From positions 7,933,001 through 7,997,000 of the forward strand of contig OX387197.1 of NCBI GenBank assembly GCA_947561715.1: DNA of 64,000 nucleotides. Direction: 5' to 3'. The notes beneath the pieces were generated by a model, which was given only the letters and a program-made list of their open reading frames with translations, did no database searches and was not told the origin of the DNA. The translations under genes were made by a program, and so were the position numbers. Positions 1 through 64,000 of this stretch are shown piece after piece; position 1 is the first letter of the stretch, and the number at the start of each line of letters is the position of its first letter. This DNA comes from Ascidia mentula (taxonomy: Eukaryota > Chordata > Ascidiacea > Phlebobranchia > Ascidiidae).

Positions 1-382
1 AATGTTAGAATATCACAAGTTTGTGTAAAAATTAAAGAAACATATTGTTTTCTTCAAGGGCACACATCAGTATTGAATGCAAATGTAAGGTTTTTCATAC
101 TGTTCCGTCTTACCCAAACCGTCGACTACATCTTCGCGCAGCAATATACTTAAAAACAAGGAAGGAATTGACGTGCACCGAAAACATTACTGCGGTGCCA
201 TTGACTGGTGTCGAGATGTACTTGAACGCTACAAGTTTGATGGTAAAAAACGCTTGTTTTGCTTCGTCAGCCAAGCGCTACGTGTTAAAGTCTTGGCCAA
301 TAAAACAGTTGTTGCAAATATTTTACAAAGGCAAGTGTTTAAGGAGGTATCACTGGCTAACCCAGTCACATTTGTTATAATA
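1..382. other. Sequence upstream of the UNC93A-like gene
   Basis: The frame of the first UNC93A-like exon stays open upstream to about position 173, but only from a GTG and with no similarity I recognise. I see no clear promoter. Part of this stretch (about 209-430) has a decayed second copy at 3630-3865. Confidence 0.4.
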
Positions 383-3066
383 ATGATGGCAAACCAACAT
401 GAGAAACGGAATTTAAAGTTTAAGTTTGCACAGTTTGTGATTAGTTCTAGTATCAGTTTAGGTGCCTACAACTCGCTGGTTATACTGCAATCCAGTATCA
501 ATATTGTCGACGGTTTGGGTAAGACTTAGAAGTGAGAAAAGTAGATTTTTTTAGTTATTTTTACTGTCTTGTAAACCAATGTTGTAAACCAACGTAATTG
601 TTTTTGGCACGTAATGATAAAACATCTTTTTCATCACAGGTGTGGCTTCAGCCACAACAATATATGTTACAACAGTTGTATTCAGCATCTTTTTTGCGCC
701 TGTTGTCCTCAAATTCTTGACAGTCAAATGGTCTCTAGCTGTTGCACTCGGGCTATATTTTCTGTACATTTGCGCAAACTATTTTGCAAGTAAGTCAAAC
801 TGAAGTCTGAAAAACAGCAAAAAATTTCAGATATGGCATCATAAACTAGACTAAATTACATTTGAATAAAATTTTCCGAAACTACGAACAGAACGTATGT
901 CTAAACAAGTTGGCTTGCATCATCAAAACTTTCTTTTATTTTTCTGCTTGTGCACAGATATTTATATGCTCGTTGCCTTTGGAGTGCTAGTTGGCGTAGC
1001 TGAGGCACTGGCTTGGCCATCTTTCATGGTTTATTGCGTGAATTTCGGACGCAAGTTCTCCAGGCTTACGCAGAAGTCACTTGATTATTACAACGGACGG
1101 TTTATGGGTTACTTTTTCTTCAGCGTGCGTGCATTCGCGGTACGGTTTGGATATGTTATGATGCTTATTTGCCAGGTGTAGGTTCTCTTATTAACACCCG
1201 AATGATTATAGGACTAGTTATTGCATAATACTGAATGGTACAATTGATTGATTTACGCCAGAAATTCTTTTTTCCTAAATCATTTCTTTTTCAACTAATG
1301 TTTTAACACTGTTTTTGGTGAGTCACTGTTCCGACCCATTAGATCACATTGACCCTGTCTGCAGGTCACTAAAAACATTATTGGCTTCATTGCCTAGAAC
1401 TGACATGTTGAAACACTTTATTGTGCATTTTGCAGGTTTTAAGTTACCTTGCCATTTACTGCATTTTCTACGCCGGACGATCGAACGATATATCAGATTC
1501 AAACAATACTTTATACGGCGGTCCCACATTCCTTCAAAACTTCTCTTTTTGTGGCCCAAACGACTGTCAGGACCCGAACGTCACCCAGCGCAATCTGGTG
1601 CGATACGTCCCATCACAAACCACGGTGTATATCATGTTGGGCGCGTCTGGAGCTATGATATTGATAGCTCTAATTGTTCAAGTATTTTTTGTCGAAAAGT
1701 CATGTCTTGAAGAGCTGGGCAAGGCAGTGAGCGATGTCGACCACGAGGTTTTACCGAGTGTTGAAATCGTCCTTTCTTCAACCGTTTCGTTGGACAAAAA
1801 AAGTAAACCTATTCCTGTTCAGCCCCATGTCTTACGGTCGATTCCAATTGCCGAGAGTTTTAACAATCAGCCACCAAGGTTTAAGAAACAAACCAAAAGA
1901 GATGTAAATATATTCCTTCATCTTGTTAAATTATGGATTTTATCACTGTTGGTTGTTCATGTTATTACAATGATTTAAATTGGTTGACCAACATAATTAC
2001 GCATATAGCAATTGATGACAACGTAGATCGTATTAGTAGACTAACGATATATTTTTGGACATAGCTTGGGACAATTTTTTTAAGTTCATATCCTATTCGT
2101 TTAACCAGGATTATCTGAGATTAGCCGTTGCATCTTTGCGAGAAACGTTTAATCAGATGTTGCAGACGAAGCAACTCCTTATCATTCCTCTAACATTTTG
2201 TACCGGTTTAATGCAAGGTTTTATTTATGTCGAAATGGTCAGAGCGTTTGCCTCATGTATCATTGGTGTCGATCAGGTATGTGCACGTTCTTGTGCTATT
2301 TGTGCACGTTTTAAACAGCATGAATTGTAAGTTACAAATGATTACAACAACCATATTTTCTGAGGTTGGCTTGTGCATGATCAGTTTTAATATTGTGGAT
2401 GCTTTGATGACGGTGTTTGTTGGAAGATATTCCTCCAAAATCGGAAGACAAGGACTTTTGTTGATATCTACGTTAGTTGATGTTGGTATTTATTTTGTTT
2501 GCTTGTTTTGGATCCCGACCGAATCTACAACGTGGTTTGTTTACTGCTTGTTTGGACTAGAGGGCATTGGAAACGGAATTCGTATCCCAATGAGTTCAGG
2601 TACTGATGTGATGCAATATTGGATTCAAGTAGAATGTGCTAAAAGTCAAAAGAACAATTTGATTGTGTGGTAATTGCCAAAAAAACACTGCATCTAGGCC
2701 AGTTCAACAGTACTATTTGAGGAAGCAAGCAAAATTACAAAACGCAAAATAATAATCCTCAAAGCTTTGTTTAATACAGATGCTCATGCTGCCTTCTTTC
2801 CCAACAACCAAGAGAAAGCTATGGTGGTTTGGTCCATATGGTACCTGGCCGGGTATGCCTTTCAGTTTGGTTGGAGCACGGCTGTTTGTGTAAGATACAA
2901 GATCTACTTTCAACTTGGTCTGCTTGTATTCAGCATGGCAACCTACAGTAGGTCACTTGCAATTTAGTAACTATGAAATTTAAAAGTTTTAACCTTTGCA
3001 GGTGTTGCTGAAGGTTTGCACAGAAAAGAAAATCGTATTAAAACATCTTCGTCAGGCCTCCAATAG
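383..3066 (+). CDS. UNC93A: UNC93A-like multi-pass membrane protein
   Basis: Probable exons are 383-518, 640-789, 958-1175, 1436-1802, 2065-2276, 2365-2599, 2780-2947 and 3002-3066, giving about 516 aa (human UNC93A has about 457). All joins keep phase. Family signs are the N-terminal LQSS-N-DGLG motif in exon 1, the membrane segment around VAFGVLVGVAEALAWPS in exon 3, the MFS-type loop GRYSSKIGR in exon 6 and a late WSIWYLAGYAFQFGWS helix in exon 7. UNC93 proteins are MFS-fold membrane proteins; UNC93A is a poorly understood plasma-membrane family member, while C. elegans unc-93 regulates a K+ channel. The weakest point is the exon 4 donor: 1802 gives the phase exon 5 needs, whereas a GTAAAT at 1904 does not. 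Two adjacent Met codons (383, 386) are the first plausible starts. An SL-type or other upstream leader exon cannot be excluded. Confidence 0.82.
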
Positions 3067-3124
3067 CCGCCGATTTGTAGGATTAGACTTTTCTGCAAAT
3101 TTTGATTTTCATTCATAATTATCT

Positions 3125-3130
3125 AATAAA
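3125..3130 (+). terminator. Poly(A) signal of the UNC93A-like gene
   Basis: AATAAA lies 59 bases after the TAG stop at 3064-3066, the usual distance for an animal 3' end. Confidence 0.6.
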
Positions 3131-3629
3131 AGTTTCTTAAAGGAACATAAATTTTCAACCAGAGTGTTAAAGAATTTTCTTTGTCTGTTTCTCGATATTA
3201 ATACTTTGGCGGGTCCTGCCACACTCGGGTACTCGAATTCACTAATGTCACATTGAATTTTTAAGTTTGTTTAATTTCCAAATGAACCAATATTGAAACA
3301 ACACTAAACCAAGAGTAACCAATGCAAACGTAACAGCGTTTAACACACATTGTCCTTTTGCGTTACAAATTGTTTATTACAGAGGCGAATGCCCTTAAAG
3401 CACACACTAAATACTTTTACAATAGCGTGTATAATTTTTCCATAGGTTGGATGTTACACAACATGCTGAAACTCTTTGATCACTTGGTAATTAGTTCAAT
3501 ATTCACGACACACCTGCGCGTCGCGGCGCACAGTTTAAGAAACCCTTGTTTAGGGCATTATGGCAGCTTAGGGCAAGCTTTAGCATGTCAACACCTTCGT
3601 GATAGACAACAACAGGATACCAATGTAAT
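3131..3629. other. Spacer after the UNC93A-like gene
   Basis: This is AT-rich intergenic sequence. I see no gene or clear repeat in it. Confidence 0.4.
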
Positions 3630-3865
3630 TCAAAACCAGACGAGATGAACTTGCAACGCTGCAAGTTTAAGGGTAAAAAGACGTAGTTTTGCTTGGTCAG
3701 ATAAGCGTGCTCATGCATTAAGGTTAGACAGGTTTTTCCCAAGATTTAACCCAAAATAAGTGATTGCGAAAGAACAAGCTAACCGCGTCACTGTTGTTAT
3801 GATGATGATGACAAACGGACACGAGGAAAGGAATGTGAAGTTCAAATTGCTGCGTATGTAATATT
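3630..3865 (+). pseudogene. Decayed copy of the first UNC93A-like exon and its 5' flank
   Basis: This stretch aligns with 209-430. Shared blocks include GAGATG-ACTT, CGCT-CAAGTTT, GGTAAAAA, GTTTTGCTT-GTCAG and, at the start codons, a run of ATGATG followed by A-CAAAC-GACA. In-frame stops and indels break it, and I find no later UNC93A exon after it. It is best read as the relic of a tandem duplication that carried only the 5' end of the gene, or of a second gene copy since lost. Confidence 0.6.
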
Positions 3866-3939
3866 GTGGTTATTCAAGCGTTTCGATACGGACTGATTGC
3901 GGAGGAGTAAAAAAAAATATTCGGGACTTCAAAAAGGTT

Positions 3940-4093
3940 ACCTACAAGTCACTCTGAGCAGCAATGGCATGAATATACAAAATATGACTTTAAAAAAATA
4001 TGATCACGTGATACGCCCATGTGTTTTCTCTTGTTGCCTGCGGCCGCACGCAAGCAGGTCACCAGCCATTGCTGCTCAGAGTGACTTGGAGGT
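3940..4093. repeat. Fold-back inverted repeat, 29-bp arms
   Basis: Arm 3940-3968 and arm 4065-4093 are reverse complements with one mismatch, around a spacer of about 96 bp. The core arm sequence is GTCACTCTGAGCAGCAATGG. I see no matching target duplication, so it could be a MITE or a hairpin from a local inversion. It lies just after the decayed UNC93A exon copy. Confidence 0.6.
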
Positions 4094-5988
4094 ATTTGGC
4101 ACCAGCAGCCAAAATGTTCGGCCAGTTTTACCACTGGAAGTAGAAAAAGTAAATTTTGTTTTGCACGTGCAAATTTCGAAACAGTTCAACCACAGCACAA
4201 TCTACTGCACAATTGATTTAGCTGATTTCTTTCACACCAAAACTCCTCGATTGGAATGGTTACGTGGCACATGTTTGTGTGCAAGAGCTTAAATAACCAA
4301 CTTAAAAACTTATAACCAGAAGGTTCAACTTAGCTTGGTATCGATAAGACCATATGTATTAACGCCTGGGCCCAAAGCACTTGTAATGATACCTTTTATA
4401 CTGTCTTTCCACCCGTACAATTTATCCTTTCAGTCCAAGTTTACTGTGTAACTTGTGGAGGGTTCGATAAGGCAACAGAGACAAACCGTAAAGGTGTATT
4501 ATTATATTGATAATGTATTTGCTGTTATATTTCTGCAAGATTCGTAAATGGGGTACAAGGGAAGATTTGAACCTGTTCCGTGACCTTATAGGCTACATTC
4601 ACGTGTGGATGCACTTACCAACGTATAAGATAGAGACTAAAAGTACATATGTCGCCAGGACACAGAAAAAAAAGGTTTTTTGACTGTGCTGCTTCCTGCA
4701 ATGTTTTTATTGAACAATAAGTTTTTACCTGGCACATGTGACCGTTTTATACACTGTAATTTATGTGCTTACGTTGGAAGCAGTAGCTGGACAATTGCTT
4801 ACTTAACTCCTGGTTGGATATTGTTTTGACTCAAAGCACAGCACACTTCTTTGTTATTTAGTATCTTCTGCATAATGACAACGAAATCAGTCGCTGAATA
4901 ATTGCTTTAGCAGACATACACCACAAAGGTGTCAATTCTAATGGGTGCAGAAAAGAAAAAAGGAAGTTCAAGGTTTCGATTTCGGTTGCGTTTTACAGGA
5001 GAAACCCCTCACCTGATCTCTCGTGCGGTAATCGAATATCACACCAACAGACAGCGGTGGCCAACCTCTGGCGCATTACATGATGCAGTGGTGGACTACA
5101 CCTCATAGACAATAAATAAGAAAAACTACGGATTTTCCACAAAAACATAAAAAAATTAGGTCACTTATTGTTAAAAATGAGTTTACAGAAATTCATTCGG
5201 ATTAACACGTTTCAAAAAATTAAAAGTCATCAAACTCGTGGCAGATCTAAATTGAAAGCAAAAATGTATGGGAGTGGAAAGGCCACCCCTGGACTACTAA
5301 GGTTACCATTTGTGAAAGATGCACAATATTTAATATCAGTGACATTTTAGCTTTTTGTCGTTTCTCTTTGACGTAAAAACTGACATCCCGCCCATCTCAA
5401 ATTTGGACGTAATGTGGTTGCATTACGGTATTGGGCATCAATGGTGTTTTGGTCATACAATTTGCATGAAGAGTTCGGTAGATTAAATCCACACTAACCT
5501 ACATAAATTCACACTTTCTGAGCAAACCAACGATTGCAATGCTTATGTGCACTGCGGCTCCTAGAAGGCAGTAGAAATACAAGAACCAACAAATCTGTTT
5601 TGTTTGTAGTTTTTGGCTGCCATTAAAACAAACAATGCAGACCTGCATTTATCCACCATACATTCTATTTGCAAAGAAACACCAAACAGGAATACACACA
5701 AAGTAATGCTAAAACCTGGCAGTGAAGTTTTGTTTCATGACAAAAAGCTTAAATGTGTGGTTTTCCAATCCTTAACACTTTGAGAATTCATTAGGCTTCA
5801 TAATTTTAAAACTTGACATTAGTTATAAGGCCCAAATATTGTAGATGAATAAAACACATCCAATCAAAATAAGTTACATTGTTTGCATTTTATCTCTTTT
5901 ATCATTAAACAGCTAACTTCAAATACCAGTATATTGCACAAATACACTTCATCAACCAAACCAAAACAGTAAATGTACAGAAGCCCGG
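4094..5988. other. Gene-poor stretch between UNC93A-like and BET1
   Basis: The two flanking genes converge on this region. The only coding exons I can support border it. Short open frames (for example 5168-5350) have no splice signals or similarity that would make them genes. Confidence 0.45.
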
Positions 5989-7082
5989 TCAGAACAATCG
6001 AATTAAAAGGTACATTACAAAAAAAACTGCCATGGCAAACATAAAGAGATAAAAATACATTTTGCCATAACCTCCTTTGGATATATGCTTCAACTTTCTC
6101 ATTGTTGTGCCGAGAAGTCCTTGTACTTTGTTCATATCATCATCCTATAAAAGTGGAATATGTTACCACTAATTCATTTATTTTTCTGTTGGGAGTACCA
6201 AAAATTGATGTTTCAGAAAATACTTTTAAAAAAAGATTGGAAACTAAACTGGATTAGTGAACCAAGCTGTCAATCAATATCCCTGTTAGGAGTTTCTGGG
6301 TGAACTGAAAATACCGATCAAGCAGATAGTTCCACAGATGTTTTATAATTGATTCTACTTAAACAAGTCACATAAACTGATGATGCCTTTTAAAGGAGAA
6401 ATATATTTTTCCAATACAAAACATCTATAGAGATGTCTGCTTGAATGCCATTTGAGCTTTATGCAACTAATAATTTGCTTACCATGTCACCAATTAGGTT
6501 GTTTTGTCCACGGACTTCATCTCCAATATTTATGGACAGCTGGAAAATAAATATATGTTTTTACAAATTGTGACCATTGGCATTTCCTTGGATATACGAA
6601 CAAAATACCAATACACACCGATTTTAAGACCTGCACTTTTCCACGCAAGTCTTGTTCTAGTCGATCATTTTCTTCTGCATACACAGACTGATCTGAAGCA
6701 AAAAAATAAATTTAATCCAATTGGATTAGAGTCAGTTCACAAAGCTGATATTCTGTGTTCATACACTGTACCTACTAGAAATTGTGTTAAGTAAAAACTT
6801 TATTATGACCAGATGGTATTTAACTAACATGCAACTTACACTGCAAGCGAGGTACGAGGTAGATTTTTTTTAGATATTTATTGTTACAGTAGAAAATTTA
6901 TGATTTGCAATCTTTTTTCACATGATTTTTTGTGAAAATATAACACATTGGAATAAGACAATATATATCCGGTGGTATATTGTATATTATGCTTAATGTT
7001 AAACATCTTTAACATTTTCTGTTTTATCATTTCCTGTCACCTGTCAGTACAGTTTACCTTGCACGTGTGTCGGTCTCCGCAT
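5989..7082 (-). CDS. BET1: BET1 Golgi vesicle SNARE
   Basis: Minus-strand exons are 7058-7082, 6619-6692, 6483-6539 and 5989-6144, giving 103 aa (human BET1 has 118). The protein starts MRRPTHVQDQSVYAEEND, continues into the SNARE heptads (RGKVQVLKS, LSINIGDEVRGQNNLIGDM) and ends with the linker LLGTTMRKLKHISKGG and a C-terminal membrane anchor, YLFMFAMAVFFVMYLLIRLF. BET1 is a Qc-SNARE that acts in ER-to-Golgi vesicle fusion and early Golgi traffic. The central polar layer residue of a Qc-SNARE is expected to be Gln, and the Q of RGQNN fits. All four exons have clean GT..AG borders and matching phase. The gene is head-to-head with DYNC2I1, about 990 bp away. Confidence 0.9.
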
Positions 7083-8069
7083 TGACAAATAGTGTTTGTT
7101 TTCTTGATACGAACAAAGGCGTAGTCTTCACTTTCAAACGTGTTATTCGTCTTGAGTGCGAGATAACTGGTGCTAATCAACAAAAAACAGAATTCACGGA
7201 CAGTCAACCAGTCAAAATGTCAATACCGACGCGTCATTATTGGGAACTTCCCATTAACATTACTAAAACAATTATTTAAAATGGATCAAAACAATTACAA
7301 CATGCCTGTGAATTCGGTGCTGACTGCTGTAAGATGATCGAACTTGAAAATTGACATAAACCCTATTTTGACGCAGAGTCATTTGGGTCTGAATTGATAT
7401 TATTAGGGTATGTTTGGTTATGAAAGAATCAGGGTTAAATTCACCAAGTTAGATTAATCCAAGATTAAGCTAATCCTGGATTAAACATGGGATTATCCCA
7501 GAATACCCTATTCACCAACCGGGATTATATTTTAATCCAGGATTAAAGTACCGAAAATTTAATCCTGCTATACCCCAGGTTTAAGATTGGATTAGGTCGG
7601 ATTTTTTTGCATTTTTGCATGACACGGAAGTTTAATTCGCATGATTAATACAAATTCATTTGTCAGTGACAAATTTATATTTATTATTTTTACAACAAAC
7701 CGCATGATTGGTATATATTTTAGGGTGCTAAAACTTGGGATTAGTAAAATATTATGCATATGCAACTTATGCATTCCTTCAAAAAAAATATTTTACTTTT
7801 GCTTTTGTTTGCAAAAACATTTGCCTAAAATAAAATTTGCACGTTCGTTATTTATTTATTGCCAAATTAGTGCATTTGTTTCTTTCCATGATAAACTACA
7901 AACATAACATGACAGACAACTGCTCAAACCGCTTGATTTAGTTCAAACGCTAAATAGCCTTTTTGATATTTATGTGTGAGGATTTTTCGGTCAAGTGAAT
8001 TGCGTTGTTGTTTTCTTCCGATGATTCGCAAATGTCCTGTTTTATTAACTTGGCATATATTTGAAGAGT
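7083..8069. promoter_or_regulatory. Shared spacer between divergent BET1 and DYNC2I1
   Basis: The two start codons face away from each other across 987 bp, so both promoters should lie here. No TATA box is obvious at either start. The most striking content is the GGATTA/TAATCC cluster reported separately at 7451-7592. Confidence 0.45.
7451..7592. promoter_or_regulatory. Cluster of GGATTA/TAATCC motifs
   Basis: Nine matches to TAATCC or its complement fall in about 140 bp, two of them as palindromic pairs (TAATCC-T-GGATTA and TAATCC-A-GGATTA). This hexamer is the known core site of K50 homeodomain proteins such as Otx, Pitx and Goosecoid. The repeats CACCAA and ATTCACCAA recur between the sites, so the cluster may instead be a small repeat or MITE that happens to be rich in the hexamer. 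Placement between two divergent genes suits an enhancer, but function is inferred. Confidence 0.4.
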
Positions 8070-11000
8070 ATGTCAGAGGTAACTTTGTGTTGCAGATGTA
8101 CCAGTTTTATTATCTTTCTGCTTAAACTTTCTTTTCTAACAGAGACGGAAGCGTAAAGAAGATACATGGACAAAGGAAGAGTTGTCCGCTGCGCTACACA
8201 AAAACAATGATCCATCAAATAAGAGGGAAAAGAGTAGTCGACATTCTGGGGGTTGGTATCTAATAATCAAAGATGGTTTCAACATTGCTTTTCATTCTCA
8301 TGAAGTTTTCATTTCTTAAACACGATATTTCCAAATCAAGAATTACTTTTTGCAGACAAACCAAGGGAACGAAAGTCGAAGCATCATGATCTTGAAAGGG
8401 TAAAAATATTTTCTAGGGTTTAATAAGTTTGAAGTATTTCTAAATTTTTCATAGATGTTGGACGAACATGAGGAATCAGTGGGCAGAAAAAAACCAAAAG
8501 ATCCTGAGTAACTAATTTGTTGTTTGTTTGACTTTACTTTGAATAAAATTCAGTACTTTATGGTGATTTGGTGTAGATAAAATGCCTCTGTTTTCCAATG
8601 TATAAAATATTGTTGCATGGAAAAATAATTTTCTTCCTGAGATTCTATAACATACTATATACGCCATTTCTGAAGGACCTATATTTAATCTTTTGTTAGG
8701 TTTGTGTTGCTAATGAAGTTTAAAAAAAGTTATGTGCAAACATGTTTGATTTAAACAAGTCAAAATCATCAATTTTGTTTATAAAATCAGGTTGCAAAGA
8801 GAACGGGCTGAAAGAAAAAGACGTGAAGCTCAAGAAAGAGATGATGCAGAAAGAAGAGCAAGAAAGAAACTTGAGAAGGAGAGAAGATTATTGGAGGAAG
8901 ATCTCACAAGAAAAGAAAAAGTTAGTTACAGTTTGTCTATGGTAAATTATTATGATTAAATGTTGAACGGACATGTCTTTTACAATGGCGATTTTGCTTA
9001 AATAAGTAAAATATCTTGTGCTAATTGTCATTTCAGAAACAGAGGGAAGGCGATCGAAAACACAGAGACAGTAAGCATAAGGAGTAAGTAAGAATATGTG
9101 TTTGTGTGTTTGTCTGACTGTGTAAAAAGGAACTAAATCACACAAGACTATTTTATGATCCCGAACTTTCCTTCTTGCTTCTTTTGTATGGTTAGAATTG
9201 TAATAAAGATAGAGAAGAAAAAACATGAGGTCAATTGCATTTAAATTCAAAACATTGTTGACCGTGAATATAACATTTTGTTGATGAAATAAATCAGCCT
9301 CATATTTTTCATAGTAAAAGCGTATAGTTTTTTGTCCAAATTGTGTGTACATTATTTTTTTCATTTCAGACGAAGAAAGGTTGAAGAAGAACCTGTAGTG
9401 AAGGTATTCTGCCTTTAGTAATAAATTGTTATTAATTCGTGATTGTAATATGTTCATTTACTTTTGATTTTACAGCAAAGAAGCCACAGAGAAAGATCAG
9501 AAAAAAATAGGTAAAGTAACATTAAAAACCATGACTTGATTTTCAATAATCTCAACATGATTTTTGTAGGTCTGAAGAATATGAGGCTGATAAAGTAAGT
9601 GAAGCACACTGTTTCAACCTAAAGCCTAATTGGCTCAAGTAAAATTTATTAGAATCAATAGTTTTCATTCTTACTTTTTGAAGAATATATATGTTAAAAA
9701 GCTTGAGTTAAATTGTTGTTAAATTGTCGAGTCATGTTGTTTTAAAAGGAATTCTTGGGAACCAGTAATCAAGAGTAAAATTGCAAGTGTAAAACATGAT
9801 CACGTCCTTTTCATCCTGTGATTTGAATGCCATTTTTCATTTTATTATTTCTCTGAAAGCAATCAACAATTAAACAAGCATAAAGATCATATTTTCTTGT
9901 GTTTTTTCTTAAGGAAAAGAAACGAAGAGAGCGAAAGGAAGAAAAGAGGAGGAGGTTTGTGTAACACCAACACTAAAAAAATTTAAACTTATATCAAACC
10001 TATGTTTTAGGCATGAAAAGGAGGAAGAGGAGAGGGTGGGTAGCTTGGGGTTGAAAGGTTTTGTACTGACCAAAAACTGCATGTTTACAATTTCCATGCT
10101 ACAAGAGATTCTAGATTTCCTTGCAGTTGTTTTGTTTGTTAAAAAATGTAAATTTAGGTGTGAATGCTTTAATTTATTATGCAAAAACTGAAATAAAATA
10201 TATTCTCCAGGTCAGAATTTAAATGACAATGTTTATATAATTAGAAATACAATGAAAAGCAGAAACACAGGCCAAACCAAGGGGACAGTGATACCAGGTA
10301 CTTTGTAAATATTTCAACATTTACTTTGAGTTAATAAAATTTTTCTTGCAGAAATGATGAAGTACAGGATTATACACAGGTGACAAAAACACTTCTGTGT
10401 GGTTTTTTAAGTTTGTATAAATGCAGTGTAATATGATGTATGTTGCACTTTCAGAGTACACGGTCAAAGCACAAGTCTAAAACGTCAGAGAAAAAGTATG
10501 TTTTTATGATAATATGTTTTCATAGTTTATGCAATGTTATTGTTGTTGCAGAGATGCAGAGAAGGAAGAAAATGAAGAGGTTTATGACATTATCATTTGT
10601 AACCTGTTGTATTACAATGAAGAACAGAACACAAAATTATTACCAGGTACATTTTTTCTGAATACCTTTTTTTACTTTAGTACAACTATGAAGATGATGA
10701 TTTCGAAGACTACGAAGATGACTTTGAAGATGAGGGGGCAAATGAAGAAGATTTCCAAGATTCAGAGGTTTTTCATTGTTTATCCACAAAAATATTATTT
10801 TTTTATCAAGATGTAACAATGCAGTTTGTGTGTAGTTTATAAAAAAATATATCATTGTTAATTCATTAATGCTTGTGTTTTGTAAAGTAATGTGTTATAA
10901 ACAATAGTAATAATTTTTCTTAACAAACTGTAGACTTTGTTGAAATTTCATTCATTATGTATACCAGACCAATGAGAACACAAGTGAAATGAATGCGATC

Positions 11001-14000
11001 ATCAGAGCAATCAATGAAGAAAATGAAAGAGTTGCTTCAGCTCGAACAATTTCGTCAAGAAGCGAACACAAACCTTCTGTAAGCTGTAATGCAATGTTAC
11101 AAATTGTGCATATTTTCAACATTAGACTATTGCATTTGGCATGAAATGTTAAATATAGTGTATAATTGCAATTGTAAGGGATGTAATATTTAGCATGTTG
11201 TAATTTTGTGATCTGCAGACAAGTGTGAGTGGTTTCGAGCTATCAGGTCTTGTCAGCTCACTAGCCAGACAAAAACTATTTTACTTTGTGGTGACTTTGC
11301 ATTGACATTAATCTATTACGTGCCAAACCTGTCAAGTCACTTGGCCGATCACAAACTTGAATATTCTCTGTCTGGCTACAAGACCATTGTCAGTCATCAG
11401 CTGCAGTGAAACCACTGAGCACAACTGTCTGCAGCTCACAATACGCAATTCTCCCATGTAACAAATTATGTTTGGTGTCGGTATTTTGTTTTATCATTGT
11501 TTGCAGACACCATCTGATGAGGAAGGTGGACGTTCTTCTCATTCCAGCTTCTCAAGTCTCGTGACAACCAACATTAACTTCTCCACTGGAAGGGGAAAAA
11601 GGCAGGGAGGCAAACTACATCGAAAAATTCTGTACGTAATAGTTATTGATTACCCACTACTTCTAAAATAAATAATTTCTTTGGCTGCACTCTGTCCTGA
11701 AAAAAATAGTTTGTTCCTTTATCGAATCCTTAAAAAATTGAAATAAAATAAGTCAGAAATTATGTAAAATGGCATATTCAGTAGACTTATAAATAACTTT
11801 AACTGAAAGTGCAAGAAAGTATTTATTCTGAACTAACATAAATCTTTGTTTTGAATTCCAGCAAAAGGCACAGGGATTTGGCTGCATTGATACAGTTGGA
11901 TTTTGTTTCGATCGACTGTTTCGAACTTGCTCCTGTGACGGAGTACAATTTTTACATAAAAAGTTTTGGAGGCCAGAACACACGCCAGGTATAAAACACA
12001 GTTGAATTCCAGTCCACCCACAACCTTTGCATGCTTTGTTTTGGTTAATATTGTTATTGTAAGCACATTGGGACCAGCTTTACAATACATAAACAACAAA
12101 GTGCATGAATGTGCACACTTAGACTTGGCTCTGGGTGGATTTGCACATTCCAATGGGGGGTTAAGATGTGGTGTAACTGTAGACATCGATATTTTGTACT
12201 TAAAAAAAATGTTTGTGGATAAACTTCGAATTTGCAATAACTAATGTATGTTGTAAAAATTTGGGCTGTTAATAAATGTGTGCATTATTTTGTTGTGTTT
12301 TTAGGTTTCCACCCAGTGCAATGACGACTCATTGGAGGTTGACGTGCAAACTGAGGCCCCAGATACAAATGAATCATGGACACAACACCCACAAGATGGG
12401 CCTGCTGCTGCCGGGTGTAAGCACATAAATTTGTTAAAGTAATAGTAAGATAGGTATTCTGGCCGGCAAACATGCATTGCGTAATTGCACAGCTTCGTAA
12501 ACTTAAATTCAAAGTTTGAAAACCACCACCCTAACATTTGCGTCGTTAAAATTCACGTGCGTCGTTGGAATAGAATTTTACTATTTTCCAGTTTTGTGTG
12601 TCTGCAGGAATTTATTGGCTGAGCACTCAATTCAATATAAGAATTTCCATTTGATGTCTTATATCGTTCACAAAAAAACACAAATACGCCTTTTTAGCAT
12701 CATCAAGGTACAATGCGGACTCGGGTTACAGTTCCGCAACGTCGCTTTCGATGATGGAAGACACACGATCGTTTTCCCACTTCCTCCAATACGCTGACGA
12801 GCTTGTCGAGTCTTCGTTCATGGAGACAACTATGTGGGGAGGTTTAACCTCAGACCGACGAAGTCCCCTCTCATTTTGCGACTCCTGCACCCGTTTTAAC
12901 ACTAATATATCTTACCTACAAGGTTTGCTGGCTGGTTGGACTGATTTGGGACCAGTTTGGAAACTGCAGTCTCGAGCACATTTTTCTCTATTGGCGTTTT
13001 CACTGAGTTTCGTAAGCTAATTAATGTAATGACACGCTCGATAGAACGCTAATAACATAATGTCTAAAACGGCTTGGATTTGTTTTCTGACCTTCCTTAA
13101 CAAAAGTTCGGCCAATAGCCTACAAATGGCACAAAAAAAGTTACTCTTATGTGTGTCTCAAAATGTACAAGTGAAATTGCATTTCCACAAACAAATATTT
13201 GAAAATCATTTCCAGGTCGAAATATACTGCTGACTGCATTTTGCAATGGAGCTATGGCGGTTGCTTTTGGTCCCGCAACCCAACATTTCTCAGCAAGGGT
13301 CGACAGAAAGTGTTTAATCACCGTGTGGAAAATAACCGACTCTGAAAACCCGAACAAGTAAGAAAAGCATTTGCAAATGTAACAATGTAATGTTTAAAAC
13401 TTGGCAGAACAAAAACCTTTGCTTATACTTGACAAGCATACGTGAATGCATGAATTTGGAAGTTTTTGTAACCAATATTTCCTCATGAGCCGAAACAATC
13501 GTCTGTCGTTGCAAGTTTGAGTATTCACCTTGTGGTTTAAAACCATAATTGTGCCCGAAGGTCAATTTGTGTCTGGAGGTTAATCGACTCCTAAGGACAA
13601 TTGACCTTAAAGGTTAATTGCAACTTCAATTATTCTTCCTACAGAGTACTTGTGTGCGATTCCGTGCCCACTTCTTGCTGCCTTTCGCCCTCTAACCAAC
13701 ATCATCTGCTTGTGGGAACAGTTGAGTGGATTTTATTTGATACATGTGATTGCTACAAGCGCTTACTACCATCTTTTTAACTAAACGTTGTAGGACGATG
13801 GATGTGTGTTGGCGTACGACTTATCCGAGCCGAGCACTATGCACCAAAAACTTCTACTCGAGAAGAAAAAGACCAACGTGTTTCGCTCCCCGACCTACAC
13901 CACAGGTAGACAGTATGTTCCCTCTACTCTACAGGAATCACCTTATGTCAGAATGTTTTTCCGCCTATTTCTCTGGCCATAAAAATCAACGACTAAGTTT

Positions 14001-16363
14001 TGTTTCGTCTATGCGCACTTAAATTACCATCAGTATACCGTAACACCCAATATGTCTATACGAATTAGGTTGGAGGGACGATTTGCACAGCAGCCCAATA
14101 GTGGCGCTACACCCGTTAACTCCAGACGGCTCAACCAATCAGATTTACTCTCTTGAGGAAAACTCAAGAATATGTGTGTGGGTAAGTGGTCTATTGGAAC
14201 CTCGAAGTAACTAGTATAACGCCCTAAATGGCTTGGAAAACTTGTTTATTTAACCCACAAAGGCCTTTTCTGCAGTTTTATTGAGTGCTTTTATAACTGT
14301 TCAAGGCGAACTGTAGTTTATTGATGTATTTTGAGTGTTAGAAATCTTTTTTGAAGTTGTAGGTTATACTCAAACGACGACTCGCATGACACGTCTCTTT
14401 TTGCAGCTGATTGCTGAGGTCGTGTCTGACGTAGACGATGACGTCGGCTTGGTTCCGCATGGCCGCATAAAATTAGTCCGAGGAATGGTCATCGACGTGG
14501 AAAGGTACCAATTGTTTTGACACGATTCCCAACAACTGTATTCAAAAGTTACAAAAGAAAAAGGGTCATTTGTCGTTAAGTTTTTATTATATATATTTCA
14601 CCTACTATTAGGCATCGTCAGTATCGCAATCCAAGGCAAATTAACCTTATTTACATTTCAGTCCTGAGATATCGACTTGTGTTCAATGTCCCGACTCGAA
14701 AACCTTTTACGTTGGAACTGAAGGGGTAAGTTTACCATGTTTGATTAGTGTTTGATTAGTTTGAAGGGCGTTTGGAGGGTTTACGAATCAACTGTAAAGA
14801 ACAGATTTTATTTGTCTTTAAACTGTAGCGCATTGTCATGCATCATAACTTACATCCATCTACACTGTAACCATCTTGAACCGAGAGTTATTACGAACCG
14901 TTATCCAACTATAGTTTAGTTCGTTTCTCTGTGATAATGGTCTTATAAACAGACATAAATTATTGCCGCATTTACCTAACAAAAATCATGCCTCTGGTGA
15001 GGTTCGAACTCACGACCTTAGTGGCGACTGCTGACTGAGCTACGGCTGCTCACCGGCTAAAGTGCTTCCCTCTCTGTAAACAAGGCCAGTTGTTTTTGTT
15101 TTGGAATCTCCTTCCTCACGTACTTGTTTATGTTTTCACACTTTCATTTTCTTCCGAACCAAAACAACGCGAACCCAATTTCCGTTTGAGTCGATGTGAG
15201 GGTAAGCACGCGAAACGGGAAAGTCGCCGATGCTTAATCATATCGGATGAGTTGACGGTTGGGTGTTGCGCAAGGTAGACAAAGGGAAATTGTTGTCGGA
15301 TTTCACAAGACATATGCGTGTATGCGCCTTTCCAAAATTTCCAAGTTTCATGGTTGTTAGGACCGTAAACTGTATCGCATGTACGTAGGGGACCTCCACC
15401 ACTGTAACCAGGCCACGCGGAAGTGTTACATGCTATCACATGACAGGACTGAATCGCCTCACGGCGCAGGCCCTTTATATTTCGCGATCTCAGCTGTCGT
15501 ATTTGGTTCATAACATGTTTTTATGTGTTGTGTTTGCAGGGTAGCATTGTGAGCGTCACAAGGGACCAGCGAAAACGGGTGTTCGAGTCAAATCACGTGG
15601 GCGCGGTAATTTCAATCGCATTCAACCCGTCGGCGAACGAACTGATGTTGACTGGCCACCAAGACGGGTCACTGTGTCTCTTCCACATTGCGCAAGGTGA
15701 TTTCACCACATATATGTACTAATAAACCCCTAAATCGCCATATTTTTCTCGAAAGCGACGCCTTTAATGACGTGGAATGTGGCTCAGGAGCGTATTGTTG
15801 CCTGTGATTGGTCAAATTGTCGGTCGTCGGTTTTTGTCGCACTTGATTCAACCAATCACATCCATGTGTGGGACTTGATGGCGATCGACTCTGCCCCTGC
15901 CGTTTCGTGCAAGTTAGACGAGCGGTAATATTGTTTCAGCGATGGTGGTTTAATTTTTACACAAGTTTGATGTTTTTACTCAGGGCATTGTCTCTGTGCG
16001 TTGATCAACTTTCGAAGAAATCAACCAGTCTAGTAAGTACAACAAGCGCTTTTTCTACGTATTTCTTGTTGGATTTTAACGAGCATTGGACGTTTAATGC
16101 ATAGTTCTTTTCAAAAATTTCTTGAGAGAATAAAAATTAACTAGGAAAAAATTATGTCCATATGGTATAGTTAGGTGCATGTCAAGTATATATAGCAACG
16201 ACGATTATAATTAAGTAACTTGGAGTACTGAAATGCGTTTTTGTAGCTATTTGCGTTCGAGAAATGCGACTTCGAAGTCCATCGGCTCTCTTCCCACTTC
16301 ACCGATTTGATGATGTCAGACGAAACCGAAAATATGACGTCATCGATCCTTATGTTTGCTTGA
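8070..16363 (+). CDS. DYNC2I1: WDR60, dynein-2 intermediate chain 1
   Basis: The 31 exons are 8070-8078, 8143-8251, 8356-8399, 8455-8507, 8791-8920, 9037-9083, 9370-9403, 9476-9510, 9570-9594, 9914-9954, 10011-10035, 10245-10297, 10352-10379, 10455-10495, 10552-10579, 10681-10767, 10968-11078, 11507-11631, 11862-11988, 12305-12414, 12708-12922, 13216-13357, 13645-13720, 13794-13905, 14069-14181, 14407-14504, 14662-14725, 15540-15696, 15756-15924, 15984-16032 and 16247-16363: 857 aa (human about 1066). The order is MSERRKRKEDTW start, long charged N-terminus, acidic DDDFEDYEDDFEDE, the conserved block around LIQLDFVSIDCFELAPVTEY with CN-D, Q-T and WTQHP, then C-terminal WD repeats (ITVWKI, ICVWL, HIHVWDLM). 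The protein is a subunit of the dynein-2 motor for retrograde intraflagellar transport in cilia. Phase is kept at every join. Confidence 0.9.
11208..11439. mobile_element. MITE with long imperfect inverted ends in a DYNC2I1 intron
   Basis: The left end reads GTGATCTGCAGACA then GTGGTTTC and GGTCTTGTCAGC. The reverse complement of the right end reads GTGAGCTGCAGACA then GTGGTTTC and GGTCTTGTAGCC. The arms are about 65 bp with many mismatches. The sequence resembles the inverted-repeat family seen at 29601, 33131 and 50269. It has no coding capacity. Confidence 0.55.
14990..15049 (-). repeat. tRNA-like sequence, probably SINE head or tRNA pseudogene
   Basis: The minus strand holds TAGCTCAGTCAG (A-box-like) and GTGAGTTCGAACCTCAC (a good T-arm with B-box). 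The acceptor ends do not pair, so this is not a working tRNA. It lies in the long intron before DYNC2I1 exon 15540-15696. Confidence 0.5.
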
Positions 16364-16395
16364 TGTTGTCTCGCGTTGCAGATGTATATTTTCCT

Positions 16396-16401
16396 AATAA
16401 A
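16396..16401 (+). terminator. Poly(A) signal of DYNC2I1
   Basis: AATAAA lies 33 bases after the TGA stop at 16361-16363. Confidence 0.55.
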
Positions 16402-16815
16402 CGTAACAGTGTCTATGAAGCAATGTGGCAACAATTGATGTTACCACTTCAGGTAGAGGGTATATGCTAATACCAGAAGTTTATGTTGGAGGTAAAACGG
16501 AACGTGAGTTTTGAGTTTAAAGAAAAATGCGGATAAATTTTGAAAGAAAACAAGCAACTTCAAAGAAATAGGAGGTATCCTGTTAGGTTGTTACGTGAGA
16601 GCACAGTGTGTACGCTAAGTCCTGCGCTGACGTCAAATTAATTTACGAAGCGATCGGTAAGCGCGTTTGGTAAATAGAAACTTCCACGGAAACGGTTCGA
16701 TTAATCATGTGGCGCGTACGGGACGGAAGTTCTTAATATCTCGTCGTCGCGCGCCGATTGTGGTTCGCAGTTTTATTCACTGTTCGAACCTCGGAAGACA
16801 ACAACCTAACTGAAC
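16402..16815. promoter_or_regulatory. Spacer and putative promoter of the first cytochrome b561 gene
   Basis: A perfect CRE-type palindrome, TGACGTCA, lies at 16629-16636. The last 100 bases before the ATG are richer in CpG (CGTCGTCGCGCGCCG near 16741) than the surrounding sequence. No TATA box is obvious. Regulatory use is inferred. Confidence 0.35.
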
Positions 16816-19319
16816 ATGGCTGCACAAGAAAACTGTTGCAACAGCCGAAAAACTTTTTGGGGCATACTTGGATTGGCTCAGGTAGGCTAAGTGGATATCT
16901 AATTTATATGTCATTCATTTACCAGCTTATCACATGGCAGATTGGTTTTTAATGCACTTGGCATATTTAAAATACTCGATAACCCTAATGGTTTTATCGG
17001 TGCCCGTTCCATTGACATACCAACTGTCGAGCAGTGGAGTTTAGGGTCGTCGTTAGGCAATTTCATTGACCAGCTGTTTTTGAATTCGGAGAGTTTAAGT
17101 CTGTTAAATTTAGTGTATTTCCCTACATTAACCATTACAACTTCCTCTAATCCACCGATGAAACACATGGGCACAGACAGCGTCTTTCTGGCTTTAATTC
17201 ATCTGAGCATAACATGTTCTTTTGGTGTAGGTATGTGGCCTTCTCGCAATTAGCCTACTTGTGATGTGGAATGTGGCGTTCAACATGGGGTACCAGTGGG
17301 GTCACGGAAATCAGCAGTTCTCGATTCACCCCCTTGTAATGATCATCGGAATGGTTTATTTGTACGGCGACGGTAAGTTAAACATTTGGTTTCAAAAAAT
17401 AAGATACGGATAATGTCATTCATCTTCTTATCGCTGGTTGATGCATCTTTGGTTAACTATTTGTACAGAATTTTGACAGCCAGATTGTTGATGTTATTAA
17501 ATGTTAGATAGGGGTGACGCTAGACTTTCGGAGTACTTTTGGGAGAATAGAAAATAATTTAACCGATTTCGCCATGTTTTTTTTCAGGAGCTGTTGTTTT
17601 CCGGGTTCTAGAATGCATTGGACGTTTTCAAGCAAAGATTGTTCACATGGTGATCATGAGCATCATTCTGATATTATCCGTCTTCGGTAATATTTAAACC
17701 TGTAACTTTTTCGTAATTTCAAAAACGGTGTATTTGACAATACCTTTATTGCGTATAACCAATAATTCAATTCAATTTATTTAATTTTTTTCATTACCCA
17801 CAAACAACGAAAACTTCGTAGAGGTAAAAACGATAAATATAATAGATTGCATAGTGATGTGTAGGCCATTAACAGTAGGAGTCTTTGCGAGAAAGTTCAC
17901 TTCAAATATAAATAACACCAAGGGTTGTTTCATAGGAGTGTACACAGTTTTCAACTACCATGCCATGATGAAGTACGGTAACATGTACACAATGCACAGT
18001 TGGTGCGGAATGATGAACGTTGTTGCTTTTGGTTTACAGGTATGCCAAATACTTGTGCCAATTATCATCAATATTGCTAATTGCTTTGCTGTTTGCCCAA
18101 TCCGTAAACCTTAGAAGTTATATTAACAAACCATGTTAACGAGATTTGTGTTCTGTCTGTTTTATTGGAGGAGTTCTACGTGTATTTGGGTAGGATATTG
18201 TATTGATCTGTAAATTAAAGGTAGCCTATAACCAAGCAAATGAACGATTTAACATGGCATGCTCATAAATCATAACACGTATAGAAACAGGATCTTGTTC
18301 GTGTAGGAAGTATATCGCAGGGTGCTCAACTCAAACAGTGATGCGTGTGATTTTTGTTGCACTAAGCCTATCTATCGCGTGCCAATATTTGTGTTGCATT
18401 TTTTAAGGGGAATATCTTACAAACTGTTTGCAAAAAAGCTGAATTAAACGTTGTTTGATTTAAAGTAATATTCATGACATTTTACAAGTAAAAATTATTT
18501 TTTAACCAAATTTTTAAAGTGCCAAATTTGGCACGTGTACCCTGTGTTGTGCACCACTAGTATAACGATTTTCTTGCTGCAAAAAGTAAGCCCGTTAGGT
18601 TAAATAAATTATGGTTAAATTTTGTATAAATATCTTTTAGTTTTTTGTCGGCTTCACCATCTTGCTGTGGCCTGGCGCCAAGGGGAAAATTCGCAACATT
18701 TACATGCCCATACATAGATACAGTTCATTCGGCATCATGGCGATCACAGTAGGGAGCATAGCCAGTGGCGTGGTGGAAGATCTACTTCTTTGCATGTAAG
18801 TTTGAAATAGGAAATTCTACGTTCTGAGAATCCACGAAACAAAGGAGTGCGTCATGACGCTTGCTTTTGTTTATCCGTAGCGTGACCTGCCAAGGACAAA
18901 CTTGTTTATATTACAAGTATTTTAAACAAAACATGGATTTGTTTTCTCTTATACCACAATCATAACACAAACCCATATTGCGTAACGCTTGATCCGGATG
19001 TTTTTGTGTAAGCTACCCGTATCACGACAAAGTTGTTTACATATTTTGCTTAAGCGTCGTTATAGGTAAACCGACTTTTCGTTACAGCGACAACCGCGAG
19101 TACAGGGAGTTGCCACTTCACGCTGTCATTTTCAACGTTGTTGGAGTTCTTTGTATCGTTTATATTCTGCTGATAATGTACCTGACTTACCGAGACGACT
19201 GGAAACGGGGGACGAAACTAATACCGGCAGAGGGCGCTGAAGATGACCCAAAAGTTGACACCAAACAATCGGCTTCGGGCTCTGGCTCTGGCGAAACCGA
19301 CAAACTTCTTCCTAAATAA
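16816..19319 (+). CDS. CYB561: Cytochrome b561 family transmembrane oxidoreductase, copy A
   Basis: Exons are 16816-16881, 17231-17372, 17588-17686, 17936-18039, 18641-18795 and 19088-19319, giving 265 aa (human CYB561 has 251). The six-helix core is present, with the four heme-ligand histidines of the family in FSIHPLVMIIG, KIVHMVIM, YTMHSWCGM and MPIHRYSSFG. The C-terminal tail runs from YLTYRDDWKRG to GETDKLLPK, a cytosolic tail with a possible di-leucine sorting signal. These proteins pass electrons from cytosolic ascorbate across vesicle, lysosome or plasma membranes, to monodehydroascorbate or ferric iron. Which branch (CYB561, CYBRD1 or CYB561A3) it belongs to cannot be settled by eye. 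Copy B follows 0.9 kb downstream in the same direction. Confidence 0.9.
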
Positions 19320-19683
19320 ATTGCAAATACCTGTTTTTGTTCTGTTAGTGTTATTTATCTTCGACCTTGCACTTAAGCCTCACTGAGTACTTGTTCGTGG
19401 CATGTCAAACAGTTGCGCAATAACTGTGTTTTTGTGTGGCATATTACAGTGTATCAACAGCTCCAGAATAGGATATTTACCTCTTAGTTAATCCACGTGT
19501 GTTGCTCTGCATTGTGTTTTAGCGTCAACATTTCTTCAAAGGTTACGCGAATTCCCTACTTAGTAGTCGTTTATATGTGCGTTAACTTTTTTATTTATTT
19601 TTAAACAAGATGGAAAAGTTTCAGGAGGTGTTGACGCCGATCCAGTGCAACAACGTTATCTATTTTTGTGTATAGTTCTTTGA

Positions 19684-19689
19684 AATAAA
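19684..19689 (+). terminator. Candidate poly(A) signal of cytochrome b561 copy A
   Basis: AATAAA lies about 365 bases after the stop. It is the first clean match downstream of the stop. Confidence 0.45.
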
Positions 19690-20231
19690 AGCGCAACTAT
19701 CCTACTATGAACAGTGTTGCAACGAAACAGCAAGCGATTTCGCAATGAGTATTAACTGTATTTAAAGGGCAACTGCAGAAACGGTGTATGATATTATCAA
19801 TTATGGGTGTATTTTGCCGTGCAGATTTAAACACTGTGTAAAATATTCTTTGTATTCTGCTTAGCAACATTCCTCACAAAGTTTGAAAAGAAATCCCATT
19901 AGCTCAGATTCAAATTTTGTAATAGCTTCATGTATAGGCAATTAATGCAAAGCATGTATTTTGGGTTGCTATATTTTCCATGCATACTACCAGGCCAATT
20001 CTATGGTTTATTTAAAACAAGTGTTGGTTTTTCACGTTTGCCAACTGAAAGACAACAAAGAAAAGCTTGCTGTTATTGTTTATAGTCTATACAAGCAAAA
20101 CCTAAACTGAAGATGTAGTATCTAAACACTTCTCTCCGCCCGTAATGGCCTGACACCTCAGGAAAGACATCATTAGTCACATTTTAGGACGTTGCGCCCA
20201 GTGGTGCAATCGCACATCTACATAGCGAAGA
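19690..20231. other. Spacer between the two cytochrome b561 genes
   Basis: This is AT-rich sequence with no gene or repeat that I recognise. It must contain the promoter of copy B unless both are transcribed together. Confidence 0.4.
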
Positions 20232-22167
20232 ATGGCTGCCAGGGAAAACTGCTGTAATAGTCGTAACACCTTCTTGGGTATTTATGGGGTTGCGCAGGTT
20301 TGTACTTGTCGTTTTATGTTTGTGAGCATGAAAAAGTTGTCGAAAAATTGTTTCAGTTATTTTGAGTTGCAATAATCAGAGTAATGTTAATAAAAAACTG
20401 GATTTAATTAACAAAAGATATTTTGTCAGGCTGTCACTCGTGCACCGTATCACTAACAGTATTCTTGTCAAATAATCATATTGCAGTCATAATAATTTTC
20501 ACATTTTTAATTGCAAATTGAGAAACAGTGCAGAGCAACTGGTGTAACGAAATGTATGCTTTGTGTTGACAATTTTGTGCATTACATGCAAGTTATCCTT
20601 TTTCGATTTGCAGGTGTTTGGATTACTTGCAGTTATTCTGCTTGTGATTTGGCAATGCGTGTTCAACGGCGGATTCAACTGGCATGGCAAGTACGCCATG
20701 TTTGCAATCCACCCATTGGTGATGATCTTATCCATGGTATATTTGTATGGAAACGGTAAGAGTGTTCAAAAACACACAAATGAAAATCATCTGGTTACTT
20801 TTAAACAGGGTTAATTGAAAAATGGACTAAACATATTCAGTAATTTATGAAAATAATTGGTTTTCCAGATAAACGTTTGTTACAGTATCCGCAGTTTGAA
20901 AGAAATGGGTGCAGATCAACGATGCAATGTTTAAAATAAACCAGTAGTCGTACAGGTTGATGTCAAGATTCATTTACTGTTATAGGTGTTGTGCTGTACA
21001 GGGTCCTTGACCGTGTTTCGAAAACCAAGAACAAATACATTCACCTTACTATCATGTTCTTCACCTTGACACTAGCCACATTCGGTATGAATTCTTTTCT
21101 TCCATCCACAATTTGTTTTTGTAAAACCTGTGTTTTGTTTTAATTAGGAATTGCCACGGTCTTTGTGTTTCACAAGAAAATGCATTACAAGAACATGTAC
21201 ACCATGCACAGTTGGTGTGGCATGATAACTCTCGGCTTTTTCGCTGGCCAGGTGGGAGTCAGATAACATTTTGTCCACAATGTAATGCAAAACATTATCA
21301 AACTTCACTAAATGTTTTAGTTTTTGGCTGGTTTCGTCGTCTTCCTGTGGCCTGGCGTTAAAGGCAGTTTGAAAGACATTGCTTTGCCAATTCACCGATT
21401 TGGAGGATTCGTGATACTGGCCTTATCTTTAGCCAGTGTAATAAGCGGTGTACTAGACGATTTGTTGTTGTGCATGTAAGTTGATTGTTTATTCTATTTA
21501 CATTAGTCCCGTTTGTGACATAACAATGCAAACGATCACAAAAGCTTTTTTCCATGAGAAACGTTTTTTGTCTGGCATTGTAATCAGATCTTCTTTTATC
21601 AGTAAAGTTGGTCGGTGTCTGTGGATGCTATTCCCTATTACCTAGTTTAGGAAACGTCGAGTGAAACTTAGCACATGATTGACTATATACAATATAACCT
21701 GTCAGTGTTTAGGCACACGCTAAGGCTAAGTCGACTTATGTGCTGATAAAAAGAGTAATTAACAATAGTTTAACTTGTGGGATTAACTGCATTTGATTTA
21801 AAATTTACAACAGCACGATTTTTAACATAACAGTAAACAAAGTATTCAAATACATTACATCTTATTATAAAGACAACATTAGACATTCGAAGTGTATTAA
21901 AATGCAGACAAATTTTGCAGAACAAACAAAGAATACCGCGAACTTCCGCCACATGCCGTGTTCTTCAACGTGATCGGCCTTCTTTGCATGGTCTACATTC
22001 TTCTGGTGATGTACCTCATCTACAGGGACGATTGGAAGCGCGGAGGAACGTTTACGAATCCGCCTGAAATGGCGATGGAAGAAGTTATCGAAGAGCCTCG
22101 AACAACTACCCCGGTTCCAGAGACTTCGGGACCAGGGGAACTGGAAAAATTGCTACCCAACCCCTAG
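20232..22167 (+). CDS. CYB561: Cytochrome b561 family transmembrane oxidoreductase, copy B
   Basis: Exons are 20232-20297, 20614-20755, 20986-21084, 21148-21251, 21321-21475 and 21921-22167, giving 270 aa. The first five exons are exactly as long as those of copy A (66, 142, 99, 104 and 155 nt) with the same phases, which shows a tandem duplication. The N-terminus MAARENCCNSRNTF matches MAAQENCCNSRKTF of copy A. Heme histidines are kept in FAIHPLVMIL, KYIHLTIMF, YTMHSWCGM and LPIHRFGGF. The tail again ends with a leucine pair (ELEKLLPNP) but is otherwise different and richer in Glu, Thr and Pro. The role is as for copy A; divergence of the tails and of loop residues suggests different location or partners. 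Confidence 0.9.
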
Positions 22168-22405
22168 TTTAAAGATGGTGTCAACCAGTGTGTTAAACGG
22201 CTTCGGCATGTGTATGATTGTAAATTGTTGAGCGGTTTGTTGATGGGCGTTATTTTATTCATATTGTAAAACAATGCTCAATGGGTATTATATCTTTGTT
22301 TTTATTTTTTAAATGCTTATATCGTGCATATGATTTATTGCGTTTATTAGATCATTGCTGAAATAGTGGAAAGTTTTTTTTGCAGAGTCATGACATATCT
22401 ACATG

Positions 22406-22411
22406 AATAAA
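22406..22411 (+). terminator. Candidate poly(A) signal of cytochrome b561 copy B
   Basis: AATAAA lies about 240 bases after the stop codon. Confidence 0.45.
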
Positions 22412-22676
22412 AGCAATTGCTATTATAACTAATTAAAAAACGTACACGAAGCAGTTAGACCTATACATGTCCTTAGCAATGTCAAAGCTTTTGCATGTAT
22501 TCAATTTGTCCAATTAGCAACGATTGCATATTTACACATAATTGAGTACCTCCTGTTGTGTCTTTGACGGTTTGTGTACTTTACATTATTCTACCTTCAC
22601 AATCTTTAAAACTGTTTGTTGTGCGAAATGCCTGTGTATAAAAAACAGTATCTTTAATATATAAATATATATTTTG

Positions 22677-22770
22677 ACCACACCGGGATTTGAACCCGGG
22701 ATATCCTGGCCACGAATCCCGATCAGCTTTTCTTCTTCGTATACGGGTCGGGCGCTTGACCAATGCTGCC
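22677..22770 (-). repeat. tRNA-derived sequence (SINE head or pseudogene)
   Basis: The minus strand carries a strong T-arm, CCGGG-TTCAAAT-CCCGG, a good B-box. Upstream lie GGTCAAGCGCC and a long irregular middle. The 5' part does not fold as a normal tRNA and the total is too long, so I read it as tRNA-derived and decayed. Confidence 0.45.
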
Positions 22771-22876
22771 AATATCTTCAACAGCGTTGATGCGAAATTT
22801 TTATTTTGCTCTCTTGCGCCGCTTAACGTCAGTAAAATAGTACAAATTGAAGCACAAATGATGTTTAATTTCATAC

Positions 22877-23140
22877 CAGGGGTTGGCAGACTCACAGGCC
22901 AAAATTTTCAAACATTTTAAAGGCAGGGCCAGGCCCATGCATATTAGTTTAAAGTTGCCAAAATGTGTTTACACTTCAGTTCACGAACTATAAAACAATT
23001 AACTTTCAAAAGTTGCAACTGAAAAACCCAAAAAACTTTTAAATAACCATAAACTACAGCACAATAATTTGTACCACTTCCAGACAGACCAGATCAAACA
23101 ATCGAACGGGCCAAACTTGGGCCCATGGGCTTTGTTTGCT
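22877..23140. mobile_element. Short hAT-type nonautonomous element, decayed
   Basis: The left end CAGGGGTTGGCAGACTCACA and an internal GGGCCAAACTTGGGCCCATG fit the common animal hAT MITE pattern (CAGGGGTCGGCAACC...GGGCC). The right end is worn and I find no 8-bp target duplication. Confidence 0.4.
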
Positions 23141-23224
23141 TACGTCCGATCACTTTACGTTAGTTGTAAGTAATACGATGATATCAAAATTTAGTTATGA
23201 AATCTAACTTCCCACGTTTAGAAG

Positions 23225-23441
23225 CAGGGGTCGATTCTGCGGCTCGCTGGTGTTTATAGATTTCCGCAACGGGATTTTGATAAGTTTGCCGAATTCTGGT
23301 GTAGGTTACAGCCAAGTATGGATAAAATACGCCATATATACAAAGGTTTAACCAAACTATCAAGGGAAATGTACATTTCCCCGTTGGGACCTAGCAAAGT
23401 TGGGCTTTGGCCCGCGGCTGCAATAAGGTTACCGACCCCTC
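23225..23441. mobile_element. Second short hAT-type nonautonomous element
   Basis: The left end is CAGGGGTCGATTCTGCGG and the right end is GGCCCGCGGCTGCAATAAGG followed by CCGACCCCT. The ends are inverted copies of each other with changes. It lies 85 bp from the element at 22877 and in the same orientation. Confidence 0.45.
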
Positions 23442-24214
23442 CTTTGCACTGCTTACTATCAAAATGGAACGTGGGAGTTTATGCACAAGGTTTGTGGGCG
23501 TGTCGTGAGTGTTGCGCTTATGTCAATTAATACAGCGGCACTTTTAGTGCACAAACACCGTTGTGTGCAGAAGTAACTCGCTTACTCAGCGTTTAATAGC
23601 AACAGCTGTTTATCTACAAAGCAAACCCCTTTTTAGATGCGCTTATAGGCGCGGTCGAGAGGTCACCAAACGCATGCGTTCATTGTAACTCCACTTTTCA
23701 GTGGATCCGGGGGTGAATGTAATTTTAAAATTGTCGTCCATTCGGGTAACAAGTGAAATTTGTCGATACTTAGTATGTTTCGTTTTTCTGACGCAAAAAA
23801 GCCTATTTGGCGGCACCTGTTTAAATTGCTACAGTATTCCAGTACTCTTGAACCACATCATTCTTAATGTTTAAATGGTTATTGCATTGCATGTGGTAAT
23901 ATGCATATTCCGACAATTTCATGAAGGGCTTTCATATCTTTTAAAAATATGTATTAATATTTCTAACTACACGGTTTACTTGTCCATTGTTTTCTTACTT
24001 GCGAACACAATTAACATCTAATTAAAAATCACCTGTTTGATGTCCATCATGATAATACAACATTACACGATTTAGCCGCCCACCCTATAAAGTAGGGGTT
24101 GCTATCTATGAGAAGCATCACATCTGCCAGGCTGTCACAAGTACGTTGTTTTCCTAATCGACCGTAGTGACGTGCGCATTTGGTGTGCTAAGTTTTTTAG
24201 TCGAGTCGGGAGGC
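23442..24214 (+). promoter_or_regulatory. Upstream region of carboxypeptidase copy 1, shared in part with copy 2
   Basis: ACAGCTGTTTATCTACAAAG near 23603 matches ACAGCTGTTTGTCTACAGAG near 30718 upstream of copy 2. A second shared block, GCATT-GGTGTGCT-AG, lies just before the TATA box in both. The gene duplication therefore carried about 700 bp of upstream DNA. Shared control is an inference. Confidence 0.45.
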
Positions 24215-24222
24215 TATATAAA
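24215..24222 (+). promoter_or_regulatory. TATA box of carboxypeptidase copy 1
   Basis: TATATAAA lies 61 bases before the ATG. The equivalent site of copy 2 (30889-30896) is the weaker TACATAAA. In both, TTTCAGTGGACACA follows about 40 bases later. Confidence 0.6.
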
Positions 24223-24275
24223 TTGATCGCAAAACTGGTACCGGTATTCTGTTTTCAGTGGACACAGTAGTCAAC

Positions 24276-27200
24276 ATGAAAGCACAAGTCATATTATTCT
24301 GTCTCTTCGTGGGAGCTTTGGGCCGCATCACTTACCACGGGTAAGAACAGACTTTTGTATACGTATCTGTGACCCCCGCGTAAGTACAGTATGAAATTTG
24401 TTTAGTTTATTTGAGTGTCCAAGTATCTTTTCCACCTTTTTGCAACTAAATCAACACAATAAAAGATGTAACTCCGGTATGTTATTATTAGTGATCAGGT
24501 ACTTCGTATTCGCCCATCCACCAATGAACACCTGGAAATCCTGGAAAGCTTGGGTGATGTCTACAAGGTGAAAATATCAATGCCATAAATTTCTTTCGTT
24601 AGTTTTTCTTCTAAAAGTGTTTATATCCCTTATTTATCAAACTACAACCGCCTATCCCTATTATTAAACTATATAACTAGAACTGGTAGGTGCAACCGTT
24701 AACTTTGTGTTGTATTCAGTTGGACTTCTGGAAACCAATAAGAGCAGCCAAGGTTGCCGTCGATGTTCGCGTGCCCTCGGAATCCGTCCATATTGTCAAA
24801 CTGGCTCTCAGAAAACAGAGGTAATAAAATGAGTTGTTCCATTTTTTTGGTTCTTCACCCCGTTTAACGATGATAATCCTGCAAACCCTTTTTCAGTCCG
24901 TTTTCTATAAAACATTAAACGAAAAAAAAGACAATTATCAATAGAAAAGTAGAGGTTGAATCCACATTTGTTGATAAAGTCAACTGCATCATTGCTCGAA
25001 ACAAACGTTGACCTCTCAGTGCCGAAAACAGACGTGTAAGATTGAACGAATTATTGTTTTTAATAGTTTTCCATATGACTATATACACTCTATAATCCGC
25101 AAAACTGTATGTTAACTTTCTGTCAATACAACTATTGGCCACTTGCTTTGACTAAACTGCTGACTGGCCGCAGATTTTTTTGCGATTATCCTTTCCTTTC
25201 ATTTTTGAGATCTGGCAGCATTTTATTGTAGAATTGACTACGATGTTTTCATCGAGGACGTGCAAGAACTTATCGACACTGAACGAACTCCACATCCTGA
25301 GGCAAAGGATTTGGCAGCATTTGACTATCAAGTCTACCACACCTTTGATGAGGTAAGACTGTTCAATACAAGCTCAGATTAGAAAAGAAAGTGCTTTTAT
25401 TGCGTTGCAAGAAAAATATAAAGTTGGCGTCGTTAAGTATTTCACATAACCCACTGTAAGATGTAACGCATATAAATTATGCCGAAGGAATTTCCCTTCT
25501 TTAAAAAAAAACATGTTGTCAGTTAAAAACCTTAGACTAATACGAATTATTCTAGGTCCATAGATTAAATAAAATTATATTAAAACAACACTTACATGGA
25601 AAAGTCTCTTTAAAAAAGTTTAACTTTAATTTAATACAGGTACGCAATTAAATTTAATGCAATTTATTGGCCTATGTTTGCTTTGAAAACATGTCATAAC
25701 TAAGGACTATGGGCTGGTCGGATATGCGGGGTTCGTTTCAGTCAATAGTAGGGGCCCGGTAGACATCTGTTATCTCAAAGCGTCACAAGTTTTCGACAGC
25801 AAATTTTAGACAATAGAACCTTTTTCGGGTATTCCTGTTTTTTTTTGGTAAATCGTGGGGCTCATTATTCGATTTTATTTTTGTAAACTTTATAGTAAAA
25901 TTTTAAATTAGTAAAATTTTCGGGGCACGTGAACATGCCGCGGTATGCAGTTTGAGAAACCCTGTCCTATTACCATACTTATGTTTTGTAAAAAATGTAG
26001 ATTCAAGCATGGGTAAGTGATATGGCAGCTGCATATTCATCACTGGCAACAGAACAGGTGGTTGGAACTTCGTTTGAAGGACGTTCATTCAAAGCTCTCA
26101 CGGTTAGTAGCAAGATGCTGACCTGTTTCTTTTGCCATTCTTATACAAAACACCACGGAGTCGCTCATAATCAAAATAATAAAAAAATTACCTAGATTAA
26201 TTATAACCATCAATCTCTTTGACTCAAAAAGTGGATTTATCACCTGGTGAATATTTATAAAATAATACACAGGGATTTCAATTACGCATAAAGTTTTTGA
26301 CAGTTTTAAAAAATGTCGATCATATAAAGGTTGTCGTTTACTATGACTTTTAACTGTACGATTCCTTAATATTAGTGAAGGCTTATCTTTAGTAACTTGG
26401 GTAAAGGTTAGTTCCCAAAACGTAATAATATTGTCCTACATTCGGGATTATTGATTACATAGGTTAGTAGCGGAACAGGTCGACCCCAGTTTGTTATCAA
26501 TTGCGGAATTCACGCCAGAGAGTGGGTGACCCCAGCAACCTGTATGTTTTCTGCTATGAAGGTAAGGTTTTGAATTTCTCTTGGTTTTTTATGATAGAAC
26601 ACACGAAATTCGTTGTTGTCATTTTGCAATAAACAAACCCAAAACCATATGCTTTTTTTAGTACACATTTTTTTGGTGCCGAAATTACACATTCATAGGT
26701 TATGGTAAATGACTTCATTCAAATTTGTCCAACTTATTTTGATGTAACTTTGAGCATCAATTGAAAATGGAATTTTCTTTCCTATTTGAGCGGGAAATTA
26801 GGTGTAAACATTTTCAAGTTGTAAGTTTGTTCTTTAGCTTGTAACCGGGTACGGTTCGGATGCAGAAATTACGTCATTGGTTGATCAAGTTGACTTTGTG
26901 TTTATTCCAAGCTCCAACCCAGACGGCTACGCTTGGACATGGAGTAATGTGAGTTCAACGTTCTCCTATGCAAAAACATCGATCATTCCAACTATATTGA
27001 ACCTTATCTTGCTAATTTAATACACGGTAAAATGCTGGCATCGCAGCCATTTAATATCACGCTTCAACGTATTGGGAATCCAACTTTGATCCATGTTGAT
27101 TGCAATGCCAGCGAACGTGATGCTGAGGTCGCCAAGAAAAGTTTTTTGCCACAAGGGAATAACTATTTTGTGTAAACAAAGCACCTTGCAATTTATCAAA

Positions 27201-28620
27201 ACCGCAGGTGTACAACGTCTCATTTTAAATAGGTTTATGAAATAATTAAGGTTGCTGAATTCGTAACGATGTTCTGTAGGACCGCATGTGGCGTAAGACC
27301 AGAAGCACAGGCAACAGTCCAGTGTGTGTTGGAGTTGATCCTAACAGAAACTGGGACGCCAATCATTGCGGTAAGTTCAAAAACTAGTAAACCAAACAAG
27401 TGATCACAAATTTCAAATTTTTAGGCGCGGGATCAAGCACCAGTGCATGCAGTGACACCTACTGTGGCCCATCTGCGTTTTCGGAGGTCAGATTATCTAG
27501 AAAGTTCAAGTTACATTTGCGTTATTGTCCTCAACACATCTATTGCAAAAAGTTTTTCCATGAAAAACCTTAGCACCAATTTTTGAGGGCATATGTAACT
27601 TATTATATATATTACATATAACTTATTACATGCACAGTAACATATAAAGTTTAATTCCAAGTAGTTTGTACAAGTGTTATACCTTCCACACAAATTGTGT
27701 ACGAAGACAATACCTAAAAGACACTACAATGTTTTGCAATTATAGCCCTGCACCATGGCACAGAAGAATTTCGTAGAGGCTCTTCCCAATCCCTTGATGT
27801 ATGTGGATGTACATTCATACAGTCAACTATGGATGTTCCCGTATGGCTACACAACATCCCGACCCAGCACCTTTGGGACTTTGGTATGTAACCTGTTAAT
27901 TGCTTCTTCAAATTTTTATTTTATAACTAAGTAGGTTGAGTTTCAAGGCCACACCAGGTGAATTTTAGTTTGAAAATCACTCGGGACAATTGAGAACGTA
28001 AATTTTCCATAACATTGTTATTTTGTGAAAATTTAGCCCTGACGCATGATCACGTTACATTGTTAAAGTGGTTGTTTTTGTTGAAACAGCGTTAAGTCAT
28101 ACTTAACAATTCAACATTATTTTAGGCTCAGATTGCACAAGACAGTGTTCAAGCCATCTTCGACACACACGGAATGGTCTACGAAGCAGGCCAGATTTCA
28201 ACCACAATCTGTAGGTTATTGTAGACGTATTGAGACCAGTATAGAAATATTTTAAAATCCTTGCACAGATGTTGCCTCGGGTAGTACTGCCGATTACTTC
28301 TATGACACAACTGGTATCAAATGCTCCTTCGCTACTGAGCTGAGAGACACGGGAAGATACGGATTCGTGCTTCCAGAAAGGTATGTGGTTGCTTACAGAC
28401 TGAAATTTGTTTTGCTAACTAGCGTGAAGCACTTAACAATAATCGAATTTGACTGTCGCTAAAAGTTTTAAAAATTGAATTGTGTTCGAAGCGTTTAAAA
28501 CTTTCGCAACGTTTTTAACATGGTAAACGTCATTGCAGGTTGATTCAGCCGACAGCCGAAGAGTCGCTCGAGGCATTTAAAGTCATGGCACAAGCTATCG
28601 TCGATGGAAAATGCAATTAA
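24276..28620 (+). CDS. Secreted metallocarboxypeptidase A-like (M14A), copy 1
   Basis: Exons are 24276-24340, 24492-24567, 24720-24820, 25232-25352, 26001-26102, 26463-26561, 26838-26948, 27280-27370, 27425-27486, 27746-27883, 28126-28210, 28269-28380 and 28539-28620, giving 414 aa, the usual length for procarboxypeptidases. A signal peptide ([16 protein letters not shown]) and an activation propeptide of about 95 aa precede the catalytic domain. Zinc ligands are His and Glu of CGIHAREW and His of [10 protein letters not shown]. The substrate carboxylate site is NRNWD, and the catalytic Glu lies in ATELRDTG. By alignment with bovine CPA, Tyr248 is kept in [11 protein letters not shown] and position 255 is Ala, not Asp, so A-type cleavage of hydrophobic C-terminal residues is expected rather than B-type. 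Secretion and zymogen activation by a trypsin-like enzyme are inferred. Confidence 0.92.
25921..25964. repeat. Possible hAT right-end relic
   Basis: GCGGTATGCAGTTTGAGAAA followed by CCCTG resembles the right end of hAT elements. No matching left end was found in this intron of carboxypeptidase copy 1. Confidence 0.3.
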
Positions 28621-28648
28621 TCAAAACCCTTAAATGAGGGTCAATAAT

Positions 28649-28654
28649 AATAAA
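28649..28654 (+). terminator. Poly(A) signal of carboxypeptidase copy 1
   Basis: AATAAA lies 28 bases after the TAA stop. Confidence 0.6.
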
Positions 28655-29203
28655 CGACTCAATTGATGTTATATTTGTTTTGTATTTCGAAGTGGGAATG
28701 GTAAACAGACAAAGAGAAAGAAGGTGCCTAACTACTGCCTGAAATATCTGTTGAGAATTTGTTCAATTTAGCGGAAAGTCAAAATTCTAGCCCAGAAGCA
28801 AACATTTAACTTGGAACCCAAAACAGCTTCACCAGTGTAATCATTTTAAACCAAGAAAAACAAAATTGCGTTTGAATTCTCAAAACCGTGACTGTCGGTC
28901 ATCTAATAGTTTTCAATATGTTGGTATTGTTGTTTTGAATGTGGAATCTTAGGTTGTCATTTTTCGAACTACCAAGTACCAAACAGTTTATTTAAAAAAA
29001 ACTTTACAATTTCAGAAAAACGTGATAAATTGTTCTGCAGTTTCCAACAATTTTGTAGTCAGAATCTGGTTAATGAGTTGGTTTAAATATAGGCTCATAC
29101 AACCAACATTGCAAGATTCAAAAACACTCGTATTAACTTTCCAGATAATTTATTTAAAAATGCTGCAAAACTAAATATTGTTTTTGGATGTGTGTATACC
29201 ATG
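28655..29203. other. Spacer after carboxypeptidase copy 1
   Basis: This is AT-rich spacer. I see no coding signal. It ends with the left copy of the 14-bp repeat that flanks the SINE. Confidence 0.4.
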
Positions 29204-29479
29204 TAATTTAAGGCCCTTCTGGCAAACAGAAAAACTAGTTCGGACGACGTTTCGGTCGTTATTCAACTGACCTTCATCAGGACAAGTGAAGTAAAACGAC
29301 AACACGGCGATAAATAGTCACGCGTGAATAAAGGCAAAAAGACGAAAGAAGCATCACGAAAAAGCAAAAACGGGGAGGGGAGCACAAAGAATTGAAAATG
29401 CGCGCCAACAAGGAACGATACCGGGGTCTAAAGCACAGTGCCCTGAGGTGCGCAAGACCATCAGGTTCAATCAGGGGGC
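29204..29479 (-). mobile_element. SINE-like retroelement with 14-bp target duplication
   Basis: The 276-bp insert is flanked by identical GTGTGTATACCATG repeats at 29190-29203 and 29480-29493. On the minus strand the head has GCTTTAGACC and GGTATCGTTCC, which resemble the 3' half of a tRNA with a worn B-box. The tail contains TCCTGATGAAGGTCAGTTGA and CCGAAACGTCG, a motif common at the ends of Penelope-like and related retroelements. The 14-bp target repeats are what LINE-driven insertion produces. Confidence 0.6.
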
Positions 29480-29600
29480 GTGTGTATACCATGCCCCCTA
29501 AAAAATCTGTCAACATTTAAAATGCAGAAAGTTTTAAAGTTAAATTCTAGATTCATCAGATGACAACCTATGACAACCCAACAAACCAGTATTTATTTAT

Positions 29601-29848
29601 AGTGAGCTGCAGACAGAGCAGCAGTTTTGACCTAATAAGTCAAGTATTTGGACATAGTGTTCCCACCTTTGTTGGTTTCTGGCGTGTTTTACCCAGTTTG
29701 GTACCCAATGGTTAATGGCGGCTGTATAGTCACCACAAAGTGGAAATCTTGCCGGCTATTTAGCTGACAAGATCGTTGAAAGTCACAACATAACTGCACT
29801 GATGAGACCTATCATAGGTCGAAATAGTGGCCTTGTCTACAGCCCACT
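29601..29848. mobile_element. Nonautonomous inverted-repeat element
   Basis: The left end AGTGAGCTGCAGACAGAGCA and the reverse complement of the right end, AGTGGGCTGTAGACAAGGCC, match imperfectly for about 35 bp, both followed by a TTTCGACCT-like block. The middle is about 180 bp with no reading frame. It belongs with the elements at 11208, 33131 and 50269. Confidence 0.55.
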
Positions 29849-30027
29849 ACAAAAAAACAGCATTGACCTTATTGTTTATAAACCAGTATTTAGTTTAGAA
29901 AACACCTCCCCCCGGGCAACACTATATCTGACTTGTGCCTGCTATTAACAAGGAAACCCAGCAACCAGCAATTCTCAAACTAAAAACGTATTAGTTTTGA
30001 GAACAAAAGTGGAGCACATGATAACTT

Positions 30028-30116
30028 GTTCCTTGAAGAAGTCTCACCGGATGGTGGACGAACGCCGATGGTAATAAAAATCTCGTAACCTTATGTTAGA
30101 AGAACAGTTCTTTAAA
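30028..30116. repeat. Interspersed repeat tail, also found at 59713-59800
   Basis: TGAAGAAGTCTCACCGGAT, then GGTAATAAAAATC, TGTAAC-like and AACAGTTCTT blocks occur in the same order near 59713. This is a retroelement tail or end shared by the two loci. Confidence 0.5.
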
Positions 30117-30941
30117 ATTAAAAGTAGAGCGGTTTCTCACGGAAAAATTGCCGTCCGATTTTGTCCGCATCCGCAAATGTGAATGTACGTATCATGTGTA
30201 CATTGATGCGTTCGTAAATATTGCGTATACGTAATACCAATGCAACGTGTAAAACAACCAAACAAAATCGTTTAAAATGGTGTTCAATGGTTAAGGTCAG
30301 TAGTCATTAAAGTGGATACTGGCTAAATTCGAACGGGGAGCAAAGGTTTATGTTGTAGCCAATAATTATATGATAAAATGCTGTACGGGTTATGTTAATT
30401 TATGCATTTTTCTTTCGATTTTCTTTCGCGTCACCGGTCATGGCACGGCATGACACATGGCCACGCATGTGCTTTTTATTTGATTCAACACGAATAAACA
30501 ACAACCACGCCACAACACCATGATGAAATTAAAACAATGCTTTGGCAAGTCCATTTGTAAGATTTGTCCTTATTTAGAAAGAAAACTTACCAAATATTAT
30601 TATTATTATTATCCTTCTATCTAATATACAACACTAAAAAAGGTTCGGTGAAACAATCCCTTGTTTAGTAGATCCCTGTAAACTTTGCAAAGTCGCTTAA
30701 TCAGCTCGTTCCAGAAACAGCTGTTTGTCTACAGAGCAAACACCAAAGTTGTTTACTCGCTTATTCCGTAGACTGCGGGGTTAGTTATCGATGAGAAGTT
30801 GTTCATCTGTCTATTCCGTTGCATGTACATTGTAGGGAGCATTAGTGGCGTGTGCATTCGGTGTGCTGAGCGTGTCATATTGCGAGGCTACATAAACTAA
30901 CTGTACAACAGGGAAGTCTATTTCCTTTCAGTGGACACAAC
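30117..30941 (+). promoter_or_regulatory. Upstream region of carboxypeptidase copy 2
   Basis: From about 30689 onward it resembles the upstream region of copy 1, including ACAGCTGTTTGTCTACAGAG and the weakened TATA box TACATAAA at 30889-30896. A (TTA)n run lies at 30595-30612. The stretch before about 30590 shows nothing I recognise. Confidence 0.45.
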
Positions 30942-33900
30942 ATGAAAGCACAAGTCATATTATTCTGTCTTTTTGTGGGAGCTTTGGGTCGCATCACTTA
31001 CCACGGGTGAGAACAGACTTTTGTATACGTATCTGTGTACGAAATATGGGATTGGTTTAGTTCATTTGAGTGTCGAGGTATATTTTTTGCATCTAAATGA
31101 ATACAATGTAGATATCTCTGTGTGTTATTATTAGTGATCAGGTACTCCGTATTCATCCAACGACCAATGAACAGCTGGAAACCCTGGAAAGCTTGGGCGA
31201 TGTCTACAAGGTAAAATAGAAAATATCAGTGCCATAAGTTTTGTTTAAATCGTGCTCGTTTTTGAGGGGGGGGGGGGGGGGGGGGGTTGAAATAATCAAT
31301 TAGTGAAATTCACTTTTAATCACTGACTGTCGAACTGGTAGCTGCATTCGTAAACTTTGTGTTGTATTCAGTTGGACTTCTGGAGACCAATAAGAGCTGC
31401 CAAGGTTCCCGTCGATGTTCGTGTGGCCTCAGAATCCGTCCACTCCTTCAAAGTGGCTCTTAGAAAACTAAGGTATATAGTGAGTTGTTGTTTATATGTG
31501 TACTGAACTGTTCTTTTCTTTTTTTGGTCCTTTTAACGGTTTTCATTCTGCGACTCTATCCCCAGTTTTGTTCCTTCAAATCATGTATTTCAATAACAAA
31601 CGCCAATGGAAAGGTAGACTTTACGACTGTGCGACTAAATATTTGTAGTTGATTGGTTAAAAAACCCAATTCCGACAACGCCGGTGATTGAGTCAGTTTT
31701 GTCTTAGTCCTTGTACACCTATGACCTTCCATGTGCATAAACTCCTATGCTCACTCTATGACAATGGATATTTACTTTCTGTCTTAGCACTTCAACTGTC
31801 GTCCTATGACTTAACTTCTAACTGACAGCAGCGAAACTAATTTTTCTCTTTCGTTTCATGAAAAGGTTGAACTTTTTACGAATATCTGTAACAGAAATTA
31901 GTGCGGCGCCCCTGCAATTCTTCCCAACGTTCTTAGTGGCGAGTCATTAAGGGTCTAAACCAGTGATTCTCAACCTATTTGTGGTTGCGTACCACTTTGA
32001 GGCAAACAATTTCGACGCGTTCCACTTACTTGAATGTTACAAAGTAACCTAGGGTATAAAGTAACAAACATTTTGGGATCACTTACGTTTTTTTCAACTC
32101 TAATCCCTACCCGCAAATTACGGAAAGGTGCTCGCGTACCACATAAAATGCCGTCGCGTACCACCGGTTGGGAAACACTGGTCTAAAAAAACAGTTTACC
32201 CAACCCGAACAAAAAAATGCAATTTGAGCAGGGACACAAACCGGCTATTGTGTTATCTTGGTATAAAATGCGGTGGCGATAAAAACGTATTAAACGACTT
32301 ATCTCATGGTCAAAATACATAAAACAAAGTTCTCTTACGCCGTGTGACTCGTAAGCGGTAGTTAAGTCTTGACGTGTTGGCCAAATGTAAAACAGAGATA
32401 ACAGCGTTAACTGCCTAAAGCCTACTCTAACGGCTTATCGCCAAGACCTCAATCCGCGCGGCCAACTCTTATGAATTAGTCAAACTATAACGCCCAAGAA
32501 CAAAATTTAACAACACAAATACGTTTTTACCCATATTTTAATATCTAATGTCATCGTTGTTGTAGAATTGACTACGATGTTTTTATTGAGGACGTACAAG
32601 AACTTATTGACACGGAGCGAACCCCACATCCCGAGGCAAAGTCTTTGGCAGAATTTGACTATCAAGTCTACCACACCTTTGATGAGGTAAGACTGTTCAA
32701 TACAAGCTGAGATTATTAAAAAATGCTAAGTGCTTTTTTTTGCGGTGCAAGAAAAAAATTAAAGTTGGCGTTGTTTGATCTCTCAAGCAACGATTCGGAC
32801 ATAATACGTGACGCAAACAAATTCTACTAATAATTGGAAGGGATCTTGCTTGAATAAAAAAAAAATCCTGTTGTCAGTCACAATACTAGATCTGCATACA
32901 GTAATCTAAGATATCTGCCAAACTAACGTTGTGTATTTATAGATTCAAGCATGGGTAAGTGATATGGCAGCCACATATCCAGATTTGGTTACAGAAGCGG
33001 TGGTTGGAACTTCGTTTGAAGGACGTTCATTCAAAGCTCTCACGGTTAGTAGCAAGATGTTGGCCCGTGAGACAGAACAACACAGCAGTCGCAGCTAATA
33101 ACAATAAAACAAAACCAAACATAATTTTAGTTGTGTATAAGCTGCAGACAGATGGCCACTGTTTCGACCTAAAAGGTCTCATCAGTGCAGCTGGTGTGAC
33201 TATAAGACGACTTTGCTGACCAAACGGCCAAGCAAATTCTTCCACTTAATTTTAGTTGTTCAAATCAACTTCGTTTTCTATCAAATATTGAAAATGCGCT
33301 TGACTTTCATCAACGCGTTTTTTACGTTTTAAAACAAACCTGAAAATGCCAGTGACAACATTTTTTTTGTTGAACACAACATCGCGTTCTAAAAAGTTGA
33401 AAAAAAACTTCTACTCGGAACTTTGTCGGTTTGATTGAAACTATTTAATATATTACTTTTTTTAAGAGTTCGGGTTACATTTGCAGTGTACTTGTTTTGC
33501 GAAACCTGATGGTTGATATCAATATATATCTAGGTCAGTAGCGGAACAGGTCGACCCCAGTTTGTCATCAATTGCGGAATTCACGCCAGGGAATGGGTGA
33601 CCCCAGCAACCTGTATGTTTTCGGCTATGAAGGTAAGGTGGCATATTTCTCTTGCTTAGGACCGTATAGAGAAGAAAAAAAGAGATTGCAGGGATGCAAG
33701 TGCTGAAATCATTTAGTGTCAACGTAAACAATTATATTTTAGGCCGTCATTTTTACATTGATGAACCTTCTAGGCTCTGGTGCGCCGCACTTACTGCATA
33801 TCGTTGTTTACGTTGACGTCGCACTTACCCTCTCGATAGAATACAAAATGAAAGAACCTACATAAAATCCGTGATTATCATTTACTAAATAAACCAACCC

Positions 33901-36283
33901 AAAACCTAAATTGGTTTCTGCACAAATTGGTTCACATTCAGCAGAAATCAATGGGTTTTAAACCATGTTGTTGAAAAGGGCTCTTCTGTGGAACGTATCA
34001 AGTAAAAAAATAAATTCATCTAGTTGTTAGAATTAGCAAAATCCCATGGAAGTAAAAATATCAATTTAGAAACTTTTTTCACATCAAGTCTACGATATTT
34101 ATACATATTACATAACTGTAACAAGGAGCATCCAACATCGTCTTTTGGTGTAGTTTTGAGATTCTTTCCCTACTTGATCGTGCCATATTTGTAAAAAACT
34201 GTTATGTTTGTTTTTTAGCTTGTAACCGAATACGGTACGGATGCAGCAACGACGGCCCTCGTTAATAATGTTGACTTTGTGTTTATTCCAAGCTCTAATC
34301 CGGACGGCTACGTTTACACATGGAGTGATGTGAGTTAAACGTGTTTCTATGCAAAAATGAGGCTATCCTTTGCTCCAAATAATACCTTTACAATCTATGA
34401 GCAAAAATATGGTAAAGATTCTTTGACAGAAAAAGTGTTTTGCAATTTCTTAAAAGAGAATTTTTGTATAACGTCATATTTTAAAATGTTTTAGAAACAT
34501 TTTTGAATTGGGGTTATTAAATAAAGGATATTCGATTATTCACAGGATCGCATGTGGCGTAAGACACGAAGCACAGTCGACGGCCAAGTGTGTAATGGAG
34601 TTGATCCTAACAGAAACTGGGATTCCAATCATTGCGGTAAGTTCACCAAGCAACTATGTGGATCAGCTTCAATTTAAAAATGCATTGCGAATGCGTGTGT
34701 TGGTGTATTCTCTGCAAGATTGCGTCCTCGGTTTTCATCCAATTTCCGTGTACAGATTATATTTAACTCATTTTCTGTGCATGTTATTTTGGTAAATAAA
34801 ATCTTATTTCGCTGAACACGTGATGCACTGTTTAATGCTGGCTTTACGGATTTGTAAATGCTTTCCAATGTAAATTGTAACTTAAATCCCGTGCTTCCAT
34901 AGGCGCCGGATCAAGCACCAATCCATGCAGTGAATCATATTGCGGGCCATCTGCATTTTCAGAGGTAAAAGTTTCTCTGGATAAATTGCGTATAATCTGC
35001 ATTTATGTCTTGTTTATCCACCATTTTCGCAGCAAATTTTTGGGCTCTCTTCTGAGAGAACAATACACAAGTGTCAACTTCGGGACACAGTAACTTATAA
35101 AACGCATAATTTTAAAATGTTTTATGCAAAAATTCTACCCCAACAAATTTCGAAAAAGAATTAACACAAAAGCGTATCACTTGTAACTAATTTTGAAAAA
35201 GAAAAATTCAAATAACCTCACAATACAATTACAGCCGTGCACCTTGGCCCAGAAGAACTTCGTAGAGGCGCTTCCTAATCCCTTGATGTATGTGGATGTA
35301 CATTCATACAGTCAACTCTGGATGTACCCATACGGCTACACGTACAACATGCCCAAGGACATCGTGACGTTGGTAAATCACAGTTTTGATTTTATGTATA
35401 CGACATGGCTATAGTTATGTTTGTTGAGTTTTCGATACGTGGTATTCAATCTTTGGAAAACGTATATTTCTGAGGGATATCGTGACCTTGGTAAATCACA
35501 GTTTTGATTTTATGTATACGACATTGCTATAGTTATGTCTGTTGAGTTTTCGATATGTGGTATTCAATCTTTGGAAAACGTATATATCTGAGGCCAAATT
35601 AAAACTTCCTGTGTTTAAACTCAAATTTCACTAATAATATATCAACATGAATTTACCTGTGTTATTGAAACAATCTCAAACATGCCTTCGAAATCGAAAT
35701 CCACTGTTTGTTTGTTTTTGCTTTTTAGAACGAGATTGCACTAGACAGTGTTGCTGCTATCCGCACCACTCACGGAATGGTCTACGAAGCAGGCCAGATT
35801 TCAACCACAATCTGTAGGTTATTGTAGACGAGAAAACCAGTTTGAAATTACTTCAAAATCCTTTTACAGATATTGCCTCGGGTAGTACTGCCGATTACTT
35901 CTATGACTCGACTGGTATCAAATGCTCCTTCGCAACTGAGTTGAGAGACACGGGAACATTCGGATTCTTGCTGCCAGAAAGGTATGTGGTTGCTATGTGA
36001 TACAAAACTTACTTTCCAAATATACGCACATTTTATTTAGATCAATAACATTTTATAAAATTATAATTACCTGTAAAACTAAAAACCCTCTTGACAAAAG
36101 AGTTTTACTTTATTTAAAACATACAAAAATTAAGCTGTGGATGTACTTGAAGCGTTAATATAAGCCACGCAACGTTAACAACCTGTTAAACGTCATTGCA
36201 GGTTGATTCAGCCGACAGCCGAAGAGTCACTCGCTGCATTTAAAGTCATGGCAAAAGCTATCATCGATGGAAAATGCAATTAA
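30942..36283 (+). CDS. Secreted metallocarboxypeptidase A-like (M14A), copy 2
   Basis: Exons are 30942-31006, 31135-31210, 31372-31472, 32566-32686, 32943-33044, 33534-33632, 34219-34329, 34546-34636, 34903-34964, 35235-35372, 35729-35813, 35870-35981 and 36202-36283, giving 414 aa. Every exon has exactly the length of its counterpart in copy 1. The signal peptide is identical ([17 protein letters not shown]). Zinc and catalytic residues are kept ([29 protein letters not shown]), and position 255 is again Ala. Differences cluster in the propeptide and in surface loops, for example [12 protein letters not shown] in place of [12 protein letters not shown] in exon 10. It is a recent tandem duplicate and probably active. 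Its introns host a hAT MITE, a second MITE and a 118-bp tandem duplication. Confidence 0.92.
31266..31286 (+). repeat. Poly-G run in an intron
   Basis: There are 21 consecutive G residues in intron 2 of carboxypeptidase copy 2. The exact length is liable to sequencing and assembly error. Confidence 0.7.
31961..32180. mobile_element. hAT-type MITE with 8-bp target duplication
   Basis: The ends are CAGTGATTCTCAACC and the inverted GGTTGGGAAACACTG. Flanking 8-mers are GTCTAAAC at 31953-31960 and GTCTAAAA at 32181-32188 (7 of 8 match), the target size of hAT elements. The 220-bp body repeats GCGTACCAC and has no coding frame. It lies in intron 3 of carboxypeptidase copy 2. Confidence 0.75.
33131..33232. 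repeat. One end of the CTGCAGACA inverted-repeat family
   Basis: GCTGCAGACAGATGGCCACT, TTTCGACCT and GGTCTCATCAGTGCAG match, in the same order, the right end of the element at 29601 read on the minus strand. No second end is evident, so this is a solo or truncated copy in intron 5 of carboxypeptidase copy 2. Confidence 0.55.
35358..35593 (+). repeat. 118-bp tandem duplication spanning an exon end and splice donor
   Basis: Units 35358-35475 and 35476-35593 differ at only a few bases. The first holds the last 15 bases of exon 10 of carboxypeptidase copy 2 and its donor (ACGTTG|GTAAAT, exon end 35372). The second repeats these as ACCTTG|GTAAAT at 35490. Use of the second donor would add 118 nt and shift the frame, so the first is presumed used. 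Confidence 0.85.
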
Positions 36284-36300
36284 TCAACACTCTTTAAAGA

Positions 36301-36306
36301 AATAAA
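36301..36306 (+). terminator. Poly(A) signal of carboxypeptidase copy 2
   Basis: AATAAA lies 17 bases after the TAA stop. Confidence 0.55.
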
Positions 36307-36761
36307 AAATATTAAACAGCTGCAGTGGTCTGCGCTCTTTGTCCTGTCTTTTGTAACATGGATAATACACAGCGAAACAGGGAGAATAAAACTTTACAAA
36401 TGGTAGTTGAAATCTGGCCTGTCTCGTTGATTAATCCGTTTGTGGTGCGGATAGCAGCAATACTATCTGATACAATCTCTCTCTAAAGAGCAAAATAAAA
36501 CATTTTTTTTCCGCTTTCTAACGTAAGATTTAAAATTTATTGTTCAGCACTAAAAAAAATTAAGTGAACTTTATGTTATCACATGACCAGGGATAAATTT
36601 TAACAAACTTGCAACGCAAAGCAAAATTTGTTTAGTTACAAGAAAGTTAAATTGGCCCCAAAAACCTACATTGAATTCCAAAGATTGAATATGACAGATC
36701 TCCAAAAACCCGACGGAAATAGCTTATACGAATAAAACTTTGAGTTACTGAAGTCATAATT

Positions 36762-36885
36762 TCGCTATAGGGATGATATACTTGTACGAGTAGCCGTATG
36801 GTTCCACAGTTGACTGTATGAATCCACATACAACATAGGGCTCAAAAGAGCCTCAACGAAATTCTTCTTGGCCGAGGTGCACGTC
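36762..36885 (-). pseudogene. Inverted fragment of carboxypeptidase exon 10
   Basis: On the minus strand the sequence reads GTGCACCTCGGCCAAGAAGA, then encodes KNFVEALL, YVDSYSQLW and a degraded end. It aligns with exon 10 of the flanking genes, but two codons are missing at VDVHSY, removing the zinc-ligand His, and the frame breaks later. No other exon accompanies it. It is a relic of a rearrangement between copies 2 and 3. Confidence 0.75.
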
Positions 36886-37468
36886 TTTTTAAGAGTTGAC
36901 GATTTTTAAAACAGGTTCGAGGACATAATTTTGTATAAAAACCTTTTTTAAATAACGTGTCAACCGTTCTTTTAGATGAAAGTAGCGTACAAAGCGTTAA
37001 ATGACAAGTTATTATGATCAACAAATTTGCAGCAAAAATGGTGGTAAAACAGAACGGAAATGCAAATAAAGCGCAAAATTTCATGAGAAATTCTTACTTT
37101 CGAAAACGAAGATTGGCCACAATACGCTTTGCTGCATGGACTGGTCCTGGTTTCTCTTACATTCGATTGTTTGGTTTACATTGGAAAACATTTACAGACG
37201 CGTGAACCGAGCCTCAAACAGTACACTTGACATATATTAAGCCATACAGTTTTGATAATTTAACTCCTGTAATATGTACTAAATAGATTTAAAACCAAAA
37301 ATCAAGAAACTAATGTATGACCGTGGAAACCATTTCATCTGTCAGTGCTCCATAACAACATATGGCATTATTTCCCACGACTGAACCAACTATGAGTATA
37401 TTGATCGTCATGTTGCGGTCATTAACTCAATAGCGTCTTTACCCGCACGACAATAATAGCCGAGAAAT
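36886..37468. other. Spacer before carboxypeptidase copy 3
   Basis: I see no clear TATA box or similarity to the upstream regions of copies 1 and 2. No gene is evident. Confidence 0.4.
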
Positions 37469-40400
37469 ATGAGGGAACAAATTTTCTTTTTCATGTTATT
37501 CGTGGGCAGTGTTCTGGGAAGGATTGCCTACAATGGGTGAGTAATTTGATAGTGTAAGACAAGGTTACTGGTAAAACTATTTAAATAAGTATAGGAAGCT
37601 CCTAACAGTCTTATGGGCCAAAAAAGACTTAATATCTGATTAAACTAAAACGGCGAAATATATATATCAGAAACAACATAACAGCGAATAACATGGGTGC
37701 AGTGTAACGAATAATTGTTTATAACATCTCCCGGGCAAGTAAAAACGGTTTTGGATCAAGTTGTTACGTTAGTTCAATCTAAAAAACTAAACACACGTTT
37801 CTTACATGAAAAATATCAGCGATCAAGTTCTTCGCATTTACCCAACTACAGAGGATCAAATTAAGTCTTTGCAAATCTTGGACGATATCTACAAGGTTAA
37901 ATAAATCATCATATAGTGTTTGCCACAACGCAAACTGTGCTTAATTTAAATATTTGTGAACAAACAGTTGGATTTTTGGAAACCTCCACGAGGCATTAAC
38001 ATTCCTATTGATGTCCGTATTTCTTCTCCTTCGGTTCAAAGATTCAAAGCATCTCTCCGCAAGAACAGGTTAAATGTAGTAATGGTGCATTTTGAAAGCA
38101 TAAAGTTTCGTGGTAGGCGGAAATTAAGGAACATTTTGTGACATTACTTGTGTTACTTATTGACTGCCATTTACGTCTGGATTGGATTTACGAGTTGTCA
38201 TTAAGGAATAGCAGTTTAATTTTTTCGAAACTTTTATCTTAAATTTCGTGTCGTGTTGTTATATCTTCGTTCGCAAGCATCGCTAATTACTCTTAGTATC
38301 ACCAAAACTAAGCGAACTATGAACTTTAAAAAACTTTCTAAAAATACATGTATTACGCATGACAACTTGCAAAACTAATTCTTTGGAAAGACAGTTTGGA
38401 AACATGAAACACAAAAGTCGGCAAATAGAGTAAATAGTAATTCCTACGCAGAATCGACTTTGAGGTTTTTATCGATGACGTTCAAGTCCTCATTGATTCT
38501 GAAAGAACAGCCCATGCCGATGTCATGGATCTGGCCAGCTTTAACTACGGTGTTTATCATCATTTTGACGACGTGGGTATTCATTTCAATATGACCATTT
38601 CATGTCAACAGTGATTATAAATTATATTTTGGAAGATTCAAGCATGGATCGACATGGTTGTAGCTGAATATCCAAAACTAGCGATGAAATCGTTGGTCGG
38701 AATGTCACACGAAGGACGAAAGTTTAATGCCATAACGGTACGTACTATAGTATAACTCTATAGTTATTATAAACAGTACTATAAATTTGATAAAATAGGT
38801 TGCTTTCATTAGCTAACATTACAATACGACTGTTTTGGGCTTGATTGTTGTGGAGATATGATATAGAAAATTTTATTGTTGTTACAAAATAATAACAAAA
38901 ATATCCCCTCAAAAACTTGTTTTTGTGGTTGCTGGTAAAGTTGTCTGTATTTTTGTATAAGATAAGCGGCAAGTCGGGAAATCCCCAATTTGTTATCAAC
39001 TGTGGCATTCACGCGAGGGAATGGATATCCCCGGCAACTTGCATGCACTCCGTATACCAGGTTAGCACAAAAATTCGTTGAAAAGATCGAATTGTGATAA
39101 AAACTGGTTGCTTTTAGCTTGTCAGTCAATACGGCAATGACACTGCTGTCACTTCACTCGTCGACCACGTGGACTTCGTATTTATTCCCAGTTCCAATCC
39201 TGACGGTTACGTTTATACATGGGAAGACGTAAGTAAAGTGGTTATTGGAGTAACCATGGTAACTGGCTTCGGATAAAGTAAACCGCTGCCTTATTGCAAC
39301 CATAACTTCTGTTCGTGTTCGGTTGGAAGCCGACAAGGCCAAAATAAGTTTGATAACCGTCTCCTTAATATTCCCGACAACACGTAATGAAGGCGAATAT
39401 ATTTTGCAACTGAGGAAGGATTGTGAAAACATATTTTTGTTGCTTGAGATTTTGTTTCCAGTTGCACGTGACAGAATAAAGGAGCAAGCAAAGTTCAGAT
39501 TGCTTTTTGTGGTTTCCCCGAAATCGCTGCCAGAGACCGCCACACTGTGCTTTCCCGCTTATACGTTTTTGTTGTCTGATTAGGACCGCATGTGGCGCAA
39601 GACAAGAACACACACTACAGGTACCGTGTGTTATGGCGTTGATCCAAATCGAAACTGGGATTCGAACTTTGCTGGTAAGTGTTTGCATCTACCGCTGGGG
39701 GTCGTCGGCAACCTATTGAACACCGTGTGGCATGCAGTGTACGATTTGTCAAAACGTAAATGAATTTGCCTGCCAACCTCACTGTTTACCATTTCTCCCT
39801 GATCCTGTACGTATGTCAAAGTATTGGAATATGCACTTGCCGTAAATCACTCTGCGTGTCAAATATGTAAATCACTTCGCTTGTTAAACTCGTAAATCAC
39901 TTGGCGGATGGCGACCCCCCTGCTGTATATTAGTTTGCTGACAAAATTTTACTTTGAAGGAGAGGGCTCGAGCACCGTGCCTTGCAGTGATACGTATTGT
40001 GGACCATCTCCATTTTCCGAGGTAAAACTAAAAGTTTAAATTATTGTGATTTTTTTATGAATCTTTAAATAAGCTTTTGCGATACAGCCCTGTGTCCTTG
40101 CACAAAAAAATTTCGTGGAGTCTCTTCCAATGCCAAAGATGTACGTCGATGTGCATTCTTACAGTCAGCTGTGGATGTTTCCGTATGGATACAAGTTGGA
40201 CAAGCCAAGCAACTTCAATACACTGGTAAACACTTCTTTTAGGTTGCCTCTTCATTAGGAACACAAATCACGGATTTCCTCATAATTCTGAGTATAAAGA
40301 GACTGGCCCTTGTTGATAAAGAAAATTTTCTTCATTGTTTAGTCAAAAATCGCTAACGATAGTGTGGCGGCGATCAAAAATGTTCATGGAAAGATATACA

Positions 40401-41036
40401 CTGCTGGACAGATTTCAACTACAATCTGTAAGCAGTTTTTACGTAACGAATTTTTTTTTGTGCCAAGCTTTACTACTTGTTATCTTGCAAACCGGTAGAT
40501 GTAGCTTCTGGAAGTACTGCGGACTATATCTATGATAACGTCACTCCATGCGCTTTTGCGAGTGAATTGAGGGACACGGGAACCTACGGTTTTCTGCTTC
40601 CCGAAAGGTAGTCGTTTTTCCGTGTTCGTTCTTGGGTTGAAAATGCATGGAGATTAATAGGGACCTCGTCACTTTCATACACATATTTGTGATAAGAAAC
40701 TAACTTTTTGCATTACTTTGATCGGTATTGCTTTAAATTGCATTTCTACGTTTTAAAATAGAAAGTGCAGTAATTGGTTTATTACTAGTATCAACCATTT
40801 TTAACTTCGGTGCAGTCCTATAACTGTGGCTATACCAATAGTACCAACGATTCGATAGCTGGGAGGCAAGAGCCTCTAGGAATCCTACTTTAACTTAAAC
40901 CCTTCCCACTTGTGTGTTTGAACTGATGATTATCACTTGTTGCAGAGAAATTATTCCTACTGCCCAGGAAACCTTTGCTGGATTTCGAGTCATGGCGCAA
41001 GCAATCATAGACGGAAAATGCGAATCAAGAGTTTAA
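37469..41036 (+). CDS. Secreted metallocarboxypeptidase A-like (M14A), copy 3
   Basis: Exons are 37469-37536, 37820-37895, 37968-38068, 38452-38572, 38636-38737, 38962-39060, 39118-39228, 39584-39674, 39960-40021, 40088-40225, 40343-40427, 40499-40607 and 40946-41036, giving 417 aa. Intron positions match copies 1 and 2. Exon 1 is 3 nt longer, exon 12 is 3 nt shorter and exon 13 is 9 nt longer (tail CESRV). Signal peptide [17 protein letters not shown] and propeptide are present. Active-site residues are kept: [32 protein letters not shown]. Position 255 is Ala, but the following loop is shortened (YDNVTPCAF against [10 protein letters not shown]), near the S1' pocket, so specificity may differ. 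It is the most divergent of the three and contains an N-glycosylation sequon, NVT, in that loop. Confidence 0.9.
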
Positions 41037-41057
41037 CATTGTGTAAAATAGAACTTC

Positions 41058-41063
41058 AATAAA
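41058..41063 (+). terminator. Poly(A) signal of carboxypeptidase copy 3
   Basis: AATAAA lies 22 bases after the TAA stop. Confidence 0.6.
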
Positions 41064-41234
41064 CACGGATTGGTTCGGTATTATGCGCTTGTGTCGAGAA
41101 TGAATTATGTTAAACTTAGAAGGAGTTGTATGGTAGCCTGTGGGTCGCCAGGACAAAACCAAACCAAACCTAAAAAAACAAATTTCGCGTCTTCCACCCA
41201 CTCACATATGCGTCAGTATAGGTGTTAACACTTA

Positions 41235-41540
41235 TTTTGACAAATGTTAACATTTAATATGACACCGCAGCTAACAAATTAACGTTTTGTAAACGTTAAT
41301 AAAAAGTTTTTTTAGGACGGTAAGACGTTGCATAAACGTTTTTCTGACGTAAAAGTGTAGACTATACCATGAACGTTGTTAAAACGTTATTTATTACGTT
41401 ATTTTCTTGCAAATGTTCCGTTTTAACGTAACATAGAAACGTTAGCACAACCACGCATTCTTCGTCGTCTTCACGTGTTTACATAACGTAAAGAAAACGT
41501 TATTGTCTGCACTATTCTCATGACGTTATTACAACGTCCA
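41235..41540. repeat. Region dense in AACGTT/AACGTTA motifs
   Basis: About a dozen AACGT-type words in both orientations occur within 300 bp (for example TTAACGTTTTGTAAACGTTA near 41280). The pattern of short inverted motifs at irregular spacing is like the subterminal arrays of some DNA transposons. I could not find a matching array or terminal repeat further right. Confidence 0.4.
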
Positions 41541-44500
41541 AACTCAACACAAGGCCGTATGTTAAATCCTTCATTTGTTTTATTTGCATTAATCGGAATC
41601 GGATGATAGTAAGAAACCGTATCGAATGAGCTGTTGCTAGCGGTAATCTTCTTCTGCAAATAAAAGCCTTTATACATTCGGAAATTCAATGCGTAAATAA
41701 TTCGCGGTATTATGTTTCAAAAGAATACACTTGACGACGTAACCCAATGATCATCGTGCACATTAATAATTTGGACAAATATGCGTTGGGGGGGTGTAAG
41801 TGGGCACGGGGTCCATTAGCCGGGAGTAAGCTAAAACGCGCTGCAGTCCGTCTATGTGGGGGAATTGCTGCTGCAAAATGTGATGAGCCGAATCTATATG
41901 TTTATCATTGAGCCAAACGCCTGTGTCAAGCAATTCCTTATATAGTCCTGCTCGTTTAAAGAAAATATTGCTGACATATCATTTGCACAGCACCGTCGGG
42001 CCAAACAATGTTGTTTTAAAGCGCTTGCAAAGCATTTATGATCATTTACTTTGCGCTTTTATCCAATTTGTTGGACTTACTTGTTATATCTGAAGAACGC
42101 AAAATTGCCGCAGGCGTTTGAAAATATTTCCCAACTTTTTGGTTTCTTACCCCATTCTCTTAGTCCTCTTTTAGGATTAATTTACGTTTTCGCTTTATTG
42201 GAGGACGATAAGCGTTATCCATAAATTTCCGAACCACGGCGATATGTTTTTGGTCGTACAGCTCAGCAAATTCGTGCAACCCGTTTAATTTGCGCCTTTC
42301 CAATCTCATACGTTTTAATTCTTGTTGACTCTTTTCCATTACGCCTTGTGTCCTGTTGTTATTGCACAAAGTTTGGTAGGGTTTTAGGGAAACTTTTTCG
42401 AAAAAAATTGTGTAAGTATTGTACGCAGTGCTCTTCCCGTGCCGACCTAAACCCCGAACAACAAACTGCACCACAGCGCAATTTTCGGAAGATAGTGGTC
42501 ACAAAATTTTGATATTATTTTTGGACTGAAGAACGCATTGGTTGGGTTTGAATCAGATGACGAAAAACCCAGATTTCGCTGCAATAACTACCTTTTGGAA
42601 ATGCTGTTAAAATCGGTTTTCATTGCAACTTGGTTAAAAATGAGTCTTGTTCGTCTTCTTCTTGTTGACCTGTTTAGACCACGTGGCGCAATATTCCATT
42701 GTTTCTCTGTATATTTTTTTTACTCAAAAACGTCCCAACCGGCTTTAGCTATTTCGTGTTCATTTGCGCAAAAACCCGTGTTGCGTGAAACAAAATGTCG
42801 CCGATTTCTTCCATACTGGTGGCGGCCACCAACAGTGCCACAATATACATAGATTCTATGTGGCTTTTTTTGTTTTAATCCACAAAGTTCTTAAAATTTT
42901 TTATTATATGAAACGGTTTTTCGTGTAATTGTCTGTTGGTGGCCGCTCCAGATACAACAGATTAAAACCCATTAACGTACGATTCGAAATCCCCTATCAT
43001 GTATTCCGTCAACAAAGCGCGAATTATCGCCATGGAACCATCGCAAATAATAAGTCTTATCAAGGCAAATTTATTTTAATCACTTAATTAATGTGACGTT
43101 ATGCCTATTGGTGACAAATGTCGCAACAGCTAAAGGTGCCTAGGGTGGGATTTTTTACTACAATTTCATAGGCGTAGAAATGCGAATGATTTTTGTTTTT
43201 TACAACGCATCAATATACATTATGTCGTGCTTAGTTCATTAGTGAAAAATTTCCAAAGATTGTTGGGACCACAGCATTATACTAGGCGACGTGTTAACGT
43301 GTTGTAAAGTGCCGAGTAATTTATTCTTCTCATTCGGAACAGAACTCTTTTGCTTTTCTTCAATCGAAATAAGCGCCATCAATTTTAATAGCCGCATTTC
43401 TTGCTTTTTGTAAAACGGATTTCGATGTTACGCCATCTCTATTACCACAAGCCAAAAGTCTTCATCTAGACCTTTACAATATTCCAATTGTTTTTTAGAA
43501 ACGCCACAGTTTTCTAATTATTTTTTTACGTTTTCTAAACGGGCACCTTTTAGGTAGCACGATTAACTGTTGCAACATTGTGTCGTGGTATTGTAGAATA
43601 GCTGACAGAAAAACAGCGCAACGCCATTGATTTTAAACCAACGTCAGCCACGCAGCCACAAAATTCAAATTTACACCGCATTTTACAATTAAAATATCGC
43701 TTTGAAATGCGTTTCTGGTTCCAGTGTGGTTAATATTCGATCAGTAGGCGTTCATTCAGATGCGAAAATTAGACTAAACAAGTTTGGTATGGTTGGAAAG
43801 GGTTTTTAATATAGTTTCCAATGGTGTATGAATGGTCGTGGCCGCGGTTTGATAAAAGTAGTTATGACCGATTTATTACAATATCCGTTTCATAAATAGT
43901 CGGAATTTTTTTAATTTTTTAATATTTTCTGAAACTACATGCCATTCTATGCAACTTGTGCTAAAATCATCGAAATCCATCGAGAGAAACAGCAAAGTTA
44001 TGGGCACACAAAGGTCAAAATTTTTTTTTACTTTTTTTTACTGTAAATTATCATTATATAGGTAATGACAACATGCGGCCTTGTCGATTCTCCATTACCC
44101 TACGAATGTTATTTCTCCTCGGGTATTGTGAATGCAACATCGGATGAACAAAACGGAGAAAGTTGCGACCACTTTACCCAACATCTATACTCTTATCGCA
44201 TGTGATGTCAGAATTAGTATGTATTACTGGAAAAAAACACTCACTGGCAAAATATTTTCGACAATTCTCCAGATTTAAGTATCACAGAAGAGGGACGGTA
44301 TATTGCCATTTGCATCAATTTAAATAAAAAGATTTAACGCCAATCTCTCATCAAGGAGAGAAAAATTGCAAAAAAATGTTTCTGCAACTCAAAAAGCAAC
44401 AACCCACACCAAGAACATATAAATGGTTGCAGCGACCAAACGTTGCTACGAACAACAAATGTATATGTTAACGCATATATGCCTTTAGCGCGTTTTTGCC

Positions 44501-44900
44501 AAGAAATAAACAGGAGAAGACGGTTTGGAAACGTATTAGAGAAAGACCCTTTTGAGCTAACTAACAATACATCTCTTGGGATTATAACTTGCTTGAAGTA
44601 AATATTATTCTGTTGAAATAAGGAGTTAAGTGAAGAAAACTAATTTGTGACAGCCTTTCAAGAAAAGAGAGGAGGACTCCCCTAAAACCACAGTTAAAGT
44701 CACATTAAATTTGGTTTACAAACTGACCCAACGACTACTTCGGCTTGTGTAAGTCATCGAGGGCTGTGGAAGGAAGTCTAGATTCTGTACTATTTCGTGG
44801 CCATGGTGCATGAGTGCACTGCCAAACAACTAAACTATTTGAAAAAAGATACCATCCACCTCATTGCGACGAGCCTAATGGGTTAAAAAACAGTGCTCAA
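41541..44900. other. Gene-poor, probably transposon-derived stretch
   Basis: No host gene is visible. A minus-strand open frame at 42160-42474 (about 104 codons, rich in Lys and Arg, with LHEFAELYDQKHIAVVRKF) and weaker coding-like stretches near 43350-43560 look like remains of a protein-coding mobile element. I do not recognise the family and make no functional claim. Confidence 0.35.
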
Positions 44901-45132
44901 TTTAAAACAAAAAGAACCTAATATAGAAGAAGCGAGATAAAGCACGCGAAAGCTCGTGCTATAATAAAGTTATTTACCAGTCAGTCTCTTACAAAAACAG
45001 TGCACCAGCAAGCATTATAGGCATATACCAGAGACTGACACGGCAAGTTAAAGAAATTGAATAATATAGAAGAGGAATTGTATCGAGGAGCTCTGTTTTA
45101 TGTGAGAAGAAAGAGCGTCTACCTCCACATAT

Positions 45133-45480
45133 TTGATGATGGGAAGAGGAAGCGTTGGTTTGTTGATGAGCGAAAGCGAATTAAGATCAGGGGCAACTTC
45201 GTGCCCACTTTCTTGGTTCAAGATTCCTTTTAAATGCCTCGGATTGCGTGTTGGTGCACTTGACCAAAGGGTATGTGGATGGCTTACGACAATTGTAACA
45301 AGCATCTTTAAAGCCTCAGCAAAGAATGTGAGCATTGACGAGGATCCCAATCAAGGGCGAAATTCAATCCGCATCCAACAGGCACGAACCATCTTTGTGC
45401 CCAAAGTCGTTGGAAGCACGGAACCGGCGAAATTCCGGCCATTACCAACAGAGACAAGGTACACTATTGAGATAAAGTAG
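45133..45480 (+). pseudogene. Fragment of an R2-like LINE reverse transcriptase
   Basis: The translation contains QQARTIFVPKVVGSTEPAKF followed by RPLP. This resembles the N-terminal reverse-transcriptase block of R2-clade and related non-LTR retrotransposons (TVFIPK..G...P..FRPIS). The frame ends soon after and no palm-domain catalytic motif follows, so it is a short dead fragment. Confidence 0.5.
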
Positions 45481-46059
45481 CTCACAACTGTCTTTACAAC
45501 GAAGATAAGAAGTGCTAATGTTTACTTCTTGAGACAGCGAGAGGACGTTTCCACACTATTGCTAATGTATAAATTTATATTTAGTAAAATAATTTTGAAT
45601 TGGATGTTTTTCTTTTTTTTGACAGATTTCTTTCATTGAATTTGACGAAAGGCTGTTTTGTAACCCTACATATCTTTGCGTAAATTAACAAACCCGGGCC
45701 GTGAAGCGCACGAAATGAGCATACATATACAAAATGTTTGTCGTAACTTTAGCGGATACTGGACCCAAAGAAGAGAGTCAACTTACACATAGTTAAGTGA
45801 TATGCATGAATGGATTAACGAGATTCCCGTTGTCCCTATGTCCCTACGTCCCCAGATATATCTATATCTACTATCTAGCGCAGCCAAGGGCTTGGCAGAA
45901 TTAGCGGGTAAAGTCCATTGGGTTTCACGAAAAATGCCTCTCTTTGGATCCTAATTAGGTGTAACTAATATTCTTTTTGAATAAGGAGCGAAGTGAAGGA
46001 AACTGTATATTCGGAGTGGCCCAAAACAAAAGCTATGCAAAAACCCGCATGATCTACTA

Positions 46060-46329
46060 TTGAAAAGCAACAGACACAGGAAAGATTACCAAATACACAA
46101 TACATTCGCCAGACCACGATTCTATGATGTCTCAAACCGTACGCATCACAAAATCCTGCGTCAACATTTACACCATCCAGAAGTTATTTTTTTCGGCGAC
46201 TTAAATCAGCTGCAACCGGTTTCTGACCACGGTGGTCTGGCGGTTGCTGCAGGAGAAAACAAATGCTTCCGAAAACAACAATCAACGGCTTCGCTGTTTT
46301 ATCGAACATGCCGAACAACATTTTTATAA
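46060..46329 (+). pseudogene. PIF1-like helicase fragment, probably from a Helitron
   Basis: VIFFGDLNQLQPVSD matches the Walker B and following motif of PIF1 helicases (FFGDLxQLPPV). Only this segment is recognisable. PIF1-type helicases occur both as host genes and in Helitrons, and isolation among transposon debris favours the latter. Open frames from 46418 to 46897 may continue the relic but are not recognised. Confidence 0.45.
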
Positions 46330-47142
46330 TGCGAACATTGCCGCAGACGAAAGCTTGTAAACGATGTATATAGAAGGATCTGCAGTACAGATGTAGATGA
46401 TCGATTCGTGAACGTAATTGTGGCCGATGTCATTCGGTAATCACTGGCCTTTTTTCAAGCGAGTTTACAGTAATATACCAGTCAACACAGGTGCCACAAT
46501 TACTACTAACTACACATTTCGCGTCTGTACAGACATGGAGATACTTGCTGGCGTACATTCTGTACACAAGTTTTACGGTGTTGACGTATTTTTATCTGTG
46601 GAGGTCTTTTTCCCCTTCCCCAATAATTTATCTGAATATACCTTGATAAATCAAATATGAAAAGTTAAACAAGGATTGTGTGTGACCACAAGGACAAAAA
46701 GCCCAAGATCTCTGTCCAACCCAAAAGAACCATGTAATACAGCGTTATATAATTTTGCTGCTGGGAGATACACAAAGAGGACTCACTATTATTACATGCG
46801 GCTTGCAAAACAAGCAGATTACAACGCCCACAGGATTATTTTTTCGACAAAAGCGACAAGTCGAAAAACTTTTTTTCCTGTAGAGAAAACGTTTTAAACG
46901 CACACAACTGCACTTTTTTTTAACGGATTTTCAATTTTTTTCAGGACTAATATTGATATATCTACATAGAAATGCCAAAGCTAGTATGTTGTTGACCATA
47001 TTACATAAAGTAGACGTTTCGAACTCTTACTGGGTTCATCATCAGTACCATAATGAAATGAGCTAAACGCAGCAAAGAAGCGAGAACAACAACACCAACC
47101 AACATGCCGGATTCGCGTCACGTGAAAGCAGCAACGACGTTA

Positions 47143-47400
47143 TCAGTTGCAATGCGTCAAGCTACAGTGAGGACCTAAATGTTGAACAGGTATAGGGGTT
47201 TGGGAGCTGTCATCAACGTTCAACGATGGTTTGTGGTGCTGGATGTATATTGCTTCGATAATTAGCAATTTGGATTTGACGTTGCAACTACGCGAATTCA
47301 AATTAACATGATGATCCCATTTTTTCCACAGGTGGTTGCTGACCTCACTTTCAGCTTTATTAAACATACCATATCGATCGATCGATGCCACACGGTGACA
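47143..47400 (-). pseudogene. GIY-YIG-like endonuclease tail, copy A
   Basis: The minus-strand translation includes ESEVSNHLWKKWDHHVNLNS and LLIIEAIYIQHHKPSLNVDD. The E(S/A).YI..HKPSLN.D ending is typical of the GIY-YIG endonuclease domain of Penelope-like retroelements. The near-identical 57902-58219 copy supports a real protein family. Confidence 0.5.
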
Positions 47401-48187
47401 AGTCACGAATGTGCACCGAAATTTGCAGTGAAAAAAGCGGCCCGTGTTTTGCGCAACATACAGTCTTTGCTCTTTAACCGCGAAAGAAAAGTACGTATTA
47501 CGGTCCTTCAATGCGCGTCGAAAGAATTACGGCCATTCCTTTCCTGTACCATATCTGTCTTTAATACGTCTGGTAACACAATCGAAATCGTCCTTAGGAT
47601 TGTTTTCCACGTAATGTTCACCTCTTTCGACCTCGAAAAATTGTTCTTTGGGATTCGATTTCGCTTTTGACTTTGCACCCGCGATCGTCGATTTTTGTTA
47701 TTTTTACGTGGCCAAAAGTTTTTGAGGTTTCGAATTTTGAGAATCAAATGTTGACAACGTGGATAATGCTTTTACAAACACGTCTATCTATTGTCAGTTT
47801 ACTTTGAGAATTCTGCTTACGGGAGGCGAGACGGTCTCCATGGCGTCGGTCTTCTTGGCGTCGGGCGTCTCTTTCTTCGTGCACTTCTTCACTGGGGCGG
47901 TGTTTGGGTGGTCTTCTCGGCGTCCCCAGATGTTGGGATGGGCTGAAACTCCTCGCTGCTCTAGTAATCCGACGCTCTTCCTCCTCGTCTTGTTGCAACC
48001 TTCCATCCCGACTCCGATGCTTCTGTCACTTTCCGTTGTGGTCTGGTGGGCAGTTTGGTACTCCTCCTCCTCACATTTGAGAGGGACTCTGAAGCCAATC
48101 GCTGTACTGAGCCCATCGTAGGTACGATGGTTTGTCAACCTAGCAAATACAAATGTAGTAAACATACAAAGTTATAATATATTAGAT

Positions 48188-48622
48188 CAGTGGTTCTTAA
48201 CCTTTTAACCCGCCGAACCCCTTGCATCCTCTGCATCCGTCGAACCCCGGTTACATTAGTAATAAGATAAGCAAAAAGAGCAGATTAAACGGAATCCAAA
48301 TCTAACACAATTTTATTGAATTTGGCTTACTGTGTCGAAGAAAAGTCATTTTCGCATGCAGGATGTTATATTTTTTTCGCAACTACAATACAATGAAAGA
48401 TGGTTCGAGGAGAAATGACAAAAATGACACGGAAATTTCAAATTCGTTCACAATCCAACCTCCCCATGTCTACCTTAACTTATAAAAACTAAATATTTTT
48501 GTTTTTGCAATTAATTTAAAAGAAACATACGACTGAACTGTTCGCTGATTTATTGTAAAATCATTGAACCTTCGTTGAACCCCTAAAACGTATGGCCATC
48601 GAACCCAGGTTAAGAACCACTG
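48188..48622. mobile_element. hAT-type MITE with perfect 8-bp target duplication
   Basis: The ends are CAGTGGTTCTTAACCT and the inverted AGGTTAAGAACCACTG. TATTAGAT flanks it exactly at 48180-48187 and 48623-48630. The 435-bp body has no transposase frame. It sits inside Penelope-like copy A; the matching place in copy B (about 58930-58955) lacks it. Confidence 0.9.
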
Positions 48623-48859
48623 TATTAGATTAATGTTTTACCTGCAGCGTTCTTTCCTGAACATTATCGCGGAAGGTTGGCCTTGATTTCACCGACTCCC
48701 GTCTGTTTGATGAATTTCTAGTATAACATAATGTCGTTATTGTAATAGTTCTTGCGTACATATTTGTAACATTTGTACTCACCGACAGTGGACCAGGCGT
48801 TACCACTATTCCCGCATTTAATTGGGGGAAATCCTGGAGAAGCCTTGACCACCACCTCT

Positions 48860-49560
48860 CGGGATTGGACAGTCCTTTTGTCAGCAGACGTCTTCATCTG
48901 AGAGATGGATTTCATCGTTACCAAGTAACTGCGAAGGGATGCTACCCTCAATAAACTGAAGATTGATTTCCTCTGCTGACTTCTCAATCAACCAAACGTG
49001 GCTTCTTGGTCGAAGGCAATAATCCAGTGTAAAAATCTGCAACATGAATCCGCGTATAAATTCCAATTCCATTAATGCCGCCATTCACAGGGTTGTCACC
49101 TTTCATTGCGAGAACGTCATTGGTGCCAAACCCTATGACCACAACTTTGAAGTCTTCAATGATAAGAAAGGACAAAAGTTCCTGTATTGCATGCCAAAAG
49201 TCAATAGAAAAAGATTTAGATGGTTTTACCTCATAAGGCAAAGCGTATTTCTGAGCATTGCTGTTAACAGAAACTCGCCACATTGTTTGCTTCCCAGATA
49301 TGCCCAAGCCACACTTCTCCACTCTTGTAGACTGAAAACAAGTAAACAAAATAAACACATGTAATTAAATTCAAATATTAGCAAAAGTGCTTTTACCTTT
49401 GGCTGGGTGCAAACATTCAACCAGGTTTGAATAATTTTCTCCATAGCATTTCGATTTCTCCGATATTCGACAATGCTTCGCCGTTCACAAATGGTTTCTC
49501 AATGACAATGACTTTCTGTTTGTGTTTGCTTATATTGATGAAATCAGGAGCCACGTAGTA
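48860..49560 (-). pseudogene. Unrecognised coding segment with a GxND motif
   Basis: Minus-strand segments read DIGYYVAPDFINISKHKQK and EKPFVNGEALSNIGEIE (about 49430-49560), then FWHAIQELLSF and VVVIGFGTNDVLAMKGDNP (about 49040-49330), then EEINLQFIEGSIPSQLLGND and HLSDEDV. Acceptable splice sites separate them. GFGTNDV recalls block III of SGNH hydrolases, which some retroelements carry, but the family is uncertain. Codon-level conservation suggests a once-expressed protein of the surrounding repeat. Confidence 0.35.
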
Positions 49561-49774
49561 CCCGATATCTCGGCGCATCATGCGGCCTCGAGTCTTTGCT
49601 GATTCCGATCACTCGACTCGCAGACTTGACAGATACCCCATGCCTAATGGAATTCAGCGTTAAAATAATTCTGGCGAGTGGACGAAGTACCCCGGGGTGC
49701 AAATAGGCCCCCAGGGAACATGCAAACTTGAAAAGAATGCGATCAGGGAGAACTTGGAACGGCTCCCTCCACAA

Positions 49775-50096
49775 CACTGAAAAAAAAATTGGGTGTCTAG
49801 AGGCCAAACATATTGGGTGTTTGCCACAAACCATGTTGGGTTCATTCGTGGGGAAACCCAATAAACTTAACTGGGTTGTAAAAACCCAAAATACAGTTTG
49901 GGTTTTTAGTGTTCAATACCCAAAATACAGTTTGGGTTTTTAGTGTTCAATACCCACAATACAGTTTGGGTTTTTATTGTTCAATACCCAAAATTCAGTT
50001 TGGGTACTTAGACTTAATGCATTACACCACAGGAACTTTTTGGGTTGCTAGAACCAAACATCATGCCACTTTTGGGTTACTGCATCCTGCCTGGTA
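49775..50096. repeat. Left subterminal array of the CMC transposon
   Basis: A 34-bp unit, beginning TTTGGGTTTTTAGTGTTCAA and ending ACCCAAAATACAG, recurs about three and a half times between 49880 and 50010. Further TTGGGT words lie on each side. Each unit pairs a TTTGGGT with an inverted ACCCAAA. In plant CACTA elements such motifs bind the TnpA-type protein; a like role here is inferred. Confidence 0.7.
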
Positions 50097-50268
50097 ATTG
50101 AGGATATAAAATGCAAACGTGATAATCATAGACTGCAATTTATTTGCAGCGTTTCACATGAACACAACAAACGCAAAAGAAGCAAAAGCTGTGGCATAGC
50201 ACAAATGTATATCGTACAGGTGCTGAAATCAAATTGTCCAAGTACATACTAGAGCCATAAAAATCAAT

Positions 50269-50445
50269 GAGAGCTGCACACAGTAGTGCACACTGTTTCG
50301 ACCTGTAGGGTCTCACCAGTGCATCTGGTGACTGCAGCACTAATCTAGCATTTTAACCAGCAGGCACGGTGTCCGCCACAGTCACCAGATGCAGTAATGA
50401 GACCTTGCAGGTAGAAACAGTGTGCACCACTGTCTCAGCTCTCGT
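50269..50445. mobile_element. Small inverted-repeat MITE inside the CMC transposon
   Basis: The left arm begins GAGAGCTGCACACAGTAGTG then CACACTGTTTC; the reverse complement of the right arm begins GAGAGCTGAGACAGTGGTG then CACACTGTTTC. The arms are about 70 bp with few mismatches, and the middle repeats CATCTGGTGACTG inverted. It belongs to the same family as 11208, 29601 and 33131. It lies between the left array and the end of the companion gene, so it does not hit coding sequence. Confidence 0.65.
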
Positions 50446-50514
50446 TAGTTTTAGTTTTTAAACATCAAGCAATATTTACTTTAATCTTTGTAGTTACATT
50501 ACAGTTTACAGTGC

Positions 50515-52942
50515 CTAAATGAGGTTTAAAGACATTGCCAGTTCCTTGACACTACTATAAGCCCCAGGAACATACATCTTTAACCAATACAATTGTAGAA
50601 ACTGCAAAGCACGTAGCACATGTGGACAATATTCGTAATTTAGCACATAATAGTACGCAAACATTGAAATGATTGCCTGGATCAATGACTTCACTTCTAA
50701 AGTTGCCACCTTCTCACAGAAGATTAAATATTTCTTAGGGATAGTAATTGATCCGTAGACTACCAGAAAAGGCTGAAGACGATCAGGTATCTCATTGAAG
50801 ATGTCATGATGAGTAGTGTTGGCCTGTCAATACAAGTAATAGCAGAAAAATGAATTACAAGTACATCTGAATTACAATTACACATCTCAGCCTTGGAAAA
50901 TGAATGTTTATTAATATTCGACTTCAAACAGGTTAATCATTTACCATCTCATCAGAACCCTAGGCTAATTATGTACATATAAATATGATTTACCGGGCAA
51001 AGATCGATCAAGTATTTTTCGGGTCCACATTCCTTTTTGGTGTTGCAGCGTAACAGGTTACATAGTAACCATACCCCAATGATGATTACAGTTTCTTAAA
51101 CAAATCACATATCATAACTTTATGGTGTCCACTGTACAAACTGTTTACTTTTCAATAATATTTACACAAAGACATTTTTTATCAATGGTTTAACAACATT
51201 AAAATCAGTTTCTAAACTTTAGATTTGTTCAAATATTATGCAACTCACCAATGGGATACGGCTCGTCAACAGGTAGATGTTGAAGAACCTTAGTTATAGA
51301 CATTGATTTCTTTGGCCTAGCTTGAGCATATTGTATTATTTTGGTAAAAAGTGGCCTTGCACTGCTTTCAAGTTCTTTTTCAGTTTGTTCCCAACTTCCA
51401 CATCTTGAAAATTCTCTCATGAGCTGAAAAATTGTAAATGTTTTTTTTTTTTGAAATATATCAGTTTGACAATGATACTGTAGTGAAACTAATTAAAAAC
51501 AATATGCAACTTTACCTCATCATACAAAAATAAAGCCGGCCATTCCTTTTTAAGCAAATTTGGTGTGGGATTTTCTTCCAAAATATACTGCTTACGAAAC
51601 TCAAATGTTTCGGTCATGAGCTCAGAGATAACTTTTTGGTTTCGGAGCACTTGAGCTTTTGAAAATTCTGTTTGAAGCATCTAAACCACAATTTGATTGA
51701 TACATATACTTGGGACAAAATATGCATAGAAATGTCCATAAATTTACCTGTTGCTTTTCAATGTTGGTGGATTTATCTGTACTAATGGAAACACGTTTCA
51801 CTTTCCTTCTTTTTGCAGCACGTGTGTTTGCCACTCCACTTTTGTTATTATTCTGTCTTTTTGATAATGGCTTATCATTTTTCAATTTTCGCACTTGCTT
51901 CATTTGGCTGTTTATTTTCTGGCTTATTTTTCTTAGCCAAAACACCTGTACAAATAATACCTTCTAACAACCATACATCATGTTTTTTTAAAACTAAACC
52001 AAATATCGTTAAATGTACACAGACCTTCGCTTCATCTGTACTGAGTGTAAGACAAGCTTTTCCCTGTTGTATAAGTGCCAAGACAGCCATTTGGCGTATT
52101 TTTCTTCCAGGATGCCTGAAAAGATTTTATGAAAGGCTTTATTAAGTGTAAAATTTGGCTGCATCAACACACCTTTCAAACTCTCTCATTACTCTGATCA
52201 ATTCAGAAGTTATTTCTCTTTTCCCCATTTCACTTATTATTCCTGTCCGAAGCAATTCTTTTGCATGATAGCCAAAGTTACATAAGTCGATAGGAAACAT
52301 TTTTGGGATTGGTTTCACTGAGTCACTGGACACAAAACTGCAATCTGAATACTCCTCAAGGCTTTCATCAAATTTGGCGCCTTCATAAGGTATTGTGGGC
52401 CCATTGCTATCTTTATCTATGTCTGAAGGCATTTCATCTTCTGCATCTGAACTTGAAAAAATTGGTTCTGTGTCAGCACATGATGCTGACTCTGTGTCAG
52501 GGCAAGATGCTGACTCTGTGTCAGCGCAAGATGCTGACTCCGTGTTAGCACTAGACAATGATCTAGTATAATCCCCCAAACTCATTTGTGCCTTAAATGC
52601 TGTAAATATCTTGATCATGTAACCACATGGTACATTGGGCAAAAGCCTTGCAAAAACATCAATGCTATTTATCATTGTCATTGCTTGGCCGTCAATTTTT
52701 GCATCTGCATAAATAAGAAGTATCATTTCCCTTTCAACTGCTTGACTGATCTCACTCACATATTTGGGGCATGATTTACCTTACCAAGATATGTTTTAAT
52801 AAAATTGAGGCATAGGAAAACGTTAGATTACAATATATACTTGACAAAACAAACCTTTGAAGGCATTGCACACAGTTTCACATTCCAAGCAATCAACATC
52901 TTCCGATTTTAGTATCTGGCGAATAACTTCTACCAATTCCAT
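50515..52942 (-). CDS. Companion protein of the CMC transposon
   Basis: Minus-strand exons are 52855-52942, 52173-52779, 52025-52115, 51748-51945, 51516-51680, 51249-51423, 50994-51094 and 50515-50823, all in phase, giving 577 aa. It starts MELVEVIRQILKSEDVDCLE. Exon 2 has an acidic serine-rich part with a TESASCAD repeat. Exon 4 is strongly basic (KRQNNNKSGV, RAAKRRKVKRV), a likely nuclear signal. The C-terminal part (WPALFLYDE, LPVDEPYPIE, DIFNEIPDRLQPFLVVYGS) recalls the SAMD3-like uncharacterised proteins that accompany animal EnSpm elements, from memory only. By analogy with plant TnpA it may bind DNA at the ends or form part of the transposition complex; that is inference. It is transcribed away from the transposase. 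Confidence 0.7.
52466..52550 (-). repeat. Coding minisatellite, 24-bp unit
   Basis: About three and a half units of GATGCTGACTCTGTGTCAGC plus four bases encode TESASCAD repeats in the companion protein. The unit length is a multiple of three, so copy number can change without loss of frame. Confidence 0.75.
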
Positions 52943-53342
52943 TGTACTTATAGAGACCATTGTAGGTTGCAGGCAGTATTATTTTTTTCAGCTTCACTTA
53001 AATCACGCCCTGAAATAGGATTAGAGGACACAGGAAAAATTTAAATTGCCACATACAAACTGTTTGCAAATGCACAACGAATGACGAGTTGCGTTGCTAA
53101 ATCCGTCTGAGCGACAACACGAGGTGCATTGCGCGGGAAAAAATACTTACGTAGACAAGTCAGGTAAGACTCGCCTTTTTCTCGTTTCTCTCTCTCTCTC
53201 TCTCATGTAGACAAGTTTAGTATTTTTTCCCATTTTCGCGATTGCGAAACCAAGTGATTCAGATTTCGACTTTGGCGCCTTTTTGTTTATGGCGTGGGTT
53301 TTTAGCAAGTACTAAATTTTACCGTCACACCAGAAGTTGACA
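52943..53342. promoter_or_regulatory. Bidirectional promoter region of the CMC transposon
   Basis: This 400-bp spacer separates the start codons of the two divergent transposon genes. It holds a (CT)n run at about 53188-53204 and two direct copies of GTAGACAAGT near 53152 and 53206. No TATA box is obvious. Confidence 0.45.
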
Positions 53343-56300
53343 ATGGAGGAATCAACAATAACTGTTTGCAATTTTTGTTTCAAAAATTTCAAATCGTTTG
53401 TGGCGGTTAAAAGGCACATTTTTTCTGCGCATGTATTTGATCGCAACTTTAAGCTGGTTTGCAATATTGAGGGGTGTTGCGAACGTTTAAATGATAAATT
53501 TTCCCTACGAAAGCACGTAAAAAAACATCACAAATCAAAGCCTTGGAAATTGCCAACATCCTGGTACAGAAATTCGCCAAAAAGTGCATTTAATTGCCAA
53601 CAAGACATTCTCCAAACTTACACTGATTTGCCTGATGATACTGTGGTTCAGGGCTGCCAGATGGTCAAAACACTTGACGGCCAATTTTTTTTCTCTCACG
53701 GCCAAAATTCGGCCAAATCACTTTTTTTGATTTTTTTTTCTCTTACGGCCAAAATTCGGCCAAATCACGTTATAAGTTTGATGATTTCTACAGAAACGAC
53801 TATATAGCCGAATATAAATTCGTAAATTGTATGTTTAAAACACTGTTATCTATATGCTTATCAGTGGTTTCAAAACCGGTTATGTTGCTAAAACATTACG
53901 ATTGCAGCATAATTCTTTACCAACTCAGTCAAGATTAGTTTATGACGTAACAATTTTTCGGAGACATATTTATGACAACACAATCGTCCACAAATCTATT
54001 GATAACCTGAAACCAGCAATGCCTTTTGTGCATTTATATAGTACCAAGTGAAATTCGGCCAAATTCGGCCAAATATCTGCCTTACGGCCAAACGATTTTT
54101 TCGCGGCCAGGCCGATTTTCAAACGGCCAAATTTCTGGAATTTGGCCGTGAAGACGGCCAAATGGCAACCCTGCTGTGGTTTATGCCGTTGATGATGACG
54201 ATCCACAGTCAAGTTTAGATGAGCTTGATTCTGATATGATTCCATGTTCGTCCAAGGGTAGAAAAACAACCGATGATCTGATTTTTAAATCTGATCTTGA
54301 TATCACAGCTTATAAAAATACTCTTGCCAATATTACAAAGAGGAAAGACACAATGGCCTTATCACTTTCACAACTTAAAACGGAATGTAATTTGACAGAA
54401 GTGGCCTTAACTGCCATTCAGAATTGGACGGAGGGGCTGTTGGAAGAGTGTGCCAGAACAATAATTGGAGGGGTCAAAAGTAATTTAGAAATAACACCAA
54501 ATTTGAAAGAAGTTTTTACCCTGGGTATGGGATTGGCTAATCCTTTCCACGATGTTGACTCAGAATATCAACGGAAAAAACTACTTCCTTGCTTTGTTGT
54601 GAGTATTTGCCTTCCTACCTTACATGTTGCATTCATTTTTTTGGCAAAGTTGACAATGTTATTGTGACAAAGTATATTTCTGCAGCCCCCTAGAAGTCAT
54701 GTCCTCTTGCAAACTCCCAAAAATGGATCGCATCAAGGAAGTGTAATTCATTCACTACAATATGTGTCCCTAATCGACACTTTAACATGCTTGCTGAATA
54801 ACTCTGGACTATATCAACAGGTGGAACAATAAAATTGTTTTGGCATTCCTTTGATCACAGATTTTTTTAACATAGTTTACAGATCGATCAAGCAAAAGCT
54901 TGGAAATGTATGAAAACTTTATGGATGGAAACTATTTTAAACAACACTCATTGTTTTCTCAAAAAAAGCATGATATCCAACTTCTACTATATTATGACGG
55001 CTTTGAAGTGACTAATCCACTGAGTTCCAAAACTGGAACTCATAATATGGGTAAGATGAATAAATAGTGTGTGGTTATATTTTCATACCTGTAATAACAA
55101 TGAGAAACAAATTTTGCATGATGTTTTTGCAGGTGCCATTTATTTTATGGTGTTGAACACACATTCCAAATTTATGTCGGCTGTCAATCGAATTTTTTTG
55201 AACACATTGTTTTACTCCAAGGATTTAAAAAATTCACTGATTGGGTGGAAACAAATACTTAAACCTCTTAATGATGACCTTTTCATCTTGGAAACAGTAC
55301 GATCAATGTGCATTTGTGTATTATATGGTGTAATTTGTTTGTATTAATGTAACTGTAGAGGGGCATTAACATATTTGTTGGAAACAAGGAAATAAACTTA
55401 AAGGGCACCATTGCTCAAATGGCGCTTGACAATCTTGCTGCACATTCAATCCTTGGCTTTACAGAAAGTTTTTCTGGTTCCAACACTTTTGTTTCCCGAT
55501 ACTGTTTATGTACAGGAAAAGATATTCAAACAAAAGTATGTTTATATACTATTTATTTTTGTGTTTGTTAAAATGTTTATTGGACTTCCTTGTTTCTTAT
55601 AGAACACTTACAAGCAATGCCAAATAAGAACAAAAGTTTCATATGAGAAATGCATCAAAGCCATTGAAACATCTGGTAAAAACCAGCAGGGTATCAAGTT
55701 TAGATGTCCTATATTGTCAAATTTTTTTCACCCATTTGACAATTTTGCTGCTGATGTGCATCACGATTTGTTTGAAGGTGTCATACCCTATATGTTAAAG
55801 CTTGTGCTACAGGTTTTTTTTTGTGTGTGTTCCTTGCAAAGCAGACATTTTTAACAGTGAGTTATACAACAGAACTTCACAGGCGAAAAGAAATATTTTA
55901 CTTTGGAGTCGTTAAATGCAAAGATGACTTGCTTTGAGTATGGGGTTGATATTAAAAACAAACCAACAGCTCTTTCACACAGAAAACTTTTCAATGCCCA
56001 ATCCAAAAATCTGAAACAAACTGGTAATATGATTGCATTACTCTTTTTTTTAAAACAATTAAATTTATGAATTTTGTTTGCCCAGCTTCTCAGTATTGGT
56101 GTCTGTCCCGAAAATTACCAATGCTGATTGGGAATGTTATACCACAAGATGATCCCACATGGAAATTGTATGTACTGTTTTTAGATATATTGGACATATG
56201 TTGTTCCCCAAGAATCAGTACCACCAGTATAACTGAACTAGAAGTCGCCCTTCAGGAGTTTTTCATTGAATTCAAAGTGTTGTTTCCGTATCAGTCCATT

Positions 56301-56951
56301 ATTCCTAAAATGCATTTTCTTCTCATGTATCCCAGGTTTATCAGAGAAATAGGACCAATGTCGCAATTTTCTTGTATGCGGTTTGAAGCCAAACATAAAC
56401 AATTGAAAAAAATTATTACAAAAAGCAACAATTACAAAAATGTACCATATACAATAGCCTTTCAACACCAAGTAAGTTTGGCTACACAAATATCCCAGAG
56501 TGATCTATTTTCTTGCTCCACTGACTTTGAAAAATGTGTTGGTGTAAGCTCTGCTGTTGCATTTGAGGGCTATAGTGTATTTCCCACTAAAGCACCCATT
56601 ATAAGGCAAACAAGCTGTATTTTTGTGGATGGCATAAAGTATAATCTAAACAACGTGTTATGCACTTCTGTGGATAATGAAAACATTCCTACATTGTTGC
56701 ATGTCAGAAACATTTTTTTAAATGAAGATTGTGAAACAATATTTGTTGGAAACCAGTTACTTTGTGATTATTACAATGAACATTTTCATGCATGGTCAGT
56801 CACACATAATGACAGAAGAGCTTATGTGTTTCAAAAAAACCTTGTATATCCCATTCCATTATCCATACATTTACCTTTTGGTTCATATGAGCACTTTGTT
56901 GTTCCGAAATTTAGACTTGAGTTTACCGTTGGCACAGCTCTTATTAATTAG
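53343..56951 (+). CDS. CMC (EnSpm/CACTA-like) transposase with N-terminal C2H2 fingers
   Basis: Exons are 53343-54598 (interrupted at 53649-54181 by a hAT MITE plus its target copy), 54686-54820, 54876-55050, 55133-55296, 55359-55535, 55603-55812, 55873-56023 and 56086-56951; without the MITE they join in phase to 866 aa. Two C2H2 fingers open it (CNFCFKNF-16-H..H and CNIEGC...HVKKH). The core has ADVHHDLFEGVIPYMLKLV, where an Asp of a DDE/D site is expected, KKYFTLESLNAKM, IGNVIPQDDPTWKLYVLFLD and PKMHFLLMYPRFIREIGPMS followed by FSCMRFEAKHKQLKK. These blocks are typical, from memory, of animal EnSpm/CACTA transposases. Full assignment of catalytic residues needs an alignment. The MITE brings stops, so this copy probably makes no whole transposase unless the insert is spliced out. 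Confidence 0.7.
53649..54173. mobile_element. hAT-type MITE in the transposase exon, perfect 8-bp target duplication
   Basis: The ends are CAGGGCTGCCAGATGG and the inverted CCAAATGGCAACCCTG. CTGTGGTT flanks it exactly at 53641-53648 and 54174-54181. The body is rich in ACGGCCAAA and TTCGGCCAAAT words near both ends and has no transposase frame. Deleting one target copy plus the element joins VV to YAVDDDDPQ in frame. Confidence 0.92.
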
Positions 56952-57058
56952 TTTGCATTTCTCAGTCATATCATAGTGTGTGGAATTATGTGCTTGCAAA
57001 TAAACACTTGGTAATTTATGCAAAAACTTCTGAAGTTAGATGTTATGTGATGCAAGAA

Positions 57059-57475
57059 ATTACCCAAGCAACAGACAAACATTCTTAACACCCAAAATGT
57101 TGGTTTGGGTAATGTTTCAAATTACTCAAAAAATCTGCAAACATTCCCAAAACCCAAGATGTTGGTTTGGGCTTTGCATAAAACTTCCCAAGCAATAGAC
57201 AAATATTTTCAAACCCAAAATGGTGGTTTGGGCAATGCATAAAATTACTCTAATAATAGTCAAAAATTATTTAAAAACAAGATGTTGGTTTGGGTGTTGT
57301 ATAAAATTACCCAAACATTTTAGGTGAAATACTTTTGGGTTTTCCTTTACCCAATGTTTTTCCAAAGAAAAAAAAAGTTTACCCATTTCGTTTGGGTGTT
57401 CGAACGCAAGTAGTTTGGGTTTCACAAAAGTACACCCAATTGCTTTCAGAATACAACCCAAGTTTTTTTACAGTG
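57059..57475. repeat. Right subterminal array of the CMC transposon
   Basis: Four units of about 61-62 bp (starting near 57061, 57122, 57184 and 57245) each carry ACCCAA or a variant and GATGTTGGTTTGGG-like sequence. Single TTGGGT and ACCCAA words continue to the terminus. Unit length and sequence differ from the left array, but the core hexamer is the same. Confidence 0.7.
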
Positions 57476-57819
57476 AAGGCAAGGCTTAAATGTAATGTGC
57501 TCTTTTGTCCAGAATTGATGACGAAATTTTGTGACAACTATCTTCCGAAAATTACGTTGTAAAGCAGTTTACGCTGTCCGCACGGGAGAGGGCTGCGTAT
57601 AACACAAAAACAAGTTTCTTTTTGAAAATTTTTGAAAAAACTTACCAAACCCGAGTAACAGGACACGAAAAAGTCAGGTAAAAGAAAGGAGATTAGAAGA
57701 GCCTCAATTAAACGGGCTACACTGCACAATATCTTTTAAATGCGATAATATGATTTTATTTAGGTGAAAAATAAGTGGAGTTAATGACTTTGAATAAAAA
57801 AGCCAAAGGTAAGATGCTG
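57476..57819. other. Sequence between the CMC transposon and Penelope-like copy B
   Basis: This 340-bp stretch may be the remaining part of repeat copy A that the transposon split off, since the left flank at 49774 ends inside that repeat. I cannot confirm continuity by similarity. Confidence 0.3.
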
Positions 57820-59170
57820 TTAATCATTTTCAGTAAACGTTTCGAACCTATACTTGGTTCATCATCAGTACTACTGCAGCAGGTTGCAGAAAAGCGTCGA
57901 GTTAATAAGGGACTACAACAAGCAACAAGTCGGAGGCGTGTAGCGTGACAGCAGCATCGAAAGCACAGAGTGACGTCACCATTTGCAGAGAGTCAAGCTG
58001 CAGTGCAGACCTAAGTGTTGAAAAGGTATAGGGTTTAGAGCCGTCATCAATATTCAGTGTTGGTTTATGGTGCTGGATGTAAACTGTTTCCAACATGAGC
58101 AATTTAGATTTGATGTTACAATTATGTAGAACTTTTGGCGAATTGAAATTGACAACATGGTCCGAGTTTTCCCACAGGTGGTTGCTGACCTCGCTTTCAG
58201 CTTTTGTTGAGGTGCTCATTCATGCGAATGGAAAGGTGATTTTATTCGTCCGCGGATAAAGTGAAACTTGCACTTGCATCCTGTGCAAAAGTGCTTGGAA
58301 ATTCAGTAGGCGACGCGTGCAAAACTAAACAAATGATCAACGTCGCATTCGTCGCGCCCGTTACCTGTTCCACCTCTAATTTCTCCCTCACAGCATTCGC
58401 CATTAACAAAACACCATCATTATGAACGTTAGTTTTAACTCTTTCACCCTCTACAATTATTGCTCGGGATTCAATTCCGATTTAGCCCATTTTTACCTAC
58501 ACCCGCGATCATCGCGAAAAGAATTTGTCATTTCAAGTTCATTACATGACCAACAGTTTCGAGGTTTCGAAATGTTACCACGTTATTGTAAACTTGACCA
58601 AAGCATGCCACGTTCGGTGTGTGGATGAAATGCTGACAACGTGGACATTACTCTAACAAACATATTAGCTTACCTCGAGCCTTCTACTCACAGGACAGAG
58701 GCGAGACACACTGCATGGCATCGGGAATTTCCCTTCGTGCGCACTTCATTGATGACGAGCCAGTCTTGTTGTCGTTGGGACTCATTCTGGTATTATTTAA
58801 TTTTGGTATTTTGTATCCTCCCGCACTCCTTAATTGGGTATTTTTTTGGGGGGCACTCTTTTGCTGCACTGGAGCCAACCAGACATGCGACCATTTGTCA
58901 ACCTGGTAAATGTACAGTTTGTTTAGATACAGTGGGTTATAATATCATGTAGATTAATATCTTACTGCGCTCTTTCATCAACAACGTCAAGAAATGTTGG
59001 CCTCAATTACACAGGTTCCGCCTGTTTCATGAACTTCTAGTGCGACACAACCTTGATATCGCAATATTGGAAAAGTGGTATATGGAAAGAATGAATACAA
59101 TTTCTGCATACCTTGGCGAATGGATAAAGAGTGTTCACCAAATGGACCAACTTTTTCTGTTACATACATA
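57820..59170 (-). mobile_element. Penelope-like retroelement copy B, decayed
   Basis: It opens with ACGTTTCGAACC and GGTTCATCATCAGTA like copy A and lies in the same orientation. Similarity to copy A runs through the GIY-YIG-like tail (57902-58219), the linker (58684-58878) and the stretch at 58962-59060. It is broken in many places. It lacks the hAT insertion present in copy A. Confidence 0.5.
57902..58219 (-). pseudogene. GIY-YIG-like endonuclease tail, copy B
   Basis: The minus-strand translation has ESEVSNHLWENSDHVVNFNS, KSKLLMLETVYIQHHKPTLN and DDGSKPY. It matches copy A at most positions and fits the C-terminus of Penelope-like GIY-YIG domains better than copy A does. Confidence 0.55.
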
Positions 59171-59526
59171 AATGGTGTACTTTTTATTAAATATTATCTA
59201 TTTAGTCCACCGTTTTAAGTCATTAAGTTAAAACCACAAATTTTTACGAACCTCCTGTTCTATTTGTCCAGTCTGCAGTTTGGTTTGATAGATGTTCGTG
59301 GCCAAGATCGCTGAACAGCTCTTCATGAATGTCTAGTTTCTACTGTGAATTTAATACATATTAACTAATCTTATTAATTGTGTATGTACATTGAAAATAT
59401 AGTGTATAATGCAACACAAATATGATCCCAAACACCTCATACTCATCCTGCATCTCACTCAGCCTATTATTTACATGGTTAAACCACATCTTCAAATCAC
59501 TTATTACTAAATTCAACTAGGTTAAT

Positions 59527-59775
59527 ACCTTTGCAAAGGGTTACAAGATTTTTATTACAACCAACGATTTGTCTGCCATCCAGTGAGACTTCTTCAGGGT
59601 TATGTGGCAACAAGTTATCATGTATATATATACATTAACACAGTTTTTCTTTTCTTGCGTTTTTGGTGTTTTGTATATACAAGATAACTTAACCCTGTTG
59701 CCACATAACCCTGAAGAAGTCTCACCGGATAGTATACGAAACATTGGTATTAATAAAAATCCTGTAACATTATGC
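59527..59775. repeat. Head-to-head inverted pair of a retroelement end
   Basis: The left arm holds AGTGAGACTTCTTCAGGGTT and ATGTGGCAACA; the right arm holds the reverse complement. TTACA-GATTTTTATTA blocks flank both. The arms are about 85 bp, around a spacer of about 90 bp with an AT-rich core. The right arm also matches the repeat at 30028-30116. Confidence 0.6.
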
Positions 59776-59991
59776 CAGAAAAACAGTTCTTAAAATTATT
59801 GCATAGTGTTTGGTTGACAACAATAAAATGCCTGCTGTTTTACATACATTTAAAAATAAAATTGTGTAAACTTGCAAACAACCCTTAGATATAAATTGCC
59901 GAAGTATCTCAAGGTGTCTGCAATTTGGTTTGATACATGTTTGCACTCCCACTGTAAACATACGTACACTTCTGATGATTTGAAAAATGAA

Positions 59992-60065
59992 GCTCCCGGT
60001 GAGTTTTGAACTCACGACCCTGGGCTAACCAGGCCAAACACTCCCATCAACTCAGCTACTGGAGC
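59992..60065 (-). repeat. tRNA-like sequence, 74 nt
   Basis: On the minus strand the ends GCTCCAG and CGGGAGC pair at six of seven positions. TAGCTGAGTTGATGG is A-box-like, and GTGAG-TTCAAAA-CTCAC forms a T-arm. The anticodon arm is irregular and the D-arm does not close well, so it is probably a recent tRNA pseudogene or SINE head. Confidence 0.45.
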
Positions 60066-60400
60066 TCAGTGGTTTCGCAGAGTATATTGTGGCCAAGGTA
60101 CACTGGTGCACAAGCGCACAACTTATTAGGCAACCTTCACATATACATAGGGTATCCCATTCTAGTTAAGATACAATTCTTGGCACGGTAATGGTCCTAT
60201 TGTCTGTGAAAACAAATGCAAAACTTGCACAATGCCTTTTTTTTGTTTCAATTACCACAAAAAGATACTTTGGAACAGATCTAGGCTTCAAAATGTCATT
60301 GCAACACCACATCAAAATTAATGAAAAACAGTTCAAAAGGAATAAAAACAAAACAAGGAAAATCAAAATTGGCAAAAATGTTAAGCACAATAAGATTTAA

Positions 60401-62230
60401 TCTTTGTTAAAATAAGTCTTTATTGTGTTTCAGGCCATAATTATGTCAAGTTTAATGGGTATAGAAACATCATTTCTAAATGTTAAATTGTCCCAACCTA
60501 ACTTTATTGTCAACCAACTTTTGCAGAGTTCTCTTATGCCACATAGTTGTGTACTACCAATTGGGTACCATGCCATAAACGATTTAGTTTTGGTTATATA
60601 TATGAAGATGTGCAAATGTGAAAAAAGGCTTGGTCAAAGCCAAAAAAACATTTGAGACAAACTCAATTTATATACATTTCAAGAACTTTTACCAACTTTT
60701 TTGTAGCTTTGTTCAATTATTTGTTCTGACAAAAGCTTTTTTCACATGGCTGTATGGTTTTGCAATACATTCAAGGTATTTAGATTAAAAAAAATTGTCT
60801 GTTCAAGCTTATTAACACAGGTGTTCTTTAACTGGGGGTCGGTCCCCTATAGGGTGGCGCGGAAGGTTGACAAGGGGAAGTGTTCAGAATAATTGTCTTG
60901 TAACAAATCAGAAATATATCTATGTTTAGTAGTTCTGTGTCCAAATACCTAATATTAATTTAGGCAAAAATATGGCTGTTTGTCAATATCGGAATGGTGT
61001 ACACCAGATGTAATAAATAATGTCAGGGAGGTGACCAAAAAAGAAAAACAACCACTATGTTAGCATATAAACAAATGGTTAAAAACCTTACGTATTTTTT
61101 TAAATACGTTACGAAGTTGAAGTGACTTGCATAATATTATTGCTAACCTCAAATTACTTACAACACTCCTACAATTTCACCAAACACGTGGTAAAAATAT
61201 AGCACAGACCACTCTAGCGGAGTTAACATTTTTGGCGGGAACGCAAGAACGCAAGTATTATCTTTATGTTATCTATGAAAAACAATACATAAAATTAATC
61301 ATCTCAGACATAGTTTAAAAGAATCAACTTGGTGGTTACTAAATTAGTCAAACTTGGACAAAAATTTTTCCGCGACGTCTTTCTGAAAAAGATTTGCCGG
61401 TGGTAGTCGGCTACTATGTCGGACAAAGATTTATTTTTCATGCCATCAATATACTTGCACATTAAAAGGAACCTGAAAGCTAGCTCTTTCGTAGTCCTAA
61501 AAAGAGTAAATCGCAAAACAACGACCCACCATCGCCCAAAACGAGTAAGTCCTACCACAACAGCGACCCGCAAGTTCCCCATCAGTCCCAACCCATAGCA
61601 AGCTAACACTTACAAACTACGATAAAAGGTCAAAACGGCGACTTATAAAACCCGTGAGCTACTCCTCTTTTATGTTTCTTTCAATTAAACAGTAATCGCG
61701 CACTTTTGATTCCGAGATTTTCTTTTTTCACTCTTTAAGATAAATAAAAGCGAATAATTAAAGCGCGCGCGCTTCGCCTGATGGTGCTTGTGGCGCGAAG
61801 GGCCTTGGTTTTCGTGGACTGCATGATTGCTGCTGTCCAGTGGTAACCTGAACGTTCTTAACCAGATTGTAGTCGTGTTTTATTATTTCGTAGAACCTGG
61901 CTTACTGTGTGTTCCGCTTTTGTTACAATTATGCAATAACCCCCTTATTCTAAAACTCTCCCCTTCCAAAACAATTTTTATGGCAATCTTGTAAAACATA
62001 AAAGAGAATTTTCGGTTTTCATTTGCAAACAATTTATTGATCTTTAAAAATTCATAGCAAAAACACTAGTGTAAGATTTCAACAGTATAATGTCATCGCA
62101 GGGTTATATGAAGAACAAAACACATTAAAAAACACGCGGTTAAAATTAAAAACTACCACATGTTTTGAAATCGTTCGTAATCACACACAGCTGAGTCACC
62201 ATAATACTAAACCACAGTATAACACGATAT
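60401..62230. other. Gene-poor spacer
   Basis: I see no gene. A worn hAT-type left end (CAGGTGTTCTTTAACTGGGG then GTCGGTCCCC) lies at about 60820-60870 with no clear partner. Open frames near 61304-61609 have no recognised similarity. Confidence 0.4.
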
Positions 62231-64000
62231 TTAGGTATTCGCTGCAATTAATGCACGTAAACTTTCCAACATATTAGTAGGAATGTCAAAATACACTTTA
62301 TGATTAGGAAAACTGAGGTATATTTCATACAGGTCTTCTGGAGTAACACCTTCATTTGTTGGAGAACTGTGCCATACAGTTATAGAATATCTACACAAAA
62401 AAGAATCGTGTTTGCCGTTTTGCATGCATAATAAGGTGGTTTGAAAACGGCTGTGTTCCTTCCATATCGCATTGTAAAACTTCAACAAGAAACACTACGT
62501 CGTGTTCAACGCTGCGTTTGAAGCATTTGAACGAATGCTTTAAAACAAAGGCTTTTAAAAAATCTTCAATACAAACAAAAGAGCCAATACAATAGTCGAG
62601 AATCTCATGATACAGACGTATCGATTGTTGTACTACAATCATTTTCAGTGCAAAATGCAGGCGAGCCGGCAAAATTCTCGACTATTGCATTGGCTATTTT
62701 GTTTGTATTGAAGATTTACAAAATTGTCAGTTATGTTCCTAAATGTCTTTCTATATTTTTCAGGTCTTCATGAATTCGGCAGTACACAAAGCTTGAAGAT
62801 AATCCTATTACAATCGTTAGTTACAAGAAATAGAGTGTGGGAGTGGGTGGGAAAGCAAAAAAAATATAGGCTGTGTTTATCTTACCGGTTTGACTTGGAT
62901 AAAAGCCATTGAAGAGAGGGTATAGATTGCTTTGTTAACGATGCTCGGACAGGAAATGTAATCGCTTGACGAAACGAGCCACAATAGCTGTACATCTCTT
63001 CAACCATGTCACTGGTGTAAATTTCACTGTTTCCGATGGGTTTGTAAGCTTAAATTGGATACATTATGATTAATTTCTGTGCAAGCAAAGTGGGATTGAA
63101 ATACTGTGTGAGACAAAATACCTGTAGTCCATCCCGGTGAGAACGTGCAGTCGAAAAAGTCGTCATTGATCATCGAAAAGAACTCTGTAGCATTAACTGG
63201 ACTTGTCACTGAATTTGGGCCGGTTAATATGTCAGCATTTAGCCAAATGGGGAAAACCAGCTTGGATTTATATTCCTGAAGTATTTTAACCGCAGCCTTA
63301 ACTGCCCCAGTGCTCTTGAAATCCAGTTTAACTCCTTTGGTTTTGTTGCTTTGGCTTATCTAAACAAAATAGACAAACGAGTCATATGGTTTGTCTCATA
63401 ATAAAACTTCCGGTTCTTGCATCTGTCAAATACGAAATATTGTTAGTGGTCGGGCGTTCACTTGACTGAAACGACAGCGGTTTGTTTGCGGTGGTGTTTG
63501 AATCCACTTAATTTTGTAGAAATGGTTTTAACCGATCTACTAATTCAATACAGCTAAACGAGCTAAATGTAATTGAACATATCATCAAACAACCGGGCAG
63601 AACTTTAATTATTTAACGTTTATCAAAAACCGTCACAAAATAAAACAACATGTGTGTTTCACAATCGATTGCGATTAAATTCATTTGGATTGTAAACGCA
63701 AACAGTTGTTCGCGACCGTGTATAGGTGGGAAATTTAAATTGATGTATTCAAAGGGTTAAAATTCAGCCATGTTAAAAGTTAACCCAGTGGTGGTTATGG
63801 GGGAGGAAAGTAACTAAAACTGGTAAAGCTTAGGAACCACTGACATACGTGGTTGTGGCCGTAAAAACAAACATAGTTACCGAGTTCCGATACAAACGTC
63901 ACAAAAAATACCTGTTGTAGAAATTCTGAAAGCGTGAGGTTGCTTGTGGACGCGTCTATGATGTCATGAGCCATAACAGGAAGTGATTCATTGACATTTG
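62231..64000 (-). CDS. FAM151B: FAM151/menorin family protein, 3' part
   Basis: Minus-strand exons are 63912-64000 (cut by the window edge), 63122-63359, 62886-63048 and 62231-62390, about 216 codons. The translation follows human FAM151B: PVMAHDIIDA...LSEFLQQ, then KGVKLDFKSTGAVKAAVKIL, IWLNADILTGPN, FFDCTFSPGWTT, DMVEEMYSYCG, ITFPVRASLTKQS, WLLSKSNRYSITVWHSS and VYFDIPTN at the end. The family (C. elegans MNR-1/menorin, vertebrate FAM151A/B) has a PLC-like barrel fold, with roles in dendrite shaping in worms and photoreceptor survival in mouse for FAM151B. No membrane anchor is visible in this part; A or B cannot be decided without the 5' end. One intron holds a 44-bp inverted repeat. Confidence 0.85.
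62560..62717. repeat. Inverted repeat in a FAM151 intron, 44-bp arms
   Basis: Arms 62560-62603 and 62674-62717 are reverse complements at 42 of 44 positions, with a 70-bp loop. The arm includes CAATACAAACAAAA and AATAGTCGAGAAT. It may be a MITE or a hairpin formed by local inverted duplication; no target repeats were found. Confidence 0.75.

Follow-up and report, generated by a model that had tools for sequence, protein, structure and literature searches.

What kind of element lies at positions 49775–57475 of the window, the 64,000-nucleotide stretch of contig OX387197.1 analysed here, and what part does its second protein play? The element is a copy of a young cut-and-paste DNA transposon of a sea squirt, which carries two genes and has been mobile recently. 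Within the CMC/CMCT transposons, homology of its transposase places the family, by descent, in the branch of CACTA/EnSpm (Transposase_21). The tunicate origin assumed in the original prediction is supported by mitochondrial COX1 on contig C79: translated with the ascidian code (table 13 only), all 480 residues given align with PDB COX1 chains, and the 16 AGR codons fall on Gly (13), Ala (2), and Gln (1) of the best PDB chain.

Termini, target site, and copies

The outer bases of the element are CACTG from 49775 and CAGTG up to 57475, with the following end regions.

49773–49774, no strand: left target site duplication AA (2 bp), from copy comparison and empty sites
49775–50100, + strand: left end, CACTG terminus and TTGGGT/ACCCAA array of 13 motifs (motif count)
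49838–49861, + strand: left-end signature GGGTNCATTCGTGGGGANNCCCAA, conserved in related families
49884–50005, + strand: 34-bp tandem repeat, 3.6 copies, within the left array
57050–57475, + strand: right end, TTGGGT/ACCCAA array and CAGTG terminus (motif count)
57476–57477, no strand: right target site duplication AA (2 bp), from copy comparison and empty sites

A search for further copies sharing both termini found a sister copy (L012) and two deletion derivatives (L013 and L014). The first and last bases are identical in these and the window copy, confirming the matched CACTG termini originally predicted, and the terminal 30 bp show no difference among the four complete copies. L012, L013, and L014 are each flanked by TA on both sides, and the paralogous empty sites carry one TA, which proves the termini and the 2-bp target duplication. 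The window copy is flanked by AA on both sides, and a related site, diverged to 86–89% identity over 104 bp of the left flank and 12 bp of the right flank, fits a single AA. No terminus extends beyond 49775 or 57475, the limits being fixed by the empty sites. CACTR-type ends (CA..TG) take the form CACTG..CAGTG in all four complete copies and in one near-family copy traced to both ends; at the near locus L024, the end reads CAGTT. The duplication is 2 bp (TA in three copies, AA in one), compared with 3 bp in classical plant EnSpm elements.

The sister copy is 7174 bp long and differs from the window copy at 32 of 7162 aligned bases (0.45%). L013 and L014 retain both exact ends and share one deletion junction at different TA targets, which suggests that transposition followed the deletion. 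Gene B is open in the window copy, L012, and L013, which retains all of it. Gene A is broken in the window copy and open in L012, where both genes are thus open. A complete gene A is present in at least two copies (window and L012), all copy counts from the genome searches being lower bounds. The near-identical copies, the empty sites, and the derivatives at new targets support the coherent mobile system proposed earlier.

The TTGGGT/ACCCAA motif is concentrated at the ends: the first 326 bp and the last 415 bp hold 13 motifs each, compared with a single one in the intervening 6960 bp. In 2000 first-order random sequences built from each end, the motif count averages 1.2 and never exceeds 7, which confirms the arrays first noted at both ends. 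The right array also holds a 62-bp tandem repeat (57050–57315).

Gene A and its altered zinc motif

The two genes are divergent and multi-exon, as first proposed, with eight exons each on opposite strands; both models are predicted from splice signals and conservation. Gene A encodes 866 aa, a length that holds when one MITE is set aside and the exons are read from L012.

53343–54598, + strand: gene A exon 1, two C2H2 finger motifs; split by the insertion
53649–54173, no strand: 525-bp hAT-like MITE inside gene A exon 1, not in L012
54686–54820, + strand: gene A exon 2
54876–55050, + strand: gene A exon 3, putative first catalytic D, YYDGFEVTNPL
55133–55296, + strand: gene A exon 4
55359–55535, + strand: gene A exon 5, putative second catalytic D, ALDNLAAH; SRYC replacing CxxC
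55603–55812, + strand: gene A exon 6, DVHHDLFEGV motif
55873–56023, + strand: gene A exon 7
56086–56951, + strand: gene A exon 8, HFLLM; putative catalytic E in MRFEAKH

The MITE is flanked by the 8-bp duplication CTGTGGTT (53641–53648 and 54174–54181), and is called hAT-like by its ends and this duplication only; L012 carries the same site of gene A without the 525-bp insertion. The transposase gene is broken in this copy and open in L012, a correction to the original prediction. Across families, the blocks YYDGFEVTNPL, ALDNLAAH, and MRFEAKH align, and the alignment search for the DDE/D triad yields in them a conserved D, D, and E, whose catalytic identity is inferred from position and conservation. 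The two C2H2 motifs reach a best Pfam E-value of 1.1e-5, below the curated cut-off.

A search with gene A exon 8 finds 85 homologous places in the genome. Each of the 23 genomic matches to PF02992 (Transposase_21), of which 10 exceed the Pfam cut-off, is no more than 1.3 kb from a place homologous to gene A, and most share the open frame of the homologue. The gene A protein of the window itself gives no direct PF02992 match in the Pfam search, so the assignment runs through its homologues: its relatives are Transposase_21 (CACTA/EnSpm) proteins of the same genome, which bears out the CMC/EnSpm assignment first proposed. When the alignment of the transposases was used as a profile against PDB, it gave seven weak matches (four zinc-finger and three STH1 chains) and no transposase.

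In the window family, the usual zinc motif is partly substituted, by SRYC and HFLLM. SRYC is present at seven loci from three near families, and the second half, read in one locus from each of them, is H(3)H in one and H(3)M in two. The distant relatives, read by eye, possess CRFC or CRYC in 5/5 covering rows and H(3)H in 7/7 rows. Because of the altered motif, the window family is assigned to CACTA/EnSpm by descent alone and treated as a divergent clade. The window clade is set apart by this changed motif and by duplications of 2 bp, not 3 bp; recent mobility in a clade with a partly replaced canonical zinc motif is of structural interest.

Gene B, the companion protein

Gene B encodes 558 aa, corrected from the 577 aa first predicted, with exon 7 as a 101-nt exon. 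Support for this exon comes from the relative L076 (61% identity over 31 aa) and from matches in L057, L060, L064, and L075.

52855–52960, − strand: gene B exon 1, start codon, possible SAM-like first half
52173–52704, − strand: gene B exon 2, possible SAM-like second half, acidic repeat, conserved block
52025–52115, − strand: gene B exon 3
51748–51945, − strand: gene B exon 4
51516–51680, − strand: gene B exon 5
51249–51423, − strand: gene B exon 6
50994–51094, − strand: gene B exon 7, conserved in L076, L057, L060, L064, and L075
50515–50823, − strand: gene B exon 8, conserved C-terminal block, 39 genome matches

Weak matches suggest that the N-terminus of B may be SAM-like. Searched against PDB at E-values up to 1, profile A3 gives nine of ten matches to SAM-domain chains (best E 0.0033), the closest by sequence being L3MBTL3, SAMD1/atherin, polyhomeotic, and Sfmbt, which are chromatin proteins. 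In Pfam, two of five companion rows give a single SAM-family match (best E 0.027), B's own N-terminus gives a weak match to a SAM-like family (E 0.073), and the companion of the relative L039 matches SAM_1 at E 6.4e-4 with a score of 20.5 bits, under the cut-off of 23. The assembled part of B gives no SAM match and no family above the cut-off in Pfam, PDB searches with the companions return no match or chance-level matches, and the NCBIfam search gave nothing useful. No recognised DNA-binding domain was found in B by the Pfam and PDB searches. In fish, the proteins annotated as 'sterile alpha motif domain-containing protein 3-like' presumably share its WPALF, TFxxRR, and C-terminal blocks. Both B and A were compared with their nearest diverged copies, between which few changes are available; the dN/dS of B is approximately 0.3 against one such copy and approximately 1 against another, a mixed signal of selection.

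Companions and arrays in related families

The companion gene is kept by most relatives examined and is not peculiar to the window element. A divergent companion lies within 15 kb at 12 of the 13 best places homologous to gene A exon 8, from 80 of the 85 rows of that search, and at 10 of 11 when the window copy and L012 are removed. Among 17 distant loci examined by profile search, 16 carry a tandem companion, with approximately 50 further distant places outside this count; the profile (A6) was built from 5 of the 17 counted loci, and several others are near-copies of these five. The companions of L039 and L045 are matched weakly, at E 6e-4 and 4e-4, and L036 has none. Alignment of the window-type and distant-type companions by hhalign, from small alignments of three and five sequences, gives a probability of 97.2, an E-value of 3.3e-11, and 24% identity over 322 columns. 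Profile A5, built from window-type companions, finds none of the distant ones by hmmsearch; hence, their homology rests on hhalign and the colinear blocks. That the distant relatives are without a companion, as the absence of matches to the B queries there had suggested, is rejected, since a tandem companion is present at 16/17 loci; the DNA downstream of L032 revealed one such gene. A scan of viral contigs for relatives confirmed none.

The arrays and the left-end signature are also kept across families, where the remaining non-coding DNA is no longer alignable. With up to three mismatches, the signature has 32 genome matches, compared with one for the reversed control, and 24 of the 32 lie within 3.5 kb of a companion match. 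TTGGGT arrays are present to the right of 7 of 11 other near loci, and none was found at L027–L030, which are mostly partial or broken matches. The distant families with a companion have no TTGGGT array within the stretch covered, which did not include the element ends and held two motifs per 400 bp at most; thus, B and the arrays are not always together. The distant transposase L047, with a similar finger motif below the cut-off, likewise has no TTGGGT array in the stretch seen.

Comparison with known elements

According to PMC2613891, maize En/Spm and plant CACTA elements possess CACT- termini, subterminal arrays, and deletion derivatives retaining the ends, together with a Transposase_21-lineage transposase and a second element-encoded protein, as does the window element. 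The same text describes plant En/Spm as requiring two element-encoded proteins, and TnpA and Tnp1 as little alike in sequence (PMC2613891). Unlike En/Spm, which as far as described is one unit with alternatively spliced products, the window element has two separate divergent genes; unlike plant CACTA, it has a 2-bp rather than a 3-bp duplication, the motif TTGGGT, and a possibly SAM-like companion.

Among animals, the TRC/CACTA elements (SmTRC1 of Schistosoma, with relatives in Ciona, Danio, and sea urchin) share Transposase_21, 2-bp duplications, and truncated derivatives, but the termini of SmTRC1 start with CCC (PMC1636069). SmTRC1 yields several proteins by alternative splicing; the available part of its description states no detectable conservation for the further products and mentions no SAM-like companion (PMC1636069). 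A search of literature listings, limited to open-licence papers, turned up no companion protein for the animal relatives of EnSpm, and none that is SAM-like. The fungal ESTA elements (EnSpm-like with TA duplications), compared by description only, share the TA duplication and a CMCT-type transposase, whereas they are fungal and their families carry a TET/JBP dioxygenase or lack it (PMC12730594). The 2-bp duplication of the window element is within the 2–5 bp range given there for CMCT (PMC12730594).

Proposed mechanism and rival explanations

The reading favoured here, with somewhat better than an even chance, is a system of two subunits, in which A would cut and join and B would bind the arrays and pair the ends and/or repress the element, like TnpA. 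Protein A, with its finger motifs and putative DDE core, would recognise the CACTG ends, cut them, and join them. Protein B, with its possibly SAM-like N-terminus and conserved C-terminal blocks, would bind the TTGGGT arrays, and its self-association could bring both ends together and/or repress the element, as TnpA does in En/Spm. The deletion derivatives would have moved with A provided in trans; as its A gene is broken, the window copy could be a source of B but not of A. Protein B is probably the animal counterpart of the plant En/Spm end-binding helper, likened to TnpA by its proposed role and setting.

Alternatively, A alone may handle the ends, its fingers binding both the TTGGGT arrays and the termini, and B may be a passenger with another task, such as regulating host chromatin or A, or counteracting silencing. 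This is clearly less probable, although the C2H2 motifs of A, the failure to recognise a DNA-binding domain in B, and the kinship of the closest SAM chains to chromatin proteins all suit it. Against it, companions recur beside both near and distant transposases with colinear blocks, which argues for a core role of B, and L047 combines its similar finger motif with the absence of an array in the stretch seen. It is scarcely credible that B is a fragment of a host gene, or a gene of some unrelated transposon nearby, enclosed by chance: its opposite strand and own introns would fit, but B, whole or partial, lies between the termini of four copies, and related companions adjoin related transposases elsewhere in the genome. 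The view that the window copy and its whole family are dead relics without recent mobility draws on the insertion in the window's gene A and on the finding of just two copies with a complete gene A, itself a lower bound. It is very unlikely in view of the low divergence between the two full copies, the open A and B of L012, the identical ends of four copies, and the clean empty sites.

The two-subunit reading concerns a companion found beside most related transposases examined in one chordate genome. With the arrays as a candidate target, both genes open in one copy, and natural deletion derivatives that could serve directly as reporters, it is testable in an animal. A wider and tentative speculation is that the SAM-like companion might be an ancient second subunit of animal EnSpm transposition, co-inherited with the transposase while the tandem or divergent order was shuffled; its SAM domain might polymerise on the TTGGGT arrays and so pair the ends, and the arrival or change of the companion might have let the window clade drop some canonical zinc ligands from its transposase core.

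Companion matches also occur by themselves. Among the 38 gene B exon 8 rows used, 25 have no transposase place within 15 kb, and 21 of these also have no exon 2 match nearby. Selective retention of companion-only copies was considered and rejected, as they look like ordinary internal deletion derivatives.

Termini, copies and mobility of the element

The CACTA/EnSpm-like (CMC) element is a mobile DNA transposon with defined termini and a duplicated target. It begins with CACTG at window 49775 and ends with CAGTG at window 57475, and both ends are present in four copies in the 196 Mb assembly searched: the window copy (7701 bp), L012 (7174 bp), L013 (3687 bp) and L014 (3382 bp). The original prediction had placed the termini at these two positions and expected other copies to share them; the three copies besides the window, together with their empty sites, uphold both points. 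At least seven genome matches were obtained with the left 326 bp and at least four with the right 416 bp; L015 retains the left part alone, L016 just 113 bp of the left end, and L017 is a partial, diverged copy. L012, L013 and L014 are flanked on both sides by TA, and the window copy by AA. When the genome was searched with the joined flanks of each of the four complete copies, paralogous element-free sites with one TA at the junction were found for L012, L013 and L014. The related site of the window copy is diverged, with a right-flank match of just 12 bp, and is compatible with a single AA; the left flank (window ~49671–49774) is itself repetitive, with six further genome matches at 86–89% identity.

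The window copy and L012 show 32 differences in 7162 aligned bases. A deletion junction that links window 53149 to 57150 through 6 intervening nt is common to L013 and L014; because the two carry one junction at different targets, the deleted form itself appears to have been mobilised. Gene B, the companion gene, is whole in L013; in L014 it lacks part of exon 5 and the entire exon 6.

The transposase gene

Gene A, the transposase gene on the plus strand, contains eight exons separated by GT..AG introns and encodes 866 aa as read from L012, reproducing the predicted length. In L012, exon 1 is uninterrupted at the site where the window copy carries the MITE that had been predicted in this gene:

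Window 53649–54173: hAT-like MITE of 525 bp inside gene A exon 1, bounded by CAGGG and flanked by an 8-bp duplication

The insert is classed as hAT-like by its ends and its 8-bp duplication alone. Other inserts, with edges bearing GGGGCGTATCCAG or similar letters, are seen in loci L033 and L042.

The last exon of gene A, used as a query, finds 85 genome places. The 13 best, the near group, comprise the window, L012, one partial relative at 93% identity, nine places at 49–59% and one at 40%; the remaining matches are mostly weaker (about 27–43%), many of them falling inside a single open frame of ~800 aa. All 23 genome matches to Transposase_21, ten of them above the Pfam cut-off, lie within 1.3 kb of places homologous to gene A, mostly in the same open frame. 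The gene A protein itself gave no direct Transposase_21 recognition in the Pfam search and is matched through these homologues. Judged by sequence relationship, gene A is homologous to the Transposase_21 lineage, in line with the predicted EnSpm/CMC assignment, and three blocks, presumed to hold the catalytic DDE triad, align across families.

C(2)C and H(3–4)H motifs are common to this transposase clade, according to PMC12730594. Both are present in those distant relatives whose motifs could be read, whereas the window family has SRYC and HFLLM in their place, so the window clade is a member by descent yet divergent in the C(2)C/H(3–4)H zinc motif. SRYC occurs in seven loci of three near families; H(3)H is retained in one of these families, and the other two show H(3)M.

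The companion gene

Gene B lies divergently on the minus strand and contains eight exons encoding 558 aa in the window, L012 and L013; this replaces the 577 aa first proposed, exon 7 being identified from its phase and from its conservation among relatives. In exon 2, a 24-bp tandem repeat of 3.7 copies (window 52467–52555) codes for a repeated acidic octapeptide. A weak resemblance to SAM domains is seen at the N-terminus: a profile built from five window-type companions matches ten PDB chains at E ≤ 1 (best E 0.0033), nine of them SAM-domain chains and one Plexin-C1, and Pfam gives weak matches only for the same five rows. Beyond the N-terminus, no known domain was found in the Pfam and PDB profile searches. 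Fish proteins annotated as SAMD3-like may be related to gene B.

A companion is present beside most relatives examined. Twelve of the 13 best gene A places (10 of 11 without the window and L012) have divergent companion exons no more than 15 kb away, and three of the other 67 gene A rows have a gene B exon-8 match within that distance; the count covers 80 of 85 gene A rows and 20 of 26 and 38 of 39 gene B rows, second pieces of one place being omitted. Among the distant loci examined, a related companion lies downstream on the same strand in 16 of 17, with ~50 further distant places outside this count. The two companion kinds align in hhalign over 322 columns (probability 97.2, E 3.3e-11, 24% identity); the window-type profile alone did not detect the distant companions. 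Eight of the nine distant companions read have a different N-terminal block replacing the SAM-like one, and the ninth, at L039, matches Pfam SAM_1 at E 6.4e-4, slightly below the cut-off. This SAM_1-like start belongs to a tandem companion at about 2318–3500 of L039, on the transposase strand.

Terminal arrays and left-end signature

Each element end contains 13 TTGGGT or ACCCAA motifs and the DNA between the ends contains one, against a mean of 1.2 in first-order random sequences, in agreement with the motif arrays predicted at both ends. The arrays are conserved within the near group, where seven of the 11 other near loci (L020–L026) have right-side arrays of 9–15 motifs per 400 bp; the other four (L027–L030), mostly broken or partial, have no right-side array. 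The right terminus is CAGTG in L020–L023, L025 and L026, and CAGTT in L024. L020–L023 have common sequence as far as the terminus and different flanks, and one copy of this family, traced to its left end, is 7148 bp long, starts with CACTG and is flanked by TA on both sides; at the DNA level, only stretches inside gene A align between this copy and the window family. The distant loci have at most two motifs per 400 bp in the stretch seen; since alignment persists to the limit of the DNA compared, the ends of two distant-locus groups lie further out.

The left-end signature GGGTNCATTCGTGGGGANNCCCAA has 32 genome matches at up to three mismatches, versus one for the reversed control. For twenty-four, a companion match is found no more than 3.5 kb away, and one is the partial copy L016. 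The other seven, each with three mismatches and far from any companion match (e.g., C1:419145 and C70:10320356, on two assembly contigs), could represent solo ends, additional families or chance matches.

Proposed mechanism and known relatives

Plant En/Spm requires a transposase and a second protein binding subterminal repeats, and its deletion derivatives are mobilised in trans (PMC2613891). Likewise, a transposase, a second protein, arrays and deletion derivatives are all present in the window family. Because of this anatomical resemblance, we infer which protein binds what and that B would be required: A would cut and join DNA at the CACTG ends, and B would bind the TTGGGT arrays and help end pairing via its SAM-like domain. 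Among animals, CACTA elements that duplicate 2 bp and make more than one protein are already known, matches in Ciona included (PMC1636069). The literature listings searched showed none of four features of the present elements: the SAM-like companion, its two gene orders, the arrays with a left signature, and the altered zinc motif.

Host and surroundings

The window corresponds to positions 7933001–7997000 of assembly contig C1. When the mitochondrial COX1 of the assembly is translated with the ascidian code, all 480 given residues align with PDB COX1 chains; of the 16 AGR codons, 13 correspond to Gly in the best chain, two to Ala and one to Gln. Because of this alignment and the position of the AGR codons mostly on Gly, the host is assigned to the tunicates, as had been supposed. 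On the minus strand at window 57902–58219, a 105-aa open frame contains VLHNCNIKSKLLMLETVYIQHHKPTLN; this frame looks like the terminal part of a retroelement that carries a GIY-YIG-type domain.
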